DNA from: Arthrobacter sp. FB24
Lineage (GTDB): Bacteria; Actinomycetota; Actinomycetes; Actinomycetales; Micrococcaceae
Length of the DNA stretch: 64,000 nucleotides
Assembly (NCBI RefSeq): GCF_000196235.1
Contig: NC_008541.1
Location: forward strand, 1,550,001 to 1,614,000
Reading direction: 5' to 3'
The position numbers and the translations under genes were made by a program. The notes under the pieces were generated by a model. It did not search any database and was not told the origin of the DNA. It was given only the letters and a program-made list of their open reading frames with translations. This document shows, piece after piece, positions 1 to 64,000 of the stretch (within the stretch, counting starts at the first letter, position 1; the number at the start of each line of letters is the position of its first letter).

Positions 1-90
1 CGCGAACTGGCCCCCAACGTGACGGCCGAGGAAGTCGCCGCGGCCACGGGTGCGGAACTCTTCGAAGAGGACCAGGAACTGACGGTATGA
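1..90 (+). CDS. CoA-transferase subunit B, C-terminal end (partial)
   Basis: Only the last 29 codons are in the window. The frame is open from base 1 and ends with TGA. The tail reads RELAPNVTAEEVAAATGAEL, which resembles the usual C-terminus of succinyl-CoA:3-oxoacid/3-oxoadipate CoA-transferase B subunits, where a LAPGVT-x-EEV-x-AAT-x-AEL motif closes the protein. Its stop overlaps the ATG of the next gene (ATGA), which indicates translational coupling in one operon with the MaoC hydratase and the CitE-like lyase. The substrate cannot be read from this fragment. The family call is fairly good; the exact enzyme is open. Confidence 0.65.
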   Translation, partial: RELAPNVTAEEVAAATGAELFEEDQELTV

Positions 91-647
91 CGAATGCTGA
101 TGGGGTTTCGACCGGCTCAACCACCGGCAGCCCGCGCGTCGTTGAACAGCGGGGCCTCTACTTCGACGAGCTTGAGGAGGGAGTGGTCTACGCCCACCGC
201 CCGGGCCGGACAGTGACCGAGACGGACAACGTCCTGTTCACCACCATGACCATGAACACCCAGGCGCTGCACCTTGACGCGGCCTGGAGCGCCGGGCAGC
301 CCTTCGGCCAGCGTCTGGTGAACTCGATGTTCACGCTGGCCACTGTGGTGGGGCAGTCCGTTCCGCAGCTGACGCAGGGGACCATCATCGCGCAGCTGGG
401 ACTGACCGACGTGTCGTTTCCGCATCCGCTGTACCACGGCGACACTCTCTACACGGAGACGGTCATCACCGGCAAGCGGCTGTCCGCATCCCGGCCGGGC
501 CAGGGAATCGTGACCATGCAGCACACGGGCCGGAACCAGGACGGCGTTGTGGTGGCACTGGCCTCGCGGAGCTGCCTGATGTGGACGCGCGAGGCGCACA
601 CGGACACGCAGAAAGAAGCCACCGAAAAGGGGACAATCGAAGCATGA
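87..647 (+). CDS. MaoC-family acyl-CoA hydratase/dehydratase
   Basis: The 186-aa protein has a MaoC-like hot-dog fold. An N-terminal GLYFDELEEG stretch is followed by a central segment (NTQALHLD, then GQRLVNSMFTLA) typical of R-specific enoyl-CoA hydratase relatives. A PHPLYHGDTLY motif precedes the second half. Family members hydrate or dehydrate CoA thioesters such as mesaconyl-, itaconyl- or crotonyl-type substrates. It overlaps the upstream CoA-transferase by 4 bp and the downstream lyase by 4 bp (ATGA at both joints). The order transferase, MaoC hydratase, CitE-like lyase matches the logic of the itaconate/leucine branch (activate, hydrate, cleave), for example Rv2499c next to Rv2498c in M. 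tuberculosis. The substrate is an inference. Confidence 0.85.
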   Translation: MTNADGVSTGSTTGSPRVVEQRGLYFDELEEGVVYAHRPGRTVTETDNVLFTTMTMNTQALHLDAAWSAGQPFGQRLVNSMFTLATVVGQSVPQLTQGTIIAQLGLTDVSFPHPLYHGDTLYTETVITGKRLSASRPGQGIVTMQHTGRNQDGVVVALASRSCLMWTREAHTDTQKEATEKGTIEA

Positions 648-1477
648 CTTTCCTGATGGGTCCCGCCCTGCTCTTCTGTCCTGCCGACCGTCCCGAGCGA
701 TACCAAAAGGCCGCGGAGCGTTCCGACGCAGTGATCGTGGACCTGGAGGACGCCGTCGCGCCTGCTGACAAGCAGCGCGCCCGCGGGGCCATCCTCGCCC
801 AGCTGGGCGCCACCGGCGACGTTCCGGAGCTGGACCCCAGCCGGACGATCATCCGGATCAACCCGGCCGGCACGGATGAATTCGAGAAGGACCTGCACTG
901 CCTCAAGCACACCCCGTACCGCCACGTGATGCTTGCCAAGGCCGAAAGTGCCGGCCAGCTCAAGGCGCTGGGGGACTACAGCGTCATCGCGTTGTGCGAG
1001 ACGGCCGCGGGAATCATCAACGCCGCGGCCATCGCCGCCGAACCCAACGTGGTGGGCCTGATGTGGGGTGCCGAGGACCTGCTCGCGTCGCTGGGCGGGA
1101 CGTCCAGCAGGAACGACGACGGCAGCTACCGTGCGGTGGCGCTGCATGCCCGGTCCTCGGTGCTGCTCGCGGCCGGGGCCTTCGGCAAGGAAGCCATCGA
1201 TGCGGTGTACGTCAACATTCCGGACCTTGACGGGCTGGCAGCTGAGTCACGCGACGCTGTTGCTTCGGGATTCGGTTCAAAGGCCTGCATCCACCCCAGC
1301 CAGGTTGCCGTGGTCCGTGAAGCGTACGCCCCTGCGGAGTCGGACGTCGCCGCGGCCAAGGAGCTCCTGGCGGCTGCCGCTGCTGCAGGAAGCGGAGTGT
1401 TCCAGTTCAACGGCAGGATGATCGACGGCCCGATCCTCAAACACGCTGAATCAACCCTGCGGCGGGCCGCCCGCTAG
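644..1477 (+). CDS. HpcH/HpaI aldolase / CitE-like CoA-ester lyase
   Basis: This 277-aa TIM-barrel protein of the citrate lyase beta/malyl-CoA lyase family cleaves or forms a beta-hydroxyacyl-CoA bond, with Mg as cofactor. Visible signatures are MGPALLFCPADRPERYQKA at the N-terminus, VIVDLEDAV, an Arg in TIIRINPAGT, the metal-ligand Glu in ALCETAAGI, Asp in WGAEDLLASLGG, and KACIHPSQV near the C-terminus. The ATG at 644 overlaps the upstream stop (ATGA) and has an AAAAGGGG Shine-Dalgarno stretch about 10 nt before it. The open frame extends further upstream but only inside the MaoC gene. By context it could be an (S)-citramalyl-CoA lyase, but the substrate is not proven by sequence. Confidence 0.87.
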   Translation: MTFLMGPALLFCPADRPERYQKAAERSDAVIVDLEDAVAPADKQRARGAILAQLGATGDVPELDPSRTIIRINPAGTDEFEKDLHCLKHTPYRHVMLAKAESAGQLKALGDYSVIALCETAAGIINAAAIAAEPNVVGLMWGAEDLLASLGGTSSRNDDGSYRAVALHARSSVLLAAGAFGKEAIDAVYVNIPDLDGLAAESRDAVASGFGSKACIHPSQVAVVREAYAPAESDVAAAKELLAAAAAAGSGVFQFNGRMIDGPILKHAESTLRRAAR

Positions 1478-1506
1478 ACCGGGACACCTGACCGCCCCGC
1501 AAAGCG

Positions 1507-1552
1507 AAAAGCCGCAGCCCGGGAGTCCTAGGACTCCCGGACTGCGGCTTTT
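1507..1552. terminator. Bidirectional terminator hairpin between the CoA-lyase operon and usp
   Basis: A near-perfect inverted repeat runs AAAAGCCGCAG, then CGGGAGTCC, a TA centre, then GGACTCCCG and CTGCGGCTTTT. The A-run at the left and T-run at the right make it an intrinsic terminator usable from both strands, as expected between convergent genes. Confidence 0.9.
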
Positions 1553-1585
1553 CCGGGCTACTCCGGCCTGGACGGTCGTGAGGCG

Positions 1586-1978
1586 TTAGCCCGCCTTCAC
1601 TGCAAGCACCGGGCAGTCCGCCTCAAGCAGTATCCGTTGGGACGTGCTTCCCAGGATCAGCTTGCCTACGGGGGTGCGGCGGCGCAGACCGATCACAATC
1701 AGATCGGCCTTGTGCTCTTCCGCGGCATCCAGTACCTCCGCAGCCGCATCGTGGCCACGGACCGGCTGCTTGATCACATGGTCAATGCCCTGCGCAGCGA
1801 GCCGGTCCTCGATGCTCTGGATCTCAGGTTCCTGTGCGTACCGGTTGTCCACCAGTGCATCACCCTTGGAGGAGTTGATGACCAGCAGCCTGCCGTTGCG
1901 ATTCCGCGCCTCGGCGATGGCCTGGGCGAGCGCTGCTTCACCCTCGGGTGTCGGGACGTATCCCACCACGATCGTCAT
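1586..1978 (-). CDS. Universal stress protein, UspA family
   Basis: This is a single-domain USP of 130 aa. The N-terminus MTIVVGYVPTPEG and the C-terminal GLRRRTPVGKLILGSTSQRI give the ATP-binding pattern G-x2-G-x9-G-S/T; a final strand CPVLAVK closes the fold. Family members bind ATP or act as stress chaperones or regulators. The ATG is preceded by AAGGAG at good spacing. It lies downstream of tctA on the same strand, and usp genes commonly accompany tripartite tricarboxylate transporter operons, so co-transcription is likely. A shared terminator separates it from the convergent CoA-lyase gene. Confidence 0.9.
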   Translation of the reverse strand: MTIVVGYVPTPEGEAALAQAIAEARNRNGRLLVINSSKGDALVDNRYAQEPEIQSIEDRLAAQGIDHVIKQPVRGHDAAAEVLDAAEEHKADLIVIGLRRRTPVGKLILGSTSQRILLEADCPVLAVKAG

Positions 1979-2036
1979 GGTTGCTCCTTGTTAGCTGTAC
2001 TTGTTTGTCACTGGTTCATCGTGTGGCCGGCCCTGA

Positions 2037-3656
2037 CTAACCGTCGCCGTCGCCGTCGCTGTGGCCGTCGCCGGACGAACTGTCCGCACGGCGGCTGGCG
2101 TGGCTGACGCTGCCGCTAACTTCCCGCGGTTCGGCTGCGCCGGAAGTGGCGGGAAGCAGTGGGCTGCGCATCGGGCGGTTGCGGCGGATCAGCATGAACA
2201 GCAGCGGCCAGAGAAGGATGATCGCCACGATGACCCAGATCCCGACGGCGATCGGTTCGCTCCACAGCCCGGCCGGATTGCCGGCGCTGAGCTGGAGGGT
2301 CTTGCGCAGCTGGCCTTCCAGGCGCGGCCCCAGGATCACACCCAGGACCAGCGGCAGGACGGGGAGCCCGAAGCGCCTCATCATGAAGCCCAACGCACCA
2401 AGCACCAGCAACAGGACCAGGTCGAATGCCTGCAGGTTCACCGAATAGGCGCCCAGCGTAGCGAAGAACAGGATCCCGGCGTAGAGGTACGGCCTAGGGA
2501 GCTGCAGGAGCTTTGCCCAGACCGGTGCCAGCGGAAGGTTGATGATCAGGAGCAGGAAGTTGCCGATGAAGAGGCTGGCAATCAGCGCCCAGACCAGCGG
2601 CCCCTCGCTGGCGAACAGCTGCGGCCCGGGCTGGATGCCGTAGGACGTGAAAGCTGCCAGCATGACGGCGGCCGTGGCGTTGGTGGGCAGGCCAAGGGCA
2701 AGCATGGGGGTCAGCGTGCCTGCCGCCGCGGCGTTGTTGGCGGCTTCCGGCCCGGCAACACCCTCGATGGCGCCGTGGCCGAATTCCTCGGGATGCTTGG
2801 AGAGCCGCTTCTCCGTCACGTAGGACAGGAAAGTGGGGATCTCGGCGCCGCCCGCGGGAAGTGCTCCGAAGGGGAACCCAAAAGCCGTACCGCGGAGCCA
2901 GGGCTTCCAGGACCGCTTCCAGTCCTGTTTGCCCATCCAGGGCTGTCCTACAGGGATGATGTTCATCGGAGTGCGTCGCAGGTGCGCAGCCACCCACAGT
3001 GCCTCGCCGACGGCGAAGATGGCCACAGCCACCACCACGATGTCCAGGCCGTCGGCCAGGAGCGGCATCCCGAACGTGAGGCGCTGCTGGCCAGTGACTG
3101 AATCCATGCCCACGAGGCCAATAGCCAGGCCCAGGCCCAGCGACGCGAACCCGCGCAGCCGGGAGGAACCCAGCACGGCGGTGACGGCCAGCAGGGCGAG
3201 CACCATGATCGCGAAGTAGCTGGGGGAGCCCAGGCTGACGGCGAACTGGACCACGATCGGCGCGCAGACGGCGAGCAGCGTGGTACCGATGGTGCCGGCA
3301 ACAAAGGAACCGATGGCGGCGGTGGCCAAAGCCTGTGCCGCCCGCCCGGCTTTCGCCATTTTGTTGCCTTCGATGGCGGTGACCACCGATGACGACTCAC
3401 CGGGTGTGTTGAGCAGGATGGAGGTGGTGGAGCCGCCATACATGCCGCCGTAGTAGATGCCGGCGAACATGATGAAGGCGCTGGTCGGCTCCAGGGCGTA
3501 GGTGACCGGAAGCAGCAGGGCCACGGTCATTGCCGGGCCGAGGCCCGGGAGGACTCCCACGGCCGTGCCGAGGACCACACCGATGACTGCATAGAGGAAA
3601 TTCATGGGGGTTAGCGCCGTGGCGAACCCGTCCATGAGGGAGGAGAAGACGTCCAT
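2037..3656 (-). CDS. tctA: Tripartite tricarboxylate transporter, large permease TctA
   Basis: The 539-aa protein is the roughly 12-TM subunit that moves the carboxylate across the membrane using an ion gradient. Signatures are [18 protein letters not shown] and [24 protein letters not shown] in the first half, and a repeat-like [19 protein letters not shown] followed by [13 protein letters not shown] in the second. These are the paired conserved loops of TctA. The C-terminal tail is Asp/Gly-rich ([10 protein letters not shown]) and looks disordered. Its ATG shares one base with the tctB stop (TAATG). Substrate type (citrate, tartrate, terephthalate or other) cannot be told from the permease. 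Confidence 0.95.
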
Positions 3657-4168
3657 TAGAGGATCCCTTCCAGCAAGCCCGCGGGCAATGCGATGCCGAG
3701 GCCCAGGAAGAAGCCGTAGAAGGTCAGGATGGACAGGGCCAGTGAGATGAGGCCGTCACGGACGTAGTGCCGTCCGCCGAGGGCCCACACGCTGCCCCAG
3801 AACAGCACCGTCCCGGAAATCACCCAGCCGGCCCAGTCGATGAGGAGGATGTTCGCGACGAAGGCGCCAATCAGGGGGAGCACGGTTTTCCAGTCCGCAG
3901 GGTGCGCCAGGTCAACATCCTCGCCGCCTTCAGCCTCGCCCTTGCCGCCGCGCATCACATTTACTGCCAGCAGCACGGCGCAGACGATGAGCAGGCCGGC
4001 CACGATGAAGGGGACCGTTTTGGGACCCACCGGGTCCGACTTGGAATAGGGTGTCGCCAGGCCGTAGGCGTCAAGGAAGACCATGACCCCGGCCGCTCCG
4101 AGCAGGAGGGCGACCCCCAGCTCGGAGCGGCCTTTGAGCCGTGAGGCCACCGTGGGTGAGGAACTCAC
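3656..4168 (-). CDS. tctB: Tripartite tricarboxylate transporter, small permease TctB
   Basis: The 170-aa protein has about four TM helices ([77 protein letters not shown]), the usual architecture of the poorly conserved TctB subunit. It begins with GTG overlapping the tctC stop (GTGA) and ends one base into tctA, so all three subunits are translationally coupled. An acidic, Gly-rich cytoplasmic loop ([13 protein letters not shown]) separates helices two and three. Confidence 0.9.
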
Positions 4169-5172
4169 GCCAAGCCAAGCTTCGTGAGGACGTCCGCCAC
4201 CCGCTTGTCCTGCTCGGTCAGGAAGGTCTTGAATTCGTCACCGGTGACAAAAGCGTCGGTCCAGCTGTGCGTCTTCAGGGTCTCCTTCCAGGCAGCGGTA
4301 CCGTGCATCTTCTCGAGGGCTGCGATGAGGGCTGCCTTGTCGGTGTCACTGATTCCCGGAGGGGCAACGATGCCGCGCCAGTTCGTGAAGACCAGGTCGA
4401 TGTTGGATTCCTTCAAGGTGGGGGCGTCAACGCCGTCCAGCCGCTCTGCGCCGCTGGTAGCCAGCACTCGGACTTCGCCCGATTCGATCTGCTTGAGGTA
4501 CTCACCGGCGCCCGAGGCAGCGAAGCCGAGTTTGTTGCCGAGGATGGCCGGGAGCAGGTCGCCACCGCCGTCGTAGGAAACAAAGTTGACCTTGGTGGCG
4601 TCGATCCCCACGGCTCCTGCGAGCTGCATGGGCAGCAGGTGGTCAGGACCGCCCGGCGAGGAGCCGCCGCCGACGGCGATGGAACCCGGATCCGCCTTCC
4701 AGGCCTTCACAAGGTCATCGATGGTCTTGTAAGGCGAATCCTTGCTGACCATGATGGCGCCGGGCTCTTCAATGAGCTTGGCCAGCGGCGTGGTGTCCGT
4801 CAGCTTGGACGCGGACTTGTTGGTGTAGCTGGCACCCACCACGCCCAGGCCCATCAGCATCGTGAGGTCGCCGTTGCCCTTTTCGTTGACCACGCGGGCC
4901 AGCCCCACGGTGCCCCCGGCCCCGGCGAGGTTGAAGACTTCAGTGTTGGTGGCGATCTTCTCGTCGTCGAGAACCTTCGCGGCGGCACGCGCGGTGGTGT
5001 CGTAGCCGCCGCCGGGCGTATTGGGGACCAGGATCTGCAGCCCGGTGACGGGTCCGGCAGCGGCGCTGGAGCTGCCGCTCGTTGAGCTCTTGCCGGTGGC
5101 ACCGCAGCCGGTGGCCATCAGGGCGATGCCGGCAGCGACGGCGGCAATTCGCAATGCGCGGTTCTGGCGCAT
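4165..5172 (-). CDS. tctC: Tripartite tricarboxylate transporter substrate-binding lipoprotein TctC
   Basis: The 335-aa extracytoplasmic solute receptor has a lipoprotein signal: MRQNRALR, a hydrophobic core, then lipobox MATG-C with Cys23. The Bug/TctC signature LVPNTPGGGYDTTAR follows, with FNLAGAGGTVGLARV and PDHLLPMQLAGAVGIDATKVNFV characteristic of the family. A longer reading starting at 5217 is possible, but the ATG at 5172 has a GAGAAGAGGA ribosome site and gives a proper signal peptide, so I use it. It is first in the operon, divergent from the sensor kinase that presumably senses the same substrate. Confidence 0.93.
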   Translation of the reverse strand: MRQNRALRIAAVAAGIALMATGCGATGKSSTSGSSSAAAGPVTGLQILVPNTPGGGYDTTARAAAKVLDDEKIATNTEVFNLAGAGGTVGLARVVNEKGNGDLTMLMGLGVVGASYTNKSASKLTDTTPLAKLIEEPGAIMVSKDSPYKTIDDLVKAWKADPGSIAVGGGSSPGGPDHLLPMQLAGAVGIDATKVNFVSYDGGGDLLPAILGNKLGFAASGAGEYLKQIESGEVRVLATSGAERLDGVDAPTLKESNIDLVFTNWRGIVAPPGISDTDKAALIAALEKMHGTAAWKETLKTHSWTDAFVTGDEFKTFLTEQDKRVADVLTKLGLA

Positions 5173-5182
5173 GGTGTTCCTC

Positions 5183-5206
5183 TTCTCAGTAAAGTTCTCG
5201 GTAAAG
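5183..5206 (-). repeat. Two tandem 12-bp repeats in the tctC leader
   Basis: On the minus strand the leader reads CTTTACCGAGAA followed directly by CTTTACTGAGAA, one mismatch, ending just before the tctC ribosome site. It could be a regulator site or an RNA element; its role is unknown. Confidence 0.6.
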
Positions 5207-5370
5207 CTAGTCAGCAAGACTGACCGGTGCTCTGATGCTAGGCGCGGAAGTGACAGGCATCACTCTTGTGTACGCAGAGAAAGTTAAGTTCATTTCGTTC
5301 ACGTTTCCGCGGTCCCACCGGAGGCTCCGGACGGGCGGCTTGCGCGTCTGCCCGGCAGGGCGCGCTGGGG

Positions 5371-5376
5371 TATAGT
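5371..5376 (+). promoter_or_regulatory. Putative -10 element (TATAGT) for the sensor kinase gene
   Basis: TATAGT lies 35 nt before the GTG start of the sensor kinase and upstream of its AGAGGAAAG ribosome site. No convincing -35 is visible, as expected for a regulated promoter. The 5173-5410 intergenic region must also hold the tctC promoter; a TTCATTTCGTTCA direct repeat near 5290 is a possible operator. Confidence 0.4.
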
Positions 5377-5410
5377 TCCGGTACCCCACCCACCAGAGGA
5401 AAGAACCACA

Positions 5411-7081
5411 GTGACTCGACGAAGAGGAATGTCCCTCGCCGGGCAGTACCTGGTCCTGCAGTTGCTGATTGTCCTGGCCGTCCTCGTCGCCGTCGTTGCC
5501 ATTTCGCTGGCCCAGTCGGCCGCCGCGTTTGAGCGGATCGAGGGGCGCCGGGCACTGTCCGCGGCTGAGGCGCTGGGCAGCAATCCCGCCGTTCGTGCGC
5601 TTCTTCCCTCGGCCGAACCGCGCGGCAGCGCGGCACTGTCCGCCGTCGCCGAGTCGGTCCGCACCGTTTCCGGTTCCGCGCAGGTGGCACTCGCCCGGTC
5701 TGACCGCACCGTGGTGGCCTCGTCCGATCCTGGACTGCTCGGCCGGCCGTTGGAACTCGGTGCGAGCCGGGTCATGGAAGGCCGGGCCTGGACCGGCGTG
5801 GTGGGCGGAACGGCCACCCCCGTGCTTTCAGCCCACGTGCCGGTCCTTGACGACTCCGGGACCATGATTGGCATTGCGTCCATCAGCCGGAACTACCCGT
5901 CCACGTGGGAGCGCCTGGGGGATGCCGTCCCCAACCTGTTGACCTATCTGGGAGTTGCCAGCGTCCTGGGTGTTGCCGGCTCCCTGCTGCTGTCCCGCAG
6001 GGTCAAGCGGCAGACCCTCGGCATGGAGCCAAGCGAAATCTCGGGCCTGGTGGAGAACCGCGAAGCGATGCTGCATGGACTCAAGGAAGGCGTGGTGGCG
6101 CTGGACCTCCACGGACGGATTACCGTGGCCAACGACAGCGCCCGGGCACTGTTGGGCCTGCCGGCGGACTGCGTGGGCAAAGATCTGGCCGGACTGCCCG
6201 TTGAGCCGGCGCTCAAGGAAGTGCTGACCGGCGAGCAGCCCGGGCAGGACCAGATGGTGCTCGTGGGGGAGCGCCTGGTGGTGCTGAACCGGGTGCCGAT
6301 CCGTTCCAGGGGCAGGGTGATGGGTTCTGTCGCGACGTTGCGTGACCGGACTGAGCTTTCGTCCCTGGAACGCGAACTGGGCACCACACGGACGGCAACG
6401 GACACGCTCAGGGCGCAGGCCCATGAATTCGCCAACCAGCTGCACGTTATTTCGGGGCTGATCCAGATCGGCGAGTACGATTCCGTCGTGCAGTTCGTCA
6501 ACGGAGTCACGGTGGACCGGACGCGCCTGAATGATGATGTGACCAGCCGCATCCAGGACCCGGCGCTCGCGGCACTGCTGATCGCCAAATCAAGCCTCGC
6601 GGCGGAACGCGGCGTGCCGCTGCAACTGGACCCCGCTTCGTCGCTGTCGCCGGTGGGCGACGAGCTCTCGCGTGACCTGACCACCGTTGTGGGGAATCTC
6701 GTGGACAACGCACTCGACGCCGTCACGGGAGCCGCCGAGGCATCGGTCCGGGTCCTCGTCGAGGATCGTCGCGAGGAAGTGGTCGTGACCGTCCGGGACA
6801 CCGGGCCGGGCATTGACGGCGCGGCCGCCGACGAGATCTTCCGGCAGGGATTCAGTACCAAGCAGCCCGGCCCGGCCGGCGGCCGGGGCTTTGGCCTGGC
6901 ACTCTCGCGGGTGGTCTGCCGGCGTAGCGGCGGGGACCTTGCAGTGGCCAACGACGGCGGGGCCGTCTTTACGGCGCGGCTGAAAAGGAAGCCGCTGAAA
7001 GGTACGCCGCTGAAAGGGACGCCGGCAGAAGGCGGGCCGGCACGCACGGCTCCGGCCACAGGAAAGGGGACCCGGGCATGA
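5411..7081 (+). CDS. Sensor histidine kinase, CitA/DcuS family
   Basis: The 556-aa protein has TM1 at about residues 13-35, a periplasmic PDC-type sensor region to about 178, TM2 at about 179-200, a cytoplasmic PAS segment at about 215-320, then a SpoB-type dimerisation helix. His338 in AQAHEFANQLHVISGLIQIG is the likely phosphorylation site, and an HATPase domain follows (DNALDAV, DTGPGIDGA, GRGFGLALSRVV). This class senses di- and tricarboxylates outside the cell. The GTG start has AGAGGA 10 nt upstream. It overlaps the response regulator by 4 bp (ATGA) and diverges from tctCBA, so it very likely controls that transporter. The C-terminal Lys/Pro/Gly tail contains a short GTPLKGTPAEG repeat. 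Confidence 0.93.
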   Translation: MTRRRGMSLAGQYLVLQLLIVLAVLVAVVAISLAQSAAAFERIEGRRALSAAEALGSNPAVRALLPSAEPRGSAALSAVAESVRTVSGSAQVALARSDRTVVASSDPGLLGRPLELGASRVMEGRAWTGVVGGTATPVLSAHVPVLDDSGTMIGIASISRNYPSTWERLGDAVPNLLTYLGVASVLGVAGSLLLSRRVKRQTLGMEPSEISGLVENREAMLHGLKEGVVALDLHGRITVANDSARALLGLPADCVGKDLAGLPVEPALKEVLTGEQPGQDQMVLVGERLVVLNRVPIRSRGRVMGSVATLRDRTELSSLERELGTTRTATDTLRAQAHEFANQLHVISGLIQIGEYDSVVQFVNGVTVDRTRLNDDVTSRIQDPALAALLIAKSSLAAERGVPLQLDPASSLSPVGDELSRDLTTVVGNLVDNALDAVTGAAEASVRVLVEDRREEVVVTVRDTGPGIDGAAADEIFRQGFSTKQPGPAGGRGFGLALSRVVCRRSGGDLAVANDGGAVFTARLKRKPLKGTPLKGTPAEGGPARTAPATGKGTRA

Positions 7082-7764
7082 TCAATGTCCTGATCGTCGA
7101 TGATGACTTCATGGTGGCAAAAGTCCACGCCGGCTTCATCCAGCGAACGCCGGGTTTCGCCGTCGTCGGGGTTGCGCACACCGGAGCCCAGGCCATCGCG
7201 GAAACCGCACGCCTGCAGCCTGACCTTGTCCTTCTGGACATCCACCTGCCCGACATCAACGGCCTCGACCTCATGGGCAGGCTGAGGGCAACCGCGCCGG
7301 AACTGGACGTACTGGTCATCAGCGCGGCCCGCGAGGTGGAAACCGTGCGCCGGGCGCTGCGTGGCGGCATCGTCCACTACCTGATCAAGCCGTTTTCGCA
7401 GGCGGACCTGCAGGAGCGGCTGGAGCACTATCGCAGCGCCTACCAGGGCCTGGACCTTGCCAAGGACGTCGCCGAGCAATCCGACGTCAACCGGGTCTTC
7501 GGGCTGGAGCGCACCGAGCGCGGGGAACGCACGGAAAACCGCCTCCCCAAAGGGTGCAGCCCGGAGACCCTCAGCCGGGTGGTGGACGTACTGGAGTCCG
7601 CCGAAGCGGATCTTTCGGCGGCCGAAGTCGCGGACCTGCTGGGCACATCCCGCGTCAGCGCCCGCCGTTACCTCGAATACCTCCACGATGAGGCGAGGGT
7701 CGAAGTGCGCCTGAAATACGGTGCTGGCCGTCCGGAGCGCCGCTACGCCCTCAAGTCAGCGTGA
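7078..7764 (+). CDS. Response regulator, CitB/DcuR family
   Basis: The 228-aa protein has an N-terminal receiver with acidic pocket Asp8-Asp10, phospho-acceptor Asp54 in LVLLDIHLPD and Lys104 in LIKPF. A C-terminal winged/HTH DNA-binding domain at about 165-225 (LSAAEVADLLGTSRVSARRYLEYL) follows. This is the partner of the preceding CitA/DcuS-type kinase, to which it is coupled by an ATGA overlap. Expected target: the divergent tctCBA promoter and perhaps its own operon. Its stop lies inside the tail of the convergent lipase-maturation-factor gene (9-bp overlap). Confidence 0.93.
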   Translation: MINVLIVDDDFMVAKVHAGFIQRTPGFAVVGVAHTGAQAIAETARLQPDLVLLDIHLPDINGLDLMGRLRATAPELDVLVISAAREVETVRRALRGGIVHYLIKPFSQADLQERLEHYRSAYQGLDLAKDVAEQSDVNRVFGLERTERGERTENRLPKGCSPETLSRVVDVLESAEADLSAAEVADLLGTSRVSARRYLEYLHDEARVEVRLKYGAGRPERRYALKSA

Positions 7765-9258
7765 CCCCGGCGGGAGGGACAGCGGCGGAATGGCCTCGTA
7801 CAGCAGGGTCCTGATCCATCGCTGGCCCGTCTCGCGGTATTCGGCCCGGCTCGCGAAGCGGTACAGGTAGCTGTGGACGCGCACCCACCGGGGGCGGGCG
7901 CCGTCGAACGGGTCCTTGCGCAGCAGCCGCAGCACAGCACCGTCGGCTTCCAGCAGCTTGGCCAGGAAGGCGTAGAACCACTCCTCGTGCACGGTGCGCA
8001 GGGGCAGGAACCACATCAGCCAGTCCAGCCGGAGATGGTACGGGGCCCACTGGCGGGGCAGCCGGCGGACGTCACCGGGTTTCCCGCGGAATGCGTACTC
8101 CCGCCAGTCGGAGTCGTCGTCCGGCTCGGCGTCGAGGGTGCCCTCCACCACGATCTCGATCCGCAGTTTGGTCACCGTTCCGAAGGCGCCGTAAGTGTTC
8201 ACCAGCTGCCAGCGGTTGAAGCTGGCGTTCATCAGCTGACGGTGCTGCAGCAGGTTCCGGGCCGGCCAGTAGCTGAGCACCAGCAGGAGCACGGTGACGG
8301 CGAGCACGACGGCGAGCCACCACACCGGGGTCTGCGCACCGGCGCCGGAACTGTCTGTTGAACCGTACGTATGCCAGTCCAGCGGGATAACGGGCAGCAC
8401 CGCATGGGCCACCGGATCGCTGACTGCGGCGAAGGCCAGCAGGATGGCCATCCAGTTGAGCCAGGCGAAGTTTCCGCTCGCCACCAGCCACAGCTGGGTA
8501 AAGATGACGATGCCCGCGGCGACGCCGGCCAGCGGCTGCGGGGCGAAAAGGAAGAAGGGAACCACCAGCTGGGCGAAGTGGTTGCCCAGGACCTCCATCC
8601 GATGCAGGGGCTTGGGCAGAAGGTGGGCCTGCCGGCTTAAGGGGCCGGGCATCGGCTGGGTCTCGTGGTGGTAATACAGTGCGGTCAGGTCACGCCACTC
8701 GCTGCCACCGCGGATCTTGATCATCCCGGCACCGAACTCAAGCCGGAACAGCAGCCAGACCAGCAGGATCAGGATCGTCCGCGGCGGCGGCGTCTGGTCC
8801 GAGCCGAGGAACGCCACCGTGAAGCCGGCCTCCAGCAGAAGCATCTCCCAGCCGAACCCGTAGAAAGTCTGTCCCACGTTCACGATCGACATGTACAGCA
8901 GCCAGAGGGCCAGGAAGGCGATCATCGGCAGCCAGGGAGGTCCCAGCTGCGGAAGCCCCAGGACGAGAGTGGCCGAAATGGCCATGCCGCACCAGCAGAC
9001 CAGCCGCAGCAGCCGGTCCGAATAGCGCCACAGGAACAGGCTGGGCCGGCGGCGGCGCCTGAAACTGTCCAGATAGTCCGGGACAGGGAGCAGGCCGCGC
9101 TCTCCGAGCAGCGCCGGGAACTGGTTGCGGCAGGAGAGGAACGCCACCAGGAAAAGTGTGGCAACGCCGCGCTGCAGCACCTGCCGGGCGAATTCGTACT
9201 CCGGCGCATCGAACCATGCGGCCCACTCCACGTTGTTCACGTTACGCCTGACGCGCAC
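7756..9258 (-). CDS. Lipase maturation factor-like membrane protein
   Basis: About 500 aa, polytopic, with the LMF1-type core: WFDAPEYEFARQVLQRGVA near the start, FPALLGERGLLPVPDYL, GFGWEMLLLEAGFTVAFLG, LLFRLEFGAGMIKIRGGSEW, LTALYYHHETQPMPGPLS, and a soluble C-terminal domain containing YAFRGKPGDVRRLPRQWAPYHLRLDWLMWF. Eukaryotic LMF1 is an ER factor for lipase folding; bacterial members are common in actinobacteria with unproven roles. The frame stays open to 9504, inside dxr. I place the start at GTG 9258 because GACATT sits 6 nt before it, as for other apparent leaderless genes here; GTG 9240 is an alternative. The start is uncertain by about 20 codons, the family is secure. Confidence 0.8.
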   Translation of the reverse strand: MRVRRNVNNVEWAAWFDAPEYEFARQVLQRGVATLFLVAFLSCRNQFPALLGERGLLPVPDYLDSFRRRRRPSLFLWRYSDRLLRLVCWCGMAISATLVLGLPQLGPPWLPMIAFLALWLLYMSIVNVGQTFYGFGWEMLLLEAGFTVAFLGSDQTPPPRTILILLVWLLFRLEFGAGMIKIRGGSEWRDLTALYYHHETQPMPGPLSRQAHLLPKPLHRMEVLGNHFAQLVVPFFLFAPQPLAGVAAGIVIFTQLWLVASGNFAWLNWMAILLAFAAVSDPVAHAVLPVIPLDWHTYGSTDSSGAGAQTPVWWLAVVLAVTVLLLVLSYWPARNLLQHRQLMNASFNRWQLVNTYGAFGTVTKLRIEIVVEGTLDAEPDDDSDWREYAFRGKPGDVRRLPRQWAPYHLRLDWLMWFLPLRTVHEEWFYAFLAKLLEADGAVLRLLRKDPFDGARPRWVRVHSYLYRFASRAEYRETGQRWIRTLLYEAIPPLSLPPGSR

Positions 9259-9339
9259 CGCGTCAATGTCCCGCGGCACAGGCCGCCGGCGGATGCGGTG
9301 TCCCGAGTCCGTGCCGCCCGCGGGTGCGCTGACGTGCGG

Positions 9340-9345
9340 GATACT
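9340..9345 (+). promoter_or_regulatory. Putative -10 element (GATACT) of a leaderless dxr promoter
   Basis: GATACT ends 6 nt before the dxr ATG and there is no Shine-Dalgarno sequence, so transcription probably starts at the ATG. Confidence 0.45.
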
Positions 9346-9351
9346 TAACGG

Positions 9352-10536
9352 ATGCAGCCACGCAGAATCGTTCTCCTCGGATCCACCGGTTCCATCGGCA
9401 CCCAGGCGATTGACGTCGTCGACGGCGCCCCGCACCTTTTCGAGGTTGTGGCACTGAGCGCAGGCGGCGGCAACCTGGAACTCCTTGCCCGCCAGGCCGT
9501 CCATACGAAGGCCAAGGCCGTCGGTACGGCCAGTGGCGACGCCACCGCCCTGCAGCGCCTGATTGACGACGCCGCCCGCGCCACCGGCGTGGCAGGCTAC
9601 CGACCGGAGATCATCACCGGGCCGGACGCGTCAACCCGGATCGCGGAAATCGAAGCCGACGTGGTGCTCAACGGCATCACCGGCTCCATCGGCCTGGCAC
9701 CCACCCTCGCGGCCCTGAAATCCGGTGCCACCCTTGCGCTGGCCAACAAGGAGTCGCTGATCGTCGGCGGCGCCCTCGTGAAGGCGGCCGCGCGCGAAGG
9801 CCAGATCGTCCCGGTGGACTCCGAACATTCGGCGATCGCGCAATGCCTGCGTTCCGGGACCGCTGCCGAGGTGGACCGGCTCATCCTGACCGCCTCGGGT
9901 GGCCCGTTTCGCGGCAGGACCCGCGAGGAACTCCACAACGTCTCGCCGGAGGAGGCCCTGGCGCACCCCACCTGGGACATGGGGCTGATGGTCACTACCA
10001 ACTCCGCCAGCCTGGTGAATAAAGGGCTGGAGGTAATCGAGGCTCACCTGTTGTTCGATATCCCGCTGGACCGGATCGACGTGGTGGTCCACCCGCAGTC
10101 CGTGGTCCACTCCATGGTGCAGTTCGTGGACGGCTCCATCATCGCCCAGGCTTCGCCGCCGGACATGCGCCTGCCCATCGCCCTCGGCCTCGGCTGGCCG
10201 GACCGGGTGCCGAAGGCTGCCACACCGTGCGACTGGACCCAGGCCACCAGCTGGACCTTCGAACCCCTGGACGCCGAGGCATTCCCGGCCGTAAACCTCG
10301 CCAAGGACGCTGCCAAGCAGGGGAGCACATACCCTGCCGTTTTCAACGCGGCCAATGAAGAGGCCGTGATGGCCTTCCACGCCGGCCGGATCCGGTTTAC
10401 GGACATTGTGGATACCATCGAAGCGGTACTCAGCGAACACCCAGGATCTTCCGGGCTGACAGTTGAGTCCGTGCTGGATGCTGAAGCGTGGGCACGAGCG
10501 CGCACCCACGAACGTTTAGCAGTGAGCAGTCTCTAG
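9352..10536 (+). CDS. dxr: 1-deoxy-D-xylulose 5-phosphate reductoisomerase
   Basis: The 394-aa enzyme is the second step of the MEP isoprenoid pathway, converting DXP to MEP with NADPH and a divalent metal. The Rossmann motif GSTGSIG is at residues 10-16. [11 protein letters not shown], the metal/substrate region [21 protein letters not shown] and HPTWDMG(L)[20 protein letters not shown] are all present, as is [15 protein letters not shown]. The length is normal for the family. It is followed 18 bp later by the M50 protease gene and later by ispG, the common actinobacterial MEP cluster. Confidence 0.97.
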
Positions 10537-10554
10537 GAAGCAGCAGATCTACGC

Positions 10555-11886
10555 ATGAGTCCCGTCATTCTCTTCATTCTCGGTGTCGTCTTTGTGGCGA
10601 TCGGCATCGCCGTCTCCATCGCACTGCACGAGGTGGGCCACCTCGTTCCCGCCAAGCTGTTCAAGGTGCGCGTCACCAAGTACATGATCGGCTTCGGCCC
10701 CACCCTGTGGTCAAAACGCAGGGGGGAAACCGAGTACGGCGTCAAGGCCATCCCGCTGGGCGGCTACGTGTCCATGATCGGGATGTACCCGCCGAACAAG
10801 GACGACGGCACGGTACGGCCCTCCAGCACCGGCATGTTCCAGACCCTCGCCACCGAGGCGCGTTCCATGGCGCACGAGGAAGTTGGCCCCGGCGACGAGA
10901 AACGGGTCTTCTACCGGCTCCCGGTGTGGAAGAAAGTCATCGTGATGCTTGGCGGGCCTGCGATGAACCTGCTGATCGGCGTGGCGCTGACGGCCGTGCT
11001 GCTGATGGGCTTCGGGATCAGCACCCCCACCACCACCATCGCGGACGTTTCCAAGTGCCAGGTGAAGGCCGGGGAGACCGTGGATCCGGACTCCGCCGAC
11101 TGCAAGCCCACGCCCGCGGCTGCGGCGCAACTCAAACCGAACGACACCATTACCTCCTTCGACGGCAAAGCCGTGACCAGCTGGGATGAACTCACCGGCT
11201 GGATCCGTGCGTCCGCAGGCCGGGAAGTCAGCATCACCGTGGAACGTGACGGCTCGCCTGTCACCACCACGGTGACTCCGGTGCTTTCGGCCCGGCCGGT
11301 CGTCGGCGCCGACGGCCGGCAGGCCACTGATGCCAACGGAACCCTCCAGTACCAGGAAGTCGGGTTCCTGGGGATCGGTGCCCAAACAGCGCTGGTTGCC
11401 CAGCCGGCGTCGTCCGTCCTGCCCATGGCGGGAGAAAACATCCGGCAGGTTGCCGGCGTCGTCCTGAATCTCCCGGCACGGGTGGTGGGCGTTGCGAAGG
11501 CGGCCTTCAGCGAAGAACCGCGCGATCCGAACGGACCCATCAGCGTGGTTGGCGTGGGCCGGGTAGCGGGTGAAGTCGCCGCCATGGAGGAGGTTCCGCT
11601 GCAGTCCAGGCTCGCCGCGCTGGTGGGCCTGCTTGCCGGACTGAACTTCGCGCTCGCGGTGTTCAACCTGGTTCCGCTGCTGCCGCTGGACGGCGGCCAC
11701 GTGGCCGGGGCGCTGTATGAGGGAGCCCGACGGCGGGTGGCCAAGCTGTTCGGCCGGCCCGACCCCGGTGCGTTTGACATCGCGAGGCTCCTGCCGGTGA
11801 CGTACGTGGTCGCCGCGCTGCTCATGGGCATGAGTGCGCTGCTGATCTATGCGGACATCGTCAAGCCCGTCAATCTCTTCGGGTAA
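10555..11886 (+). CDS. Site-2 intramembrane zinc metalloprotease (RseP/Rip1, M50)
   Basis: The 443-aa protein has zinc-binding HEVGH at residues 25-29 in the first TM helix. A PDZ-like domain lies in the middle (LKPNDTITSFDGKAVTSWDEL...GREVSITVERDG), and the second catalytic motif NLVPLLPLDGGHV is around residue 378 in a later helix. Members cut membrane-bound anti-sigma factors and other small TM substrates; the mycobacterial homologue is Rip1. AGGAAG lies 13 nt before the ATG. It sits between dxr and ispG as in many actinobacteria. Its stop codon TAA overlaps the first of four ATCAGCT repeats. Confidence 0.95.
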   Translation: MSPVILFILGVVFVAIGIAVSIALHEVGHLVPAKLFKVRVTKYMIGFGPTLWSKRRGETEYGVKAIPLGGYVSMIGMYPPNKDDGTVRPSSTGMFQTLATEARSMAHEEVGPGDEKRVFYRLPVWKKVIVMLGGPAMNLLIGVALTAVLLMGFGISTPTTTIADVSKCQVKAGETVDPDSADCKPTPAAAAQLKPNDTITSFDGKAVTSWDELTGWIRASAGREVSITVERDGSPVTTTVTPVLSARPVVGADGRQATDANGTLQYQEVGFLGIGAQTALVAQPASSVLPMAGENIRQVAGVVLNLPARVVGVAKAAFSEEPRDPNGPISVVGVGRVAGEVAAMEEVPLQSRLAALVGLLAGLNFALAVFNLVPLLPLDGGHVAGALYEGARRRVAKLFGRPDPGAFDIARLLPVTYVVAALLMGMSALLIYADIVKPVNLFG

Positions 11887-11976
11887 TCAGCTCCAAGCGG
11901 CTTTGTTCCTAACATCAGCTCCTTTTGACTTATTTTCATAAATCAGCTGAAAACGATTGATATTGGAAAATCAGTC
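11886..11976 (+). repeat. Four ATCAGCT-type direct repeats at exact 28-bp spacing (putative operator array)
   Basis: ATCAGCT occurs at 11886, 11914 and 11942, and ATCAGTC at 11970; each start is exactly 28 bp after the previous one. The first overlaps the upstream stop, the third lies just before the putative -35 and the fourth lies in the -35/-10 spacer of the next gene. The stretch is clearly more AT-rich than its neighbours. Candidate binder: the SatD-like HTH protein encoded just downstream (inference). Confidence 0.7.
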
Positions 11977-11985
11977 GGTTATGGT
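11957..11985 (+). promoter_or_regulatory. Leaderless promoter of the SatD-like gene
   Basis: TTGATA (11957-11962), a 17-bp spacer, then TATGGT (11980-11985) end 6 nt before the ATG at 11992. There is no ribosome site, so the mRNA probably starts at the ATG. The fourth ATCAGTC repeat sits inside the spacer. Confidence 0.7.
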
Positions 11986-11991
11986 TGCCCC

Positions 11992-12666
11992 ATGTACGTG
12001 CTCACCATCGACCAGCGGGGCAGCACCGGTGACCGGGACCGCGTGCCCGGCCTCCTTGCCGAGCTGCACCGGACATCCACCGCGGGCAGGTTCGAACGCT
12101 CCGTCGGGGACGAAGTTCAGGGCGTCGTGGAAAAAACGGCGGAAGTCGTGGACATCGCCCTTCACTGCCTGCGGAGCGGCCAGTGGTACGTCGGAATCGG
12201 AGTCGGCGCCGTCGACCTCCCGCTGCCGGCCAGCCCGCGGGAAGGATCCGGGCCCGCATTCGTCGCCGCCCGGCTGGCGGTTGAAAAAGCCAAGTCCGCT
12301 GCCGCCCATGTTCCGTTGTCCGTGGTGTCCGGCGGACTCCACCGCGGCGGAGCGGCTAACCCTGAGGCCGGGCCCGGCATCAGGGCCTGCGCGAACGCCG
12401 AGGCAGTCCTGCGTCTGATTGGCCGGCTGGTGCAGGACCGCACGGAAGCGCAATGGAAAGTGGTGGACGCCCTCCGCGGACTGCAGCACGACGGGTCAGC
12501 CAGGCACGGCAGCCAGAAGCTCGCAGCCGCACAACTCGGAATCACGGAGCAATCGGTGAGCCGTGCCGTCCTGAGGTCCGGCTGGCAGGAAGAATGGGCG
12601 GCGAGGCCTGCCGCTGAGATGCTCCTGGCCCTTGCCCATGATGCAGTGCTGGAAGGACACAGGTGA
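11992..12666 (+). CDS. SatD-like protein with C-terminal helix-turn-helix
   Basis: The 224-aa protein opens with MYVLTIDQRGSTGDRDRVP and FERSVGDEVQGVV, which resembles the SatD family (named from a Streptococcus acid-tolerance locus) and nucleotide-cyclase-like folds. The C-terminus at about 170-200 (GSQKLAAAQLGITEQSVSRAVLRSG) is a clear helix-turn-helix. A DNA-binding or regulatory role is likely but the ligand is unknown. It is translationally coupled (GTGA overlap) to a small membrane protein. Its promoter carries a 28-bp-periodic repeat array, which suggests autoregulation. The pair is wedged between the site-2 protease gene and yciI/ispG. Confidence 0.75.
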   Translation: MYVLTIDQRGSTGDRDRVPGLLAELHRTSTAGRFERSVGDEVQGVVEKTAEVVDIALHCLRSGQWYVGIGVGAVDLPLPASPREGSGPAFVAARLAVEKAKSAAAHVPLSVVSGGLHRGGAANPEAGPGIRACANAEAVLRLIGRLVQDRTEAQWKVVDALRGLQHDGSARHGSQKLAAAQLGITEQSVSRAVLRSGWQEEWAARPAAEMLLALAHDAVLEGHR

Positions 12667-13139
12667 ACGCTCTCTGGATTACGCTCGCCCTGCTGACTGC
12701 GGGTTTCGCCGGCTGGCCAGTCACGGCACTGGTGTTCCGGCTGGCCCGGACCATCGACGACAAAGCGGACGCGGCCAGGGCAGCCGAAGACCGGGCGGCC
12801 AGCGAGTCCGCTGACGACCCCGCCGCGGACGTCACGGTGGACAATGCCACGGCGCACAAGGCCGCGGCGGACAAGGCCTCCGCCCAGCTGGCGACCACCA
12901 CGCGGATACTGCGTGGCGGTGCCATTATCGGCGTCCTGGAAAGGCTGGCGGTGTGCCTGGCCATCCTGGCGGGCCAGCCGGTGGCCATCGCCTATGTGGT
13001 GGCCATCAAGGGCCTGGGACGCTTCGCAGAGCTGAAGGAGACTCCCGTTGCCGCGGAAAGGTTCATCATCGGTACGCTGACGTCCATGCTGTGGGCCGCC
13101 GGGGTTGCCGCCCTCGCCAAGATCCTCTTCCTCGGCTGA
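12663..13139 (+). CDS. Small membrane protein, partner of the SatD-like regulator
   Basis: This is a 158-aa protein beginning with GTG that overlaps the upstream stop. It has an N-terminal TM helix (LWITLALLTAGFAGWPVTALVF), a charged Ala/Asp-rich linker (about 30-75), then a C-terminal membrane domain containing VLERLAVCLAILAGQPVAIAYVVAIKGLGRFAELKE and AERFIIGTLTSMLWA. That C-terminal pattern (ERL..LAGQ...AIKGL.RF.EL, then IGTL.S) recurs in membrane proteins I associate with SatD-type genes. Function unknown; possibly a membrane sensor or effector for the regulator. Confidence 0.75.
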   Translation: MNALWITLALLTAGFAGWPVTALVFRLARTIDDKADAARAAEDRAASESADDPAADVTVDNATAHKAAADKASAQLATTTRILRGGAIIGVLERLAVCLAILAGQPVAIAYVVAIKGLGRFAELKETPVAAERFIIGTLTSMLWAAGVAALAKILFLG

Positions 13140-13169
13140 ACCGGATACGTACTCGGGCGGGCATGGCGA

Positions 13170-13175
13170 TAGGGT
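13170..13175 (+). promoter_or_regulatory. Putative -10 (TAGGGT) for leaderless yciI-like gene
   Basis: TAGGGT ends 6 nt before the ATG at 13182 and no Shine-Dalgarno sequence is present. Confidence 0.45.
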
Positions 13176-13181
13176 ATCCAT

Positions 13182-13475
13182 ATGACTGTTTTTGCTGTTG
13201 AGTACGTATACGCCGCCGAGTCCACCGAAGCACGGAACGCCGCCCGTCCGGCACACCGGGAATGGACCGCCGGGCTTGCCCGTGAAGGCGCGCTCCTGGC
13301 CAGCGGACCCTACGGCGACGGCGCCGGTGCGTTGCTGATCTTCAAGGCCGCAGACGAAAATGCACTGAACGGTATCCTCAAGCAGGATCCTTTCGCCTCG
13401 GGCAACGTCATCGCAGGCACGCGCACCACGGAATGGAACCCGGTGACCGGCCTCCTGGCCGAGCACGCCGCCTAG
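13182..13475 (+). CDS. YciI-family protein
   Basis: A 97-aa single-domain protein of the YciI/YCII ferredoxin-like fold. It has FAVEYVYAAES at the start, the conserved His in RPAHREWTAGLA, an EGALLASGPYGDGAGALLIF core, then LNGILKQDPFASGNVIAGTRTTEWNPV, in which the DPF and W-P positions are family hallmarks. Biochemical role is not established for most members. It lies between the SatD-like pair and ispG. Confidence 0.88.
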   Translation: MTVFAVEYVYAAESTEARNAARPAHREWTAGLAREGALLASGPYGDGAGALLIFKAADENALNGILKQDPFASGNVIAGTRTTEWNPVTGLLAEHAA

Positions 13476-13494
13476 CCCGCCGGCACCACACACC

Positions 13495-13507
13495 ATCGAA
13501 CTTCGAT
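13495..13507. promoter_or_regulatory. Perfect palindrome ATCGAA-C-TTCGAT before ispG
   Basis: This 13-bp perfect palindrome lies 17 nt before the ispG GTG, adjoining an AT-rich ATATAAATAGG stretch that includes the ribosome site AGGAG. It could be an operator. It lacks the 4-bp centre of an actinobacterial LexA box. Confidence 0.4.
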
Positions 13508-13523
13508 ATAAATAGGAGTCCAC

Positions 13524-14690
13524 GTGACCTCGGTCAGCCTGGGAATGCCGTCAGCACCGCCGCCCGTCCTTGCCCCGCGCAGGAAGACCCGCCAGATCAA
13601 GGTGGGCTCGGTGGGCGTCGGCTCGGATTCGCCCATCAGCGTGCAGTCGATGACCACCACGCCCACTACGGACATCAACGCCACGCTGCAGCAAATTGCC
13701 GAGCTGACGGCCTCGGGCTGCGACATCGTGCGCGTGGCCTGCCCCTCCGCAGATGATGCGGAAGCCCTGCCGATCATCGCGCGGAAGTCCCAGATCCCCG
13801 TCATCGCGGACATCCATTTCCAGCCCAAGTACGTCTTCGCCGCCATCGAGGCGGGTTGTGCTGCGGTGCGCGTCAACCCCGGCAACATCCGTAAGTTCGA
13901 TGACCAGGTCAAGGAGATCGCCCGCGCCGCCAAGGACCACGGCACCTCCATCCGGATCGGCGTCAATGCAGGATCCCTGGAGCCCGGGATCCTGAAGAAG
14001 TACGGCAAGGCAACCCCCGAGGCCCTAGTGGAGTCAGCGGTCTGGGAAGCCTCGCTGTTCGAGGAGCATGGCTTCCACGACTTCAAGATCTCCGTCAAGC
14101 ACAACGACCCCGTGATCATGGTCGCCGCGTACGAGATGCTGGCAGAAAAGGGCGACTGGCCCCTTCACCTCGGCGTTACCGAGGCCGGACCGGCCTTCCA
14201 GGGCACCATCAAGTCCGCCACCGCCTTCGGCGCACTCCTGTCCAGGGGCATCGGCGACACCATCCGCGTTTCCCTCTCGGCCCCTCCCGTCGAGGAAATC
14301 AAGGTTGGCAACCAGATCCTGCAGTCCCTCAACCTGCGCCCCCGCAAGCTCGAAATTGTCTCTTGCCCGTCCTGCGGCCGCGCCCAGGTGGACGTCTACA
14401 CCCTCGCCGAGCAGGTCACAGCGGGGCTGGAAGGCATGGAGATCCCGTTGCGCGTGGCCGTCATGGGCTGCGTCGTCAACGGCCCGGGCGAGGCGCGCGA
14501 AGCCGACCTCGGCGTGGCCTCCGGTAACGGCAAGGGACAAATCTTTGTGAAGGGAGAGGTCATCAAGACTGTCCCTGAGAGCGAAATTGTTGAGACACTG
14601 ATCGAAGAGGCCATGCGAATCGCTGAAGAGATGGGGGAGGCCGATGGCGAAGATGCTGTCAAGGGTAGCCCCGTGGTTAGCGTCTCGTAA
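13524..14690 (+). CDS. ispG: 4-hydroxy-3-methylbut-2-en-1-yl diphosphate synthase
   Basis: The 388-aa protein (GcpE) is the 4Fe-4S enzyme of the MEP pathway making HMBPP from MEcPP. It shows [61 protein letters not shown] and [15 protein letters not shown]. The cluster cysteines are in [10 protein letters not shown] (about residues 281 and 284) and [10 protein letters not shown] (about 316). The GTG start has AGGAG 8 nt upstream. The last 47 bases overlap the next gene in another frame, so the GNAT protein is probably co-translated from the same message. Confidence 0.97.
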
Positions 14691-15540
14691 GGAGACTGCC
14701 GGGCCCGGCATATCAATCCGGGTCCTGTCCGGGCCGGACACTGCCGAACTGCGGGAACTGGCCCGGGCAGACGTTGTGGCCAACGTGTTCATCCTGTCGC
14801 ACCTGGCCGCGACAGGGACGGCCGCGCCCACCGTGGGCGGGGCCAGCATTTTTGGCGTGTTCGACGGCGACGCCCTGGTGGGCGCGTGCTGGGCCGGGGC
14901 AAACCTTGTTCCCGTCCAGCTGGACCCGGAACTCGCCGGTCTTGTCGCCGAGCATGCGCAACGTTCCGGCCGCCGCTTCGCCTCCATCTTCGGCCCCGCG
15001 GATACTGTCCTAGCCATGTACGAGCAACTGGAGCAGCTCGGGCAGCAGGCACACGAGGTCCGGGCGGACCAGCCCCTGATGACCATCGCCGGGCCGCCGG
15101 CCGTACAGGCGAACACGGGCCTGGGCATCGGCCAGCTCGCCGACTTCGACAGGATCCTTCCCGCCTGCGCCGCCATGTTCGAAGAAGAAGTCGGCTATTC
15201 GCCGTTCCTGGGCGGCCGCGAGTTCTACAGCAGGCGCGTGGAAGGCCTCATCCGGCAAGGTCATTCCCTCGTCCACCTCGACCAGGGCGGCCAGGTGATG
15301 TTCAAGGCCGAACTGGGCGCCGTCACTCCCGACGTGACCCAGGTCCAGGGCGTCTGGATGAACCCCTCCTCCCGCGGGCTTGGACTCAGCGCCGGCTATA
15401 TGGCCGCCGTCGTATTGCTGGCGCAGAAATTGGCGCCGGTCACCAGCCTGTACGTCAATGACTACAACGCCCGGGCGAGGGCCACCTACGAACGAGTTGG
15501 CTTCCACCAGGTAGGTACGTTCGCTACAGTTCTGTTCTAG
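14644..15540 (+). CDS. GNAT-family N-acetyltransferase with N-terminal DUF4081-like domain
   Basis: A 298-aa protein. Residues about 25-140 form the DUF4081-like part ([29 protein letters not shown]...[26 protein letters not shown]). The C-terminal GNAT domain includes [24 protein letters not shown], the acetyl-CoA-binding R/Q-x-x-G-x-G/A-like loop, and [23 protein letters not shown]. This two-domain protein sits directly after ispG in many actinobacteria. Acceptor unknown. Its ATG lies inside the ispG tail; a later start is possible. Confidence 0.88.
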
Positions 15541-15580
15541 CTGGCCCCAACGGCCGGTGTTGGAACTTATTGGGGGATAA

Positions 15581-16330
15581 ATGAATACGTCCGTTGTGCG
15601 CTTTTTTGGGGCCTCTGCCCTCCTGGTGCTTGGCCTGTCCGCCTGCGGCGGTCCTGCGGCTCCTGTTGACGCCGGGGCGTCCCCGGAAACGTCCGCCGCA
15701 TCTGTCACCCCGAGCCCCACGCCACCGGAAGCTGCATTCACCATGCTGACCTCTGACGAACTCGCGGAGATCGCCGGATCCGTCAAAGACTCAGCCAGCG
15801 CACCCCTCTCCGTGTTGCCTGCCGACAAGGTCTCGCAGGCGCTCGACCAGATGATGTCCCTCATGACCGATGTGCAGGTGGAACCGGCCGAGTGCAATTC
15901 CATCGCCACCGGGGCTGCCATCAAGCCGGACAGCAACACCACCATGGCGGTGGGTGCCTCTACTTCTTCAACGGCGGAACTCACCCAGACGCTCTCCTTG
16001 CTATCAGGGGTGGCGAAGGAGCAACTGGACCAGACGCTGGCCCGTCGCAGTAGCGAGATCAAGGACTGCAGCAGCATCAGCATGAACATCCAGGGAATGT
16101 CCATGACAGCCGAGACCACACGACTTGACAGCAGTGCCGCCACTCCCGGCGCCATCGCCATGCAGACGGACGTCACGCTGCCCACGGGCGCCACCCAGAG
16201 AACGGTGATGTCCTTTGCCGTCAAAGGCGGCGTCCTGATCTCGGCGCAGGCCTCCGGGACGGGCGTTACCTCGTCCGACCTGACGTCGGCTGAAGCCCTG
16301 CTGGACCAGGCGGCTACCCTCATTGACTAG
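15581..16330 (+). CDS. Secreted lipoprotein, PknH-sensor-like
   Basis: A 249-aa protein with a clear lipoprotein signal (VVRFFGASALLVLGLSAC, lipidated Cys22), a Pro/Ser/Thr linker, then a domain of about 200 aa with two conserved-looking cysteines (VEPAECNS and IKDCSSIS). The pattern LTSDELAEI at the start and two central Cys resembles the extracytoplasmic PknH-like sensor domain of mycobacterial lipoproteins, but I am unsure of that match. GGGGG precedes the ATG. It stands alone between the GNAT gene and the proS leader. Confidence 0.7.
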   Translation: MNTSVVRFFGASALLVLGLSACGGPAAPVDAGASPETSAASVTPSPTPPEAAFTMLTSDELAEIAGSVKDSASAPLSVLPADKVSQALDQMMSLMTDVQVEPAECNSIATGAAIKPDSNTTMAVGASTSSTAELTQTLSLLSGVAKEQLDQTLARRSSEIKDCSSISMNIQGMSMTAETTRLDSSAATPGAIAMQTDVTLPTGATQRTVMSFAVKGGVLISAQASGTGVTSSDLTSAEALLDQAATLID

Positions 16331-16474
16331 CGGACCGTCCACCGGGACGCACGCGGTAACACAGAGTCAACAGCCGAAAACTGCGTGACGACTCTTGTAA
16401 TGGTGCCGTGGATCACATAAGTTCTTCCTAGCCGCGCCGATGGGGTGCGTGCGGTCTCAGGGGGAAATCAGCAG

Positions 16475-16513
16475 ATGGCACTGGACGTTGACCTTCCCAG
16501 CAGGCACGCCTAG
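16475..16513 (+). CDS. Possible 12-aa leader peptide upstream of proS
   Basis: A short frame MALDVDLPSRHA begins 9 nt after a CAGGGGGA ribosome-site-like sequence. It has one proline codon only, so it is not an obvious proline attenuator. It sits at the left edge of a region that can form several RNA helices. Real translation is unproven. Confidence 0.3.
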   Translation: MALDVDLPSRHA

Positions 16514-16522
16514 CGCTTCCTC

Positions 16523-16619
16523 CGGACTTCTGGGTCCGACGGGCCGTAAGAGCCACGCCAAAACAGGATGACCAGCCGGCAACGGCCAGGGGCTTCCTTT
16601 CAGTTCTGGCGTGGCTCTT
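16523..16619 (+). ncRNA. Candidate structured RNA in the region upstream of proS
   Basis: Three helices are visible. CGGAC/GTCCG (16523-16538) has a 6-nt loop. A perfect 13-bp stem pairs AAGAGCCACGCCA (16548-16560) with TGGCGTGGCTCTT (16607-16619). Inside its 46-nt loop is GCCG-GCAA-CGGC (16575-16586), a hairpin with a GNRA tetraloop. This could be a small RNA, a cis-regulatory leader, or a terminator-like element after the lipoprotein gene. The 16331-16799 interval holds no other gene I can support. Confidence 0.35.
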
Positions 16620-16668
16620 CTCCGTCCGGCGCGGGAACGCGCGGGCGGCAGGGTCATTGACTCCGATG

Positions 16669-16718
16669 CCCGGCACCCGCCGACCGGCGGCCTGCCGACG
16701 GGAACCCGGCACCCGCCG
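16669..16718 (+). repeat. 14-bp direct repeat just upstream of proS
   Basis: CCCGGCACCCGCCG occurs at 16669-16682 and 16705-16718, 36 bp start to start. A GGTAGATT (-10-like TAGATT, 16727-16732) follows, 67 nt before the proS start, so the repeats could flank the -35 region of the proS promoter. Confidence 0.5.
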
Positions 16719-16799
16719 CGCCACGGTAGATTAGTACCCAGACGAATTTGCCAGGCCCGTCATCTGAACAGGCACCTCCCAAGAAACGGATTCCTACCC

Positions 16800-18611
16800 G
16801 TGGTCCTTCGACTTTCCAAGCTGTTCCTGCGCACCCTGCGCGAAGATCCCGCCGATGCCGAAGTGGCGAGCCACCGGCTCCTGGTCCGCGCCGGGTATAT
16901 CCGCAGGGCAGCGCCGGGCATCTACACCTGGCTGCCGCTCGGCCTGAGCGTGCTGCGCAAGGTGGAGAAGGTCATTCGCGAGGAAATGGCCGCCATTGGC
17001 GCCCAGGAAGTGCACTTCCCGGCGCTCCTGCCCAAGGAGCCCTACGAGGCCACTAACCGCTGGACCGAGTACGGCGAGGGCATCTTCCGGCTCAAGGACC
17101 GCAAGGGCGGGGACTATCTCCTGGCCCCGACGCACGAGGAAATGTTCACCCTCCTGGTGAAGGACCTGTACTCCTCGTACAAAGACCTTCCGTTGAGCAT
17201 CTACCAGATCCAGAACAAGTACCGCGACGAAGCCCGCCCCCGCGCGGGCCTGCTGCGCGGCCGCGAGTTCATCATGAAGGATTCCTACTCGTTCGACGTC
17301 GACGACGCCGGTCTGGACGCGAGTTACAACGCGCACCGCGCCGCCTACCTGAAGATCTTCGAACGCCTCGGCCTCGAGGTCATTCCGGTGGCTGCCACGG
17401 CGGGAGCCATGGGTGGCTCCCGGAGCGAGGAGTTTCTGCACCCCACCGAGATCGGCGAAGACACCTTCGTGCGGTCCGCCGGCGGCTACGCGGCCAACGT
17501 TGAAGCCGTCACCACTGTGGTCCCGGCTGAGATCGACTTCAGCAATGCGCCTGCAGCCGAGATCCGGGACACCCCGAACACCCCCACCATCGACACTCTT
17601 GTGGACGCGGCAAACCAGCTGGTTCCGCGCGATGAGAACGACGGCGGCGCATGGACGGCCGCTGACACGCTCAAGAACGTCGTCCTGGCCGTCACCCTGC
17701 CCACCGGTGAGCGCCAGATCGTCGTCATTGGCGTACCCGGTGACCGCGGTGTTGACCTGAAGCGGGTTGAGGCCAACATCGGCGCTTACCTGCCGGTCGC
17801 CGGCGAGATCACCGTGGAAGCCGCGGGCGAGGAAGACCTCGCCCGCAACCCCCTGATCGTCCGGGGATACCTCGGCCCGGGAATGTCCCTCGGCACGCCG
17901 CTTCTCGGCCTGGAAGGTGCCGCCAAGCTGCTGTACCTGGTGGATCCCCGAGTCGTCAAAGGCACCGCATGGGTGACCGGAGCCAACATGGCCGGCAAGC
18001 ACGTCTTCGGCCTTGTGGCCGGCCGCGACTTCGGCTGGGACGGAGTGATCGAGTGCACGGAAGTGCGCGCCGGGGATGAAGCCCCGGACGGTTCCGGCCC
18101 GCTGGAAACCGCACGCGGCATTGAGATGGGCCACATCTTCCAGCTTGGCCGCAAGTACGCCGAGGCCCTTGAGTTGAAGGTCCTGGACCAGAACGGCAAG
18201 CAGGTGGTGGTCACCATGGGTTCCTACGGCGTGGGCGTCACCCGTGCCGTCGCTGCCTTGGCCGAGTCCAACCACGACGCCAAAGGCCTGGTCTGGCCCC
18301 GTGCAGTGGCTCCTGCCGATGTCCACGTTGTGGCTGTGGGCCGGGGCGAGGAAATCTTCGCCGCCGCCGAACAGCTGTCACTCGAGCTCGAAGCCGCCGG
18401 CCTCGAGGTCATCTACGACGACCGCCCCAAGGTGTCCCCGGGCGTCAAGTTCGGCGACGCGGAACTCATTGGCGTGCCCACCATCCTGGCCGTTGGCCGC
18501 GGGCTGGTGGACGGCGTCGTGGAGATCAAGGACCGCCGCAGCGGTGAGGCAGAGAACGTGGCAGTTGAGAAGGCTGTTGACTACGTCGTCAACGCCGTCC
18601 GCAGCAAGTAA
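16800..18611 (+). CDS. proS: Prolyl-tRNA synthetase
   Basis: The 603-aa class II synthetase charges tRNA-Pro. Bacterial-type architecture: N-terminal [32 protein letters not shown], motif 2 region [25 protein letters not shown], an inserted editing domain in the middle (about 225-400), motif 3 [16 protein letters not shown], and a C-terminal anticodon-binding domain ending [10 protein letters not shown]. The GTG at 16800 is chosen because family proteins begin at [12 protein letters not shown]. The open frame upstream to 16611 is low-complexity and lies in the leader. Order ispG-GNAT-proS is conserved in actinobacteria. Confidence 0.96.
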
Positions 18612-18628
18612 CCCGCGCGGCTGAAGGA

Positions 18629-19423
18629 GTGATCTCGGGATTCGAGTCGCTGGAGCCCGCCACGCTGATCCTGATCATCGTGGCGGGCTTCGCCGCAGGA
18701 TGGATTGATGCCGTGGTGGGCGGCGGGGGGCTCATCCAGCTCCCGGCGTTGCTGCTGGTGCCGGGCATCAGCCCGGTCCAGGCCCTTGCCACTAACAAGA
18801 TGGGGTCGATCTTCGGGACCACCACCAGCGCGGTGACGTACTACCGCCGCGTCCGGCCCGACCTGCGGACGGCCATCCCCATGGCCGTTATCGCGCTGGC
18901 CGGGAGCTTCGGCGGTGCCGTGCTGGCCGCCACCCTGCCGGCGAGTGTTTTCAAGCCCATCATCGTGGCGGCGTTGGTGGCCGTCGCGCTGTTCACGGCG
19001 TTCAAACCCAATGTCGGCGACCTGACCTCGCTCCGCCACGACGGCAGGACACACTACGTGGTGGCCTGCCTCATTGGAGCGGCTATCGGCTTCTACGATG
19101 GCCTGATCGGGCCCGGGACGGGATCATTCCTGATCATCGCCCTGGTGTCCGCGATGGGTTACGCCTTCCTTGAAGCCAGCGCCAAGGCAAAAATCGTGAA
19201 CATGGCCACGAACGCCGGCGCTCTCATCTTCTTCCTGCCGCACGGCTCCCTGATGTGGGGCGTGGGACTGGTGCTGGGGCTCGCCAACATGGCAGGCGGC
19301 TACCTCGGGGCGCGGACAGCGGTGAAGCAGGGCAGCACCTTCATCCGCAACGTCTTCCTGGCCGTCGTCGGCGCCCTGATCCTCAAGTTGGGCTACGACA
19401 TCTGGCAGGACACCTTCGCCTAG
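18629..19423 (+). CDS. TSUP-family permease (TauE/SafE-like sulfite/anion exporter)
   Basis: A 264-aa protein with about eight TM helices. Duplicated family motifs are GFAAGWIDAVVGGGGLIQLPALLL in the first half and GAAIGFYDGLIGPGTGSFLIIALVS in the second, together with ALATNKMGSIFGTTTSAVTYYRR. Members export sulfite, sulfoacetate or related small anions; substrate not readable here. The GTG start directly abuts AAGGA, so ribosome-site spacing is poor and a slightly later start is possible. It follows proS by 17 bp and may be co-transcribed. Confidence 0.9.
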   Translation: MISGFESLEPATLILIIVAGFAAGWIDAVVGGGGLIQLPALLLVPGISPVQALATNKMGSIFGTTTSAVTYYRRVRPDLRTAIPMAVIALAGSFGGAVLAATLPASVFKPIIVAALVAVALFTAFKPNVGDLTSLRHDGRTHYVVACLIGAAIGFYDGLIGPGTGSFLIIALVSAMGYAFLEASAKAKIVNMATNAGALIFFLPHGSLMWGVGLVLGLANMAGGYLGARTAVKQGSTFIRNVFLAVVGALILKLGYDIWQDTFA

Positions 19424-19477
19424 GCACTTAAGCCGAAGGTGACAGAAAAGACCCTCCCGGCCTGAGGGGAGCGGGCG

Positions 19478-19483
19478 TACCAT
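19478..19483 (+). promoter_or_regulatory. Putative -10 (TACCAT) for leaderless PLP-decarboxylase gene
   Basis: TACCAT ends 6 nt before the ATG at 19490 and no ribosome site precedes that ATG. Confidence 0.4.
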
Positions 19484-19489
19484 GCTCCT

Positions 19490-20914
19490 ATGTCAACAGG
19501 GGACGAACCCTTCCGGGCCGCCTTGGGCGCCGCAGCCCGGCATGCCAATGAATGGCTGGAAAGCCAGCCCACCCGCCACGTCGGGCCGCGGGCCACCGCG
19601 GGGGAGCTGGAAGCCGACTTCGGCGGCCCGATGCCCGAGACCGGCCTTCCGGCGGGCGACGTGATCGATTACCTCGCAGCCAAGGCGGAACCCGGCCTCA
19701 TGGCAATGCCCTCGGGCCGCTTCTTCGGCTGGGTCATCGGCGGCACCCTGCCCGCCGCCATGGCGGCAGACTGGCTGGTCAGCGCCTGGGACCAGAATTC
19801 GTTCCTCCGCGCTGCCACGCCGGCCGCCGCGGTCATCGAGGCGGCCGCCGGGAGCTGGTTCCTGGACCTGCTGGGCTTGCCCGAAACGGCCGACGTCGGA
19901 TTCGTCACCGGAGCGACGATGGCCAACTTCGCCGGCCTTTCCGCCGCGCGCTGGCGCGTCCTGGAGAAAGCCGGCTGGGACGTCAACGCCGCCGGGCTTG
20001 CCGGAGCTCCGGCTGTCAGCTGCCTTGTGGGGCAGGAACGCCATGACTCGATCGACCTCGCGCTGCGGTATCTGGGCATGGGGCACCCCGTCGCGGTGCC
20101 TTCGGACCGGCAGGGCCGCATTGATCCGGCGGAGCTGGACTGTGCCCTGGACCGCGCGCTGGTCAAAGCATCGGGCGGTGCGGGGGGATCGGCTCCTGCA
20201 CCGCCGATCGTCTGCCTGCAGGCCGGAAACCTGCATTCCGGTGCGTTCGATCCGTTTCTCGAGGCGGTCACCGTGGCGAAGGCACACGGCGCATGGGTAC
20301 ATGTTGACGGTGCCTTCGGGCTCTGGGCGGCCGCGGTGCCGGAGCTCGCCGCCCTCACCGCCGGGCTGCACCTGGCGGACTCGTGGGCCACCGATGCGCA
20401 CAAGACACTCAACGTGCCCTACGACTGCGGCATCGTTGCCGTGCGGGACACGGAAGCGCTGGAGGCGGCGTTGAGCGTCAACCCCAGCTACATGATTCGC
20501 GATGCCGGTTCGGCGCCGGACCCCTTCCAGACCGTGCCGGAACTTTCCCGCCGGGCACGCGGCGTTCCGGTGTGGGCGGCGCTGAAGTCCCTTGGCCGGA
20601 ACGGTGTTGCTGAGCAGGTGCGGAACCTGGTCAGCCGGGCCTCGCAGCTGGCGCGGCAGCTGTCGGCACTGGACGGTGTTGAAGTGCTCAACGACGTCGC
20701 CTACACACAGGTCTCGCTGGCGTTCGGCGACGACGCCACCACGCGGGCGGTGACGGCCCGGATCATCGAGGACGGCCTCGTGTGGATGTCCGGTTCCCGC
20801 TGGCAGGGGCGGGATGTCCTGCGTATTTCGGTGAGCAACTGGACAACCGACGACGCCGATGTCGAAGCGGCGGTCGACGCGGTGCGGAAGGCCCTGGCAG
20901 CAGTCCGGAGCTAG
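19490..20914 (+). CDS. PLP-dependent group II decarboxylase-like protein
   Basis: A 474-aa fold-type I PLP enzyme of the aromatic-L-amino-acid/glutamate decarboxylase group. It has GRFFGWVIGGTLPAAMAADWL, FVTGATMANFAGLSAAR, CLVGQERHDSIDLALRYLG, the pyridine-N-binding Asp in AWVHVDGAFGLWAA, and the Schiff-base Lys in ATDAHKTLNVPYDCG. The C-terminal small domain ends in DVLRISVSNWTT. Members of this subfamily are usually labelled decarboxylase or aspartate aminotransferase family; the substrate amino acid is unknown. It is monocistronic by appearance and convergent with the kinase gene. Confidence 0.87.
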   Translation: MSTGDEPFRAALGAAARHANEWLESQPTRHVGPRATAGELEADFGGPMPETGLPAGDVIDYLAAKAEPGLMAMPSGRFFGWVIGGTLPAAMAADWLVSAWDQNSFLRAATPAAAVIEAAAGSWFLDLLGLPETADVGFVTGATMANFAGLSAARWRVLEKAGWDVNAAGLAGAPAVSCLVGQERHDSIDLALRYLGMGHPVAVPSDRQGRIDPAELDCALDRALVKASGGAGGSAPAPPIVCLQAGNLHSGAFDPFLEAVTVAKAHGAWVHVDGAFGLWAAAVPELAALTAGLHLADSWATDAHKTLNVPYDCGIVAVRDTEALEAALSVNPSYMIRDAGSAPDPFQTVPELSRRARGVPVWAALKSLGRNGVAEQVRNLVSRASQLARQLSALDGVEVLNDVAYTQVSLAFGDDATTRAVTARIIEDGLVWMSGSRWQGRDVLRISVSNWTTDDADVEAAVDAVRKALAAVRS

Positions 20915-20926
20915 GACAAAGCCTGT

Positions 20927-20942
20927 CCGGCCGCTTGGCCGG
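20927..20942. terminator. Short GC hairpin between convergent genes
   Basis: CCGGCC-GCTT-GGCCGG forms a 6-bp stem in the 31-bp gap between the decarboxylase and the kinase stops. Without a T-run it is a weak but plausible shared terminator. Confidence 0.45.
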
Positions 20943-20945
20943 GTG

Positions 20946-21941
20946 CTACTTCCCCGGTGCCGGAAGGTCATGGGCTGCCGGCAGTCCGCCAAGGGTTCGC
21001 CCGGCCAGCGTGCTCGCCACCCAGAGTGAACGCGCAAGGTCGCCATCGTGGAGGGGGCGCGAGGCATACCAGAGCGCGTTTTCAACTTCACGGGCGAGGC
21101 TCCATTGCCGGGCCACCTCGGCATCAAGGCCTGCGGCGGCGCTGAACTCACGGCACCTGTCCAGCAATCCCCGGCCGGGGTTGCTGCGGGGGAGGTCGCG
21201 GATGCGGTTCCACAGGAGCGGCGCCACGGAGAACTCGGCTTCACCGATCATCGGCTGCGGGTCAATTGCGGCAAAACCGCCCTCCGGCCGGGCCAGGATG
21301 TTCAAGTAGTGGAAGTCCGTGTTGACCAGCACATCGGTCCCGCCACGGCGGCCCACGGCTCCGCGGGTCTGGCACACTTCCAAGGCGGCCTCCAGGAGCC
21401 AACGGGGAAAGGGCCTGCCGAGCTGCTCCCAGTCCGCCGGAAGATCATCGCTCCACTGCTCCGCGCGGGCGGCCACATGGTGGAATTCCTGCCACTCCGG
21501 GCGCTGGTCCGGGATGAGGCTCAACTGCCGTGTCAGGCCGCCCCACACTTCCACGGCCGTTTCCATTGGGACCTGCTGGAGGCAGCAGCCGGCGTCCAGC
21601 CTCTCCAACAGCATGGAACAGGTGCCGGCGTCGGACTCCAGGAGCCGTACCGCGCCTTGGCCATCCCAGAGCCGGAGGGCGAAACGCTCAACCCGGGCTT
21701 CGTCGTGCGGGTAGGCAACCTTCAGGGCGGCCGGGACGCCCTTCCGGGTGACCGGGACAACCACTCCGCCGTGGCCGTTCCACGGCAACTGGCCCGGTTC
21801 GAGGTCCACCTCAAGGTCCCACCGCTCCAGGCGTCCGCAGATCAGTCCCTGGAGTGACCCCAGCCAGGCACGTCCGCCGCTGGTCCGGCTGTAGCGGCGG
21901 CTAAGGTCGGGCGGGATCGGGACATCTGCGGGCGGTTTCAT
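20946..21941 (-). CDS. APH(6)-like aminoglycoside/hydroxyurea phosphotransferase family protein
   Basis: A 331-aa kinase-like protein. It has VPVTRKGVPAALKVAYP with the ATP-binding Lys, an EARVERFALRLWDGQGAVRLLESD region typical of streptomycin 6-kinase relatives, LLERLDAG, and the catalytic-loop equivalent DVLVNTDFHYLNILA followed by AAIDPQPMIGEAEFSVAPLLWNR, which includes the DFG-like Asp. Family members phosphorylate streptomycin or related compounds, but chromosomal copies often have unknown substrates, so resistance should not be assumed. TACGCT lies 7 nt before the ATG, suggesting a leaderless transcript. Confidence 0.85.
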   Translation of the reverse strand: MKPPADVPIPPDLSRRYSRTSGGRAWLGSLQGLICGRLERWDLEVDLEPGQLPWNGHGGVVVPVTRKGVPAALKVAYPHDEARVERFALRLWDGQGAVRLLESDAGTCSMLLERLDAGCCLQQVPMETAVEVWGGLTRQLSLIPDQRPEWQEFHHVAARAEQWSDDLPADWEQLGRPFPRWLLEAALEVCQTRGAVGRRGGTDVLVNTDFHYLNILARPEGGFAAIDPQPMIGEAEFSVAPLLWNRIRDLPRSNPGRGLLDRCREFSAAAGLDAEVARQWSLAREVENALWYASRPLHDGDLARSLWVASTLAGRTLGGLPAAHDLPAPGK

Positions 21942-21948
21942 CGGATCC

Positions 21949-21954
21949 AGCGTA
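21949..21954 (-). promoter_or_regulatory. Putative -10 (TACGCT) for the leaderless APH-like gene
   Basis: On the minus strand TACGCT ends 7 nt before the ATG at 21941, with no ribosome site between. Confidence 0.35.
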
Positions 21955-21984
21955 ACTGCTGGACCGCCCCCGGCAGGCCGGGGA

Positions 21985-22716
21985 TCAGGCCACGACGCCG
22001 CTGGCCCCGAGCAGGGTGCCGATGGCGAAAGTCGCGATAAGTGCCAGGGCGCCGCCTACCACCACCCGGACGGCGGCCTTCATTTTCGAGCCTCCGCCGA
22101 TCCAGGCCCCCAGGGCACCGGTTGCCGCCAAGGCCACCAGCACGGCCGCGAAGGTCAGGGGAACGCGGATGTTTTCCGGGGGCAGCAGGATTGCCAGCAT
22201 GGGCAGGATCGCTCCGACCAGGAAGGCTATCGCAGACGCGAAGGCTGCATGCCACGGGCTGACGATGTCGGTTTCGTCGATGTGCAATTCGGCGGACAGG
22301 TGGGCGGCCAGGGCATCGTGGGCCGTGAGTTCCTTGGCCACAGTGCGGGCGGTAGCGGGGCTGAGGCCCTTGCCTTGGTAGATGGCGGTGAGCTCCTCGA
22401 GCTCTTCTTCCGGCTGTTCGGCCAGCTCGCGCTTTTCCTTATCGATGAGGGCCTGCTGGCTGTCCTTCTGGCTGCTGACGGACACGTATTCGCCCAGCGC
22501 CATGGAAATGGCGCCGCCCACCACGCCGGCCGTACCGGCGATGAGGATGGGGCCGGAATCGGTGGTGACACCGGCGACGCCCACCACGATCGCAGCGACG
22601 GAAACGATGCCGTCGTTGGCCCCGAGCACGCCGGCGCGCAGCCAGTTGAGCCGGTGGGCTATGTCGTTGTGGTGCGGTTCGTTCTCATGCTGCGTTGCTA
22701 CTCGGGCGCTGTCCAT
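21985..22716 (-). CDS. VIT1/CCC1-family iron/manganese transporter
   Basis: A 243-aa protein with five TM helices. The family opening RAGVLGANDGIVSVAAIVVGVAG is followed by GTAGVVGGAISMALGEYVSVSSQKDSQ, an acidic cytoplasmic helical segment (EKRELAEQPEEELEELTAIYQGKGL), and ISPWHAAFASAIAFLVGAILPML-like helices at the C-terminus. VIT/CCC1 proteins move Fe(II) or Mn(II) out of the cytosol. A GAAGGTAAGGC sequence about 55-65 bp upstream resembles half of a DtxR/IdeR iron box. Monocistronic on the minus strand. Confidence 0.93.
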   Translation of the reverse strand: MDSARVATQHENEPHHNDIAHRLNWLRAGVLGANDGIVSVAAIVVGVAGVTTDSGPILIAGTAGVVGGAISMALGEYVSVSSQKDSQQALIDKEKRELAEQPEEELEELTAIYQGKGLSPATARTVAKELTAHDALAAHLSAELHIDETDIVSPWHAAFASAIAFLVGAILPMLAILLPPENIRVPLTFAAVLVALAATGALGAWIGGGSKMKAAVRVVVGGALALIATFAIGTLLGASGVVA

Positions 22717-22795
22717 GCCTATAGCAAATCACTGGTGTTCGTGGCTTGCCAGTAATACGGGGCTAAGGAAGGTAAGGCACGCTTTGGCCCGGGGC

Positions 22796-24019
22796 CTATT
22801 GGCCGGCGTCCGACGGCGGCGGCGAAGCACCCGGCGCCGTGGATTCCGGAGCCGGGCTGTCCGTGGCGAGTTCGGGAAGCTGCGCGGTGTCCACCACGAT
22901 GCCCGGCAGGGGGCCGGAGTCGGCGCCCCATTGCGCGGCGCGGTTGGCGGCGGCCAGCAAACCCGCAATGGCCCATTGCCGGATGCCGCCGTCGCTCAAG
23001 GCCACCAGGTCGCCGTACACCGGAAGGGTGCCTGCTTCGAGGCTGCCCAGGCCGGCTGCCGGCGACTCGAGGAACAGCGGGCCGAGGGTGTAGCCGGCCT
23101 CCCGCGGGGGAATGTCCACGCACTGTGCCCGGCTCAGCGCCTCTGCTTCGGCCAGGACTGATTCATGCCGGGCCAGCAGCTGTGACGCGGAGCCGGCGGC
23201 GGCGCCGTCGAGGCGGGCAAGAGCTACCTGGTAGCCGTAGACCGTCTCAGCCTCGGTCTTGACTGTCATTGCCAGGGCAGTTGCCGTTGTCGCCGAGCCT
23301 GCGGCCGGCCCGGACGCGGCCGGGGCGGGCGGGCACGAACTTTCGCCGGCGGCCGGCGAGGCAGCAGGCAGAGATGCGGCCGACGGCGATGCAGCTGCCG
23401 CCGCCGCAGGTGCCGGAGACGGCGCCGGAAGCACGGGCAGTTCCGGGGCCGTTGCCCCCACCGCCGGCGCCAGCGAGGACGCCTGAATAAGCTGGGCGGT
23501 GCCGACGGCGGCGAGCAGCCGGGCCATCCCGCCGTCGGAGGCTTCCGCGTCCTTGAGGCGCCGGGTGCCGCTGGCCGATACAGCGGCGACCAGCCCGGCG
23601 GGGGAGTCCGCCACCACGGGCTCTCCGTTTACGGGCGCGGAAGCTGAGGGCTCACCTGATGCTGTGCCGGATGCAGCGGCAGTGGCCGCGGGAGGCGGCT
23701 TCTGGTCGGGACCGGACAGTGCCCTCGCCTGGGTTGTCAGCAAAGTCACAGTGCGCAGCAGCGCCTGGCGCTCGGCCCCGGAAACGGAATCCGCAAGAAG
23801 GCTGCCGGCCGTGCGCAGGTGCATCGTTTCGGCAAGGGCCGAGGCCCGCGCCCGCTCGGAAAACGACGGCTCCGGCGCCTCCGGAGGCTGCCCCGGTGTC
23901 AGCGCCAGCCCCAGGCTGATGACCAGCAACGCCAATGACGCCAGGATGCCGTACCGGAAATAGCGGCCCGGCCGGCGTTTTTCCTTGGTGTCGTCTTTCA
24001 CAACAGACCATGTTGTCAT
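22796..24019 (-). CDS. Membrane-anchored DUF4439 (ferritin-like) protein
   Basis: About 407 aa. A basic N-terminus (KDDTKEKRRPGRYFRYG) precedes one TM helix (ILASLALLVISLGLALTPG), an extracellular Ala/Pro/Ser-rich central region, and a C-terminal domain with the DUF4439 pattern TVYGYQVALARLDG...ASQLLARHESVLAEAEAL...CVDIPPREAGYTLGPLFLESPAAGLGSLEAGTLPVYGDLVALSDGGIRQWAIAGLLAAANRAAQWG. This ferritin-like helical domain is common next to rimP in actinobacteria; its function is unknown. The ATG at 24019 lacks a clear ribosome site, so the start is uncertain; the frame is open to 24076. It diverges from rimP. Confidence 0.82.
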   Translation of the reverse strand: MTTWSVVKDDTKEKRRPGRYFRYGILASLALLVISLGLALTPGQPPEAPEPSFSERARASALAETMHLRTAGSLLADSVSGAERQALLRTVTLLTTQARALSGPDQKPPPAATAAASGTASGEPSASAPVNGEPVVADSPAGLVAAVSASGTRRLKDAEASDGGMARLLAAVGTAQLIQASSLAPAVGATAPELPVLPAPSPAPAAAAAASPSAASLPAASPAAGESSCPPAPAASGPAAGSATTATALAMTVKTEAETVYGYQVALARLDGAAAGSASQLLARHESVLAEAEALSRAQCVDIPPREAGYTLGPLFLESPAAGLGSLEAGTLPVYGDLVALSDGGIRQWAIAGLLAAANRAAQWGADSGPLPGIVVDTAQLPELATDSPAPESTAPGASPPPSDAGQ

Positions 24020-24106
24020 GCCCGGCAGCAAGCGAGTGCACCATGGCGTCCATAAAATCGCTACGCTAGTACACACAACATCATCTAGCGGGAGGCGGCC
24101 GGCATC

Positions 24107-24724
24107 GTGAGTAATGCAGAAGCCACGACTTCATCAGACCGGACCGGGACGGGCAAGGCTGAGGCCGAATCCGTGCATAACCCGGAGGCCGAGCGCGTCC
24201 GGGCGCTGCTGGAGCCCTCGGTCCAGGCACACCGGCTGTACCTGGAGGACGTGTCTATCCACGTCGCCGGTGCCAACCGGGTGGTCCACGTGGTGGTGGA
24301 CCTGCCGCAGGAAGAAACCGGCGGAGTAAGCCTTGACGTTATTGCCGAGATCTCCAAGGAGCTCTCCGGCATCCTGGACGGCGATCCCAGCTACGACAGC
24401 CGCCCGTACGACCTCGAGGTTTCCTCGCCCGGGGTTGGACGTCCACTGACTGAACCGCGCCACTGGCACCGCGCCCGCGGCCGCATGGTCAAGGTGAATG
24501 TCATCCAGGGTGAGAACCTCACCGGCAGGATCCAGTCCGTTGACGACGACGGCGTGACCCTGGTTCCGGAGATCGCGGCCAAAAAGGGTATGAAGCCCAA
24601 GCAGGGCGAGCCCGAGAAGATTCCTTTCGACAGGATCCGCAATGGAAAAGTCGAGATAGAGTTCAGCCACCTCGATGAGGTCGGTCTGGAAGATGAAAAC
24701 AATGGACCTTCTGAGGAGGCCTGA
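24107..24724 (+). CDS. rimP: Ribosome maturation factor RimP
   Basis: A 205-aa protein needed for 30S assembly. It starts with GTG after GGGAGG. A poorly conserved N-terminal extension is followed by the alpha/beta domain ([57 protein letters not shown]), the family signature [30 protein letters not shown], and an SH3-like C-terminal domain. It is first in the rimP-nusA-ylxR-infB transcription unit; its stop shares a base with the nusA ATG (TGATG). Confidence 0.96.
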
Positions 24725-25704
24725 TGGATATTGACATGAGCGCACTGAGACTTCTGGAGCGTGAGCGTGAAATCCCGCTGGACCTCCTGATCCCGACCAT
24801 CGAGCAGGCACTGCTGGTGGCCTACCACAAGTCTCCGGGAGCCTTTGAAAAGGCCCGCGCAGAGCTGGACCGCAAGAGCGGCCACGTGACCATCTGGGCC
24901 ACTGAAATCGACGACGACGGCGCCCCCATCGGCGAGTTCGAAGACACCCCGGCCGGGTTCGGCCGCATCGCTGCCAGCACGGCACGGCAGATCATCCTGC
25001 AGCGCCTGCGCGACGCGGAGGACGACAACGTCCTGGGCCAGTTCAAGGGCCGCGAGGGCGAACTGGTTGCCGGCACCATCCAGCAGGGCAACAACCCGCA
25101 CATGATCCAGGTGAACCTCGGAACGGTTGAGGCGCTGCTTCCCCCGCCTGAGCAGGTACCCGGCGAGAAGTACATCCACGGCAACCGGCTCCGCGCCTTC
25201 GTGATCGACGTGCACCGCGGCACCAAGGGCCCGTCCATTACGCTGTCCCGCTCGCACCCCGGCCTGGTCCGGAAGCTCTTCGAACTGGAAGTTCCGGAGA
25301 TTGCCGACCGCTCGGTGGAGATCGTGGCGCTGGCCCGCGAAGCCGGGCACCGCACCAAGATCGCCGTCAAGGCCAACATCCCCGGCATCAATGCCAAGGG
25401 TGCCTGCATCGGTGAGATGGGTTCGCGCGTCCGGGCCGTTATGACCGAGCTCAACGACGAAAAGATCGACATTGTCGATTTCAGCGAGGACCCGGCGACC
25501 TTCATCGCCAGTGCCCTGTCGCCGTCGAGGGTGAATTCCGTCACCATCACGGATGAGGCAACGCGTTCCGCGCGTGTCGTCGTCCCTGACTACCAGCTGT
25601 CGCTGGCCATCGGCAAGGAGGGCCAAAACGCCCGCCTGGCCGCCAAGCTCACCGGCTGGCGGATTGACATCGTCTCCGACGCGGCGGTTTCGCGCGAAAA
25701 CTGA
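24724..25704 (+). CDS. nusA: Transcription termination/antitermination factor NusA
   Basis: A 326-aa short form typical of actinobacteria, lacking the C-terminal acidic repeats of proteobacterial NusA. N-terminal RNA-polymerase-binding domain with [23 protein letters not shown]1 domain (about 125-200, [17 protein letters not shown]), then two KH domains ([24 protein letters not shown] and [25 protein letters not shown]). It works in elongation, pausing and rRNA antitermination. Translationally coupled to rimP. Confidence 0.97.
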
Positions 25705-25782
25705 ACTGCCTCGGCGGACGGCCCCTTGGATTGTTCCGTCCGGATTCGACCCGTCGTTTCGGGGCCGGGGCACTTGAGGGGC

Positions 25783-25864
25783 TAGAATAGACATTGACCG
25801 TGCCTGATGGCCGGTATTCGTGCGCCTTGAGCGTGCCCGCATAATCGGCGTTCGTCACGAACGC
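25783..25864 (+). promoter_or_regulatory. Possible internal promoter and hairpin before ylxR
   Basis: The 216-bp nusA-ylxR gap contains TAGAAT (25783-25788) and CATAAT (25840-25845), both -10-like. It also holds a perfect hairpin GCGTTCG-TCA-CGAACGC (25848-25864). No convincing -35 is seen. It may be an internal promoter for ylxR-infB or a processing hairpin. Confidence 0.35.
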
Positions 25865-25920
25865 GGAACGTGCAGGCCGGTTCGGGGCAGCAGATTTGTA
25901 GGGGCAGGAAGATACTCACC

Positions 25921-26262
25921 GTGGCGCTAGTGCAACACCTTGAGGATCAGCCGCAACGCACCTGCATCGGATGCCGGAAGAAGGGCCCGCGGTCTGAGTT
26001 ACTCCGGCTCGTCGCCGAACGCAACGGTTCCCCCGTTGTCGTGGTGGACGAACGACGCCGGATGGCTGGCCGGGGTGCATGGCTGCACCCCAGCGAAACG
26101 TGCCTGGCGCTGGCAATCAAGCGGCGTGCGTTCGGACGTGCCCTACCGGGCACCACCGGAACTGCCGCCGTCGAACGCCGGATAACGGCAGGCACGCAAG
26201 CCGTGGACACTCCGGTGGCCGCAGCAACAACCGTCCAACCTGAAAGCGGGTCAGAAAACTGA
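25921..26262 (+). CDS. ylxR: YlxR (DUF448) RNA-binding family protein
   Basis: A 113-aa protein. The motif PQRTCIGCRKKGPRSELLRLV near the N-terminus and GRGAWLHPSETCLALAIKRRAFGRALPG are the YlxR fold hallmarks; a disordered tail follows. YlxR binds RNA and has been linked to RNase P and to transcription regulation in some bacteria. The GTG at 25921 follows GCAGGAAG; the longer frame from 25870 is not needed. Its stop overlaps the first of four mini-ORFs that run to the infB leader. Confidence 0.92.
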   Translation: MALVQHLEDQPQRTCIGCRKKGPRSELLRLVAERNGSPVVVVDERRRMAGRGAWLHPSETCLALAIKRRAFGRALPGTTGTAAVERRITAGTQAVDTPVAAATTVQPESGSEN

Positions 26263-26304
26263 TGGAAACCCGATGAGTTCCCAGCGATGAGTGCGCAACG
26301 ATGA
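26262..26304 (+). other. Three mini-ORFs chained by stop/start overlap (METR, MSSQR, MSAQR)
   Basis: The ylxR stop TGA shares its A with an ATG starting METR (26262-26276). Its TGA overlaps the ATG of MSSQR (26273-26290), whose TGA overlaps the ATG of MSAQR (26287-26304), whose TGA overlaps the next ORF. CGATGA recurs at a 14-nt period. A ribosome leaving ylxR could reinitiate step by step. No ribosome sites precede these ATGs. Confidence 0.4.
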
Positions 26305-26318
26305 CAACTTTGTTGCGC
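26293..26318 (+). other. Hairpin GCGCAAC/GTTGCGC in the infB leader
   Basis: A 7-bp perfect stem (extendable by two pairs) spans the end of mini-ORF 3 and encloses the ATG of the 23-codon ORF. There is no T-run after it. It could gate reinitiation at that ATG. Confidence 0.4.
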
Positions 26319-26372
26319 TCTGCAATGGACCTTTCAGCTGCTATCGCGGCGAAGGTCCGCAGTAAGAAGTAG
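26301..26372 (+). CDS. 23-aa small ORF in the infB leader
   Basis: This frame begins with MTTLLRSAMDLSAA and ends RSKK. It starts in the ATGA overlap with the preceding mini-ORF and stops 42 nt before infB. The C-terminus is basic. It could be a leader peptide or a chance frame; the chain of four overlaps argues against pure chance. Confidence 0.4.
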   Translation: MTTLLRSAMDLSAAIAAKVRSKK

Positions 26373-26414
26373 ACGGTTCGTGCCTGGCTCGGTGCGGACC
26401 GAGACAGGAGAAAT

Positions 26415-29321
26415 GTGGCCAAGGTCCGCGTACATGAGCTTGCTAAAGAGCTCGGTATTACTTCCAAAGATGCAGTAACCAAACTGCAGGAACTGGGCGA
26501 ATTCGTTCGCTCTGCCTCTTCCACCATTGAGGCCCCCGTTGTGAGGAAACTCCGCAACGCATACCCCGCCGCGGGCGCTTCGAAGTCCGAAGCTCCCGCT
26601 GCAGCGCCCAAGGCGCCCGCCAGCCCCGCAGCTACCCGACCGGCCCCCGCGCCGGGCCCGGCAGCACCCAAGGCTCCGGAACCCAAGGCAGAAGCTCCGG
26701 CTGCTGCCTCCGCTCCGTCGGCGCCTGCTCCGGCAGCACCTGCTCCCGCGGCCCCGGCTGCGGCAGCCTCTGCTCCGTCGGCGCCTGCTCCGGCCGCACC
26801 GTCCACCGGTGCAAAGCCCGGCGCACGCCCGGCCCCCAAGGCTGAAGCTCCGGCTGCCCCGGCCCGCTCCGGCGGCCAGGGCTCGGCACCCCGTCCGGGC
26901 GGCCCCCGTCCCGGCAACAACCCGTTCGCCACGTCCCAGGGCATGCCCCGGGGCCGCGGCGGCGACAACGAGCGTCCGCCGCGTCCGGGCAACAACCCGT
27001 TCGCTCCTTCCCAGGGCATGCCCCGTCCGGGCGGAAGCCGCACCGAGGGCGAACGCCCCGGCGGCCCGCGTCCGGCAGCCGGCGCAGGAGGTCCCCGTCC
27101 GGGTGCTCCGCGTCCCGGCGGCACCCAGGGTGCACGTCCCGGCGCTCCGCGTCCGGCCGGTGCTCCCGGTGCACGCCCCGGTGCAGGCGGCGGAAACCGT
27201 CCTACTCCGGGCATGATGCCTAACCGCACCGAACGACCCGCACCCGCTGGTGCAGGCCGTCCCGGCGGCGGAGGCCGCGGTCCCGGACGCCCCGGTGGCG
27301 CACCGGGTACCGGCGGCGCTCCCGGCGCCGGCGGCGGTGCTCCGGCCGGCGGTGGCTTCGGCAAGGGTGGCCGCGGTCGCGGTGGCACCCAGGGTGCCTT
27401 CGGTAAGGGCGGCGCAGGCCGTGGCAAGCAGCGCAAGTCGAAGCGTGCCAAGCGCCAGGAACTCGAGCAGATGAGTGCTCCGTCGCTGGGTGGCGTCAGT
27501 GTGCCCCGCGGCGACGGCAACACCGTAGTCCGGCTCCGCCGCGGCTCGTCCATCACGGACTTTGCCGACAAGATCGAGGCAAACCCCGCTGCACTGGTGA
27601 CCGTGCTCTTCCACCTCGGCGAAATGGCCACGGCCACGCAGTCGCTGGATGAAGAGACCTTCGCCCTGCTCGGCGAGGAGCTTGGCTACAAGCTCCAGGT
27701 CGTGTCGCCGGAGGACGAGGAGCGCGAGCTGCTCTCCGGCTTCGACATCGACTTCGACGCCGAGCTGGAGGCCGAAGGCGACGAGGAACTCGAGGCACGT
27801 CCTCCTGTTGTCACCGTCATGGGTCACGTTGACCACGGTAAGACCCGCCTGCTGGATGCCATCCGTAACTCCGACGTCGTCGCGGGTGAACACGGCGGCA
27901 TCACGCAGCACATTGGTGCTTACCAGATCACCACCGAGCACGAGGGCGCCGAACGCAAGATTACGTTCATCGATACTCCGGGCCACGAGGCGTTCACCGC
28001 CATGCGTGCCCGTGGTGCGAAGGTCACCGACATTGCCATCCTGGTGGTCGCAGCGGACGACGGCGTTATGCCGCAGACCGTTGAAGCCCTCAACCACGCG
28101 CAGGCCGCCAACGTGCCGATCGTCGTGGCCGTGAACAAGATCGATAAGGAAGGCGCCAACCCGGACAAGGTCCGCGGCCAGCTGACCGAGTACGGGCTCG
28201 TTCCGGAAGAATACGGTGGCGACACCATGTTCGTGGAGGTCTCTGCACGCCAGAACCTCAACATCGACGAGCTGCTCGAGGCTGTTCTGCTCACCGCAGA
28301 CGCAGCCCTGGACATGCGCGCCAACCCGAACAAGGACGCCCGCGGTATTGCGATCGAAGCCAACCTGGACAAGGGCCGCGGTGCGGTTGCTACCGTCCTG
28401 GTTCAGTCCGGTACGCTTCACGTCGGCGACACCATCGTGGCAGGCACGGCCCACGGCCGCGTCCGTGCGATGTTCGACGACGACGGCAGCGTCCTGACCG
28501 AGGCCGGCCCGTCCCGCCCCGTGCAGGTACTGGGTCTGTCCAACGTCCCGCGCGCCGGCGACACCTTCTTTGTGACCGCTGACGAGCGCACCGCCCGCCA
28601 GATCGCCGAGAAGCGTGAAGCAGCAGACCGCAACGCCGCTTTGGCCAAGCGCCGCAAGCGCATCAGCCTGGAAGACTTCGACCAGGCCGTCGCCGAAGGC
28701 AAGATCGACACCCTCAACCTCATCCTCAAGGGTGACGTGTCCGGTGCCGTGGAAGCCCTCGAAGACGCGCTGCTCAAGATCGACGTCGGCGAAGGTGTCC
28801 AGCTCCGCGTTATCCACCGCGGTGTCGGTGCGATCACGCAGAACGACGTCAACCTGGCAACGGTGGACAGCGCCGTCATCATCGGCTTCAACGTCAAGCC
28901 CGCCGAGCGTGTTGCCGAACTGGCAGACCGCGAAGGCGTGGACATGCGCTTCTACTCCGTCATCTACGCAGCAATCGATGACATTGAGATGGCCCTCAAG
29001 GGCATGCTCAAGCCGGAGTACGAAGAAGTCCAGCTTGGCACCGCCGAGGTCCGCGAAGTGTTCCGTTCCTCCAAGTTCGGCAACATCGCCGGTTCCATCG
29101 TTCGCTCGGGTGTTATCCGACGCAACTCGAAGGCCCGTATCAGCCGCGACGGCAAGATCATCGGTGACAACCTCACCGTTGAGACGCTCAAGCGCTTCAA
29201 GGACGACGCCACCGAGGTCCGCACGGACTTCGAGTGTGGTATCGGTCTTGGCTCGTACAACGACATCAACGAGGGTGACATCATCGAGACCTTCGAGATG
29301 CGCGAGAAGCCGCGCGTCTAG
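26415..29321 (+). CDS. infB: Translation initiation factor IF-2
   Basis: The 968-aa GTPase delivers fMet-tRNA to the 30S subunit. N-terminal domain [38 protein letters not shown] at 2-40, then about 330 residues of Ala/Pro-rich followed by Gly/Arg/Pro-rich linker with repeated NNPFA-SQGMPR units. The basic [16 protein letters not shown] segment and the conserved IF2 N-domain come next. The G domain starts near residue 463 ([47 protein letters not shown]), and domains II-IV follow. The GTG follows CAGGAG. The long linker is common in high-GC actinobacteria. Confidence 0.97.
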
Positions 29322-29374
29322 TCTGAGCTATACAGGTCGGGGGCGTCGGAGTTTTCCGGCGGCCCCGCCCCTAC

Positions 29375-29413
29375 GCTGGGCGGCACTGGATCTGCGATCC
29401 TGTGCCGCCCAGC
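29375..29413 (+). terminator. Long perfect hairpin after infB
   Basis: GCTGGGCGGCAC pairs with GTGCCGCCCAGC (12 bp). After a T-T mismatch the stem continues GGATC-TGC-GATCC, giving 17 paired bases around a 3-nt loop. It lies 54 nt after the infB stop. No T-run follows, which is common for actinobacterial terminators; it could also be a processing site. The rest of the 29322-29615 gap holds no gene I can support. Confidence 0.65.
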
Positions 29414-29615
29414 TCCGGTAGCGGAACTGGCCTTCCCAACCCTCGCAAGCTCGGGTCGGGGCCCTCGGCCAGCTCCTTGGATGCCACTCCCGGGCCGCCG
29501 GAAAAAATCCAACGCGGGTCCGTCGTAGACTCGCTTTAGGTGCGTGGCAATTAACCGAACCTTTGTACGCAAGCCGCTAACGCGCCGTCGTACATCCAAA
29601 TATTTAGGAGTGGAA

Positions 29616-30125
29616 ATGGCTGATCCGGCACGCGCTGCCAAATTGGCGCAGCGGATTAAGGTTGTTGTTGCAGAGGCTTTGGGCCGGAAGGTCAAGGATC
29701 CGCGGCTTGAAGGCATCACCGTTACCGATGCCCGTGTGACCAATGATCTGCAGCACGCCACGATCTACTACACCGTGTTCGGGGACCAGGTGGTTCAGGC
29801 GGATGCTGCCAAGGGCCTGGAGAAAGCCAAGGGCGTTCTCCGCCAGGAAGTCGGCCGCAACATTACTGTCCGGCTGACTCCCACCCTCGAGTTCGTGGCC
29901 GACCAGATTCCGGTCAACGCCTCCAACCTCGAAGAACTGCTCCGCGCCGCCAAGAAGCGTGACGCTGAAGTGGCCGCCCTGGCTGCAGGCGCCAAGCACG
30001 CCGGGGATGCCGATCCGTACAAGAGCGACATTCCCGAGGACGTGGAAATCGACGAGGACGACTTCGACGAAGAGGACGAAGACCTCATCGACGACGAAGA
30101 ACTCGACGAAGACGGCAACAAATAG
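29616..30125 (+). CDS. rbfA: Ribosome-binding factor A
   Basis: A 169-aa KH-like 30S maturation factor. It has ADPARAAKLAQRIKVVVAEALGRKVKDPRLEGITVTDARVTNDLQHATIYYTVFG and VGRNITVRLTPTLEFVADQ, which are family hallmarks. The C-terminal 40 residues are strongly acidic (DVEIDEDDFDEEDEDL). The ATG at 29616 has TAGGAG 5 nt upstream and matches family starts; the frame to 29544 is upstream noise. A TAGACT -10-like hexamer at 29526-29531 may give it its own promoter. Gene order infB-rbfA is conserved; truB follows after an insertion of about 4.4 kb. Confidence 0.96.
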   Translation: MADPARAAKLAQRIKVVVAEALGRKVKDPRLEGITVTDARVTNDLQHATIYYTVFGDQVVQADAAKGLEKAKGVLRQEVGRNITVRLTPTLEFVADQIPVNASNLEELLRAAKKRDAEVAALAAGAKHAGDADPYKSDIPEDVEIDEDDFDEEDEDLIDDEELDEDGNK

Positions 30126-30140
30126 GCCGTCGAAACATCA

Positions 30141-30172
30141 GTGTGGCCGGACCCGCAAGGGACCGGCCACAC
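30141..30172. terminator. Terminator between rbfA and the ScyD-like gene
   Basis: GTGTGGCCGG and CCGGCCACAC form a 10-bp perfect stem with a CCCGCAAGGG inner pairing. It sits between convergent stops and probably serves both genes. Confidence 0.8.
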
Positions 30173-30190
30173 GGCGTTTAAGGACCCGGA

Positions 30191-31303
30191 TCAACGGCGG
30201 GAATGGCGGTCACGGTACACGGTCACCAGTTTGCCGTTGGGCGGCTGGTTTTCTGCAGGCAGGGCATCGGTCGTTGCGTACAGCGTCGAACCCCTGAGGG
30301 CGACGTCGGCCGTGAGCTTGCCCGCCAGCACAGTCCGCTGCCTGTCGTTGCCATCTATCCTGAGCACACCCTCGCCGAACAGGGAGGCGACGTACAGGTC
30401 GCCGTCGTCGTCCACCGCCAGCCCGGTGGGTGACATGACCTCGTCAGCGAAAAGCCGCACCCGGCCATTGTCCGGGTTCACCCTGTAGACGGCGCCGCGG
30501 GCACCCAGTGCGGGGTCCTCCGGTCCGCCCGGGAGCACAGACACGTACAGCCAGCCGTCGGGTCCCACTGCGACGTCCGTGGGAACGGGTTCAAAAATAT
30601 AGGTCAGGCCCACAACGCAGTCCGGGAGCTTCAGCGTGGCGGCCGCTTCTGCGGTGATTTCGAAGGGGCGCGGCGGCAGGACCGCCACTGTTTCAGCGTC
30701 TCCGGAGTCGGCGTCGACGGCCACAATGCTATTGGCTCCGGCATCGGCCACATAGACGGTGTCACCGGAGAGGGCGATGCCATACGGATGGGAGTCAACA
30801 GTCCCGGTGTAGGAGACGGGCACCTCAGGCGGAATTTGCGCCGCGCATGCATCCGGCAGGTCCTCAAATCCGTACCTGACGTCACCATCGGCGTTCTTTT
30901 CGTTCTCCAAGGCCGCCAGGTCACCAAAAGTCCGTTGTGTCCCATCGGCTGCGATGGTCCGGACATGACCGGCCAGCGGACGGGGATCCATGGGGCCGGC
31001 CCCCTGGCTCTCCACGAAGTAGGTGGTCGAACGGCGCTGCACGCTTCCGGCCACGTCCCATTCCGGATCGGAATACAGGACTGTCTTGGTGCCGTCGGAA
31101 GCTACCCGCGTCAGTCGGCTGGCGAATTCCTCACTCACAATCGCCGTGCCGTCACGGCCTGCGCTTACGTGCAGCGGGCCGACCAGCCCGTCGGCGAGGG
31201 TGACCGGTTCGGTTCGCGGCGGGGCGGCGACGCCTGCAGAGCCGGTCGCCAGGAAGACCGCGGCGCTGATGGCGGCCGCGGCAAGCGGAACGTGCTTTCT
31301 CAT
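30191..31303 (-). CDS. Secreted ScyD/ScyE-family beta-propeller protein
   Basis: A 370-aa protein with a Sec-type signal peptide (RKHVPLAAAAISAAVFLATGSAGVAAP). It is followed by NHL/SMP-30-like repeats typical of the ScyD/ScyE family: LADGLVGPLHVSAGRDGTAIVSEEFASRLTRV, DSHPYGIALSGDTVYVADAGANSIVAVD, PTDVAVGPDGWLYVSVLPGGPEDPALGARGAVYRVNPDNG and PTGLAVDDDGDLYVASL. Function unknown in this family outside the cyanobacterial scytonemin cluster. The ATG at 31303 has GGAG 7 nt upstream. It interrupts the rbfA-truB order. Confidence 0.87.
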   Translation of the reverse strand: MRKHVPLAAAAISAAVFLATGSAGVAAPPRTEPVTLADGLVGPLHVSAGRDGTAIVSEEFASRLTRVASDGTKTVLYSDPEWDVAGSVQRRSTTYFVESQGAGPMDPRPLAGHVRTIAADGTQRTFGDLAALENEKNADGDVRYGFEDLPDACAAQIPPEVPVSYTGTVDSHPYGIALSGDTVYVADAGANSIVAVDADSGDAETVAVLPPRPFEITAEAAATLKLPDCVVGLTYIFEPVPTDVAVGPDGWLYVSVLPGGPEDPALGARGAVYRVNPDNGRVRLFADEVMSPTGLAVDDDGDLYVASLFGEGVLRIDGNDRQRTVLAGKLTADVALRGSTLYATTDALPAENQPPNGKLVTVYRDRHSRR

Positions 31304-31453
31304 GGTGGTCTCCAAATGCCCAAAGATGATTACCAGGATTCATTGAGACCACGGATTCGGCTGGCGGGAAACACTGCCGCCCCCACTGCGCACATTCTAT
31401 TTCTCAGCCTCCGGCAACGTCGATGGCTTCCGCAAACCCGGCATCCGGCTTCC

Positions 31454-31481
31454 TTGGAAAGCCGCGCCCGCTCGCTATGAT
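31454..31481 (+). promoter_or_regulatory. Leaderless promoter of the deaminase gene
   Basis: TTGGAA (31454-31459), a 16-bp spacer and TATGAT (31476-31481) end 6 nt before the ATG at 31488; there is no ribosome site. Confidence 0.6.
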
Positions 31482-31487
31482 CGGTGC

Positions 31488-31973
31488 ATGGATGCCCCAC
31501 CCTCAGCCGCTGATATCCAGAAATTCCTGGGCCAGGCCGTCGACCTCGCCGTTCAGAATGTGGCCGCCGGCGGCGGTCCTTTCGGGGCACTTGTGGTCAC
31601 CGCGGACGGGACGCGCCATTTCGGCGTCAACAGGGTGACGCGGGACAACGACCCCACCGCGCATGCCGAGGTTGTGGCCATCCGGACGGCAGCGGCAGAA
31701 TCCGCCAATTTCGATCTCAGCGGGGCCGTGCTCTACGCAAGCTGTGAGCCGTGCCCGTTGTGCCTGGCAGCCGCCTTATGGGCGCGGATCGATCGCGTGT
31801 ATTTTGCCGCGGACAGGCACGGCGCTGCAGCCGCCGGCTTCGACGACGCCCTGTTCTACGAATACTTTGAGGGCGTCCGGCCCGAACTCATGCCGGTCAA
31901 CCAAACCGATGTCCCGACGTCGAACGCCCCGTTTGAAGCCTGGGACGCCAACCCGGACCGCACCGAATACTGA
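31488..31973 (+). CDS. Nucleoside/guanine deaminase (CDA fold)
   Basis: A 161-aa zinc deaminase of the TadA/GuaD type. Zinc and catalytic residues are in PTAHAEVVAIR (His59, Glu61) and SCEPCPLCLAAALWARIDRVYFA (Cys89, Cys92). The C-terminal FYEYFEGVRPELMPVNQTD and SNAPFEAWDANPDRTEY resemble guanine deaminases of the B. subtilis GuaD type rather than TadA. It likely converts guanine to xanthine or acts on a related base. It appears to be transcribed from a leaderless promoter. Confidence 0.87.
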   Translation: MDAPPSAADIQKFLGQAVDLAVQNVAAGGGPFGALVVTADGTRHFGVNRVTRDNDPTAHAEVVAIRTAAAESANFDLSGAVLYASCEPCPLCLAAALWARIDRVYFAADRHGAAAAGFDDALFYEYFEGVRPELMPVNQTDVPTSNAPFEAWDANPDRTEY

Positions 31974-32070
31974 CCTTCGTTCCCGGCCCCGGCATCGGGG
32001 AATCCGGCAGCCGGAGCCGGCGGGACCTTCGACTCTATCCGGCTTATGAAGGCAGGCGTCCGATTAACCC

Positions 32071-32544
32071 ATGACTTCAGGGGCGACTGGAAGACAGCGC
32101 GGGGCAGTGGAGCCGAGGCTCATCAGGTGTCCCGGCTGCGGGAAGACCAACAGGATTCCGGCAGCCGCTCCCGGCCGTCCCCGCTGCGGCAACTGTAGCC
32201 ATGATTTGCCGTGGATCGTCGACGCCGGAGACTTGGACTTCAAGCACATCGCGGAAGAGTCAACGGTGCCCGCCCTGATCGACTTCTGGGCTGAATGGTG
32301 CGGGCCCTGCCGCCTGGTCAGCCCCGTCCTGGACCAGTTGGCCACCGAGAAAGCGGGCCGCATCAAGCTGGTGAAAGTGGATGTAGACCACGCTCCCGGG
32401 CTCTCAGCGAGATTTGCGGTGCAGGCGATCCCCACGCTCATGGTGATCGTCGGCGGGATCGTGATTGCCCGGCAAGCGGGTGCCGCGCCCGCGGCGACCC
32501 TGCGGACCTGGCTGGAACACGCGCTGTCCTCGACCCTGAGCTAA
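32071..32544 (+). CDS. Thioredoxin with N-terminal zinc ribbon (Trx2 type)
   Basis: A 157-aa protein. Two Cys pairs, Cys20/Cys23 (CPGC) and Cys39/Cys42 (CGNC), form a zinc ribbon ahead of a thioredoxin domain with active site WCGPC (Cys77, Cys80) and the cis-Pro loop QAIPTLMVI. This is the Trx2/TrxC layout, often tied to oxidative stress. Annotated from ATG 32071; GTG 32107 is an alternative start. It is followed 71 bp later by the trypco1-domain gene. Confidence 0.9.
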   Translation: MTSGATGRQRGAVEPRLIRCPGCGKTNRIPAAAPGRPRCGNCSHDLPWIVDAGDLDFKHIAEESTVPALIDFWAEWCGPCRLVSPVLDQLATEKAGRIKLVKVDVDHAPGLSARFAVQAIPTLMVIVGGIVIARQAGAAPAATLRTWLEHALSSTLS

Positions 32545-32615
32545 CCAACCCCGGCTGCGCCCAGAGGGGTCATTTTCGGCACACATTCGGCAAAGTTCGG
32601 CACAGGGAGGAAAGC

Positions 32616-32954
32616 ATGACAGAGATACTGCGCTACGAAGTCGGATCCGGCGTGGTCCTGGTGGAAGCCGAGGAGAGCAGCTTCGGAGTGGAACACCCGT
32701 CGCGTGACGAGCAGGGGATCCAGGACACCGGGCGCAGGCTCGAAGATGCGCTGGCCTCCGTACGGCCGGCCGCCAAGGCAGCAGCGGAAGTCCTGGGGGA
32801 CCTTGCGCCGGAACACCTGGAAATCCAGTTCGGCGTGAAATTGGCCGGCGCGGCGGGGGCCATCATCGCGAGGAACGTTACTGAAGCCCACTTCATCGTC
32901 AAGATGTCATGGTCGCCCGAGCAAGAACCACTCGAGGAAGAGATAGTGCCCTAG
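32616..32954 (+). CDS. Trypco1 (trypsin-co-occurring domain 1 / CU044_2847 family) protein
   Basis: A 112-aa protein made almost entirely of the domain: YEVGSGVVLVEAEE near the start, a helical section RRLEDALASVRPAAKAAAEVLGDL, then the signature PEHLEIQFGVKLAGAAGAIIARNVTEAHFIVKMSW. The domain is known as a small partner or effector-associated module in predicted conflict and signalling systems with trypsin-like proteases. No such partner is visible within the window. The ATG follows GGGAGG. Domain assignment is from memory of the signature. Confidence 0.75.
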   Translation: MTEILRYEVGSGVVLVEAEESSFGVEHPSRDEQGIQDTGRRLEDALASVRPAAKAAAEVLGDLAPEHLEIQFGVKLAGAAGAIIARNVTEAHFIVKMSWSPEQEPLEEEIVP

Positions 32955-32985
32955 CGGCACCGCCTTCCTAGCTTCGGGAGCGCCG

Positions 32986-33195
32986 CTACCTTCGGGACCG
33001 CCGGCCGCCGCGCACGCCCAGCCCGCCGAGAAGCGGTGATCCCATGCCCAGCAGGAAACCGAAGTCATACCAGTTACCGGCTCGTGCGTTGTTGTAGAAG
33101 GGGAACTCAGCCCAGGCGCCGAACACGTGCGCGATGAGCACGATCCACGCCGTAAAACCGTTCCAAAAGCCCCACAGCAGGTCCTGCCACCACAT
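32986..33195 (-). CDS. Small membrane protein (hypothetical)
   Basis: A 69-aa protein with hydrophobic segments WWQDLLWGFWNGFTAWIVLIAHVFGAW and WYDFGFLLGMGSPLLGGLG, and a basic tail GGRRSRR. Similar Trp-rich small proteins with an N-terminal WGFWNGFTAW motif are widespread in actinobacteria; function unknown. GAGAGGAAC lies before the ATG. Confidence 0.75.
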   Translation of the reverse strand: MWWQDLLWGFWNGFTAWIVLIAHVFGAWAEFPFYNNARAGNWYDFGFLLGMGSPLLGGLGVRGGRRSRR

Positions 33196-33288
33196 GTTGT
33201 TCCTCTCCGGTGCCGCCCCTGTGGACAGGTTAGGGCCCGGCAGGCGTCTGCACTAGGGGCTCAGTGCCCCACTTTGGGCGTCGTTTCA

Positions 33289-34443
33289 TCATCCCCGGGA
33301 AGGCAGGCGGCCCACGCCTTCCACGAGTTCCGCCTGGGCACCGCAGAGCGCAATCCGGATCCAGCCTTCGCCGATGGAACCGAAGGCGGTGCCCGGAGCG
33401 AAGGAAACTCCGGCATCGGCCAGGAACGTGCGGACCCAGGACCGTACATCACCGCCGCTGACGTGGGAAACATCCGCCCAGAGATAGAACGCCCCCTGCG
33501 CCGACAGGAACGGAATGCCCTTGGACGCCAGCACCGCCGACGCAGCGTCCCGGTTCGACCGGTAGTGGGCGTGCGCGTGGCTGACGTAGTCCTGCGGTCC
33601 CGTCAGCGCCGCGATCGCCGCGTACTGGGACGGCGAAGCGACGCAGGAAACGATCGACTCCATCACGTTATTCATCTTCCGTTCCAGCCCGGGCGGGCAG
33701 ACCAAGGCCCCGATCCGGAGCCCCGTCAGTCCGTACGTCTTGGACAGGGTCAGCGACGTGAAGACCCTGGCCTCCCCGGGGACATCGCTGTCGAAGCGGG
33801 CCGGACTGACATGGGGCACGTCATACGTGAAGGCCTCGTAGCATTCGTCGGAGATGATCCACAGGTCGTGGCGCCGGGCCAGGTCCACGAGGCCCCGGGT
33901 GAGGTCGCCGCCCAGGACCGCGCCCAGCGGATTGGACGGCGAATTGAGGATCAGCACCCTGCTCTGCGGAGTAATGAGGGCCTCAATGTCCTCGATCCTT
34001 GGCTGGAAGTCGTGCTCCGGGTACAGCGGGTACCGTACGGGCTTTGCATGCAGCAGCTGGCTGGTCATCGCAAACGTGGGGTAGCCCGGGTTGGGAATCA
34101 GGATTTCGTCACCGGGGGAGAGCAGGAGGCTCATGGCGAAGTGGAGGCCCTGCTGGGCGCCGTCCACAACATAGACGCGCTCGGCCCCGATCTCAACGCC
34201 ATTGTGCTCGCGGAATCTGGCTGCGAAGGCTTCGCGGAGGGCAGTGATCCCGGCATTCGGCGTGTAGTTGGTTTCGTCGCGGTCCAGGCATGCCATGCCC
34301 GCTTCGAGGACATGGCGGGGGAGCTCAAAGCCTGGTTCGCCGATGCTCAACACAATGGCACCCGGCGTGCCCCACGCGGCTTCGGTGATCTCACGGATCT
34401 GGTTGACGGGGAAGTCGTGGATGTGTGCGGCAAGCTCGGGCAT
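33289..34443 (-). CDS. Class I/II PLP-dependent aminotransferase
   Basis: A 384-aa fold-type I aminotransferase. NQIREITEAAWGTPGAIVLSIGEPGFELPRHV at the N-terminus, TNYTPNAGITALREAFAARF, VDGAQQGLHFAMSLLLSPGDEILIPNPGYPTF, LNSPSNPLG, ISDECYEAFTYD, and the PLP Lys in TLSKTYGLTGLRIGALV are visible. It resembles AspC/AlaA-like enzymes; the substrate pair is not certain. The frame is open far upstream inside truB, but the ATG at 34443 has TAGGAT exactly 7 nt before it and an AGGATGG ribosome-like site, so I use it; ATG 34452 is an alternative. It diverges from truB. Confidence 0.9.
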   Translation of the reverse strand: MPELAAHIHDFPVNQIREITEAAWGTPGAIVLSIGEPGFELPRHVLEAGMACLDRDETNYTPNAGITALREAFAARFREHNGVEIGAERVYVVDGAQQGLHFAMSLLLSPGDEILIPNPGYPTFAMTSQLLHAKPVRYPLYPEHDFQPRIEDIEALITPQSRVLILNSPSNPLGAVLGGDLTRGLVDLARRHDLWIISDECYEAFTYDVPHVSPARFDSDVPGEARVFTSLTLSKTYGLTGLRIGALVCPPGLERKMNNVMESIVSCVASPSQYAAIAALTGPQDYVSHAHAHYRSNRDAASAVLASKGIPFLSAQGAFYLWADVSHVSGGDVRSWVRTFLADAGVSFAPGTAFGSIGEGWIRIALCGAQAELVEGVGRLPSRG

Positions 34444-34450
34444 GTCTGCC

Positions 34451-34456
34451 ATCCTA
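34451..34456 (-). promoter_or_regulatory. Putative -10 (TAGGAT) for the aminotransferase gene
   Basis: On the minus strand TAGGAT ends 7 nt before ATG 34443, consistent with a leaderless message. Confidence 0.4.
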
Positions 34457-34457
34457 A

Positions 34458-34521
34458 CCGCCCGCTGTCGGACCCCCGGCGGTGGCACCGCCCGCCGTCG
34501 GAGTGTCCGCCCGCCGTCGGA
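34458..34521. repeat. Three 15-bp direct repeats in the aminotransferase/truB divergent region
   Basis: CCGCCCGCTGTCGGA at 34458, and CCGCCCGCCGTCGGA at 34488 and 34507 (starts 30 and 19 bp apart). Between the first two is a GGCGGTG-G-CACCGCC hairpin. They sit between two divergent promoters and could be operators or a local repeat expansion. Confidence 0.6.
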
Positions 34522-34566
34522 CGGGCAGCACGCCGGCCGACGAAAAGGGAGAGCCGCAGGCGCGGA

Positions 34567-34572
34567 TATACT
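34567..34572 (+). promoter_or_regulatory. -10 element (TATACT) of a leaderless truB promoter
   Basis: TATACT ends 7 nt before the truB GTG. GGGAGG lies between but is only one base from the GTG, too close to act as a ribosome site. Confidence 0.55.
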
Positions 34573-34579
34573 GGGAGGC

Positions 34580-35500
34580 GTGCTTTCTGGACTGGTAATA
34601 GTGGACAAGCCGCAAGGATGGACCAGCCACGATGTGGTTGGACGGATGCGGCGGCTGGCCGGTACCCGGAAAGTGGGACACGCCGGCACGCTGGATCCCA
34701 TGGCCACGGGTGTGCTCGTCCTCGGAATCAACAAGGCCACCCGCCTGCTGACGTACATCGTGGGAACATCCAAGACATATACCGCCACCATCCGCCTCGG
34801 AGAATCCACTGTGACGGACGACGCCGAAGGCGAGGTGGTGAGCAGCCACTCCGCCGCTGCAGTCACGGAGGGAGCCATCAGGGCCGCCGTTGCAGCCCTC
34901 ACCGGCGAGATCCAGCAGGTCCCCAGCAGCGTCAGCGCCATCAAAGTCAACGGCGAGCGTGCTTATGCCCGCGTCAGGTCCGGCGAAGACGTGAAGCTTG
35001 CCGCACGGCCGGTCACCATCCACCGCTTCGATGTCCACGCGGTCCGCCCTGAGCGTGCCGGGGCAGTGCTGGACGTGGACGTCACCGTGGAATGCTCGTC
35101 CGGTACGTATATACGTGCCTTGGCACGCGACCTTGGTGAAGCGCTGGGGACCGGGGGCCACTTGACGGCGCTTCGAAGGACCCAGGTTGGGCCCTATACC
35201 CTTGACCAGGCCCGGACGCTGGAGCAGTTGGCCGAGGAACTGGAAGTGCTGGAGATGTCCCAGGCGGCGCGGGCGCTCATGCCGAACCGTGAGCTCAGCG
35301 AGGACGAAGCCACTGAAATCTCCTTCGGCCGGCGCATAGCCGCAGGCGCCGGAGCCGGAACACCGGAAGCTGCCACCGCAGACAATCCCGCCGCGGCCTT
35401 CGCTCCCGACGGCTCGCTGGTGGCCCTGCTGGCCGACGCCGGCGGCTACGCGAAGCCGGTGCTGGTCTTCGCCCCGAGCAACGAACAGCCGGGCAAATAG
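34580..35500 (+). CDS. truB: tRNA pseudouridine(55) synthase
   Basis: A 306-aa enzyme making pseudouridine 55 in the T-arm of tRNAs. It has VDKPQGWTSHDVVGRMRRLAGTRKVGHAGTLDPMATGVL with catalytic Asp near residue 39, KTYTATIRLGESTVTDDAEGE, CSSGTYIRALARDLGEALGTGGHLTALRRTQVGPY, and a C-terminal PUA-like region. Starts at GTG 34580; the long upstream frame overlaps the aminotransferase and the repeat region. It belongs to the rbfA-truB-ribF order, separated here by insertions. Confidence 0.95.
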   Translation: MLSGLVIVDKPQGWTSHDVVGRMRRLAGTRKVGHAGTLDPMATGVLVLGINKATRLLTYIVGTSKTYTATIRLGESTVTDDAEGEVVSSHSAAAVTEGAIRAAVAALTGEIQQVPSSVSAIKVNGERAYARVRSGEDVKLAARPVTIHRFDVHAVRPERAGAVLDVDVTVECSSGTYIRALARDLGEALGTGGHLTALRRTQVGPYTLDQARTLEQLAEELEVLEMSQAARALMPNRELSEDEATEISFGRRIAAGAGAGTPEAATADNPAAAFAPDGSLVALLADAGGYAKPVLVFAPSNEQPGK

Positions 35501-35501
35501 C

Positions 35502-35855
35502 GTGGACGCGTACTTCTATATCATTCTGGCCGTCGGCCTGCTTTCCACGGTCATCTGCGCAGTCGCGGGGATCATGAAGAAAGCTCCCAACGATGCCACC
35601 ATCCTGTCAGTTGCCGCCGTCGAACTGGCGCTCCTGGTTTACCTTGTGGGCTCGATCGTCCGCGTAGCCTCGGGGGAACGGATAGCCGGGGAACCGTGGG
35701 AGTTCTGGGGCTACCTGGTCACTGCCTTGATCCTGCCGGTTGGCGCCGTTTACTGGTCCATCCTGGAGCGCACCCGGTGGAGCAACTTTGTCCTGGCTGC
35801 CGTGGGTGTCACCGCCCTTGTGATGGCCGCACGCATGAACCAGATCTGGTACTGA
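35502..35855 (+). CDS. Hypothetical membrane protein
   Basis: A 117-aa protein with four predicted TM helices (FYIILAVGLLSTVICAVAGIM, ATILSVAAVELALLVYLVGSIV, FWGYLVTALILPVGAVYWSIL, NFVLAAVGVTALVMAARM). GTG start one base after the truB stop, so co-translated with truB. Conserved neighbour of truB/ribF in related actinobacteria as far as I recall; function unknown. Confidence 0.8.
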   Translation: MDAYFYIILAVGLLSTVICAVAGIMKKAPNDATILSVAAVELALLVYLVGSIVRVASGERIAGEPWEFWGYLVTALILPVGAVYWSILERTRWSNFVLAAVGVTALVMAARMNQIWY

Positions 35856-35873
35856 GTGGAAGAAGCACACGAC

Positions 35874-36329
35874 GTGACTCCGCAAACCCCCGTCAACAAG
35901 ACCGACGCGGCTCCCAAGGCCCAGTCCAAGGACACCCGGAACACCGGACCCGGGCGGCTGCTGATCGCGGTCTATGCAGTATTCGCCATCTCCGCCACGG
36001 CCCGGGCCGGCTACCAGATTCTCACGAAGTTCTCCGAAGCGCCGCTGGCTTACCTGCTCTCGGCGTTCGCGGCGCTCGTTTACGTCGTAGCCACGGTCTC
36101 CCTGGCGAAGGCCGGGAGGACCTGGTTCAAGGTGTCCGTGGCTGCTGTCCTGGTGGAACTCGTGGGCGTGGTGGTGGTCGGAGCGCTGAGCATCTTCGAC
36201 TCCGTCAACTTCCCGCACGAAACGGTCTGGTCCCTCTTTGGCCGCGGCTATGCGTTTATCCCGCTTCTGCTTCCCATCCTCGGCCTCGTGTGGCTGTACA
36301 GGCGCAGGCCGGCACCTCGGGAGGTTTGA
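35874..36329 (+). CDS. Hypothetical membrane protein
   Basis: A 151-aa protein. A polar N-terminus of about 30 residues is followed by four TM helices (LLIAVYAVFAISATARAGYQI, LAYLLSAFAALVYVVATVSLA, FKVSVAAVLVELVGVVVVGALSI, GYAFIPLLLPILGLVWLY). I take GTG 35874 as start because GGAAGAA precedes it by 9-10 nt; an in-frame GTG at 35856, directly after the upstream stop, is the longer alternative. Probably forms an operon with truB and the preceding membrane protein. Confidence 0.78.
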   Translation: MTPQTPVNKTDAAPKAQSKDTRNTGPGRLLIAVYAVFAISATARAGYQILTKFSEAPLAYLLSAFAALVYVVATVSLAKAGRTWFKVSVAAVLVELVGVVVVGALSIFDSVNFPHETVWSLFGRGYAFIPLLLPILGLVWLYRRRPAPREV

Positions 36330-36410
36330 GTCGCACGGTCTGACGCATCCGTCCGGCCGTTCTGACCCCGGTGTCCCGTTTTTGTCGTAGGTCTTTGGCA
36401 GAGTTATGCC

Positions 36411-38105
36411 ATGGAAGTTATGGGGGAACTTGCAGCAGCACGAGGGGCGTTGCGGTGGGCCAAAATGGACGCTGCCGCTTCACCCGCGTCTGATGCTTTC
36501 CCCGCGTCGGTGCGCGGTTTGCGAAGTGTTCCCTCCGGGCAGCAGCCGAAGCCGTTAGCGTTCGACGGCGGCGGGTCCGGTGATCTGGACCGGTGCCTTG
36601 CGCTGCTGGAGGCCATCAGTTCGACGGCGGTTCCGGTCGCTGCGGGGATGCGCTTCCGGGAGGCTGCTGACTTCGCTGCCCGGGTGGAGGACATCTCCCG
36701 CGCCGCTGAATATTTGCAGGTGGTTGCTGCCGCGGCTGTGGACCGGTCCCGGCGGGAGGCTATTTATGCCGCTGCACGGGCTGGTGCGGGCCGTGGCGCG
36801 GCGGTTGGCTGGACCACCGGGTGGGGCAACGAGACGGCTGTTCACGGGCCGATCGGCTGGGCGGCCGGAACGGAGGCCCAGGCCGCGGACGCCGGAAGTG
36901 GCGCGGCTGAAGAGATACCTGCGGCAATGCCGAAGACCTGCGATCCGGATCCGGCCGATGACGGGTGCCGGAACACGGCCGAGTTCCTCCGTATGAGGCT
37001 GCGGATCGGTGCCGGCGAAGCCCGCCGCCGGCTCGCCCTCGCCGAAGCCGTGCTGCCCCGGACCGGGATCACCGGCCACCCCCAAGAACCGGAACGGCCC
37101 GAACTCGCCGCGGCCGTCGCATCCGGGTCCGTGGGCTCCCGGCCCGCGACCATCATCACCCTCGCCCTGGACCGGGTCCGGCACCACGCCCCCGAAGACA
37201 CCACGGCCCGGATGGAACACGCCCTAACCCGCACCGCGGCAGAGCACGACACCGATTTCGTGACCCGCATCGCCCGGCAGTGGACAGAGGCGATCGACCA
37301 GGACGGCAGCGAACCCTCCGAGGAGGAACTCCGCCACCGGCAGGGCGTGTTCATCCGGAAACCCCGCCGCGGACTGTTCCACGTGGAATTCTTCGCCACC
37401 CCCGACCAGTACGAACCCCTCCTGACCGTGATGAACACCGCCACCAACCCCCGCACCCAACCAGAAGCGGCTGAAGGCACCGACGGAACCATTAGCGGCG
37501 AGGGCGACCTGGACCGGCGGACCCGGCCCCAGCAACTCCTGGACGGCCTCGTCGGCGCCGCCAAAACCGCCCTCGCCACCGGAAACCTCCCCGCTGCCGG
37601 CGGCCTGCGTCCCCAGGTCATGGTCACCATCGACTACCGCGACCTCCTCGACACACTCGAACAGGGCACCCCAGGCACCCCGGGCACCGGCTCGTTCGCG
37701 TTCACCGGCCCCGTCACTGCGTCCACGGTCCGGAAGATCGCCTGCGACGCCGACATCATCCCCGTCCTCCTCGGCAGCCAGGGCCGCATCCTGGACATCG
37801 GCCGCACCACCCGGATCTTCCCGCCCCACATCCGCAAAGCCCTCACCGCCCGCGACCAGGGCTGCGCCTTCCCGGGCTGCACCATCCCCGCCCCCTGGTG
37901 CGAAGCCCACCACACCACCTACTGGTCACACGGCGGAACCACCAGCACCGAGAACGGCACACTGCTCTGCTCCCATCACCACCACCTGATCCACAAAGAG
38001 CAATGGCACATCCAGGTCAAAACCGGGATCCCCTGGTTCATCCCGCCACCCCACATCGACCCACACCAACAACCCCAAAGAAACCGCTACTTCAGACTCG
38101 AGTGA
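36411..38105 (+). CDS. DUF222/HNH endonuclease-signature protein (13E12 family)
   Basis: A 564-aa protein. The DUF222 helical region covers most of the length, with FRRPR-like RKPRRGLFHVEFFATPDQYEPLLTVMNTATNPRT and GLRPQVMVTIDYRDLL. A C-terminal HNH motif follows: DQGCAFPGCTIPAPWCEAHHTTYWSHGGTTSTENGTLLCSHHHHLIH. These proteins occur in many copies in actinobacteria; the nuclease role is predicted, not proven. The second half has very high third-position C use, denser than its neighbours. CAGAGT lies 6 nt before the ATG. It may be a mobile or repeated family member. Confidence 0.88.
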   Translation: MEVMGELAAARGALRWAKMDAAASPASDAFPASVRGLRSVPSGQQPKPLAFDGGGSGDLDRCLALLEAISSTAVPVAAGMRFREAADFAARVEDISRAAEYLQVVAAAAVDRSRREAIYAAARAGAGRGAAVGWTTGWGNETAVHGPIGWAAGTEAQAADAGSGAAEEIPAAMPKTCDPDPADDGCRNTAEFLRMRLRIGAGEARRRLALAEAVLPRTGITGHPQEPERPELAAAVASGSVGSRPATIITLALDRVRHHAPEDTTARMEHALTRTAAEHDTDFVTRIARQWTEAIDQDGSEPSEEELRHRQGVFIRKPRRGLFHVEFFATPDQYEPLLTVMNTATNPRTQPEAAEGTDGTISGEGDLDRRTRPQQLLDGLVGAAKTALATGNLPAAGGLRPQVMVTIDYRDLLDTLEQGTPGTPGTGSFAFTGPVTASTVRKIACDADIIPVLLGSQGRILDIGRTTRIFPPHIRKALTARDQGCAFPGCTIPAPWCEAHHTTYWSHGGTTSTENGTLLCSHHHHLIHKEQWHIQVKTGIPWFIPPPHIDPHQQPQRNRYFRLE

Positions 38106-38370
38106 GACTCCGGCAGTTAACCCGTGCCCTCGTATTGGCCATCGGAAACGAGCGAACATCCTGAGCGGTTCCGGCCTGAAATCCCAGCCTTCGGTGAATC
38201 CCAAGCGCCCCAAGAACGCACGCTGGTCTGGCTCGTTGAAGGATTGTCGCGGTAGCCAAAGCCAGCCGGAGCCAACTGCGGGAACGACTGTTGCGGCCGG
38301 GTGCTATCGTGGCAAATCGCGGTGCAGACTTCTGGGGAGGCCGGACCGCCGAGCAAACGGGGAGCAGATC
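38106..38370. other. Gap between the DUF222/HNH gene and the P-loop kinase gene
   Basis: The 265 bp hold no recognisable gene. An open frame from 38194 runs into the kinase but is low in signal and has no start support. A kinase promoter must be here, but I cannot place it. Confidence 0.5.
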
Positions 38371-38964
38371 ATGAAACCCATCCCGGTAAACCCGTCACGT
38401 GTCCTCTTTTACGGAGTGACGGGCAGCGGCAAGTCCTCGGCAGCCCGCGCCTATGCGGCAGCGTCGGGACTTCCCGAGTTTTCAGCCGACGACGACATTG
38501 GCTGGCTTCCCGGCTGGCAGCAGCGCAGCGTCGAGCAGCAACGTGAGCTCGCGGCTGATGTTGCGGCGCGCGAGCGCTGGGTCCTGGACAGCGCCTATGG
38601 CCACTGGCGCGACATCGTTGTACCCCGGGCTGAGCTGGTTATCGCTTTGGATTATCCCCGTTGGCTGTCGCTGTCCAGACTGGTCCGCCGCTCCCTGCGA
38701 CGGATTATCACGCGGCAACCCGTCTGCAACGGAAACGTCGAAACGCTCGCGAGGCTATGCGCGAGGGATTCGATCTTCTACTGGCACTTCAATTCATTCG
38801 CCAGGAAGAGACGTGTGTTCAAGGAATGGCAGGCCAGCCCGGACATGCCGCCGGTGATGGCGTTTCGCAGGCCCAGGGACCTCGACGACTGGCTGGCGGA
38901 GGTCGCAGCAGCGGCTTCACGTCCCGGGGATGTTGCTGAAGGTTCCGGCCGCCAGCACCATTAG
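38371..38964 (+). CDS. Small P-loop kinase-like protein
   Basis: A 197-aa protein. Walker A FYGVTGSGKSSAARAYA at residues 13-29, ADDDIGWLPGWQQRS, ERWVLDSAYGHWRDIVVPRAELVIALDYPRW with a Walker B-like segment, and LSRLVRRSLRRIITRQPVCNGN. The pattern matches adenylate-kinase-like or topology-modulation (FlaR-type) proteins. Substrate unknown. The ATG at 38371 follows GGGGAG; a longer frame from 38194 lacks support. Confidence 0.82.
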   Translation: MKPIPVNPSRVLFYGVTGSGKSSAARAYAAASGLPEFSADDDIGWLPGWQQRSVEQQRELAADVAARERWVLDSAYGHWRDIVVPRAELVIALDYPRWLSLSRLVRRSLRRIITRQPVCNGNVETLARLCARDSIFYWHFNSFARKRRVFKEWQASPDMPPVMAFRRPRDLDDWLAEVAAAASRPGDVAEGSGRQHH

Positions 38965-38982
38965 GAGCCCGACCCGGGACGG

Positions 38983-39804
38983 CTATTTCTTGCCGAAGAG
39001 TCCACCCAACAGGCCGCCCAGACCGCCGCCGTCGGCGTTCTTTTTCTCTTCGGGGCGGTCCTCGGAACGGTTGTCGGAACCGTCGCCGGGGAGGTCGACG
39101 TCGATCACATCTCCCGGAACGGGCGCCCCCGCCTGCGGTATCGGCTGACCGAGTGGTCCGGTGGGGGGCTGCGGCGCCGAGTCCTTGTTGGCCTCGGGGA
39201 CGACTGCATCGCGGGACTGCTGACCGCCCTGCCGGCCCCCGCCCAAAATGCCGCCGAGGATGTCGCCCAGTCCTCCTTGGGCACCCGCGCCGCCCTGTGA
39301 ACCGCCGAGAATGCCGCCCAGGATGCTGCCGAGGTCGATTCCGCCGGGGCTGCCGGCCGCATCACCCCCTGCCCCGCCGCCCTCCTGTGCACTCCGCCCG
39401 CCGAGGATCTTGTTGGCGAGATAGGACATCACGATGGGCGCCAGGATTGGCAGAAGCTTCCTGACGAGGTCGCCGCCCACGCCGCCCAGGTTGGCAGTGC
39501 CGGCGAGCTGTTGTGCCACCTGATCCTGTTGCCCGCCGAAAACATGGCTGACAATTTTCTCGCCGTCGGCGGTATCCACCTGCGCAGCGTCGATGCCACC
39601 TTCTGCCAGCCCGTCCTGGTGCTGGGCAAGAGCGGACTCAAGGGAGGCGGCACCACCGGGCGCCTGTGCGTTGCTCTGCAAGCCGGCGAGGAGGGTGGGA
39701 ACCGCAGCCTCGATTGCGGCCCGGGCGGACTCCGTGTCCGTGCCCAGCAGACCGGCGACCTGGTCAACGGGTATCTGTTCCAAAATCTCGCGGAGGTCAG
39801 TCAT
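38983..39804 (-). CDS. DUF937 (YidB-like) protein
   Basis: A 273-aa protein. The DUF937 domain spans most of the N-terminal 150 residues: LREILEQIPVDQVAGLLGTDTESARAAIEAAVPTLLAGLQ, ADGEKIVSHVFGGQQDQVAQQLAG, and LVRKLLPILAPIVMSYLANKILG. The C-terminus is Gly-rich (repeats of LGSILGGILGGSQGG and GLGGLLGGLFGKK) and likely disordered. Function unknown. AAGGAG precedes the ATG. Convergent with the kinase gene. The 39805-40060 gap between this gene and ribF shows no further gene. Confidence 0.85.
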   Translation of the reverse strand: MTDLREILEQIPVDQVAGLLGTDTESARAAIEAAVPTLLAGLQSNAQAPGGAASLESALAQHQDGLAEGGIDAAQVDTADGEKIVSHVFGGQQDQVAQQLAGTANLGGVGGDLVRKLLPILAPIVMSYLANKILGGRSAQEGGGAGGDAAGSPGGIDLGSILGGILGGSQGGAGAQGGLGDILGGILGGGRQGGQQSRDAVVPEANKDSAPQPPTGPLGQPIPQAGAPVPGDVIDVDLPGDGSDNRSEDRPEEKKNADGGGLGGLLGGLFGKK

Positions 39805-40060
39805 AGCGCTCTCCTTCAGCCCGGCGCAGGGCCGCGGGCATCGTTGGCTGCGGCGCGCAACTGCGGCGCCGGTTGCTGCCCTTGCATCCTAGCCGGGCAC
39901 CCCGGACCGCGGTAGGCCGGAACCCGGGACCGGCCGCGGTGTCGGTCGCCGCAGGGTGATTTCGGGTAATTTCCAGAGGCAATTGCGGGTAATCTTAGAG
40001 AGTTCCGGGGCCCGGCGCGGTTTCGGACGAGTCAATGGCAGGCAGCAAAAGGCGAGGTTG

Positions 40061-41044
40061 ATGGTCCACATCTGGAACGATCCGTCCGAGGTCCCCGCGG
40101 ACTTCGGCCCTACCGTTGTCACTTTTGGCAATTTCGACGGCGTACACCGCGGGCACCAGCAGGTGCTCTCCCAGCTCATCCGCACAGCCCGCCTTAACGG
40201 CGCGCGTGCTGTGGCGGTGACGTTTGATCCCCACCCCGCGCAGGTGCACCGGCCCGAGTCCGCTCCTGAGCTCATCATGGGTCTGGAGGACAAGCTCGTG
40301 GCCCTCGGCGAGCTGGGCCTGGATGCCGTCCTGGTCATGAAGTACTCCTTGGAGCTGGCCAGCCTGACGCCGGAAGAATTCGTCGCTGGCGTCCTCGTCG
40401 GCAGCCTCAAGGCCAGCCACGTGGTGATCGGCCATGACGCCCGCTTCGGCCGCGGCAACTCCGGCGACCTCTCCACCATGCAGGAACTGGGGGAGAAGTT
40501 CGGCTTCACCGTCCAGGTCATCAGTGAATTCGGCTCCGAAGGTTTTCCCATCCACGACGACGGCGGCAAGGACCGCCGTTGTTCGTCCACCTGGGTTCGT
40601 GAGGCCTTGCGGGACGGCGACGTGGCCACGGCGGGTGCCGTGCTGGGCCGCCCGCACCGGATGCGAGGCGAGGTGGTGCACGGTGCTGCCCGCGGCCGTG
40701 CACTCGGATTCCCCACCGCCAACCTGGCTTCCGAAGCCAGCGGCTACATCCCCGCCGATGGAATCTACGCCGGCTGGCTCGTGGACCAGGCCGGCACCAG
40801 ATGGCCCGCAGCCATCTCCGTCGGGTCCAACCCCACATTCGACGGCGTCAGCCGTCAGGTTGAAGCACACGTTATTGACCGTCCGGAAGAACCGGTTGAA
40901 AACTTCGATCTGTACGGCCAGACAGTAGTTGTGGAGTTCGTTGCACGGCTGCGGGGCATGGTGGCGTACCGTGGGCCGGAGGCGCTCGTCGAACAGATGC
41001 GCCTGGACGTCGTCCAGGCCCACGACATCCTGTTCCGGCGCTGA
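40061..41044 (+). CDS. ribF: Bifunctional riboflavin kinase / FAD synthetase
   Basis: A 327-aa enzyme making FMN then FAD. The N-terminal FAD synthetase domain has VVTFGNFDGVHRGHQQVLSQL and HVVIGHDARFGRGNSGDL...CSSTWVREALRDGDV. The C-terminal kinase domain has RGAALGFPTANL-type ARGRALGFPTANLASEASGYIPADGIYAGWL and SVGSNPTFDG, with ENFDLYGQTVVVEFVARLRGM. ATG 40061 follows GGCGAGG. No FMN riboswitch is recognisable upstream. Confidence 0.96.
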   Translation: MVHIWNDPSEVPADFGPTVVTFGNFDGVHRGHQQVLSQLIRTARLNGARAVAVTFDPHPAQVHRPESAPELIMGLEDKLVALGELGLDAVLVMKYSLELASLTPEEFVAGVLVGSLKASHVVIGHDARFGRGNSGDLSTMQELGEKFGFTVQVISEFGSEGFPIHDDGGKDRRCSSTWVREALRDGDVATAGAVLGRPHRMRGEVVHGAARGRALGFPTANLASEASGYIPADGIYAGWLVDQAGTRWPAAISVGSNPTFDGVSRQVEAHVIDRPEEPVENFDLYGQTVVVEFVARLRGMVAYRGPEALVEQMRLDVVQAHDILFRR

Positions 41045-41073
41045 CCCCAGTCACTGGCAAGGAAGGCACCGCT

Positions 41074-41928
41074 GTGTCCGTTGAGAAGAACACGAGGCAA
41101 CTGGAGAAGGACATTGTCCGGGACTTCAGTTCGCGGATGAGCTACGCGTCGTACCTGCAACTGCCCACGCTGCTCAGCGCGCAGCAACCGGTCAGCAACC
41201 CCGAACACCACGACGAAATGCTGTTCATCATCCAGCACCAGACCACTGAACTGTGGCTGAAGCTGGTCCTTCACGAGCTGCGCAGCGCCGCGGCCTGGCT
41301 CCGCAGCGACGACCTCGGATCCGCCTTGAAAGCGATCGCGCGAGTGAAGCACATCCAGAAGACACTGACCGAACAATGGTCCGTGCTGGCCACGCTGACA
41401 CCCACCGAGTATTCCCAGTTCCGCAGGTTCCTGGGCAACTCCTCCGGGTTCCAGTCCAGCCAGTACCGGGCCGTGGAGTTCGTCCTGGGCAATAAGAACC
41501 GCAAGATGCTCCCGGTGTTCGAATCCGATCCTGAGGCCTACCAGCAGCTGAGCAACGTCCTTGAGGCGCCAAGCATCTACGACGAATTCCTCGCCTACCT
41601 CAACCGGCAGGGCTTCGACATCCCGACGTCCCTGCTGGAGCGCGACGTCACTAAGGCTCACCAGTTCTGCCCGGAACTGGTGCCGGTGTTCAAGCACATC
41701 TACGAGAACGCAGCTGACAACTGGGGTGCCTACGAGGCATGCGAAGAACTGGTGGACTTGGAAGACAACTTCCAGCTGTGGCGTTTCCGCCACCTGCGAA
41801 CGGTGCAGCGGACCATTGGCATGAAGGCCGGCACCGGCGGATCCAGCGGGGCCGCGTTCCTGCAGAAGGCCCTGGAACTGACGTTCTTTCCCGAACTTTT
41901 CGCCGTCCGGACGGAGATCGGCCAGTGA
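41074..41928 (+). CDS. kynA: Tryptophan 2,3-dioxygenase
   Basis: A 284-aa heme dioxygenase opening the indole ring to N-formylkynurenine. Hallmarks: MSYASYLQLPTLLSAQQP, HHDEMLFIIQHQTTELWLKLVLHEL (substrate pocket), SGFQSSQYRAVEFVLGN, and the C-terminal LEDNFQLWRFRHLRTVQRTIGMKAGTGGSSGAAFL with the heme His. GTG start after AAGGAAGG. It overlaps kynU by 4 bp (GTGA). With kynU it converts tryptophan towards anthranilate; a formamidase gene is not in the window. Confidence 0.96.
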   Translation: MSVEKNTRQLEKDIVRDFSSRMSYASYLQLPTLLSAQQPVSNPEHHDEMLFIIQHQTTELWLKLVLHELRSAAAWLRSDDLGSALKAIARVKHIQKTLTEQWSVLATLTPTEYSQFRRFLGNSSGFQSSQYRAVEFVLGNKNRKMLPVFESDPEAYQQLSNVLEAPSIYDEFLAYLNRQGFDIPTSLLERDVTKAHQFCPELVPVFKHIYENAADNWGAYEACEELVDLEDNFQLWRFRHLRTVQRTIGMKAGTGGSSGAAFLQKALELTFFPELFAVRTEIGQ

Positions 41929-43205
41929 ACGCACTTGATCCGCGGGCAACAAGCCCGCTGGCACCGGATACGGCGGACGCCACAGACGCCCTGCGGCAGC
42001 GCGCCGTCGAACTTGACGCCGCCGACCCGCTGGCAGGCTACCGCGACCACTTCATCGGAACTGACACCGAGCTGTCCTACCTGGACGGGAACTCGCTGGG
42101 CCGTCCGCTCAAGCGGACAGCTACGGACATCGGCAGCTTCATCCAGCACAGCTGGGGCGGCCGGCTGATCCGAGGCTGGGACGAGGAATGGCTCCGGCTG
42201 CCGGAAGCTACCGGCGACCAGCTGGGCCGGGCAGTCCTCGGCGCCGCACCCGGGCAGACCATCATTGCCGACTCCACCACGGTTGTCCTGTACAAGCTGA
42301 TCCGTGCCGCCCTCGCTGCGGTCAAGGACCCCGCCAGGACCGAAATCGTGCTGGACACGGAGAACTTCCCCACGGACCGTTACCTTCTCGAAGGCATCGC
42401 CCGGGAAGAGGGGCTGACGCTGCGATGGATCGAGGCCGATCCCGCTGCCGGGGTGACCGTTGACCAGGTGCGCGAGGCGGCAGGGCCGGCTACCGCCGTC
42501 GTGGTCCTCAGCCAGATCGCCTACCGCTCCGGTTATCTCGCCGACCTGCCGGCGATCACGGCGGCAGTGCACGACGCCGGCGCGCTGGTGGTATGGGACC
42601 TGTGCCATTCCGCCGGTTCGGTGGAGATCGACCTGGACGCCGCCGGCGTCGACTTCGCTGCGGGCTGCACCTACAAATACCTCAACGGGGGACCGGGCTC
42701 GCCGGCGTTCGCCTACATCAACTCCCGGCACCTCCCGGGGCTGAGCCAGCCGATCTGGGGCTGGATGGGCCGCAAGGACGCGTTCGAAATGGGGCCCGGC
42801 TACGAACCGGCTCCCGGGATCCGCGGCTTCCTCAGCGGAACGCCGGCAATTTTCGGCATGATCGCCATGCAGGGCACGCTGGACCTGATTGAAGAAGCCG
42901 GCATGTCCGCACTCCGGGAAAAATCCCGGAAGCTGACGGCGTTCGGGCTCGAGCTCCATGACGCGTGGCTGGCTCCGGCCGGAGTCGTGCTGGCAACGCC
43001 GCGGGATCCGGAGCGCCGGGGGAGCCACATCACCGTGGACCATCCGGACTTCCGGGAGATGACGGCGCAGCTCTGGGCGCGGGACGTCATCCCGGATTTC
43101 CGGGCACCGCACGGCATCCGGATCGGGCTCTCGCCGCTCAGCACCTCATTTATGGAGGTGTACCGCGGTGTTGCCGCCGTCCGGGATCTGCTGGCGCGCC
43201 GCTAG
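41925..43205 (+). CDS. kynU: Kynureninase
   Basis: A 426-aa PLP enzyme cleaving kynurenine to anthranilate and alanine. It has LSYLDGNSLGRPLKRT, WGGRLIRGWDEEWLRLPEATGDQLG, VLDTENFPTDRYLLEGIA, LVVWDLCHSAGSVEIDLDAAGVDFAAGCTYKYLNGGPGSPAF with the PLP Lys near residue 250, and WGWMGRKDAFEMGPGYEPAPGIRGFLSGTPAI. GTG start in the kynA stop. Operon of two genes, catabolic for tryptophan. Confidence 0.96.
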   Translation: MNALDPRATSPLAPDTADATDALRQRAVELDAADPLAGYRDHFIGTDTELSYLDGNSLGRPLKRTATDIGSFIQHSWGGRLIRGWDEEWLRLPEATGDQLGRAVLGAAPGQTIIADSTTVVLYKLIRAALAAVKDPARTEIVLDTENFPTDRYLLEGIAREEGLTLRWIEADPAAGVTVDQVREAAGPATAVVVLSQIAYRSGYLADLPAITAAVHDAGALVVWDLCHSAGSVEIDLDAAGVDFAAGCTYKYLNGGPGSPAFAYINSRHLPGLSQPIWGWMGRKDAFEMGPGYEPAPGIRGFLSGTPAIFGMIAMQGTLDLIEEAGMSALREKSRKLTAFGLELHDAWLAPAGVVLATPRDPERRGSHITVDHPDFREMTAQLWARDVIPDFRAPHGIRIGLSPLSTSFMEVYRGVAAVRDLLARR

Positions 43206-43241
43206 CAGGGCCACCCGCAGCGGTCGTGCTGCACGGCGTGT

Positions 43242-43272
43242 TTCGACAAGATTGCGGCCGGGCCGGTAAACT
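43242..43272 (+). promoter_or_regulatory. Putative rpsO promoter
   Basis: TTCGAC (43242-43247) and TAAACT (43267-43272) with a 19-bp spacer lie about 140 nt before the rpsO GTG, leaving a leader of about 135 nt that could hold an S15-binding structure. Confidence 0.45.
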
Positions 43273-43413
43273 AAACGTTGGATCCGGCTGCAGTCCGTGG
43301 CGGCTGGCTCTTGTTATGTGCAGGATTTCCCGGGTTACCGCGGATTTCGGGCACTGGCACACCCGGCAGTGAGTTACTGATTCGGGCCTCACGGCACATC
43401 TCTAGGAGTTATT

Positions 43414-43683
43414 GTGGCACTTGACGCCGCTGTAAAGCAGTCCATCATCAAGGATTTCGCAACGTCCGAGGGCGACACCGGTTCACCGGAGGTCCAGGTT
43501 GCAGTCCTGACTCAGCGGATCAAGGATCTCACTGAGCACATGAAGGAGCACAAGCACGACTTCCACACCCAGCGCGGTCTGCTGGCCATGGTTGGTCGTC
43601 GCAAGCGTATGCTCACCTACCTCAAGAACACTGACATCAACCGCTACCGTGCGCTCATCGAGCGCCTCGGCCTGCGCCGCTAG
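43414..43683 (+). CDS. rpsO: 30S ribosomal protein S15 (uS15)
   Basis: An 89-aa protein with [67 protein letters not shown], which is the whole S15 signature. Binds 16S rRNA in the central domain. GTG start with TAGGAG 7 nt upstream. Followed by a strong terminator and then pnp, the common rpsO-pnp order. Confidence 0.98.
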
Positions 43684-43695
43684 TCAGACCTGAGG

Positions 43696-43726
43696 GGCGG
43701 CCCCTTCCGTGACGGAAAGGGCCGCC
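43696..43726 (+). terminator. Intrinsic terminator after rpsO
   Basis: GGCGGCCC pairs with GGGCCGCC, with an inner TTCCG-TGA-CGGAA stem, followed by TTCTTC. Confidence 0.88.
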
Positions 43727-43731
43727 TTCTT

Positions 43732-43929
43732 CAACCAAAACTAAACAGGAGGATCAACCGCATCACGCATTCGCGGTCCTCGGTAGTGATTCCCGGGAAC
43801 GGCTTCGAAGAATGAAGCCCGGCCCGTGGGTCTCGATCGATGACCGGGTGCAGTGCAGGCCAGTAGACAGATGCTGGACTGGGTTGATGCGGCTGGACTT
43901 CCGTTAACCAAGAAACGGAGGTGACTCTC
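43732..43929 (+). other. pnp leader region (position of the Actino-pnp RNA motif)
   Basis: The 200 nt before the pnp start hold a GGCTTC/GAAGCC hairpin (43801-43819), a CCGCATC/GATGCGG long-range pair (about 43757/43886), and an orphan CAGGAGGATC near 43747 with no start codon after it. A conserved Actino-pnp motif is known in the 5' UTR of actinobacterial pnp genes; I cannot check the match here. Confidence 0.4.
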
Positions 43930-46170
43930 TTGGAGGGTCCCGAAATCCAGTTCTCAGAAGCCGTCATTGACAATGGCCGCTTCGGCAAGCGTGTAATCCG
44001 CTTCGAAACCGGCCGCCTTGCCAAGCAGGCAGCCGGCGCAGCCATGGTGTACATCGACGAAGACACCGCGCTGCTGTCCGCAACCACCGCCGGCAAGCAC
44101 CCGCGTGAAGGCTTTGACTTCTTCCCGCTGACCGTTGACGTCGAAGAGCGTATGTACGCCGCCGGCCGCATCCCGGGTTCGTTCTTCCGCCGCGAAGGCC
44201 GCCCGTCCACCGAAGCCATCCTGGCTTGCCGCCTCATGGACCGCCCGCTGCGTCCGGCCTTCATCAAGGGCCTCCGCAACGAGGTCCAGATCGTCGTCAC
44301 CGTCCTGGCGATCAACCCTGACGAGCTCTACGACGTCGTGGCCATCAACGCCTCCTCGATGTCCACCCAGCTCTCCGGCCTGCCGTTCTCCGGCCCGATC
44401 GGTGGCGTCCGCGTTGCCCTCGTCGCCGACGAGCACGGTTCGCAGTGGGTTGCTTTCCCGAAGCACTCCCAGCTCGAGAACTCCGTGTTCAACATGGTCG
44501 TTGCCGGCCGCGTTGCCGGTGACGACGTCGCCATCATGATGGTCGAAGCCGAAGCTACGGACAACTCCTGGAACCTCATCAAGGAACAGGGCGCCACCGC
44601 CCCCACCGAAGAAGTTGTGTCCGAGGGCCTCGAGGCCGCCAAGCCGTTCATCAAGGCACTGTGCGACGCCCAGGCAGACCTTGCCGCCCGCGCCGCCAAG
44701 CCGACCGTCGAGTTCCCGGTCTTCCTCGACTACGAGGACGACGCCTACGCCGCTGTTGAAGCCGCTGCGGCCGAGAAGCTGGCTGCTGTCTTCCAGATTG
44801 CTGACAAGCAGGAGCGCGACGCCGCTTCGGACCAGCTCAAGGACGACGTCACTTCGTCGCTCGCCGGCCAGTTCGAGGGGCGCGAGAAGGAGCTGTCCGC
44901 AGCTTTCCGCTCGGTGACCAAGCACGTTGTGCGCCAGCGCATCCTGAAGGACCAGATCCGCATCGACGGCCGTGGCCTGACGGACATCCGCCAGCTCACC
45001 GCCGAGGTCGAGGTCCTGCCCCGCGTTCACGGTTCGGCCATCTTCGAACGCGGCGAGACCCAGATCATGGGTGTCACCACGCTGAACATGCTGAAGATGG
45101 AACAGCAGATCGACTCGCTGTCGCCGGTAACGCGCAAGCGCTACATGCACAACTACAACTTCCCGCCGTACTCCACCGGTGAAACCGGTCGCGTGGGTTC
45201 GCCCAAGCGCCGCGAAATCGGTCACGGCGCCCTGGCCGAGCGTGCACTCGTGCCCGTCCTGCCGTCCCGCGAGGAATTCCCCTACGCCATCCGCCAGGTA
45301 TCTGAGGCTCTCAGCTCCAACGGTTCGACGTCGATGGGTTCCGTCTGCGCCTCCACGCTGTCGATGCTCAACGCAGGCGTGCCGCTGAAGGCGGCCGTTG
45401 CAGGTATCGCCATGGGCCTGGTGTCCGACCAGGTTGACGGCCAGACCCGCTACGCAGCACTGACCGATATCCTCGGCGCCGAAGATGCCTTCGGCGACAT
45501 GGACTTCAAGGTCGCCGGTACTTCCGAGTTCGTCACGGCCATCCAGCTGGACACCAAGCTCGACGGCATCCCGGCCTCGGTCCTGGCCGCCGCCCTGAAG
45601 CAGGCCCGCGAAGCACGCCTGCACATCCTTGAGGTCATCAACTCCGCGATCGACACCCCGGACGAGCTCTCCGAGTTCGCTCCGCGCGTCATCGCGGTCA
45701 AGATCCCCGTGGACAAGATCGGCGAGGTCATCGGGCCCAAGGGCAAGATGATCAACCAGATCCAGGAAGACACCGGCGCGGACATCTCCATCGAGGACGA
45801 CGGCACCGTTTACATCGGCGCCACCAACGGCCCGTCCGCCGACGCCGCACGCTCCGCGATCAACGCCATCGCCAACCCGCAGGTTCCGGAAATCGGAGAG
45901 CGCTACCTGGGTACGGTCGTCAAGACCACCACCTTCGGCGCCTTCATTTCCCTCACCCCGGGCAAGGACGGTCTGCTGCACATCTCCGAGCTGCGTAAGA
46001 TCGCCGGCGGCAAGCGCGTTGACAACGTCGAGGACGTCGTCTCCGTGGGCCAGAAGATCCAGGTCGAGATCACCAAGATCGACGACCGTGGAAAGCTGTC
46101 CCTCTCCCCGGTCATCGCCGAGGAAGAAGGCGCTGAAAACGCCGAGGTCGCCGAGGCAGCCGCAGAGTAA
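43930..46170 (+). CDS. pnp: Polyribonucleotide nucleotidyltransferase (PNPase)
   Basis: A 746-aa phosphorolytic exoribonuclease. Two RNase PH domains (first with [33 protein letters not shown], second with [15 protein letters not shown]...[28 protein letters not shown] and [24 protein letters not shown]), a KH domain ([17 protein letters not shown]) and an S1 domain ([33 protein letters not shown]). I choose TTG 43930 rather than GTG 43921. GGAGGTGA at 43917-43924 is a near-ideal Shine-Dalgarno at 5-nt spacing from TTG but overlaps the GTG. Confidence 0.97.
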
Positions 46171-46200
46171 TCTGCAGCGCACCTCGTAGTACCAGCGTGA

Positions 46201-46235
46201 CGGCGGGGCCGGTGGAACTTCCACCGGCCCCGCCG
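46201..46235 (+). terminator. Strong hairpin after pnp
   Basis: CGGCGGGGCCGGTGG and CCACCGGCCCCGCCG form a 15-bp perfect stem with a 5-nt loop, 30 nt after the pnp stop. No T-run, but very stable. Confidence 0.75.
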
Positions 46236-46338
46236 CCGTTAAGCCGCCCGATTGAATCGCCATTTCCCCGGACATGGCGGCAGTGGTCCGCTGGTACGAT
46301 TGCAGGCAGATTTGGCACCGTTTTCCTGAAAGGCCTTG

Positions 46339-47682
46339 ATGACTGTCGTACCCCTGCCGCTCGTGCAGAACCATCCCGGAGACACCCTGATCCACGGAGC
46401 CGACGGCGGGTCCGTGGTTCGCCGGTCCGTACTTCCCGGAGGCGTGCGTGTACTGACGGAAGCCATGCCCGGCCAGCGGTCCGCGACCATCGGCTTCTGG
46501 GTTGGCGTGGGTTCACGGGACGAAGCCCACGGGCAGCACGGGTCCACCCACTTCCTGGAGCACCTGCTGTTCAAGGGCACCAAGCGGCGCACCGCGCTGG
46601 AAATTGCCTCCGCGTTTGATGAGGTCGGCGGGGAGTCCAACGCGGCCACTGCCAAGGAAAGCACCTGCTATTTTGCCCGGGTCCTCGACACGGACCTTCC
46701 GATGGCCATCGATGTCATCGCGGACATGATTACCGGCGCAGTCCTGGACCCGCAGGAGATGGAGCAGGAACGCGACGTCATCCTGGAGGAAATCGCGATG
46801 GACAGCGACGACCCCACGGACGTCGCCCACGAGCACTTTGTCGCCGCAGTGCTGGGAACGCATCCGCTTGGACGGCCGATCGGCGGAACACCGGAGGCCA
46901 TCCGGGCCGTTGCCCGCGATTCCGTCTGGGACCACTACCGCCGGTACTACCGCCCGGACGAGCTGGTCATCACCGCCGCCGGCGGACTGGACCACGACGT
47001 CGTCTGCGGATTGGTGGTGGATGCCCTCCACCAGGCGGGCTGGGCGCTGGAGCCCGGTGCAGCACCCGTGGAGCGGCGCTCCACCGAACGGGCCGACATC
47101 ACCGGAACCGCCGGACTCCACGTGGTCAAGCGGCCCGTCGAGCAGGCAAACATCATCATGGGCTGCCCCACCATCGTCGCCACGGACGGACGCCGCTACG
47201 TCATGAGCGTGCTTAACGCCGTGCTGGGCGGCGGCATGTCCTCGCGCCTGTTCCAGGAGGTGCGGGAAAAGCGCGGCCTGGTCTACTCCACCTATTCCTT
47301 TGCCTCGTCCTATGCCGACGCAGGCTATTTCGGCATGTATGCCGGCTGCACTCCCTCGAAGGTCCGCCAGGTCGTTGAGCTGCTGGGCGCCGAACTGGAC
47401 AAGCTGGCGGAGCACGGCATCTCCGGGGACGAGCTCAGGAAGGCCGTGGGTCAGCTGTGCGGCGGGATCGTGTTGGCGCTCGAAGACACCGGATCACGGA
47501 TGTCGCGGCTGGGCAGGGCCGAACTGGTGTCCGGCGAATACCAGGACATCGAGGAGACGCTCCGGCAGATCAAGAGCGTTACCGTGGAGCAGGTGCGGGA
47601 ACTGGCACTGGAGCTTGCGGCGGCACCCCGGACGGTGACAGTGGTGGGTCCGTTCGAGGAACGCGAAACCTTCGGCCTCTGA
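46339..47682 (+). CDS. M16-family zinc peptidase (PqqL/YmxG-like)
   Basis: A 447-aa pitrilysin-type peptidase. Inverted zinc motif His71-x-x-Glu74-His75 in STHFLEHLLFKGT, the downstream Glu in QERDVILEEIAM, DDPTDVAHEHF, and a C-terminal M16 half with LGGGMSSRLFQEVREKRGLVYSTYSFASSYADAG. It follows pnp in most actinobacteria. ATG 46339 follows GAAAGG. Probable role in turnover of peptides or proteins; substrate not known. Confidence 0.94.
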   Translation: MTVVPLPLVQNHPGDTLIHGADGGSVVRRSVLPGGVRVLTEAMPGQRSATIGFWVGVGSRDEAHGQHGSTHFLEHLLFKGTKRRTALEIASAFDEVGGESNAATAKESTCYFARVLDTDLPMAIDVIADMITGAVLDPQEMEQERDVILEEIAMDSDDPTDVAHEHFVAAVLGTHPLGRPIGGTPEAIRAVARDSVWDHYRRYYRPDELVITAAGGLDHDVVCGLVVDALHQAGWALEPGAAPVERRSTERADITGTAGLHVVKRPVEQANIIMGCPTIVATDGRRYVMSVLNAVLGGGMSSRLFQEVREKRGLVYSTYSFASSYADAGYFGMYAGCTPSKVRQVVELLGAELDKLAEHGISGDELRKAVGQLCGGIVLALEDTGSRMSRLGRAELVSGEYQDIEETLRQIKSVTVEQVRELALELAAAPRTVTVVGPFEERETFGL

Positions 47683-47754
47683 ACCCGCCCGCCCTTCGCT
47701 GGACAACTCCATCCGCGGGCGTGATGATGAACCCGGGGCCACACTGGAGGAGCA

Positions 47755-48216
47755 ATGGACCGTACGCACCCGGGCACTGCGCAGGCAGAGCTGGAGGTTT
47801 TCCTCGGGCACTGGACGGGGACGACCCATATTGAGGCGACACCCCGGCGGCCTGCCAGGACTGCGGCGGCAGAGATGACCTTCACCAAGGCCGCCGGCGG
47901 CTACGCGGTGCTGCAAAGCTACCGGCATACCCAACTCGACGGTATCCGTTTTGAGCGCCATGGCATGTTCACCATGGACCCCGACCACCCTGACACGGTC
48001 TGGTACCACGTGGACAGCGTGGGGCTGCCCCGGGAGCCCCCTACGCGGTGCAGCTGGCACGGCGGAGTCCTCACCGTGGAACGCCGAACCGGCAGGGATA
48101 CCTCCCGGCACACGTACCGGGTGGACGACGGCGTGCTGACGCACACGTCCGAAGTCCGCCTGGCCGGCGCCACAGCCTTCGCGCCGTTCATGACCTCCGT
48201 TTGCCGCCGCACCTGA
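47755..48216 (+). CDS. DUF1579-like/beta-barrel small protein
   Basis: A 153-aa protein. LEVFLGHWTGTTHIEATPRRPARTAAAEMTFTKAAGGYAVLQSYRHTQLDG and HGMFTMDPDHPDTVWYHVDSVG give the FLGxWxG and beta-strand pattern of DUF1579-like or fatty-acid-binding-like barrels. Function unknown. GGAGG precedes the ATG. Stands alone after the M16 gene. Confidence 0.7.
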   Translation: MDRTHPGTAQAELEVFLGHWTGTTHIEATPRRPARTAAAEMTFTKAAGGYAVLQSYRHTQLDGIRFERHGMFTMDPDHPDTVWYHVDSVGLPREPPTRCSWHGGVLTVERRTGRDTSRHTYRVDDGVLTHTSEVRLAGATAFAPFMTSVCRRT

Positions 48217-48253
48217 CAGCGCAACCGGACACCTGTGGCCCGCCCGGAGCGAA

Positions 48254-48535
48254 TCAGCCTGCTGATTCCAGAATCCGTGCCTTCGGCGCACCGTCCAGGG
48301 CCGGAGCCGCGGCCGGCGAGTTCCACACCTGCTGCCGGAGCCTGGCCAGCAATTCCTCGGCCTGTCCCCGGCGGGTAAGGTCAAGTTCAACCACCACGTA
48401 GTGCGGATCGTCCACTGGCCGGCTAATGCGATGGGCCAGTACGCCAGAGGCTGTCCGGTTGACAGGGTCCCTGTCGAAGGCGGCCTTCCACATCCCGAAG
48501 TCCTTGATGCCGTGCTCAATCTGGAGCGTGTACAT
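48254..48535 (-). CDS. Hypothetical small protein, ferredoxin-like fold
   Basis: A 93-aa protein: YTLQIEHGIKDFGMWKAAFDRDPVNRTASGVLAHRISRPVDDPHYVVVELDLTRRGQAEELLARL. The beta-alpha-beta-beta pattern with FxxWKxxFD is typical of small dimeric alpha/beta barrel proteins. Function unknown. The ATG at 48535 has AAAGGA just upstream. It diverges from the LuxR-type regulator gene and might be its target (inference only from position). Confidence 0.7.
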   Translation of the reverse strand: MYTLQIEHGIKDFGMWKAAFDRDPVNRTASGVLAHRISRPVDDPHYVVVELDLTRRGQAEELLARLRQQVWNSPAAAPALDGAPKARILESAG

Positions 48536-48698
48536 GTCATTCCTTTCTGTGGGCCGATGCCGTCCGTCCGGATCGTGCCCCTGGGCCAACGGTAGGCACA
48601 CCGCGGGAAGGGCCGGTATCCCAGAAATCTGGGCGGGACCCCTGGCCGGGCAGTGATGGCCGGGGGCCCGTGACCCGCACTTGCGGGGGCTCCCGGGC

Positions 48699-48704
48699 CA
48701 TACT
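48699..48704 (+). promoter_or_regulatory. Putative -10 (CATACT) of a leaderless LuxR-type regulator gene
   Basis: CATACT ends 6 nt before the ATG at 48711; no ribosome site is present. Confidence 0.5.
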
Positions 48705-48710
48705 GTTTGC

Positions 48711-49814
48711 ATGACCACGCATCGGGCAGCGGGCCGAAGCCTGGAAAGGATCGGTGACCTCTGCGGTTCGCCGCTGGAGGACCATAACCTGCGCGCAGCC
48801 CTGTTAGCGGAAATTGCCGGCATTGTCCCGTTCAGCTCGTTTGTGTGGCCCCTGACCGACCCCGAAACGTGCACCGGGATCTCACCGATGGCCCGGATTC
48901 CCTGCCCCCAGGAACTGCCGGCCCTGATCAGGCTGAAGTACGTGACGGCGCCCGGCCGGTGGACGTCGCTCATCGGGAACGGCCCGCCCACGGTGACGCT
49001 GCAGACGGCAACCGGGGGAGACCTTGTCCGGAGCCCGCTCTGGAACGGTGTCCTTGGGCGGTACGGGGTGGTGGATGTCCTGTCCACGGTGTTCGCGGAC
49101 AGATACGGTTGCTGGGGCTGGCTGGACCTGTGGCGGACCGCAGATGACGGGCAATTTTCGGACCTCGAAGCGAAGCACCTGGCGGCTGCGGCGCCCGTCA
49201 TCGCGGCTGGCCTGCGGCGAAGCAGGGCAGCCCGGATGAGGCTCGATGCGAAGCCGCGCCGCAACCTGCTGCCCGCGGCGGGGCTGCCTCAACAGGCGGT
49301 GCTGACGCTGGACACGGAGCTGGGAGTCACCAGCCGAAGTGCGTCCGCAGCCGATTGGCTCGGCCTGCTGCAGCCGGGGCCCCGCCCTTTTGAAGCGATA
49401 CCGGCCGAGGTCTTCAACGTGGCCGCGCAACTCCTGGCACGGGAGGCCGGAGTGGATTCCCACCCGGCGTCTGCCCGGGTCAGCATCGGCTCCGGCCGGT
49501 GGGCGGTGCTCAGGTCATTCCGGCTGGATCCGGGGGAGAACGGGGCAGCGAGGCTGGCAGTGACCATCCAGGAATGCCCGGCGGGGGAACGGCTCGACGT
49601 GTTCGCCCGGTGCTTTGGCCTGACGCCGAGGCAGCGCAGCCTGCTGGAACTCGCCGCAGGCGGACTGGACACCGCGGCGCTGGCGGCGGCCCTCCGGATC
49701 AGCCCCTACACGGTGCAGGACCAGTTCAAGCTGGTTTTTGCTGCCTGCGGCGTACGGAGCAGGAACTCGTTGCTGGCTTTGGCCCTCGGAACGGAGCGGG
49801 CCGGCCCCTCGTAA
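48711..49814 (+). CDS. LuxR-type HTH transcriptional regulator
   Basis: A 367-aa protein. The C-terminal part (about 305-360) FGLTPRQRSLLELAAGGLDTAALAAALRISPYTVQDQFKLVFAACGVRSRNSLLALAL is a LuxR/GerE-like HTH. The N-terminal 300 residues (IGDLCGSPLEDHNLRAALLAEIAGIVPFSSFVWPLTDPETCTG...) look GAF/PAS-like, as in related orphan regulators. Signal unknown. Starts at ATG 48711 on the leaderless evidence; the frame is open 30 bp further up without a ribosome site. Convergent with moaD. Confidence 0.82.
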   Translation: MTTHRAAGRSLERIGDLCGSPLEDHNLRAALLAEIAGIVPFSSFVWPLTDPETCTGISPMARIPCPQELPALIRLKYVTAPGRWTSLIGNGPPTVTLQTATGGDLVRSPLWNGVLGRYGVVDVLSTVFADRYGCWGWLDLWRTADDGQFSDLEAKHLAAAAPVIAAGLRRSRAARMRLDAKPRRNLLPAAGLPQQAVLTLDTELGVTSRSASAADWLGLLQPGPRPFEAIPAEVFNVAAQLLAREAGVDSHPASARVSIGSGRWAVLRSFRLDPGENGAARLAVTIQECPAGERLDVFARCFGLTPRQRSLLELAAGGLDTAALAAALRISPYTVQDQFKLVFAACGVRSRNSLLALALGTERAGPS

Positions 49815-49829
49815 TAAGCTGCCCAATCC

Positions 49830-50096
49830 CTAGCCGCCGGCAAACGGCGGCAGCACGTCCACGACGTCATCCGGCCCCAGGACCACGGACCGGTCGCGGA
49901 CGGCCACTTCGTTAAGCAGGAAGCTGCTTCGCGAAAGAAGCCGCGCGAGCGGCGGGGTGCCGGCCGGCGGAACCGGGCGGTCGACGTCGAGCACAGCGCT
50001 CAACAGTGCCTCCAGAGTGGAGCCGGCGGGAAGCTCAAAGCCTTCCTCTTCCACCCCTGCGGCAGCGCGCGCGGCAGCGAAATAACGTACGTTCAA
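49830..50096 (-). CDS. moaD: MoaD/ThiS-family sulfur carrier
   Basis: An 88-aa ubiquitin-like protein: MNVRYFAAARAAAGVEEEGFELPAGSTLEALL at the N-terminus and DVVDVLPPFAGG with the terminal Gly-Gly that is adenylated and thiocarboxylated. As small subunit of molybdopterin synthase it works with MoaE (57311). It follows moaA by 4 bp on the same strand. Confidence 0.92.
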   Translation of the reverse strand: MNVRYFAAARAAAGVEEEGFELPAGSTLEALLSAVLDVDRPVPPAGTPPLARLLSRSSFLLNEVAVRDRSVVLGPDDVVDVLPPFAGG

Positions 50097-50100
50097 TGCT

Positions 50101-51231
50101 TCAGCCTCCGATGGCGCTCATGCTGCGGTCCGGCTGGACAAAGTCCGGAGCGTCCAAACCGACGTGGTCCATGCCGTGGGCTTTCGGCTTGATCCACATG
50201 GCGTCCTGCCAGCGCTCGGCGAGTTGCTCATCCGTGGCGCCTTCGCGCAGCAGCCCCAGAAGGTCGACTTCTTCGCGCGAGAACAGGCAGCTCATGATCT
50301 TGCCCTCGGCCGTGATCCGGGTGCGGCGGCAGTCCGAACAGAAGGGTTCGGTGACGGAGGCGATGATTCCAACTGTTCCCAGCACGGGTCCGGAGGCCTC
50401 CGTGGAACCCGGGGCGCGGCGTCGTACTTCGAAGCGTTCGGCCGGTGCGCCGTCACGGTCCCTCGGATCGGCGCTCAGGACGTAGTCGACGGACAGGAGT
50501 TCGCGGATTTCGGCCGCGGTAATCATGTTCCGGCGGGTCCACCCGTGGTCGGCGTCGAGCGGCATCTGCTCGATGAAGCGGAGTTCGTAGCCGCGGTCCA
50601 GTGCCCACGCCAGCAGCGACGGGGACTCGGCGTCATTGATTCCGCGCATCAGGACGGCGTTGAGCTTCACGGGACCGAGCCCGGCGGCCCACGCGGCGTC
50701 CACACCGGCCAGGACCTTGTCCAGGAAAGGCCTCCGGGTCAGCTTGGTGAACGTCTCTTCGTGCAGGGAATCCAGCGAAACGTTGATCCGGGAAAGACCG
50801 GCAGCCTTCAGTCCGGCCGCCTTCTTATCCAGCCCCACCGCGTTGGTGGTCATGGAGATCGGCAGCTCCGGGTGCGCCTGGCGCAAGGCGGAGATAATGT
50901 CGAGGAGGTCGGCCCGGACCAGGGGTTCGCCGCCGGTGAGGCGCAACTCGCGCACCCCCAGCATGTCGACGCCGATCCGCACTATCCTGACGATTTCCTC
51001 GGCGGACATCACGGCCTGCTTGGCCAGCCATTCAAGACCTTCGGCCGGCATACAGTACGTGCAGCGCAGGTTGCACTTGTCCGTCAGGGACAACCTCATG
51101 TCCGTGGCGCGGCGTCCGTACCGGTCCATTAGGCCCGCGGGCATGCCCGCCGGCCTCGACGGCAGCGACGGTGCTCCCGGGTCGGAACCTGCCCCCTCCC
51201 GGGGTTGCGGCATACCAAGCTGAACACTCAT
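50101..51231 (-). CDS. moaA: GTP 3',8-cyclase MoaA
   Basis: A 376-aa radical SAM enzyme, first step of molybdopterin synthesis. N-terminal cluster Cys53, Cys57, Cys60 in DKCNLRCTYCMPAEG; LTGGEPLVRADLLDII; C-terminal cluster in EPFCSDCRRTRITAEGKIMSCLFS; ends in the functional Gly-Gly. A 35-residue N-terminal extension precedes MDRYGRRATDMRLSLTDKC; the true start could be later, but TAGCCT lies exactly 6 nt before ATG 51231, supporting a leaderless start there. Divergent from the two-component system. Confidence 0.95.
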   Translation of the reverse strand: MSVQLGMPQPREGAGSDPGAPSLPSRPAGMPAGLMDRYGRRATDMRLSLTDKCNLRCTYCMPAEGLEWLAKQAVMSAEEIVRIVRIGVDMLGVRELRLTGGEPLVRADLLDIISALRQAHPELPISMTTNAVGLDKKAAGLKAAGLSRINVSLDSLHEETFTKLTRRPFLDKVLAGVDAAWAAGLGPVKLNAVLMRGINDAESPSLLAWALDRGYELRFIEQMPLDADHGWTRRNMITAAEIRELLSVDYVLSADPRDRDGAPAERFEVRRRAPGSTEASGPVLGTVGIIASVTEPFCSDCRRTRITAEGKIMSCLFSREEVDLLGLLREGATDEQLAERWQDAMWIKPKAHGMDHVGLDAPDFVQPDRSMSAIGG

Positions 51232-51237
51232 AAATTC

Positions 51238-51243
51238 AGGCTA
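51238..51243 (-). promoter_or_regulatory. Putative -10 (TAGCCT) of the moaA-moaD promoter
   Basis: On the minus strand TAGCCT ends 6 nt before the moaA ATG; no ribosome site in between. Confidence 0.45.
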
Positions 51244-51351
51244 CGCCACCTTGGGGTCAACCATCACGCCTATGACATCCGCGGATCTTACGGAATCCCT
51301 ACGGATCGCCACGGCGGGCGGCAAAGCCGCGCCACGCCCAGGCGTCGAACC

Positions 51352-51357
51352 TATGCT
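51352..51357 (+). promoter_or_regulatory. Putative -10 (TATGCT) of the response-regulator promoter
   Basis: TATGCT ends 6 nt before the GTG at 51364. GGAGG between them is too close to the GTG to work as a ribosome site at normal spacing. Confidence 0.5.
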
Positions 51358-51363
51358 GGAGGA

Positions 51364-52107
51364 GTGAACAAGTCCCAGCCGGCGCCGGTCCAGGCCGCAG
51401 TCGGAAACCGGCGGATACTCCTCGTCGAAGACGAACAGACCATCGCCGGAGTGGTCCGTGACTACCTTGTGCAGGCGGGCTTCCAGGTGGACCTCGCTGC
51501 GGACGGGTTCACGGCCCTGCGCCTCGCGGCGGAGCGGCACCCGGACCTCGTCCTGCTGGACCGCATGCTGCCCGGCCTGGACGGCGTGGAAGTGTGCCGC
51601 AGGCTCCGCCAGACGATGAGCGTCCCCGTCATTATGCTGACGGCCCTGGGGACGGAGGATGACAGGATCCTTGGACTGGAGGTCGGTGCGGACGATTACA
51701 TCACCAAGCCTTTCTCGCCCCGGGAACTGGTGCTCAGGGTGCGCTCTGTTTTGCGGCGCAGCGTTCAGGAGTTCAGCCCCGAACCGGCGGTGCAAGTTGC
51801 CGGGTTCGAGCTCAACCCGGCAGCCCGGACCGTGACGCACCACGGATCTCCGCTCGCGCTGACCATCCGGGAGTTCGACCTTCTGGCCTTTTTCCTGCGC
51901 CGCCCCAACCAGGTGTTCAGCCGCGAGGAGCTGATCAGGGCCGTGTGGGGCTGGGACTTCGGGGACCTCTCCACGGTCACCGTCCACGTCCGGCGGCTGC
52001 GCGAAAAGATCGAGGCTGATCCCACCCGGCCGGCCCTCCTGAAGACGGTGTGGGGCGTGGGCTACCGGCTGGACACCCCGGACGGGGCTGACGGTGCAAA
52101 CAGCTGA
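51364..52107 (+). CDS. OmpR-family response regulator
   Basis: A 247-aa protein. Receiver with EDE near residue 22, phospho-acceptor Asp66 in LVLLDRMLPGLDG and Lys115 in DYITKPFSPREL. C-terminal winged helix with LTIREFDLLAFFLRRPNQVFSREELIRAVWGWDFGDLSTVTVHVRRLREKIE. The GTG start follows a leaderless-type -10. It overlaps the kinase gene by 14 bp. The pair sits inside the molybdenum cofactor cluster, so a link to molybdoenzyme expression is possible. Confidence 0.93.
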   Translation: MNKSQPAPVQAAVGNRRILLVEDEQTIAGVVRDYLVQAGFQVDLAADGFTALRLAAERHPDLVLLDRMLPGLDGVEVCRRLRQTMSVPVIMLTALGTEDDRILGLEVGADDYITKPFSPRELVLRVRSVLRRSVQEFSPEPAVQVAGFELNPAARTVTHHGSPLALTIREFDLLAFFLRRPNQVFSREELIRAVWGWDFGDLSTVTVHVRRLREKIEADPTRPALLKTVWGVGYRLDTPDGADGANS

Positions 52108-53335
52108 ACTTCTCGCCATCGTCGCCTGGGCGCTGCTCTGGGCCGTAGTCATCGGAGCAGCATCGCTGCTGCTGCTCAAACCCCTTCGCAGAACGTCCAT
52201 CGCCGTCCAGATCTGCGTGGTGGTGCTGTCCACCGTTGCGGTCCTGACCGCAGGCATGGTGAGCGCCTTCAATGCGATGGTTATTTCCGCCCGGGACCTG
52301 GAGGTCATGTGGTACGTCCTGGCCATCGCGTCCGCGGTGGCTGTGGCCATCTCACTGGTCCTCGGGGCGCGTGTCTCACGCAACGCCAAACTCCTCGCAG
52401 CTGCCGCAAGGAGCATTGGACGCGGCGAGCACCCGGGGCTGCCGGCGCCGCTCATGAGTTCCGAGCTCTCGGAACTGGCGGATGAACTGGAACGCAGCAG
52501 CCGCATGCTGGCTGAATCCCGGGAGCGGGAGGCCGCCGTCGAGAATTCCCGCCGCGAACTCGTCAGCTGGATTTCGCACGACCTTCGCACGCCGCTGGCC
52601 AGCATGCGCGCGATGGCGGAAGCGCTTGAAGACGGAATGGCCTCCGACGTCAGCGGCTACTACCGCAAGATCATCAGCCAGACGGATCAGATGGCCGTCA
52701 TGGTCAATGATCTCCTGGAGCTCTCCAAGATCCAGGCAGGCACCCTGCGGCTCAAGGCCGAACCGCTGGATCTCTACGACCTCGCCAGTGACGCGATTGC
52801 GGATCTGGCCCCGCTGGCCGCCCGGCGGCAGATGAGGCTCGACGGCGGCGGGGTCCGTGAGTGCCTGGCCTTCGCGGACGGCCCCTCCCTGGGGCGGGCG
52901 GTCCGCAACGTGGTGCTCAACGGCATCCTGTACAGCAAGCCCGGTACCGGCGTGACCGTTGAAGTCACCAGGGAGGGGGAAGATGCGGTGGTTACGGTGA
53001 CGGACGGCTGCGGCGGAATTGCACCGGAGGACATCCCCCACCTCTTCGACACGGGATGGCAGAAGAATCCCTCGCGCGGCCGCTCCGGCGGCGCGGGCCT
53101 CTCCGGAACAGAACCGGAAGCCGCGGGCTACAGCGGGGCCGGGATCGGGCTCAGCATGGTTGCAGGAATCATCCGGGCCCACGAGGGAAGCGTGACGGTG
53201 GAAAATGTCGACGGCGGCTGCCGGTTCTCCCTGCGCCTGCCCGCCCCGGACAGGGAGCGCCCGACGGAAGCCCCGGGCCGGAGTTCAACCGGCAGCCCGG
53301 ACGTGAAAGAAGGGGAGGTCCCCCGTGGACACTGA
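52094..53335 (+). CDS. Sensor histidine kinase (HAMP/HisKA type)
   Basis: A 413-aa protein. Two N-terminal TM segments (about 5-28 and 37-62), a third at about 72-92, a HAMP-like linker, HisKA with His162 in ELVSWISHDLRTPLASMRAMAEAL, and HATPase with NVVLNGILYSKPGTGVTV, TDGCGGIAPEDIPHLFDTGWQ and GAGIGLSMVAGIIRAHEGSV. In the N-box one expects NAIKYS-like; here NGILYS. It overlaps the regulator and, by 11 bp, the downstream oxidoreductase, so all three are probably co-expressed. No large extracytoplasmic sensor domain is present. Confidence 0.92.
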   Translation: MQTAELLAIVAWALLWAVVIGAASLLLLKPLRRTSIAVQICVVVLSTVAVLTAGMVSAFNAMVISARDLEVMWYVLAIASAVAVAISLVLGARVSRNAKLLAAAARSIGRGEHPGLPAPLMSSELSELADELERSSRMLAESREREAAVENSRRELVSWISHDLRTPLASMRAMAEALEDGMASDVSGYYRKIISQTDQMAVMVNDLLELSKIQAGTLRLKAEPLDLYDLASDAIADLAPLAARRQMRLDGGGVRECLAFADGPSLGRAVRNVVLNGILYSKPGTGVTVEVTREGEDAVVTVTDGCGGIAPEDIPHLFDTGWQKNPSRGRSGGAGLSGTEPEAAGYSGAGIGLSMVAGIIRAHEGSVTVENVDGGCRFSLRLPAPDRERPTEAPGRSSTGSPDVKEGEVPRGH

Positions 53336-54923
53336 TCCGCAGGAAAGGGCGGCCGCGAAAGTGCCTCCCGCCGCTGTTCCTGCCCCCGCCCCCGCCGCTG
53401 TCGCCCGCCGGTGGGCAGCGGCCGCAGGCGTTGTCGCCGTGGCCGTCGGAGTCGTGGCCGGCGAACTCGCCGCCGCCCTCGTGAGCCCCGCACTTTCGCC
53501 CCTGACGGGCGTCGGCGGTGCAGTGGTCGATGCTGTTCCTCCGGCCGTGAAGGACTGGGCCATCTCAGTGTTCGGCACGGCGGACAAGCTGGCGCTGCTC
53601 GTGGGCATGGGACTGGCCATGGCGGCCCTCGCTGCGCTAGCCGGCATCCTTGAGTGGCGGCGCCGCTTTGCCGGGTTTGCAGTCATCGCCCTATTTGGCG
53701 TGGCGGGCCTGGCGGCGGTCCTTGGCCGGGCACAGGCAACCGGCAACGCCGTTGTGCTGCCCCTTCTTGCGGCCGGAACCGGAATCCTTGTCCTGCGCTG
53801 GCTGATGTCACGCCTCCGGAACCGGGACCCGGCAGGCACGCCGACGGCCGGCCCGGCCCGGCGCCGGTTCCTGCAGGCACTGGGCGGAGGCGCCGTCGTC
53901 GCGGCCCTTGGAGGCGCGCTTGCTGTTGCCCTGCGCGGCGCCGCGGCCGGCGTCAGTGAATTCCGTAGCAAACTTGCCTTGCCGTCCGCGGCATCCCCGG
54001 TCCCGCCGGTTCCGGCCGGTGCTGAGCTGGGGCTTGACGGCATCAGTCCGCTGGTCACGCCCAACCGGGACTTCTACCGGATCGACACTGCCCTCACTGT
54101 TCCGGCGGTGGGTCCGGACACCTGGGTCCTCAGGGTCACGGGAATGGTGGAACGGGACATCGAGCTCGATTTCGCCACGCTGCTTTCGAAACCCATGACG
54201 GAACGCCACATCACCATCGCCTGCGTCTCCAATGAAGTGGGAGGGGACCTCATCGGCAATGCGCTGTGGCTGGGCTGGCCGGTCCGGGAGCTGCTGGCCA
54301 TGGCCGGGCCGCAGAGCGGCGCGGACATGGTGCTGTCCCGCAGCAGTGACGGCTGGACGGCCGGCACCCCCCTCGAAGCGTTGACGGACACGCGGGACGC
54401 ACTGCTCGCCGTCGGTATGAACGGCGAACCGTTGCCGCTGGAGCACGGCTTCCCGGTGCGGCTCGTCGTGCCCGGCCTGTACGGCTACGTTTCCGCCACC
54501 AAATGGCTCACCGAACTAAAAGTGACCAGGTTCGCCGACGACGCCGGATACTGGACACCCCGCGGCTGGAGTGAGCGCGGACCCATCAAGACGTCCTCAC
54601 GCATCGACGTCCCGCGCACCGGCCGTCCGGTGCGTGCCGGAACGGTGGCGTTCGGCGGCGTCGCGTGGGCCCAGCACACCGGAATCGGCACAGTGGAACT
54701 CCGCGTTAATCGCGGCCGCTGGCAGACGGCGGAACTTGCACCCGGCATTTCCCGGGACACCTGGTACCAGTGGCAGCTCTCACTGCCCCTCACGCCCGGG
54801 CAGTATGAGATCCAGGTCCGGGCCACGGACCTCAACGGTGTGCCGCAGATCGAAAAGCCGTCCCGGGTTGCCCCGGACGGCGCTACCGGATTCCACACCA
54901 TTAGAGTTGACGTGACGCCGTAG
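53325..54923 (+). CDS. Membrane-anchored molybdopterin-dependent oxidoreductase (sulfite oxidase fold)
   Basis: A 532-aa protein. An Ala/Pro-rich N-terminus is followed by four or five TM helices (about 28-170), then RRRFLQALGGGAVVAALGGALAVA, a Tat-like RR motif before another helix. The extracytoplasmic catalytic domain has the molybdenum-ligand Cys in HITIACVSNEVGGDLIGNALWLGWPVRELL and a C-terminal dimerisation domain (GTVAFGGVAWAQHTGIGTVELRVN, QYEIQVRATDLNGVPQ). Substrate unknown; this membrane-fused subfamily is common in actinobacteria. It overlaps the kinase gene. Confidence 0.9.
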   Translation: MDTDPQERAAAKVPPAAVPAPAPAAVARRWAAAAGVVAVAVGVVAGELAAALVSPALSPLTGVGGAVVDAVPPAVKDWAISVFGTADKLALLVGMGLAMAALAALAGILEWRRRFAGFAVIALFGVAGLAAVLGRAQATGNAVVLPLLAAGTGILVLRWLMSRLRNRDPAGTPTAGPARRRFLQALGGGAVVAALGGALAVALRGAAAGVSEFRSKLALPSAASPVPPVPAGAELGLDGISPLVTPNRDFYRIDTALTVPAVGPDTWVLRVTGMVERDIELDFATLLSKPMTERHITIACVSNEVGGDLIGNALWLGWPVRELLAMAGPQSGADMVLSRSSDGWTAGTPLEALTDTRDALLAVGMNGEPLPLEHGFPVRLVVPGLYGYVSATKWLTELKVTRFADDAGYWTPRGWSERGPIKTSSRIDVPRTGRPVRAGTVAFGGVAWAQHTGIGTVELRVNRGRWQTAELAPGISRDTWYQWQLSLPLTPGQYEIQVRATDLNGVPQIEKPSRVAPDGATGFHTIRVDVTP

Positions 54924-55028
54924 CGGGGCCGAATTCCCGCGGGCAGGGCCGCAGCACACCGCCACAGCAGTATTCAGACACAGCAGTACCCACACACAGC
55001 AGTACGCCCGGACCGAGGCAAGGAACGT

Positions 55029-56318
55029 ATGCACCGCACCGACAACAGGCACGCCACCGGCGGCAGCCAGACCCACAGCGGCCGCCATCGCGGCTTCTCC
55101 GGGCACGGCCACCAGGCCCGTACCGTGGAGGCCCACCGTGAGGCCGTGCGTGAGCTCCTGGTGGACTTCAGCGGTCCCGGCCGTACAGAAGAGTTGCCGC
55201 TCCAGGCGGCGCTGGGACGCGGGCTCGCAGCGGATATCCCTGCGCCCGTGGACCTGCCGCCCTTTGCGAACTCCCAGATGGACGGCTTCGCCGTCCGCAG
55301 CCAGGACATTCCCGACGGCGGGACGGACCTGAGAGTGGTGGCGCCCATCCCGGCCGGTGCCACTGCAGCGGCGCTGGAACCGGGCACGGCCGCGCCGATC
55401 ATGACCGGAGCCATGATTCCTGCCGGAGCCGACGCCGTCGTACCCGTTGAAAAGGCTGTTCCGGATTCCTTCCCGGAACCCGGAGCGGCGGCCACCGTCC
55501 GGCTGCCGGCAACGGAAGCAGGCACATACGTCCGCAGTGCGGGCAGCGACATCCCGGCCGGGGAGCTCGCGCTCGCCGCCGGAACGTTCCTGGGCCCGGG
55601 CCAGCTGGGGCTGCTGGCGGCACTGGGCATCACACGGGTCACGGTGCACCGGAAGCTGACGGTGCTCCTCGCCACCACGGGCGACGAAGTGGTGGAGCCC
55701 GGCAGCCCGCTGGAGCCCGGCAAGATCTACGACGCCAACGGCACACTCCTCGAAGCCGCCATGCGCCAGGCCGGGCTGGAGGTCCTGCGGGCTGCGATCT
55801 CAACGGACAGTCCGGACGAGCTGACCGCCACGCTGCGGAGGCATGCCCCGCAGGTGGACCTGATCGTCACCACGGGCGGTGTCAGCAAAGGAGCCTACGA
55901 GGTGGTCAGGCAGGCAGCCGCGGGACAGGACGTGGAATTCCTGCACGTGGCCATGCAGCCCGGTGGACCCCAGGGCCTCGGGCGGTTCGACGGTGTCCCG
56001 TTCGTGGGTTTCCCGGGTAACCCGGTCAGCTGCCTGGTCTCTTTCGAAATGTTCCTGCGCCCGGTCCTCAGCTCGTTGTTCGGGGCACCGGCGCCGCGGC
56101 CGGCCATCCGGGCCAGGCTGGCGGCACCGCTGGAGTCACCCGAGGGGAAGCACCAGCTCCGGCGCGGCACGCTCCTTCCGGACGGCTCGGTCCGGCTCGA
56201 AGGGGGCGCAGGCTCGCACCTGGTCCATGCCCTGGCCAATTCCAACGCCCTGATCCATGTCCCGGTGGGGACATCTGCGCTCGCCGCGGGGGCAGAAGTG
56301 GAAGTATGGACGCTGTGA
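55029..56318 (+). CDS. moeA: Molybdopterin molybdenumtransferase MoeA
   Basis: A 429-aa protein inserting molybdate into adenylated molybdopterin. [115 protein letters not shown] and the C-terminal domain are all present. A 40-residue His/Gly/Arg-rich N-terminal extension precedes the conserved core. It overlaps moaC by 13 bp in another frame. Confidence 0.96.
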
Positions 56319-56800
56319 ACAATGAAGACAACGTTGCCGGGCTGACGCATCTGCGCCGGGACGGGACAGCGCAGATGGTTGATGTTTCCGGCAAGGCCGA
56401 GACAACGCGGGAGGCAACAGCCACCGCCACGGTCCGCACCACCGCGGAGGTCCTCGCCCTCCTGGGTGCAGGCGACCTGCCCAAGGGCGACGCGCTGGCG
56501 GTTGCCCGCGTCGCAGGAATCATGGCTGCGAAGAAGACTCCCGAACTCATCCCGTTATGCCACCCGCTGCCCATCTCAAAAGTCACAGTCGATTTCGAAC
56601 TGGGCCTGGATGCCGTTGCGGTCCTGGCAACCGTCAAGACCCGCGGCGTGACCGGCGTCGAAATGGAAGCGCTCACCGCGGCGTCGGTCGCGGCCCTCAG
56701 CGTGTACGACATGATCAAGGCAGTCGACAAGCATGCCGTATTGACCGATATCCGGGTGCTGGCCAAAAGCGGCGGCAAGAGCGGGGACTGGACAGCATGA
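56306..56800 (+). CDS. moaC: Cyclic pyranopterin monophosphate synthase MoaC
   Basis: A 164-aa protein working after Moa[101 protein letters not shown]. Normal length. ATG inside the moeA tail and ATGA overlap with the next gene. Confidence 0.97.
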
Positions 56801-57321
56801 GCACCTTCGGACAGCAGCCCGAACCGCACCGGCACGGAGAGGCCACCGGCCGGAAGGCCGGCGTCGTGATTGCCTCCAACCGGGCCGCTGCGGGCATCTA
56901 CCGCGACGAAACCGGACCGGTCATCACCGATTGGCTGACCGAGCACGGTTTCGAGACATTCCCTGCCATGGTGGTGCCCGACGGCGAACCCGTGGGCGCC
57001 GCGCTTCGCGCCCTGCTGACACAGCAGCCCGCCGTGATCATCACCAGCGGCGGCACCGGCCTGAGCCCGGATGACCTGACTCCGGAGATGACGGTCCCCC
57101 TGCTGGACCGCGAAATTCCGGGGATCATGGAAGGAATCAGGCAGGCCGGACTGGCCAAGACGCCCATGGCCATGCTGAGCCGCGGACACGCGGGCGCGGC
57201 CGGACGCACTTTCATTGTCAATCTTCCCGGGTCACCCAAGGGCGTCATGGACGGCCTGAGCGTGCTGGATCCGGTCATCAGCCACCTTTGCGACCAGTTG
57301 GAAGGCAGCCATGAGCACTGA
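56797..57321 (+). CDS. mog: MogA/MoaB-family molybdenum cofactor protein
   Basis: A 174-aa protein adenylating molybdopterin before MoeA acts. [60 protein letters not shown], and [26 protein letters not shown] match the family. Coupled to moaC (ATGA) and overlapping moaE by 11 bp. Confidence 0.93.
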
Positions 57322-57778
57322 CAAGGCCACTGAGTCCGGATTCGAGATCGTGAATGCCGTGCTGAGCGCGGAGCCCATCTCCGTGGCGCAGGCTATCGCC
57401 GCCGTGGAATCGGACACGGCCGGCGCCGTGGTCAGCTTCAGCGGCGTGGTCAGGAACCACGACGGCGGCAAGCCCGTTGAGCGGCTCAGCTACAGTGCGC
57501 ATCCCACCGCCCACCAGGTGATGGCCGACGTCGTTGCCCGGCTCGTCGCCGAACATGCGGGCGACGGCGGCGAAACAGTGCGGATCTGGGCGGCGCACCG
57601 GGTGGGCATGCTGGAAATCGGCGACCCCGCGCTGGTGTGTGCCGTGTCCGCCTCGCACCGCGGCCAGGCCTTCGAGGTGTGCTCGGAGCTCGTTGACCGG
57701 ATCAAGGAGCAGGTGCCCATCTGGAAGGAACAGTTCTTCACCGACGGGACCGTTGAATGGGTCGGGGCCGGAGCCTGA
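57311..57778 (+). CDS. moaE: Molybdopterin synthase catalytic subunit MoaE
   Basis: A 155-aa protein. DTAGAVVSFSGVVRNHDGGKPVERLSYSAHPTAHQVMADV, RIWAAHRVGMLEIGDPALVCAVSASHRGQAFEVCSELVDRIKEQVPIWKEQFFTDGTVEWVGA. The catalytic Lys is in the KEQVPIWKEQ part. Pairs with MoaD (49830). Last gene of the moeA-moaC-mog-moaE set. Confidence 0.97.
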   Translation: MSTDKATESGFEIVNAVLSAEPISVAQAIAAVESDTAGAVVSFSGVVRNHDGGKPVERLSYSAHPTAHQVMADVVARLVAEHAGDGGETVRIWAAHRVGMLEIGDPALVCAVSASHRGQAFEVCSELVDRIKEQVPIWKEQFFTDGTVEWVGAGA

Positions 57779-57839
57779 AGCAAGGGGCCGGAGGCCAGTA
57801 ACCTCCTGTCCCGGTTCATCCTTGCAGCCGGGCCGACGG

Positions 57840-57845
57840 TAGGGT
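57840..57845 (+). promoter_or_regulatory. Putative -10 (TAGGGT) for leaderless dapB
   Basis: TAGGGT ends 7 nt before the dapB ATG; no ribosome site is present. Confidence 0.4.
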
Positions 57846-57852
57846 TAAGTCC

Positions 57853-58611
57853 ATGACCGAACAACTTGCCGTCGCCGTCCTGGGCGCGAACGGGCGCATG
57901 GGCGCCGAGGCCGTGAAAGCCGTTGAAGCGGCCCCCGACATGAAGCTTGTAGCGGCCCTCGGACGCGGTGATTCACTCGAAGAGCTGGTCAATGCCGGCG
58001 CCCGGTTCGTGGTGGACCTGACCGTCCCCGAAAGCACCGAAGCGAACGTCCGCTTCGCCGTCGAACACGGCATGCACGCCGTCGTCGGCACTACCGGCTG
58101 GGACGCCTCCAGGCTCGGTGCGCTTGAGGAACTGCTGGGCCGGAATGCCGGGGTGGGCGTTCTCATTGCCCCGAACTTCGCGCTCGGCTCCGTCCTGGCG
58201 TCCGCCTTTGCCGCCAAGGCCGCCAGGTACTTCGAGTCCGTCGAGGTGATCGAGCTGCACCACCCGGACAAGGTTGACGCACCCTCCGGCACCGCCGTCC
58301 GTACCGCGCAGCTGATCGCGGCTGAACGCGCCGCCGCTGGCGTAGGCGCCAGTCCGGACGCCACCACTACTGAACTTGCCGGTGCCCGCGGCTGTGACGT
58401 GGACGGCATCCGCGTCCACAGCGTGCGCCTCCGCGGCCTTGTGGCCCACCAGGAAGTCCTCCTCGGCGGACCGGGGGAGCAGCTGACCCTGCGCCACGAC
58501 TCCTTCGACCGGGCTTCCTTCATGCCTGGTGTCCTGCTGGGGGTGCGGAACGTTGCCGGCCACCCCGGACTGACCGTGGGCCTGGACGGCTACCTGGACC
58601 TCGGAGTCTGA
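57853..58611 (+). CDS. dapB: 4-hydroxy-tetrahydrodipicolinate reductase
   Basis: A 252-aa enzyme of the lysine/DAP pathway. Dinucleotide-binding VLGANGRMGAEAVKAVE at residues 9-25, VVDLTVPES, VVGTTGWD, IAPNFALGSVL, and the catalytic ELHHPDKVDAPSGTAVRTA, with C-terminal RASFMPGVLLGVRNVAGHPGLTVGLDGYLDL. It lies close to dapA (60928), separated by three genes. Confidence 0.96.
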   Translation: MTEQLAVAVLGANGRMGAEAVKAVEAAPDMKLVAALGRGDSLEELVNAGARFVVDLTVPESTEANVRFAVEHGMHAVVGTTGWDASRLGALEELLGRNAGVGVLIAPNFALGSVLASAFAAKAARYFESVEVIELHHPDKVDAPSGTAVRTAQLIAAERAAAGVGASPDATTTELAGARGCDVDGIRVHSVRLRGLVAHQEVLLGGPGEQLTLRHDSFDRASFMPGVLLGVRNVAGHPGLTVGLDGYLDLGV

Positions 58612-58616
58612 CGGCA

Positions 58617-59090
58617 ATGGGCAATGTCCTAGCCGGCTTTAAGAAGAACCGCACCAAGATCTGGGTCGGCGCGGTGACGCTGCTGCTGGTTTTCTACCTG
58701 GTGGTGTCCTTCCAGCGGTCCGTACTGCTCCTCGCGGACCCCAATCCCGTGGCAAAGGCCATTGGTGCCGCCTACCTGGTCCTGCCGGTCATCGGGGCCT
58801 GGGCCCTGGTGCGTGAACTGCTGTTCGGCGCACGGACGGAACAGATGGCCAAGGTCCTCGAGGCGGAAGGCGGGCTGCCGGTTGACAACCTGCAGCGCAC
58901 ACCTGCGGGGCGGATTGTGCGCGAATCGGCAGACGCCGAGTTTGAGAAGTACCGGACCGAAGCCGAGGAAGCGCCGGAAGACTGGCGTTCCTGGTTCCGG
59001 CTGAGCTGCGCTTATGACGCCGCAGGCGACCGCAAGCGCGCCCGGGCATCCATGCGTGACGCCCTGAAGCTGTTCCGCCAGGCCGCCTAG
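58617..59090 (+). CDS. Hypothetical membrane protein with TPR-like tail
   Basis: A 157-aa protein. Two TM helices (TKIWVGAVTLLLVFYLVVSF and AIGAAYLVLPVIGAWALVREL), then a soluble part with PAGRIVRESADAEFEKYRTEAEEAPEDWRSWFRLSCAYDAAGDRKRARASMRDALKLFRQ that looks like one TPR-type helical pair. Conserved neighbour of dapB in Micrococcaceae as far as I recall. Its TAG stop shares CTAG with the TAG of the convergent acyltransferase. Confidence 0.8.
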   Translation: MGNVLAGFKKNRTKIWVGAVTLLLVFYLVVSFQRSVLLLADPNPVAKAIGAAYLVLPVIGAWALVRELLFGARTEQMAKVLEAEGGLPVDNLQRTPAGRIVRESADAEFEKYRTEAEEAPEDWRSWFRLSCAYDAAGDRKRARASMRDALKLFRQAA

Positions 59091-60322
59091 CGGATCCCCG
59101 CCCGCCGGTACCGGCCCACTTCATTGGCGGCGTGGGCCACCCACTCCAGCGGCCCCCGCCAGTTGAGCGCTGCCAAGGACCCTCCGATGAGGACGGCGGT
59201 CAGTGCCTGCGCCGCGTAGACGCCTTCGCGGGTCCATCCGGCGGGCAGCGGCTGCAGGTACATGGCGGCCACCAGGCACACATGCGCCGTGTAGAGGGTG
59301 AGGGTTATGGCGCCCGCACCCCGCAGCGGCAGCAGCAGGTCCAGGCTAAGCCATTCGCCCAGCCTCCCGAGGAGCAGGCAGGCGCCCACCACGGCTGCCG
59401 CTACGGCCGAAGTGTGGAGCAGGTCCAGGGTCGTGCCCGAATGCGGGGCGCTCCCTGCCAGCCACCACCAGGAGCCGGACTGCTCCACCCCGGCGAGGTT
59501 CACCTGCAGGAGGCTGTCCAGCGGGTAGCGGGGGTCCGCCAGCTGGGCCCGGAGCGCTTCCTTGCCGCCCCACTCATCCATCATCAGCACCCCCAGCCAT
59601 TTGGCCAGCACGGCCACCACGGTCCCGCCGACAAGCAGGAGCACCTGGACGGGCGCCTTCGTCAGTGCCAGCCGGCCGATGACCAGCCCGATCAGCAGAT
59701 AGCTCATCCACTGCAGGACGGGGTAGTACCCGGTCAGGAAAATGTCGCCCAGCAGGCGGCCCGGCGTGGTGAGGTCGTCCCAGCTGGGGTTGTGGCCCAG
59801 CTGCAGAGGCGGCGAAGGGGCCAGGAGCCAAGGCCGCAGCAGGTAGGCCAGCACCGGCGAGCCCAGTACCCAGGCGGCAGCCAGTGCACAGAGCGGTTTG
59901 ATGCCGAGGCCAATGAACGGCAACACACACAGGAACAACACGGCGTAGTGGACCAGGATCACCGCGACGTTGACGTCCAGCCCGCCCAGGAAGAGCCCGA
60001 CGACGGCGATCACGAGGGCGCGGAGCGCTATGCCGCGGCGTGCGCCGCTCAGTTCCTGGCCTTGCGGCGGACGCTGCTTTCCGGTGGACAGGGCAAGTCC
60101 GATGCCGGCCAGCACGGCAAACAGCGCGGCCGCACGCCCCGAGAAGGTCAGGCCGATCCACGTGGGCGTCAGCTGCGCGTTTGCTTCGAACGTGGGAAGC
60201 AGGTGGGTGGCCATCATGCCAAGAAGTGCCAGCCCCCGGGCCGCGTCGACTCCGGTGAGCCTCGTTGTCGTGCCGGTGCCTTTGGCAGTCCGCGAGGGGG
60301 AAGCAATGCCACGGGAGGTCAT
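59087..60322 (-). CDS. Membrane acyltransferase-like protein (DUF418/heparan-alpha-glucosaminide N-acetyltransferase-like)
   Basis: A 411-aa protein with about ten TM helices. TRLTGVDAARGLALLGMMATHLLP at the N-terminus is the hallmark opening (R-x-x-x-x-D-x-x-R-G-L-A) of this family. VNVAVILVHYAVLFLCVLPFIG and PVLQWMSYLLIGLVIGRLAL follow, then helices to YTAHVCLVAAMYLQPLP. Likely acylates a cell-envelope molecule; donor and acceptor unknown. It starts 40 bp from a LexA-type box shared with the divergent small gene, so it might also be affected by it. Confidence 0.85.
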   Translation of the reverse strand: MTSRGIASPSRTAKGTGTTTRLTGVDAARGLALLGMMATHLLPTFEANAQLTPTWIGLTFSGRAAALFAVLAGIGLALSTGKQRPPQGQELSGARRGIALRALVIAVVGLFLGGLDVNVAVILVHYAVLFLCVLPFIGLGIKPLCALAAAWVLGSPVLAYLLRPWLLAPSPPLQLGHNPSWDDLTTPGRLLGDIFLTGYYPVLQWMSYLLIGLVIGRLALTKAPVQVLLLVGGTVVAVLAKWLGVLMMDEWGGKEALRAQLADPRYPLDSLLQVNLAGVEQSGSWWWLAGSAPHSGTTLDLLHTSAVAAAVVGACLLLGRLGEWLSLDLLLPLRGAGAITLTLYTAHVCLVAAMYLQPLPAGWTREGVYAAQALTAVLIGGSLAALNWRGPLEWVAHAANEVGRYRRAGIR

Positions 60323-60355
60323 GAGCCGATCGTCTCATATCCGGCCCGCAGGCTC

Positions 60356-60384
60356 TTGTATTCGAATATATGTTCGAATAGCAT
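60356..60384 (+). promoter_or_regulatory. Promoter TTGTAT-17 bp-TAGCAT containing a LexA-type box
   Basis: -35 TTGTAT (60356-60361) and -10 TAGCAT (60379-60384) are separated by exactly 17 bp, and the ATG follows after 6 nt (leaderless). The spacer is nearly filled by TCGAAT-ATAT-GTTCGA. Confidence 0.7.
60362..60377. promoter_or_regulatory. LexA (SOS) box
   Basis: TCGAAT-ATAT-GTTCGA differs at one base from the actinobacterial SOS consensus TCGAAC-N4-GTTCGA. The wider inverted repeat TATTCGAA/TTCGAATA is perfect. Its position between -35 and -10 is the classic repressor position. Confidence 0.72.
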
Positions 60385-60390
60385 CGGTGT

Positions 60391-60849
60391 ATGAACGATG
60401 CGCCGGAACGCCGAATCCAAGAACGCCGAATCCAAGAACGCCGAATCCAAGAACGCCGAATCCCAGAACGCCAACTCCCGGAACGCCGAATCCCGGAACG
60501 CGAGACGTCCCCTGGCCCGCTCAAGGCGATGAGCCCCGGCGTGGTGGACTATCTCTTTCGGCAGCTGGTGGCCGGAAACCCGGCCGAAGATATCCAGTGG
60601 GGGAGAGAGGGCGTGGCCCTGTCCGCCCAGCCGCCCGGCGCCGAGTTGGCGCGGCGGCTCTCTGAATGCGACCTTGAGGCCCTCACGCCCACAGAGCTGT
60701 TCCACTACGTCCGTGCCGCCCAGCGGCTGGCCTCGTGGGCGGAGGCGCTGCGGGAGGATGCTGTTGCCCGCTACTGCGGTGCGCCCGGCCCGGAATCGGC
60801 AGGCCGCGAGCCGGCGGAGCCGGGACCGGCCCGCCGCACTGACAAGTGA
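60391..60849 (+). CDS. Unrecognised small protein under LexA-type control
   Basis: A 152-aa protein. Residues 6-35 are six ERRIQ/ERRIP-type pentapeptide units coded by 15-bp DNA repeats. The middle (about 45-115) contains VVDYLFRQLVAGNPAEDI and ELARRLSECDLEALTPTELFHYVRAAQRLASWAEALREDAVARYC, which resembles the first helices of DUF222/HNH (13E12) proteins, but there is no HNH part. The tail is Glu/Pro/Arg-rich. No TM or signal peptide. Not recognised; DNA-damage role inferred only from the promoter. Confidence 0.65.
   Translation: MNDAPERRIQERRIQERRIQERRIPERQLPERRIPERETSPGPLKAMSPGVVDYLFRQLVAGNPAEDIQWGREGVALSAQPPGAELARRLSECDLEALTPTELFHYVRAAQRLASWAEALREDAVARYCGAPGPESAGREPAEPGPARRTDK
60406..60495 (+). 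repeat. Six tandem 15-bp repeats inside the small gene
   Basis: Units of GAACGCCGAATCCAA: the first three are identical, and the next three vary at a few positions (GAACGCCGAATCCCA, GAACGCCAACTCCCG, GAACGCCGAATCCCG). A seventh unit is partial. Copy number likely varies among strains. Confidence 0.9.
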
Positions 60850-60914
60850 CGTTCGTGGTGTGAATTTGACGACGATCACGCGGCCGCCATTGTCCTAACA
60901 AGGCGGGGACAGGG

Positions 60915-60920
60915 TAACGT
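60915..60920 (+). promoter_or_regulatory. Putative -10 (TAACGT) for leaderless dapA
   Basis: TAACGT ends 7 nt before the dapA ATG. TTGTCC at 60890-60895 (19-bp spacer) may be the -35. Confidence 0.45.
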
Positions 60921-60927
60921 TTTTCCT

Positions 60928-61836
60928 ATGGCTGACACTTCCGCGAATAACCCTGCTTTTGGCACCCTCCTGACCGCCATGGTCACGCCGTTCACTGAGG
61001 ACGGCAAAGTGGACTACCAGCAGGCGGCGGAACTGGCCGTAAAGCTTGTCGACGACGGCTGCGACGGCCTGGTCGTCACCGGCACCACGGGAGAAACCTC
61101 CACCCTCACCGACGAGGAGAACGTGGGCATGTTCCGTGCGGTCAAGGAAGCTGTCGGCGGCCGCGCCGCCATCATCGCCGGCACCGGAACGAACGACACC
61201 GCCCACTCCGTGCACCTTTCCAAGCAGGCAGCCGAGGTTGGCGTCGACGGTCTGTTGCTCGTCACGCCGTACTACAACAAGCCCAGCCAGGCCGGCGTGC
61301 GCGCCCACTTTGAGACCATTGCGTCCTCCACCGACGTTCCCGTGATGCTTTACGACATCCCCGGCCGTTCCTCAATCCAGATTGCTCCGGACACCATGAT
61401 CCGTCTTGCCGAGCACCCGAACATCGTTGCGGTCAAAGACGCCAAGGCCGATTTCGCCGCCGCCACGCGGGTCATGGCCCAGACCGACCTCCTGTTCTAC
61501 TCCGGAGACGACGGACTGACCCTGCAGTGGATGGCGATGGGCGCCGTGGGGCTCGTGGGCGTCACCACCCACGTCGCCACCCGCCGGTTCCGTGAGTTGA
61601 TCGACGCCGTGAACGCGAACGACCTGGGCACCGCCCGGAAGATCAATTTTGAACTCGAACCTGTCATCCGGGCCACGATGACCCGCGTGCAGGGGGCCGT
61701 TGCGGCCAAGCAGATTCTTAAATGGCAGGGAGTCCTGCCCAACTCGGTTGTCCGTTTGCCCCTCGTGGAGCCGGACGAAGCTGAGATCGCAATCATCCGC
61801 GAGGATTTGGCGGAAGCAGGCATGGTCTTTTCCTGA
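60928..61836 (+). CDS. dapA: 4-hydroxy-tetrahydrodipicolinate synthase
   Basis: A 302-aa TIM-barrel aldolase condensing pyruvate and aspartate semialdehyde. TAMVTPFTEDGKVDY, VTGTTGETSTLTDEE, IAGTGTNDTAHSVHLSKQA, LVTPYYNKPSQAGV with catalytic Tyr, VMLYDIPGRSS, and the Schiff-base Lys near residue 170 in IVAVKDAKADF. Normal length. Followed 42 bp later by rnj. Confidence 0.96.
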   Translation: MADTSANNPAFGTLLTAMVTPFTEDGKVDYQQAAELAVKLVDDGCDGLVVTGTTGETSTLTDEENVGMFRAVKEAVGGRAAIIAGTGTNDTAHSVHLSKQAAEVGVDGLLLVTPYYNKPSQAGVRAHFETIASSTDVPVMLYDIPGRSSIQIAPDTMIRLAEHPNIVAVKDAKADFAAATRVMAQTDLLFYSGDDGLTLQWMAMGAVGLVGVTTHVATRRFRELIDAVNANDLGTARKINFELEPVIRATMTRVQGAVAAKQILKWQGVLPNSVVRLPLVEPDEAEIAIIREDLAEAGMVFS

Positions 61837-61878
61837 TCGGCAAAGACCATTCCTGTTCCGCCCGGAAAGTAGTGCACT

Positions 61879-63570
61879 ATGACCCAAACCGCCCTTCCCG
61901 GCCTTGTCACGCCACCGAAACTTCTCAAGGACACCCTGCGGATCGTTCCGCTCGGCGGCCTGGGGGAGATCGGCCGCAACATGACCGTTTTCGAAATCGA
62001 CGGCAAGCTGCTGATCGTCGACTGCGGTGTCCTCTTCCCGGAGGAGACCCAGCCCGGCGTCGACCTGATCCTGCCCGATTTCTCCTACATCGAGAAGCGC
62101 CTCGATGACATCGTCGCCGTCGTCCTGACGCACGGCCACGAGGACCACATCGGTGCCGTTCCGTACCTGCTGCGCCTCCGCGCCGACATCCCCCTGGTGG
62201 GTTCCCAGCTGACGCTCGCCCTTATCGAGGCGAAGCTGCAGGAACACCGGATCAAGCCGATCACCCAGACCGTCACCGAGGGACAGGTGCAGAAGTTCGG
62301 CCCGTTCGAATGCGAATTCGTGGCCGTCAACCACTCCATCCCTGACGCCCTGGCAGTGTTCCTCCGTACCTCCGGCGGCACCGTACTGCACACCGGTGAC
62401 TTCAAGATGGACCAGCTTCCGCTGGACGGCCGCATCACTGACCTCCGCCATTTCGCCAAGCTGGGCGAAGAAGGCGTGGACCTGTTCATGTCGGACTCCA
62501 CAAACGCCGACGTGCCGGGCTTCACCACCGCGGAGAAGGAAATCGGCCCCACCCTGGACCGTCTCTTCGGCCAGGCGTCCAAGCGCCTGATCGTCGCGTC
62601 CTTCTCCTCGCACGTGCACCGGGTCCAGCAGGTCCTGGACGCTGCGGCCAACCATAACCGCAAGGTTGCGTTCGTGGGCCGCTCGATGGTCCGCAACATG
62701 GCCATCGCCGAGAAGCTCGGCTACCTCGACGTGCCCCCGGGCATCCTGGTTGACATCAAGAACATCGACAACCTGCCGGACAACCGCGTGGTGCTGATGT
62801 CCACCGGGTCCCAGGGCGAGCCGATGGCTGCCCTGTCCCGCATGGCCAACGGTGACCACCGCGTCGTCGTCGGCCAGGGCGACACCGTGATCCTGGCCTC
62901 CAGCCTGATCCCGGGCAACGAGAACGCGGTCTTCCGCATCATCAACGGCCTCCTCAAGCTCGGCGCCGATGTCATCCACAAGGGCAACGCCAAGGTCCAC
63001 GTGTCCGGCCACGCCGCAGCCGGGGAACTGCTGTACTGCTACAACATCCTGGAACCGCTGAACGCGATGCCGGTGCACGGCGAGACGCGGCACCTGATTG
63101 CCAACGGCAAGATCGCCCTCGAGTCCGGCGTGCCGGACGAGAGCATCCTGCTGGCGGACAACGGCACTGTGATCGACCTCCGGGACCACCAGGCCGACGT
63201 CGTGGGCCAGGTCGAGGTGGGCTACGTCTACGTTGACGGCTCCAGCGTCGGCGAAGTCACGGAAGCTGACCTCAAGGACCGCCAGACCCTTGGCGATGAA
63301 GGCTTCATCTCCATTATCACCGTGATCCACCGCGCCACCGGCAAGGTGGTCTCCGGACCGGAAATCCACGCCCGCGGTGTGGCTGAGGACGATTCCGTTT
63401 TCGACGAAATCATTCCCAAGATCAATGCTGCGCTGGAAGAGGCCGTGCTGAACCATACGGACCACACCACGCACCAGCTCCAGCAGGTTGTCCGCCGTGT
63501 TGTCGGCACGTGGGTCAACCGCAAGCTTCGCCGCAAGCCCATGATCATTCCGGTGGTGCTGGAGGCGTAA
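61879..63570 (+). CDS. rnj: Ribonuclease J
   Basis: A 563-aa metallo-beta-lactamase/beta-CASP RNase with endo- and 5'-3' exo-activity. IVPLGGLGEIGRNMTVFEIDGKLLIVDCGVLFP, zinc motif HGHEDH near residue 85 in VVLTHGHEDHIGAVPYLLR, HTGDFKMDQLPLDG, SDSTNADVPGFTTAEKEIGPTL, beta-CASP ASFSSHVHRVQQVLDAA, STGSQGEPMAALSRMA, HVSGHAAAGEL and PVHGETRHL. GGAAAG precedes the ATG. Order dapA-rnj-ftsK is typical of actinobacteria. Confidence 0.97.
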   Translation: MTQTALPGLVTPPKLLKDTLRIVPLGGLGEIGRNMTVFEIDGKLLIVDCGVLFPEETQPGVDLILPDFSYIEKRLDDIVAVVLTHGHEDHIGAVPYLLRLRADIPLVGSQLTLALIEAKLQEHRIKPITQTVTEGQVQKFGPFECEFVAVNHSIPDALAVFLRTSGGTVLHTGDFKMDQLPLDGRITDLRHFAKLGEEGVDLFMSDSTNADVPGFTTAEKEIGPTLDRLFGQASKRLIVASFSSHVHRVQQVLDAAANHNRKVAFVGRSMVRNMAIAEKLGYLDVPPGILVDIKNIDNLPDNRVVLMSTGSQGEPMAALSRMANGDHRVVVGQGDTVILASSLIPGNENAVFRIINGLLKLGADVIHKGNAKVHVSGHAAAGELLYCYNILEPLNAMPVHGETRHLIANGKIALESGVPDESILLADNGTVIDLRDHQADVVGQVEVGYVYVDGSSVGEVTEADLKDRQTLGDEGFISIITVIHRATGKVVSGPEIHARGVAEDDSVFDEIIPKINAALEEAVLNHTDHTTHQLQQVVRRVVGTWVNRKLRRKPMIIPVVLEA

Positions 63571-63586
63571 GCGCCTGGGATTGTTT

Positions 63587-63648
63587 GACGGGTCCCTCCC
63601 CGCAGGAAAGCAGGCCCCCGGGCCGCGGACTGCGGGGAGGGTCCCGTC
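63587..63648 (+). terminator. Terminator hairpin after rnj
   Basis: GACGGG-T-CCCTCCCCGCAG pairs with CTGCGGGGAGGG-T-CCCGTC, followed by GTTTAA. One T-T mismatch in an otherwise perfect 18-bp stem. Confidence 0.85.
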
Positions 63649-63754
63649 GTTTAAGCCGGGCGAGGCCCCCCGGAGACGCTGGGCCCAGCCGTCCCGTCCG
63701 CAACATGCATGCCGGAACGCCCCGGAAATCCGGGGTTTTTGGCCGCACTTCGGG

Positions 63755-63760
63755 TACCGT
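63755..63760 (+). promoter_or_regulatory. Putative -10 (TACCGT) for the leaderless ftsK-like gene
   Basis: TACCGT ends 7 nt before the ATG at 63768; no ribosome site is present. Confidence 0.4.
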
Positions 63761-63767
63761 GGCGGGT

Positions 63768-64000
63768 ATGGCGACACGTACCTCCTCCGCGCCTAGAGGC
63801 AACTCAAGCGGCAAATCAGGCAGCTCAGCGGGCAGGGGCTCCGGCTCCGCAACGTCCAAAACCGGCCGGACCGGAGGATCATCGGGCACGGCACGCACCC
63901 GCCAGATGGCCGCCGTCGAACCCCGGCAGCCGTGGCTCGTGCGGGTGGCCGCAGGCGCCTGGCTGGGAATAGGGCACGTTGTCGGCGGCGGCATCCGCCG
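63768..64000 (+). CDS. FtsK/SpoIIIE-like DNA translocase, N-terminus (partial)
   Basis: The frame opens MATRTSSAPRGNSSGKSG, continues with a Ser/Gly/Arg/Thr-rich disordered stretch, then RQPWLVRVAAGAWLGIGHVVGGGIRR where a first TM region begins, and runs off the window. Directly downstream of rnj the expected gene in actinobacteria is ftsK, and the N-terminus fits (basic low-complexity leader, then W-L-G-x-G-H-x-V-G-G). The catalytic part is outside the window, so this is a context-based call. Confidence 0.7.
   Translation, partial: MATRTSSAPRGNSSGKSGSSAGRGSGSATSKTGRTGGSSGTARTRQMAAVEPRQPWLVRVAAGAWLGIGHVVGGGIR

Follow-up and report, generated by a model that had tools for sequence, protein, structure and literature searches.

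A small gene encoding a 152-aa protein was identified directly behind a LexA-type operator at positions 60391-60849 (+ strand, the stop codon ending at 60849) of the window, which here means the whole analyzed stretch of 64,000 nucleotides (positions 1550001-1614000 on contig C4 of a 5.07 Mb genome). We consider it fairly probable that this is a LexA-repressed, leaderless and lineage-specific gene for a helical binding module that derives from DUF222 proteins and has no nuclease. The operator has been kept almost unchanged in more than 100 related genomes. The conserved core of the protein is under purifying selection, and its C-terminal half shows homology to a module at the N-terminus of DUF222 proteins.

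The predicted promoter consists of a -35 element TTGTAT (60356-60361, +) and a -10 element TAGCAT (60379-60384, +; consensus TAnnAT). The 17-bp spacer between them is made up of the 16-bp operator TCGAATATATGTTCGA (SOS box, 60362-60377, +) and a single A, and six nucleotides (CGGTGT) separate the -10 element from the ATG at 60391. A generic sigma-70 promoter scan, which needs 9 of 12 matches, called no promoter here and the terminator scan was likewise empty; the promoter claim thus rests on conservation and not on a consensus score. Among the 116 loci of the genus, the TTG letters of the -35 element were kept in 116, 115 and 116 loci, and the T, A, A and T columns of the -10 element in 116, 116, 113 and 116 loci.

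The operator displayed one mismatch to the consensus TCGAACATATGTTCGA. With up to three mismatches, this consensus matched two sites in the 64-kb window (this one with one mismatch, the other with three), while 0.05 were expected from 100 shuffles. In the whole genome 23 such sites were detected against six for the reversed control; the best were three sites with one mismatch, and no site had fewer. A looser pattern, CGAACRNNNGTTCG with two mismatches, was uninformative (46 sites, 46.1 expected). A chance match of the box was ruled out by the shuffles, the reversed control and the conservation across genomes.

The ORFs beside ten box sites of the genome were read, and nine proteins were scanned with Pfam. 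These included LexA (S24 and LexA DNA-binding domain), a divergently encoded LysM protein and RecA, as well as an S24 peptidase, a radical-SAM protein, a DUF6504 protein and three proteins without a family. The gene of the S24 peptidase, which we take to be of the UmuD type, follows an identical 16-mer in reverse orientation, and the recA and lexA boxes of this genome carry three mismatches each to TCGAACATATGTTCGA. Since boxes precede lexA, recA and the umuD-like gene, TCGAATATATGTTCGA belongs to the class of boxes found at the SOS genes of this genome.

Further SOS-type sites were observed in the same genome. A second orphan SOS-type gene is present in two copies (L175:1161-1490 on contig C2 and L177:1161-1490 on contig C4), which encode 110-aa proteins without a Pfam match and have their ATG 10 nt after the boxes TCGAATATATGTTCTA and TCGTGCATATGTTCTA. 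At G000:C4:2612170-2612451 (L174, L176), two SOS-type boxes lie 266 bp apart, close to two ORFs, one of which matches DUF6504 while the other (140 aa) has no family.

The gene was detected in all 61 genomes of the genus, the genome studied here included, in a first search of 99 genomes. A second search, of 395 genomes, listed 77 from the genus, and 76 of them had the gene. Combined, with second-search genomes already in the first set counted once (61 + 55), 116 of the 117 distinct genus genomes listed carry the gene. The exception is G462, the sole genus member without it as judged from the order of the second search's list, outside which lie 287 genomes that gave no match. All 116 genus loci were retrieved for the comparison of operators. 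The tblastn step of the comparison missed L112 and L115 (the latter from genus g34), which were read separately. The 16-bp operator was letter-identical to TCGAATATATGTTCGA in 105 of the 116 genus loci and one base off in the other 11. Most columns from -7 to +18 carried about 2 bits of information, whereas the 28 columns between -40 and -13 averaged 0.14 bit. The ATG was located 13 nt after the box in 70 loci and 14 nt in 46, that is 6-7 nt after the -10 element, and was in frame with the core in 115 of 116. In the remaining locus (L103, from genome G030, which is rated 92% complete with 6% contamination), the promoter-proximal ATGs were out of frame.

Diverged relatives were found in two other genera, g36 (n = 9) and g47 (n = 1). 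All ten possessed an SOS-type box with 0-3 mismatches to the consensus and an in-frame ATG 13 or 14 nt after it, so that every locus compared that has the gene, 116 from the genus and 10 from the two other genera, retained an operator. In G462 no site in the whole genome fitted the promoter pattern with two mismatches or fewer, and its best dapA was preceded by neither such a box nor such an ORF. The same was seen in G104 (genus g36), both for the pattern at this cut-off, although diverged g36 boxes might escape it, and for the stretch before the best dapA. In the public-genome scan (80 of the 125 loci), the organisms were Arthrobacter, Pseudarthrobacter, Paenarthrobacter and one Micrococcaceae bacterium. 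No match to the gene was obtained in phages, and the single match in plasmids was a 1.35-Mb Arthrobacter replicon. With the operator letter-identical in 105 of 116 loci, the gene is probably an established component of the response to damage in a very common group of soil bacteria.

This gene is very probably real and under SOS control. In the undamaged cell, LexA would sit on the operator that fills the -35/-10 spacer and would block RNA polymerase; upon damage, RecA-driven cleavage of LexA would free the promoter. The 6-7 nt between the -10 element and the ATG is the distance that a leaderless transcript requires, so that the mRNA is expected to begin at the ATG or within 1-2 bases of it and the gene is probably leaderless. 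A leaderless SOS gene has a precedent in lexA itself in M. tuberculosis, according to one paper (PMC2897130). A preliminary description had given the layout of this promoter (TTGTAT, 17 bp, TAGCAT, the box, the ATG 6 nt on), which proved exact to the base, as did its count of one base from the SOS consensus. Its prediction of LexA-type control is strongly supported by the conservation and by the same-class boxes at lexA, recA and the umuD-like gene, while the leaderless start it predicted is in agreement with the fixed spacing of the ATG. It had also named a box not conserved upstream of orthologues as evidence against the proposal; this comparison was run, and the box was kept in every genus locus.

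The protein can be divided into three parts. The N-terminal tract contains a 15-bp tandem repeat of 6.4 copies (60406-60501, +), a minisatellite within the coding region that yields ERRIQ-type repeats and agrees with the repeat N-terminus described before. In the 112 of 116 orthologues with an exact match to the MSPG motif, the tract before it varied in length between 2 and 144 aa; the tract is probably unstructured, and whole orthologues ranged from 75 to 239 aa. It is followed by a conserved 87-aa core (residues 43-129; 60517-60777, +), which runs from just before KAMSPGVVD to RYC, and by a C-terminal tail. The core appears to be mostly helical. Its AlphaFold model, calculated from an alignment of the window core with 46 of 80 related sequences (80 of the 125 loci), contained helices at 10-21, 45-53 and 61-90, of which the last two were better predicted than the first. 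The mean pLDDT was 77.7, which is moderate confidence, and the first 40 residues fell in blocks of 51-66.

No significant Pfam match was obtained for the protein. At E 10 one family was matched by the 152-aa protein, and this was not DUF222 (PF02720); at E 1 the 29 core sequences (the window and 28 of 50 picked sequences) matched seven families, DUF222 not among them. Pfam called no HNH domain in the 152-aa protein or in the 29 core sequences. Neither a LysM domain (Pfam) nor a transmembrane segment was found, the top 19-residue Kyte-Doolittle mean being 1.25 across 125 orthologues. There was no match in NCBIfam or PADLOC and none in PHROGs at E 0.1. Foldseek returned no PDB relative with E below 4 (best E 4.1), and a sequence search of solved structures gave nothing (best E 0.64). 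Matches to Enterochelin_N (one of the 29 core sequences, E 0.0019) and tPilZ (five of 29, best E 0.014) were taken as chance. The product would be a small soluble helical protein without a catalytic domain that acts by binding, and a non-catalytic binder is the probable reading. It would most likely serve as a non-catalytic adaptor or antagonist whose conserved helices bind a partner involved in DNA metabolism or in the control of nucleases.

A relation to DUF222 proteins was detected by profile comparison. The stretch from QPPGAELARRL to RYCGA (60628-60783, +) matched the N-terminal module of DUF222 proteins when profiles of 17 stand-alone sequences and six DUF222 modules were compared (hhalign 97.2%, E 3.1e-11, 52 columns); because the six templates were chosen for matching, this score measures likeness and is no blind test. 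Protein and profile searches also hit much longer frames, about 550-860 aa, from other genera and families. Sixteen of 17 such long frames were scanned with Pfam (L276 was left out), and all 16 were DUF222 proteins, five of them with a called HNH domain. In these proteins the matching region, such as GPELASMIADVEFASLDDTETIEYLKAASRLAAWAESRRIGAMHRF in L114, lies for the most part ahead of the Pfam DUF222 model and extends into its beginning. An SOS-like box was seen in two of the 12 module-bearing DUF222 frames of the same family, both from genus g34 (L114 and L115), with the ATG 13 nt downstream, which is the layout of the small gene. No convincing SOS-like box was present in the other ten of these 12 or in the five frames of other families. 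It is very likely that the small gene derives from the DUF222 module. It may be an SOS-controlled DUF222 gene that was cut down to its N-terminal module, or both may come from an ancestral SOS-controlled module. The C-terminal half of the core has a common ancestry with this module. Many DUF222 proteins carry an HNH nuclease; in the small protein both the DUF222 body and the nuclease are absent.

The genome itself also encodes DUF222 proteins, and one possible, if doubtful, explanation is that the small protein, as a copy of the DUF222 module without the nuclease, exerts control in trans over DUF222/HNH nucleases and caps, titrates or recruits them during SOS. This would agree with the homology of the core to the module, with DUF222 matches in all 78 genus genomes searched and with the SOS-type promoter that the gene has in common with the two full-length DUF222 genes of g34. 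A weak hint of the module was also seen in one of the genome's own DUF222 frames, L009 (6.0 bits, E 0.006 in a nine-sequence HMMER search; blastp E 0.02). However, the module was not clearly recognizable in any of nine own DUF222 frames (hhalign probability of about 0.3% at most), so that there is no more than a faint sign of a DUF222 partner in the same cell, and no SOS box was found in the loci of twelve own DUF222 matches (best 11 of 16 bases). One DUF222 match lies elsewhere in the window, in a 579-aa frame (36900-37856), and its locus has no SOS box. The preliminary description had likened the core to the first helices of DUF222/HNH proteins without the nuclease. The likeness was borne out by the profile match and by the DUF222 identity of all 16 scanned long frames, and had to be narrowed in three respects: the match is confined to the C-terminal half of the core, the module mostly lies before the Pfam DUF222 model, and the genome's own DUF222 proteins carry no clear copy beyond the one weak hint.

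An equally doubtful explanation is an SOS inhibitor of cell division or a cell-cycle checkpoint, the counterpart in this lineage of SulA, YneA, SidA or DivS, which would bind a division or replication protein and delay division. Small lineage-specific SOS-controlled proteins are often of this kind, and the protein has no membrane segment, as is also the case for SulA. However, the usual actinobacterial position of a division inhibitor is divergent from lexA, and in this genome that position is already occupied by the LysM protein gene (L180). For comparison, Rv2719c is described as a LexA-controlled cell-wall hydrolase acting on division (PMC4181829). The DUF222 ancestry also points toward nucleases and away from division.

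The box might instead serve a neighbouring gene, which we regard as highly improbable. Its start about 40 bp from the box, a divergent gene judged by eye to be acyltransferase-like occupies 59087-60322 (- strand), and downstream of the small gene is dapA (60928-61836), presumably, as named from its sequence. Among the 114 loci in which dapA was found, 66 have its start 62-238 nt beyond the end of the small gene, but in the other 48 it is at least 300 nt away. In 17 of the 116 loci, all of which have the box, the retrieved stretch yielded no divergent gene of this type, and the box lies inside the forward -35/-10 pair with the spacing to the forward ATG kept. dapA was also downstream in all eight g36/g47 relatives that could be placed. 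G462, which lacks the small gene, has two dapA-like genes (L291 and L293) with 88% and 69% identity to the dapA of the window. In three loci (L247:3340-4200, L205:3292-4164 and L100:1887-2729), a gene judged by eye to be carbon-nitrogen hydrolase-like is located between the small gene and dapA.

Selection on the small gene itself is purifying in the core. Compared with the nearest relative, dN and dS were 0.005 and 0.16 for the core, 0.16 and 0.49 for the N-terminal tract, and 0.108 and 0.110 for the C-terminal tail, which indicates no constraint on the tail. The least probable explanation, a decaying DUF222/HNH stump or spurious ORF that retains an old SOS promoter, could draw on a homology limited to the front of DUF222 proteins, a low-complexity N-terminus of variable length, the unconstrained tail, the copy with out-of-frame ATGs (G030/L103) and the one loss (G462), but is rejected for the core, present in all but one of the genus genomes listed, by a median dN/dS of 0.11 (103 of 114 pairs with the own copy unsaturated; median pN/pS 0.23 over pairs), by a variability at codon positions 1, 2 and 3 of 0.13, 0.09 and 0.40 (115 sequences, L103 excluded from both counts), the third being three to four times the first and second, and by 38 invariant columns in the 29 diverse core sequences. 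The N-terminal tract and the C-terminal tail could be dispensable.

The preferred reading is an SOS-controlled binding module derived from a nuclease-linked family, and a new DNA-damage response factor, as first proposed, is plausible. More tentatively, the freed module behind its SOS promoter could be a genus-wide effector that controls nuclease activity at the time of damage, or a checkpoint, in trans. A new N-terminal half that is near-invariant, KAMSPGVVD[FY]LFRQLVxGExxEDxQWxxEG, would then have been added to the module, and the protein would be a new kind of small SOS regulator. LexA-linked HNH/13E12 genes are already in print. The top results from the open-licence PMC literature included no paper that dealt with this gene or with the LexA regulon of Arthrobacter-type bacteria, and none that described a DUF222 module without the nuclease retained across a genus behind a frozen SOS promoter. 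One paper on PafBC, another actinobacterial damage regulator, reportedly mentions Arthrobacter (PMC6789036).

Small SOS genes confined to one lineage are already familiar. SulA, YneA, SidA, DivS and ChiZ are small lineage-specific SOS effectors encoded directly behind a LexA box, and a membrane segment or LysM domain is a feature of DivS, ChiZ and YneA. The protein described here, set beside this group by description only, is likewise a small protein directly behind a LexA box in one lineage. It differs from the group in having no significant Pfam match, no LysM and no membrane segment.

A second comparison is offered by the 13E12 family, the members of which we take to be DUF222 proteins. In M. 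tuberculosis, some 13E12-family HNH genes were placed in a hypothetical repair system under LexA control (PMC4181829), and five putative HNH endonucleases were induced by mitomycin C in a RecA-dependent manner (PMC8151990). The small gene resembles the LexA-regulated 13E12 HNH proteins in the class of its operator, given as TCGAAC(N)4GTTCGA (PMC4181829), and in that relatives of its module sit in DUF222 proteins, some with HNH; unlike them, it has neither the DUF222 body nor the HNH, and its product is 75-239 aa long, compared with 554-753 aa for the module-bearing DUF222 frames of the family. A further comparison is with L114 and L115 of g34, which share the SOS-like box with the ATG 13 nt on, but are about 590 aa long with a DUF222 domain and carry the homologous module at about residues 150-220; L114, unlike the small gene, had no dapA or acyltransferase-like match in the retrieved 5 kb. 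As a stand-alone module of about 90 conserved residues, the small protein would make it testable what DUF222/HNH proteins do in the damage response.
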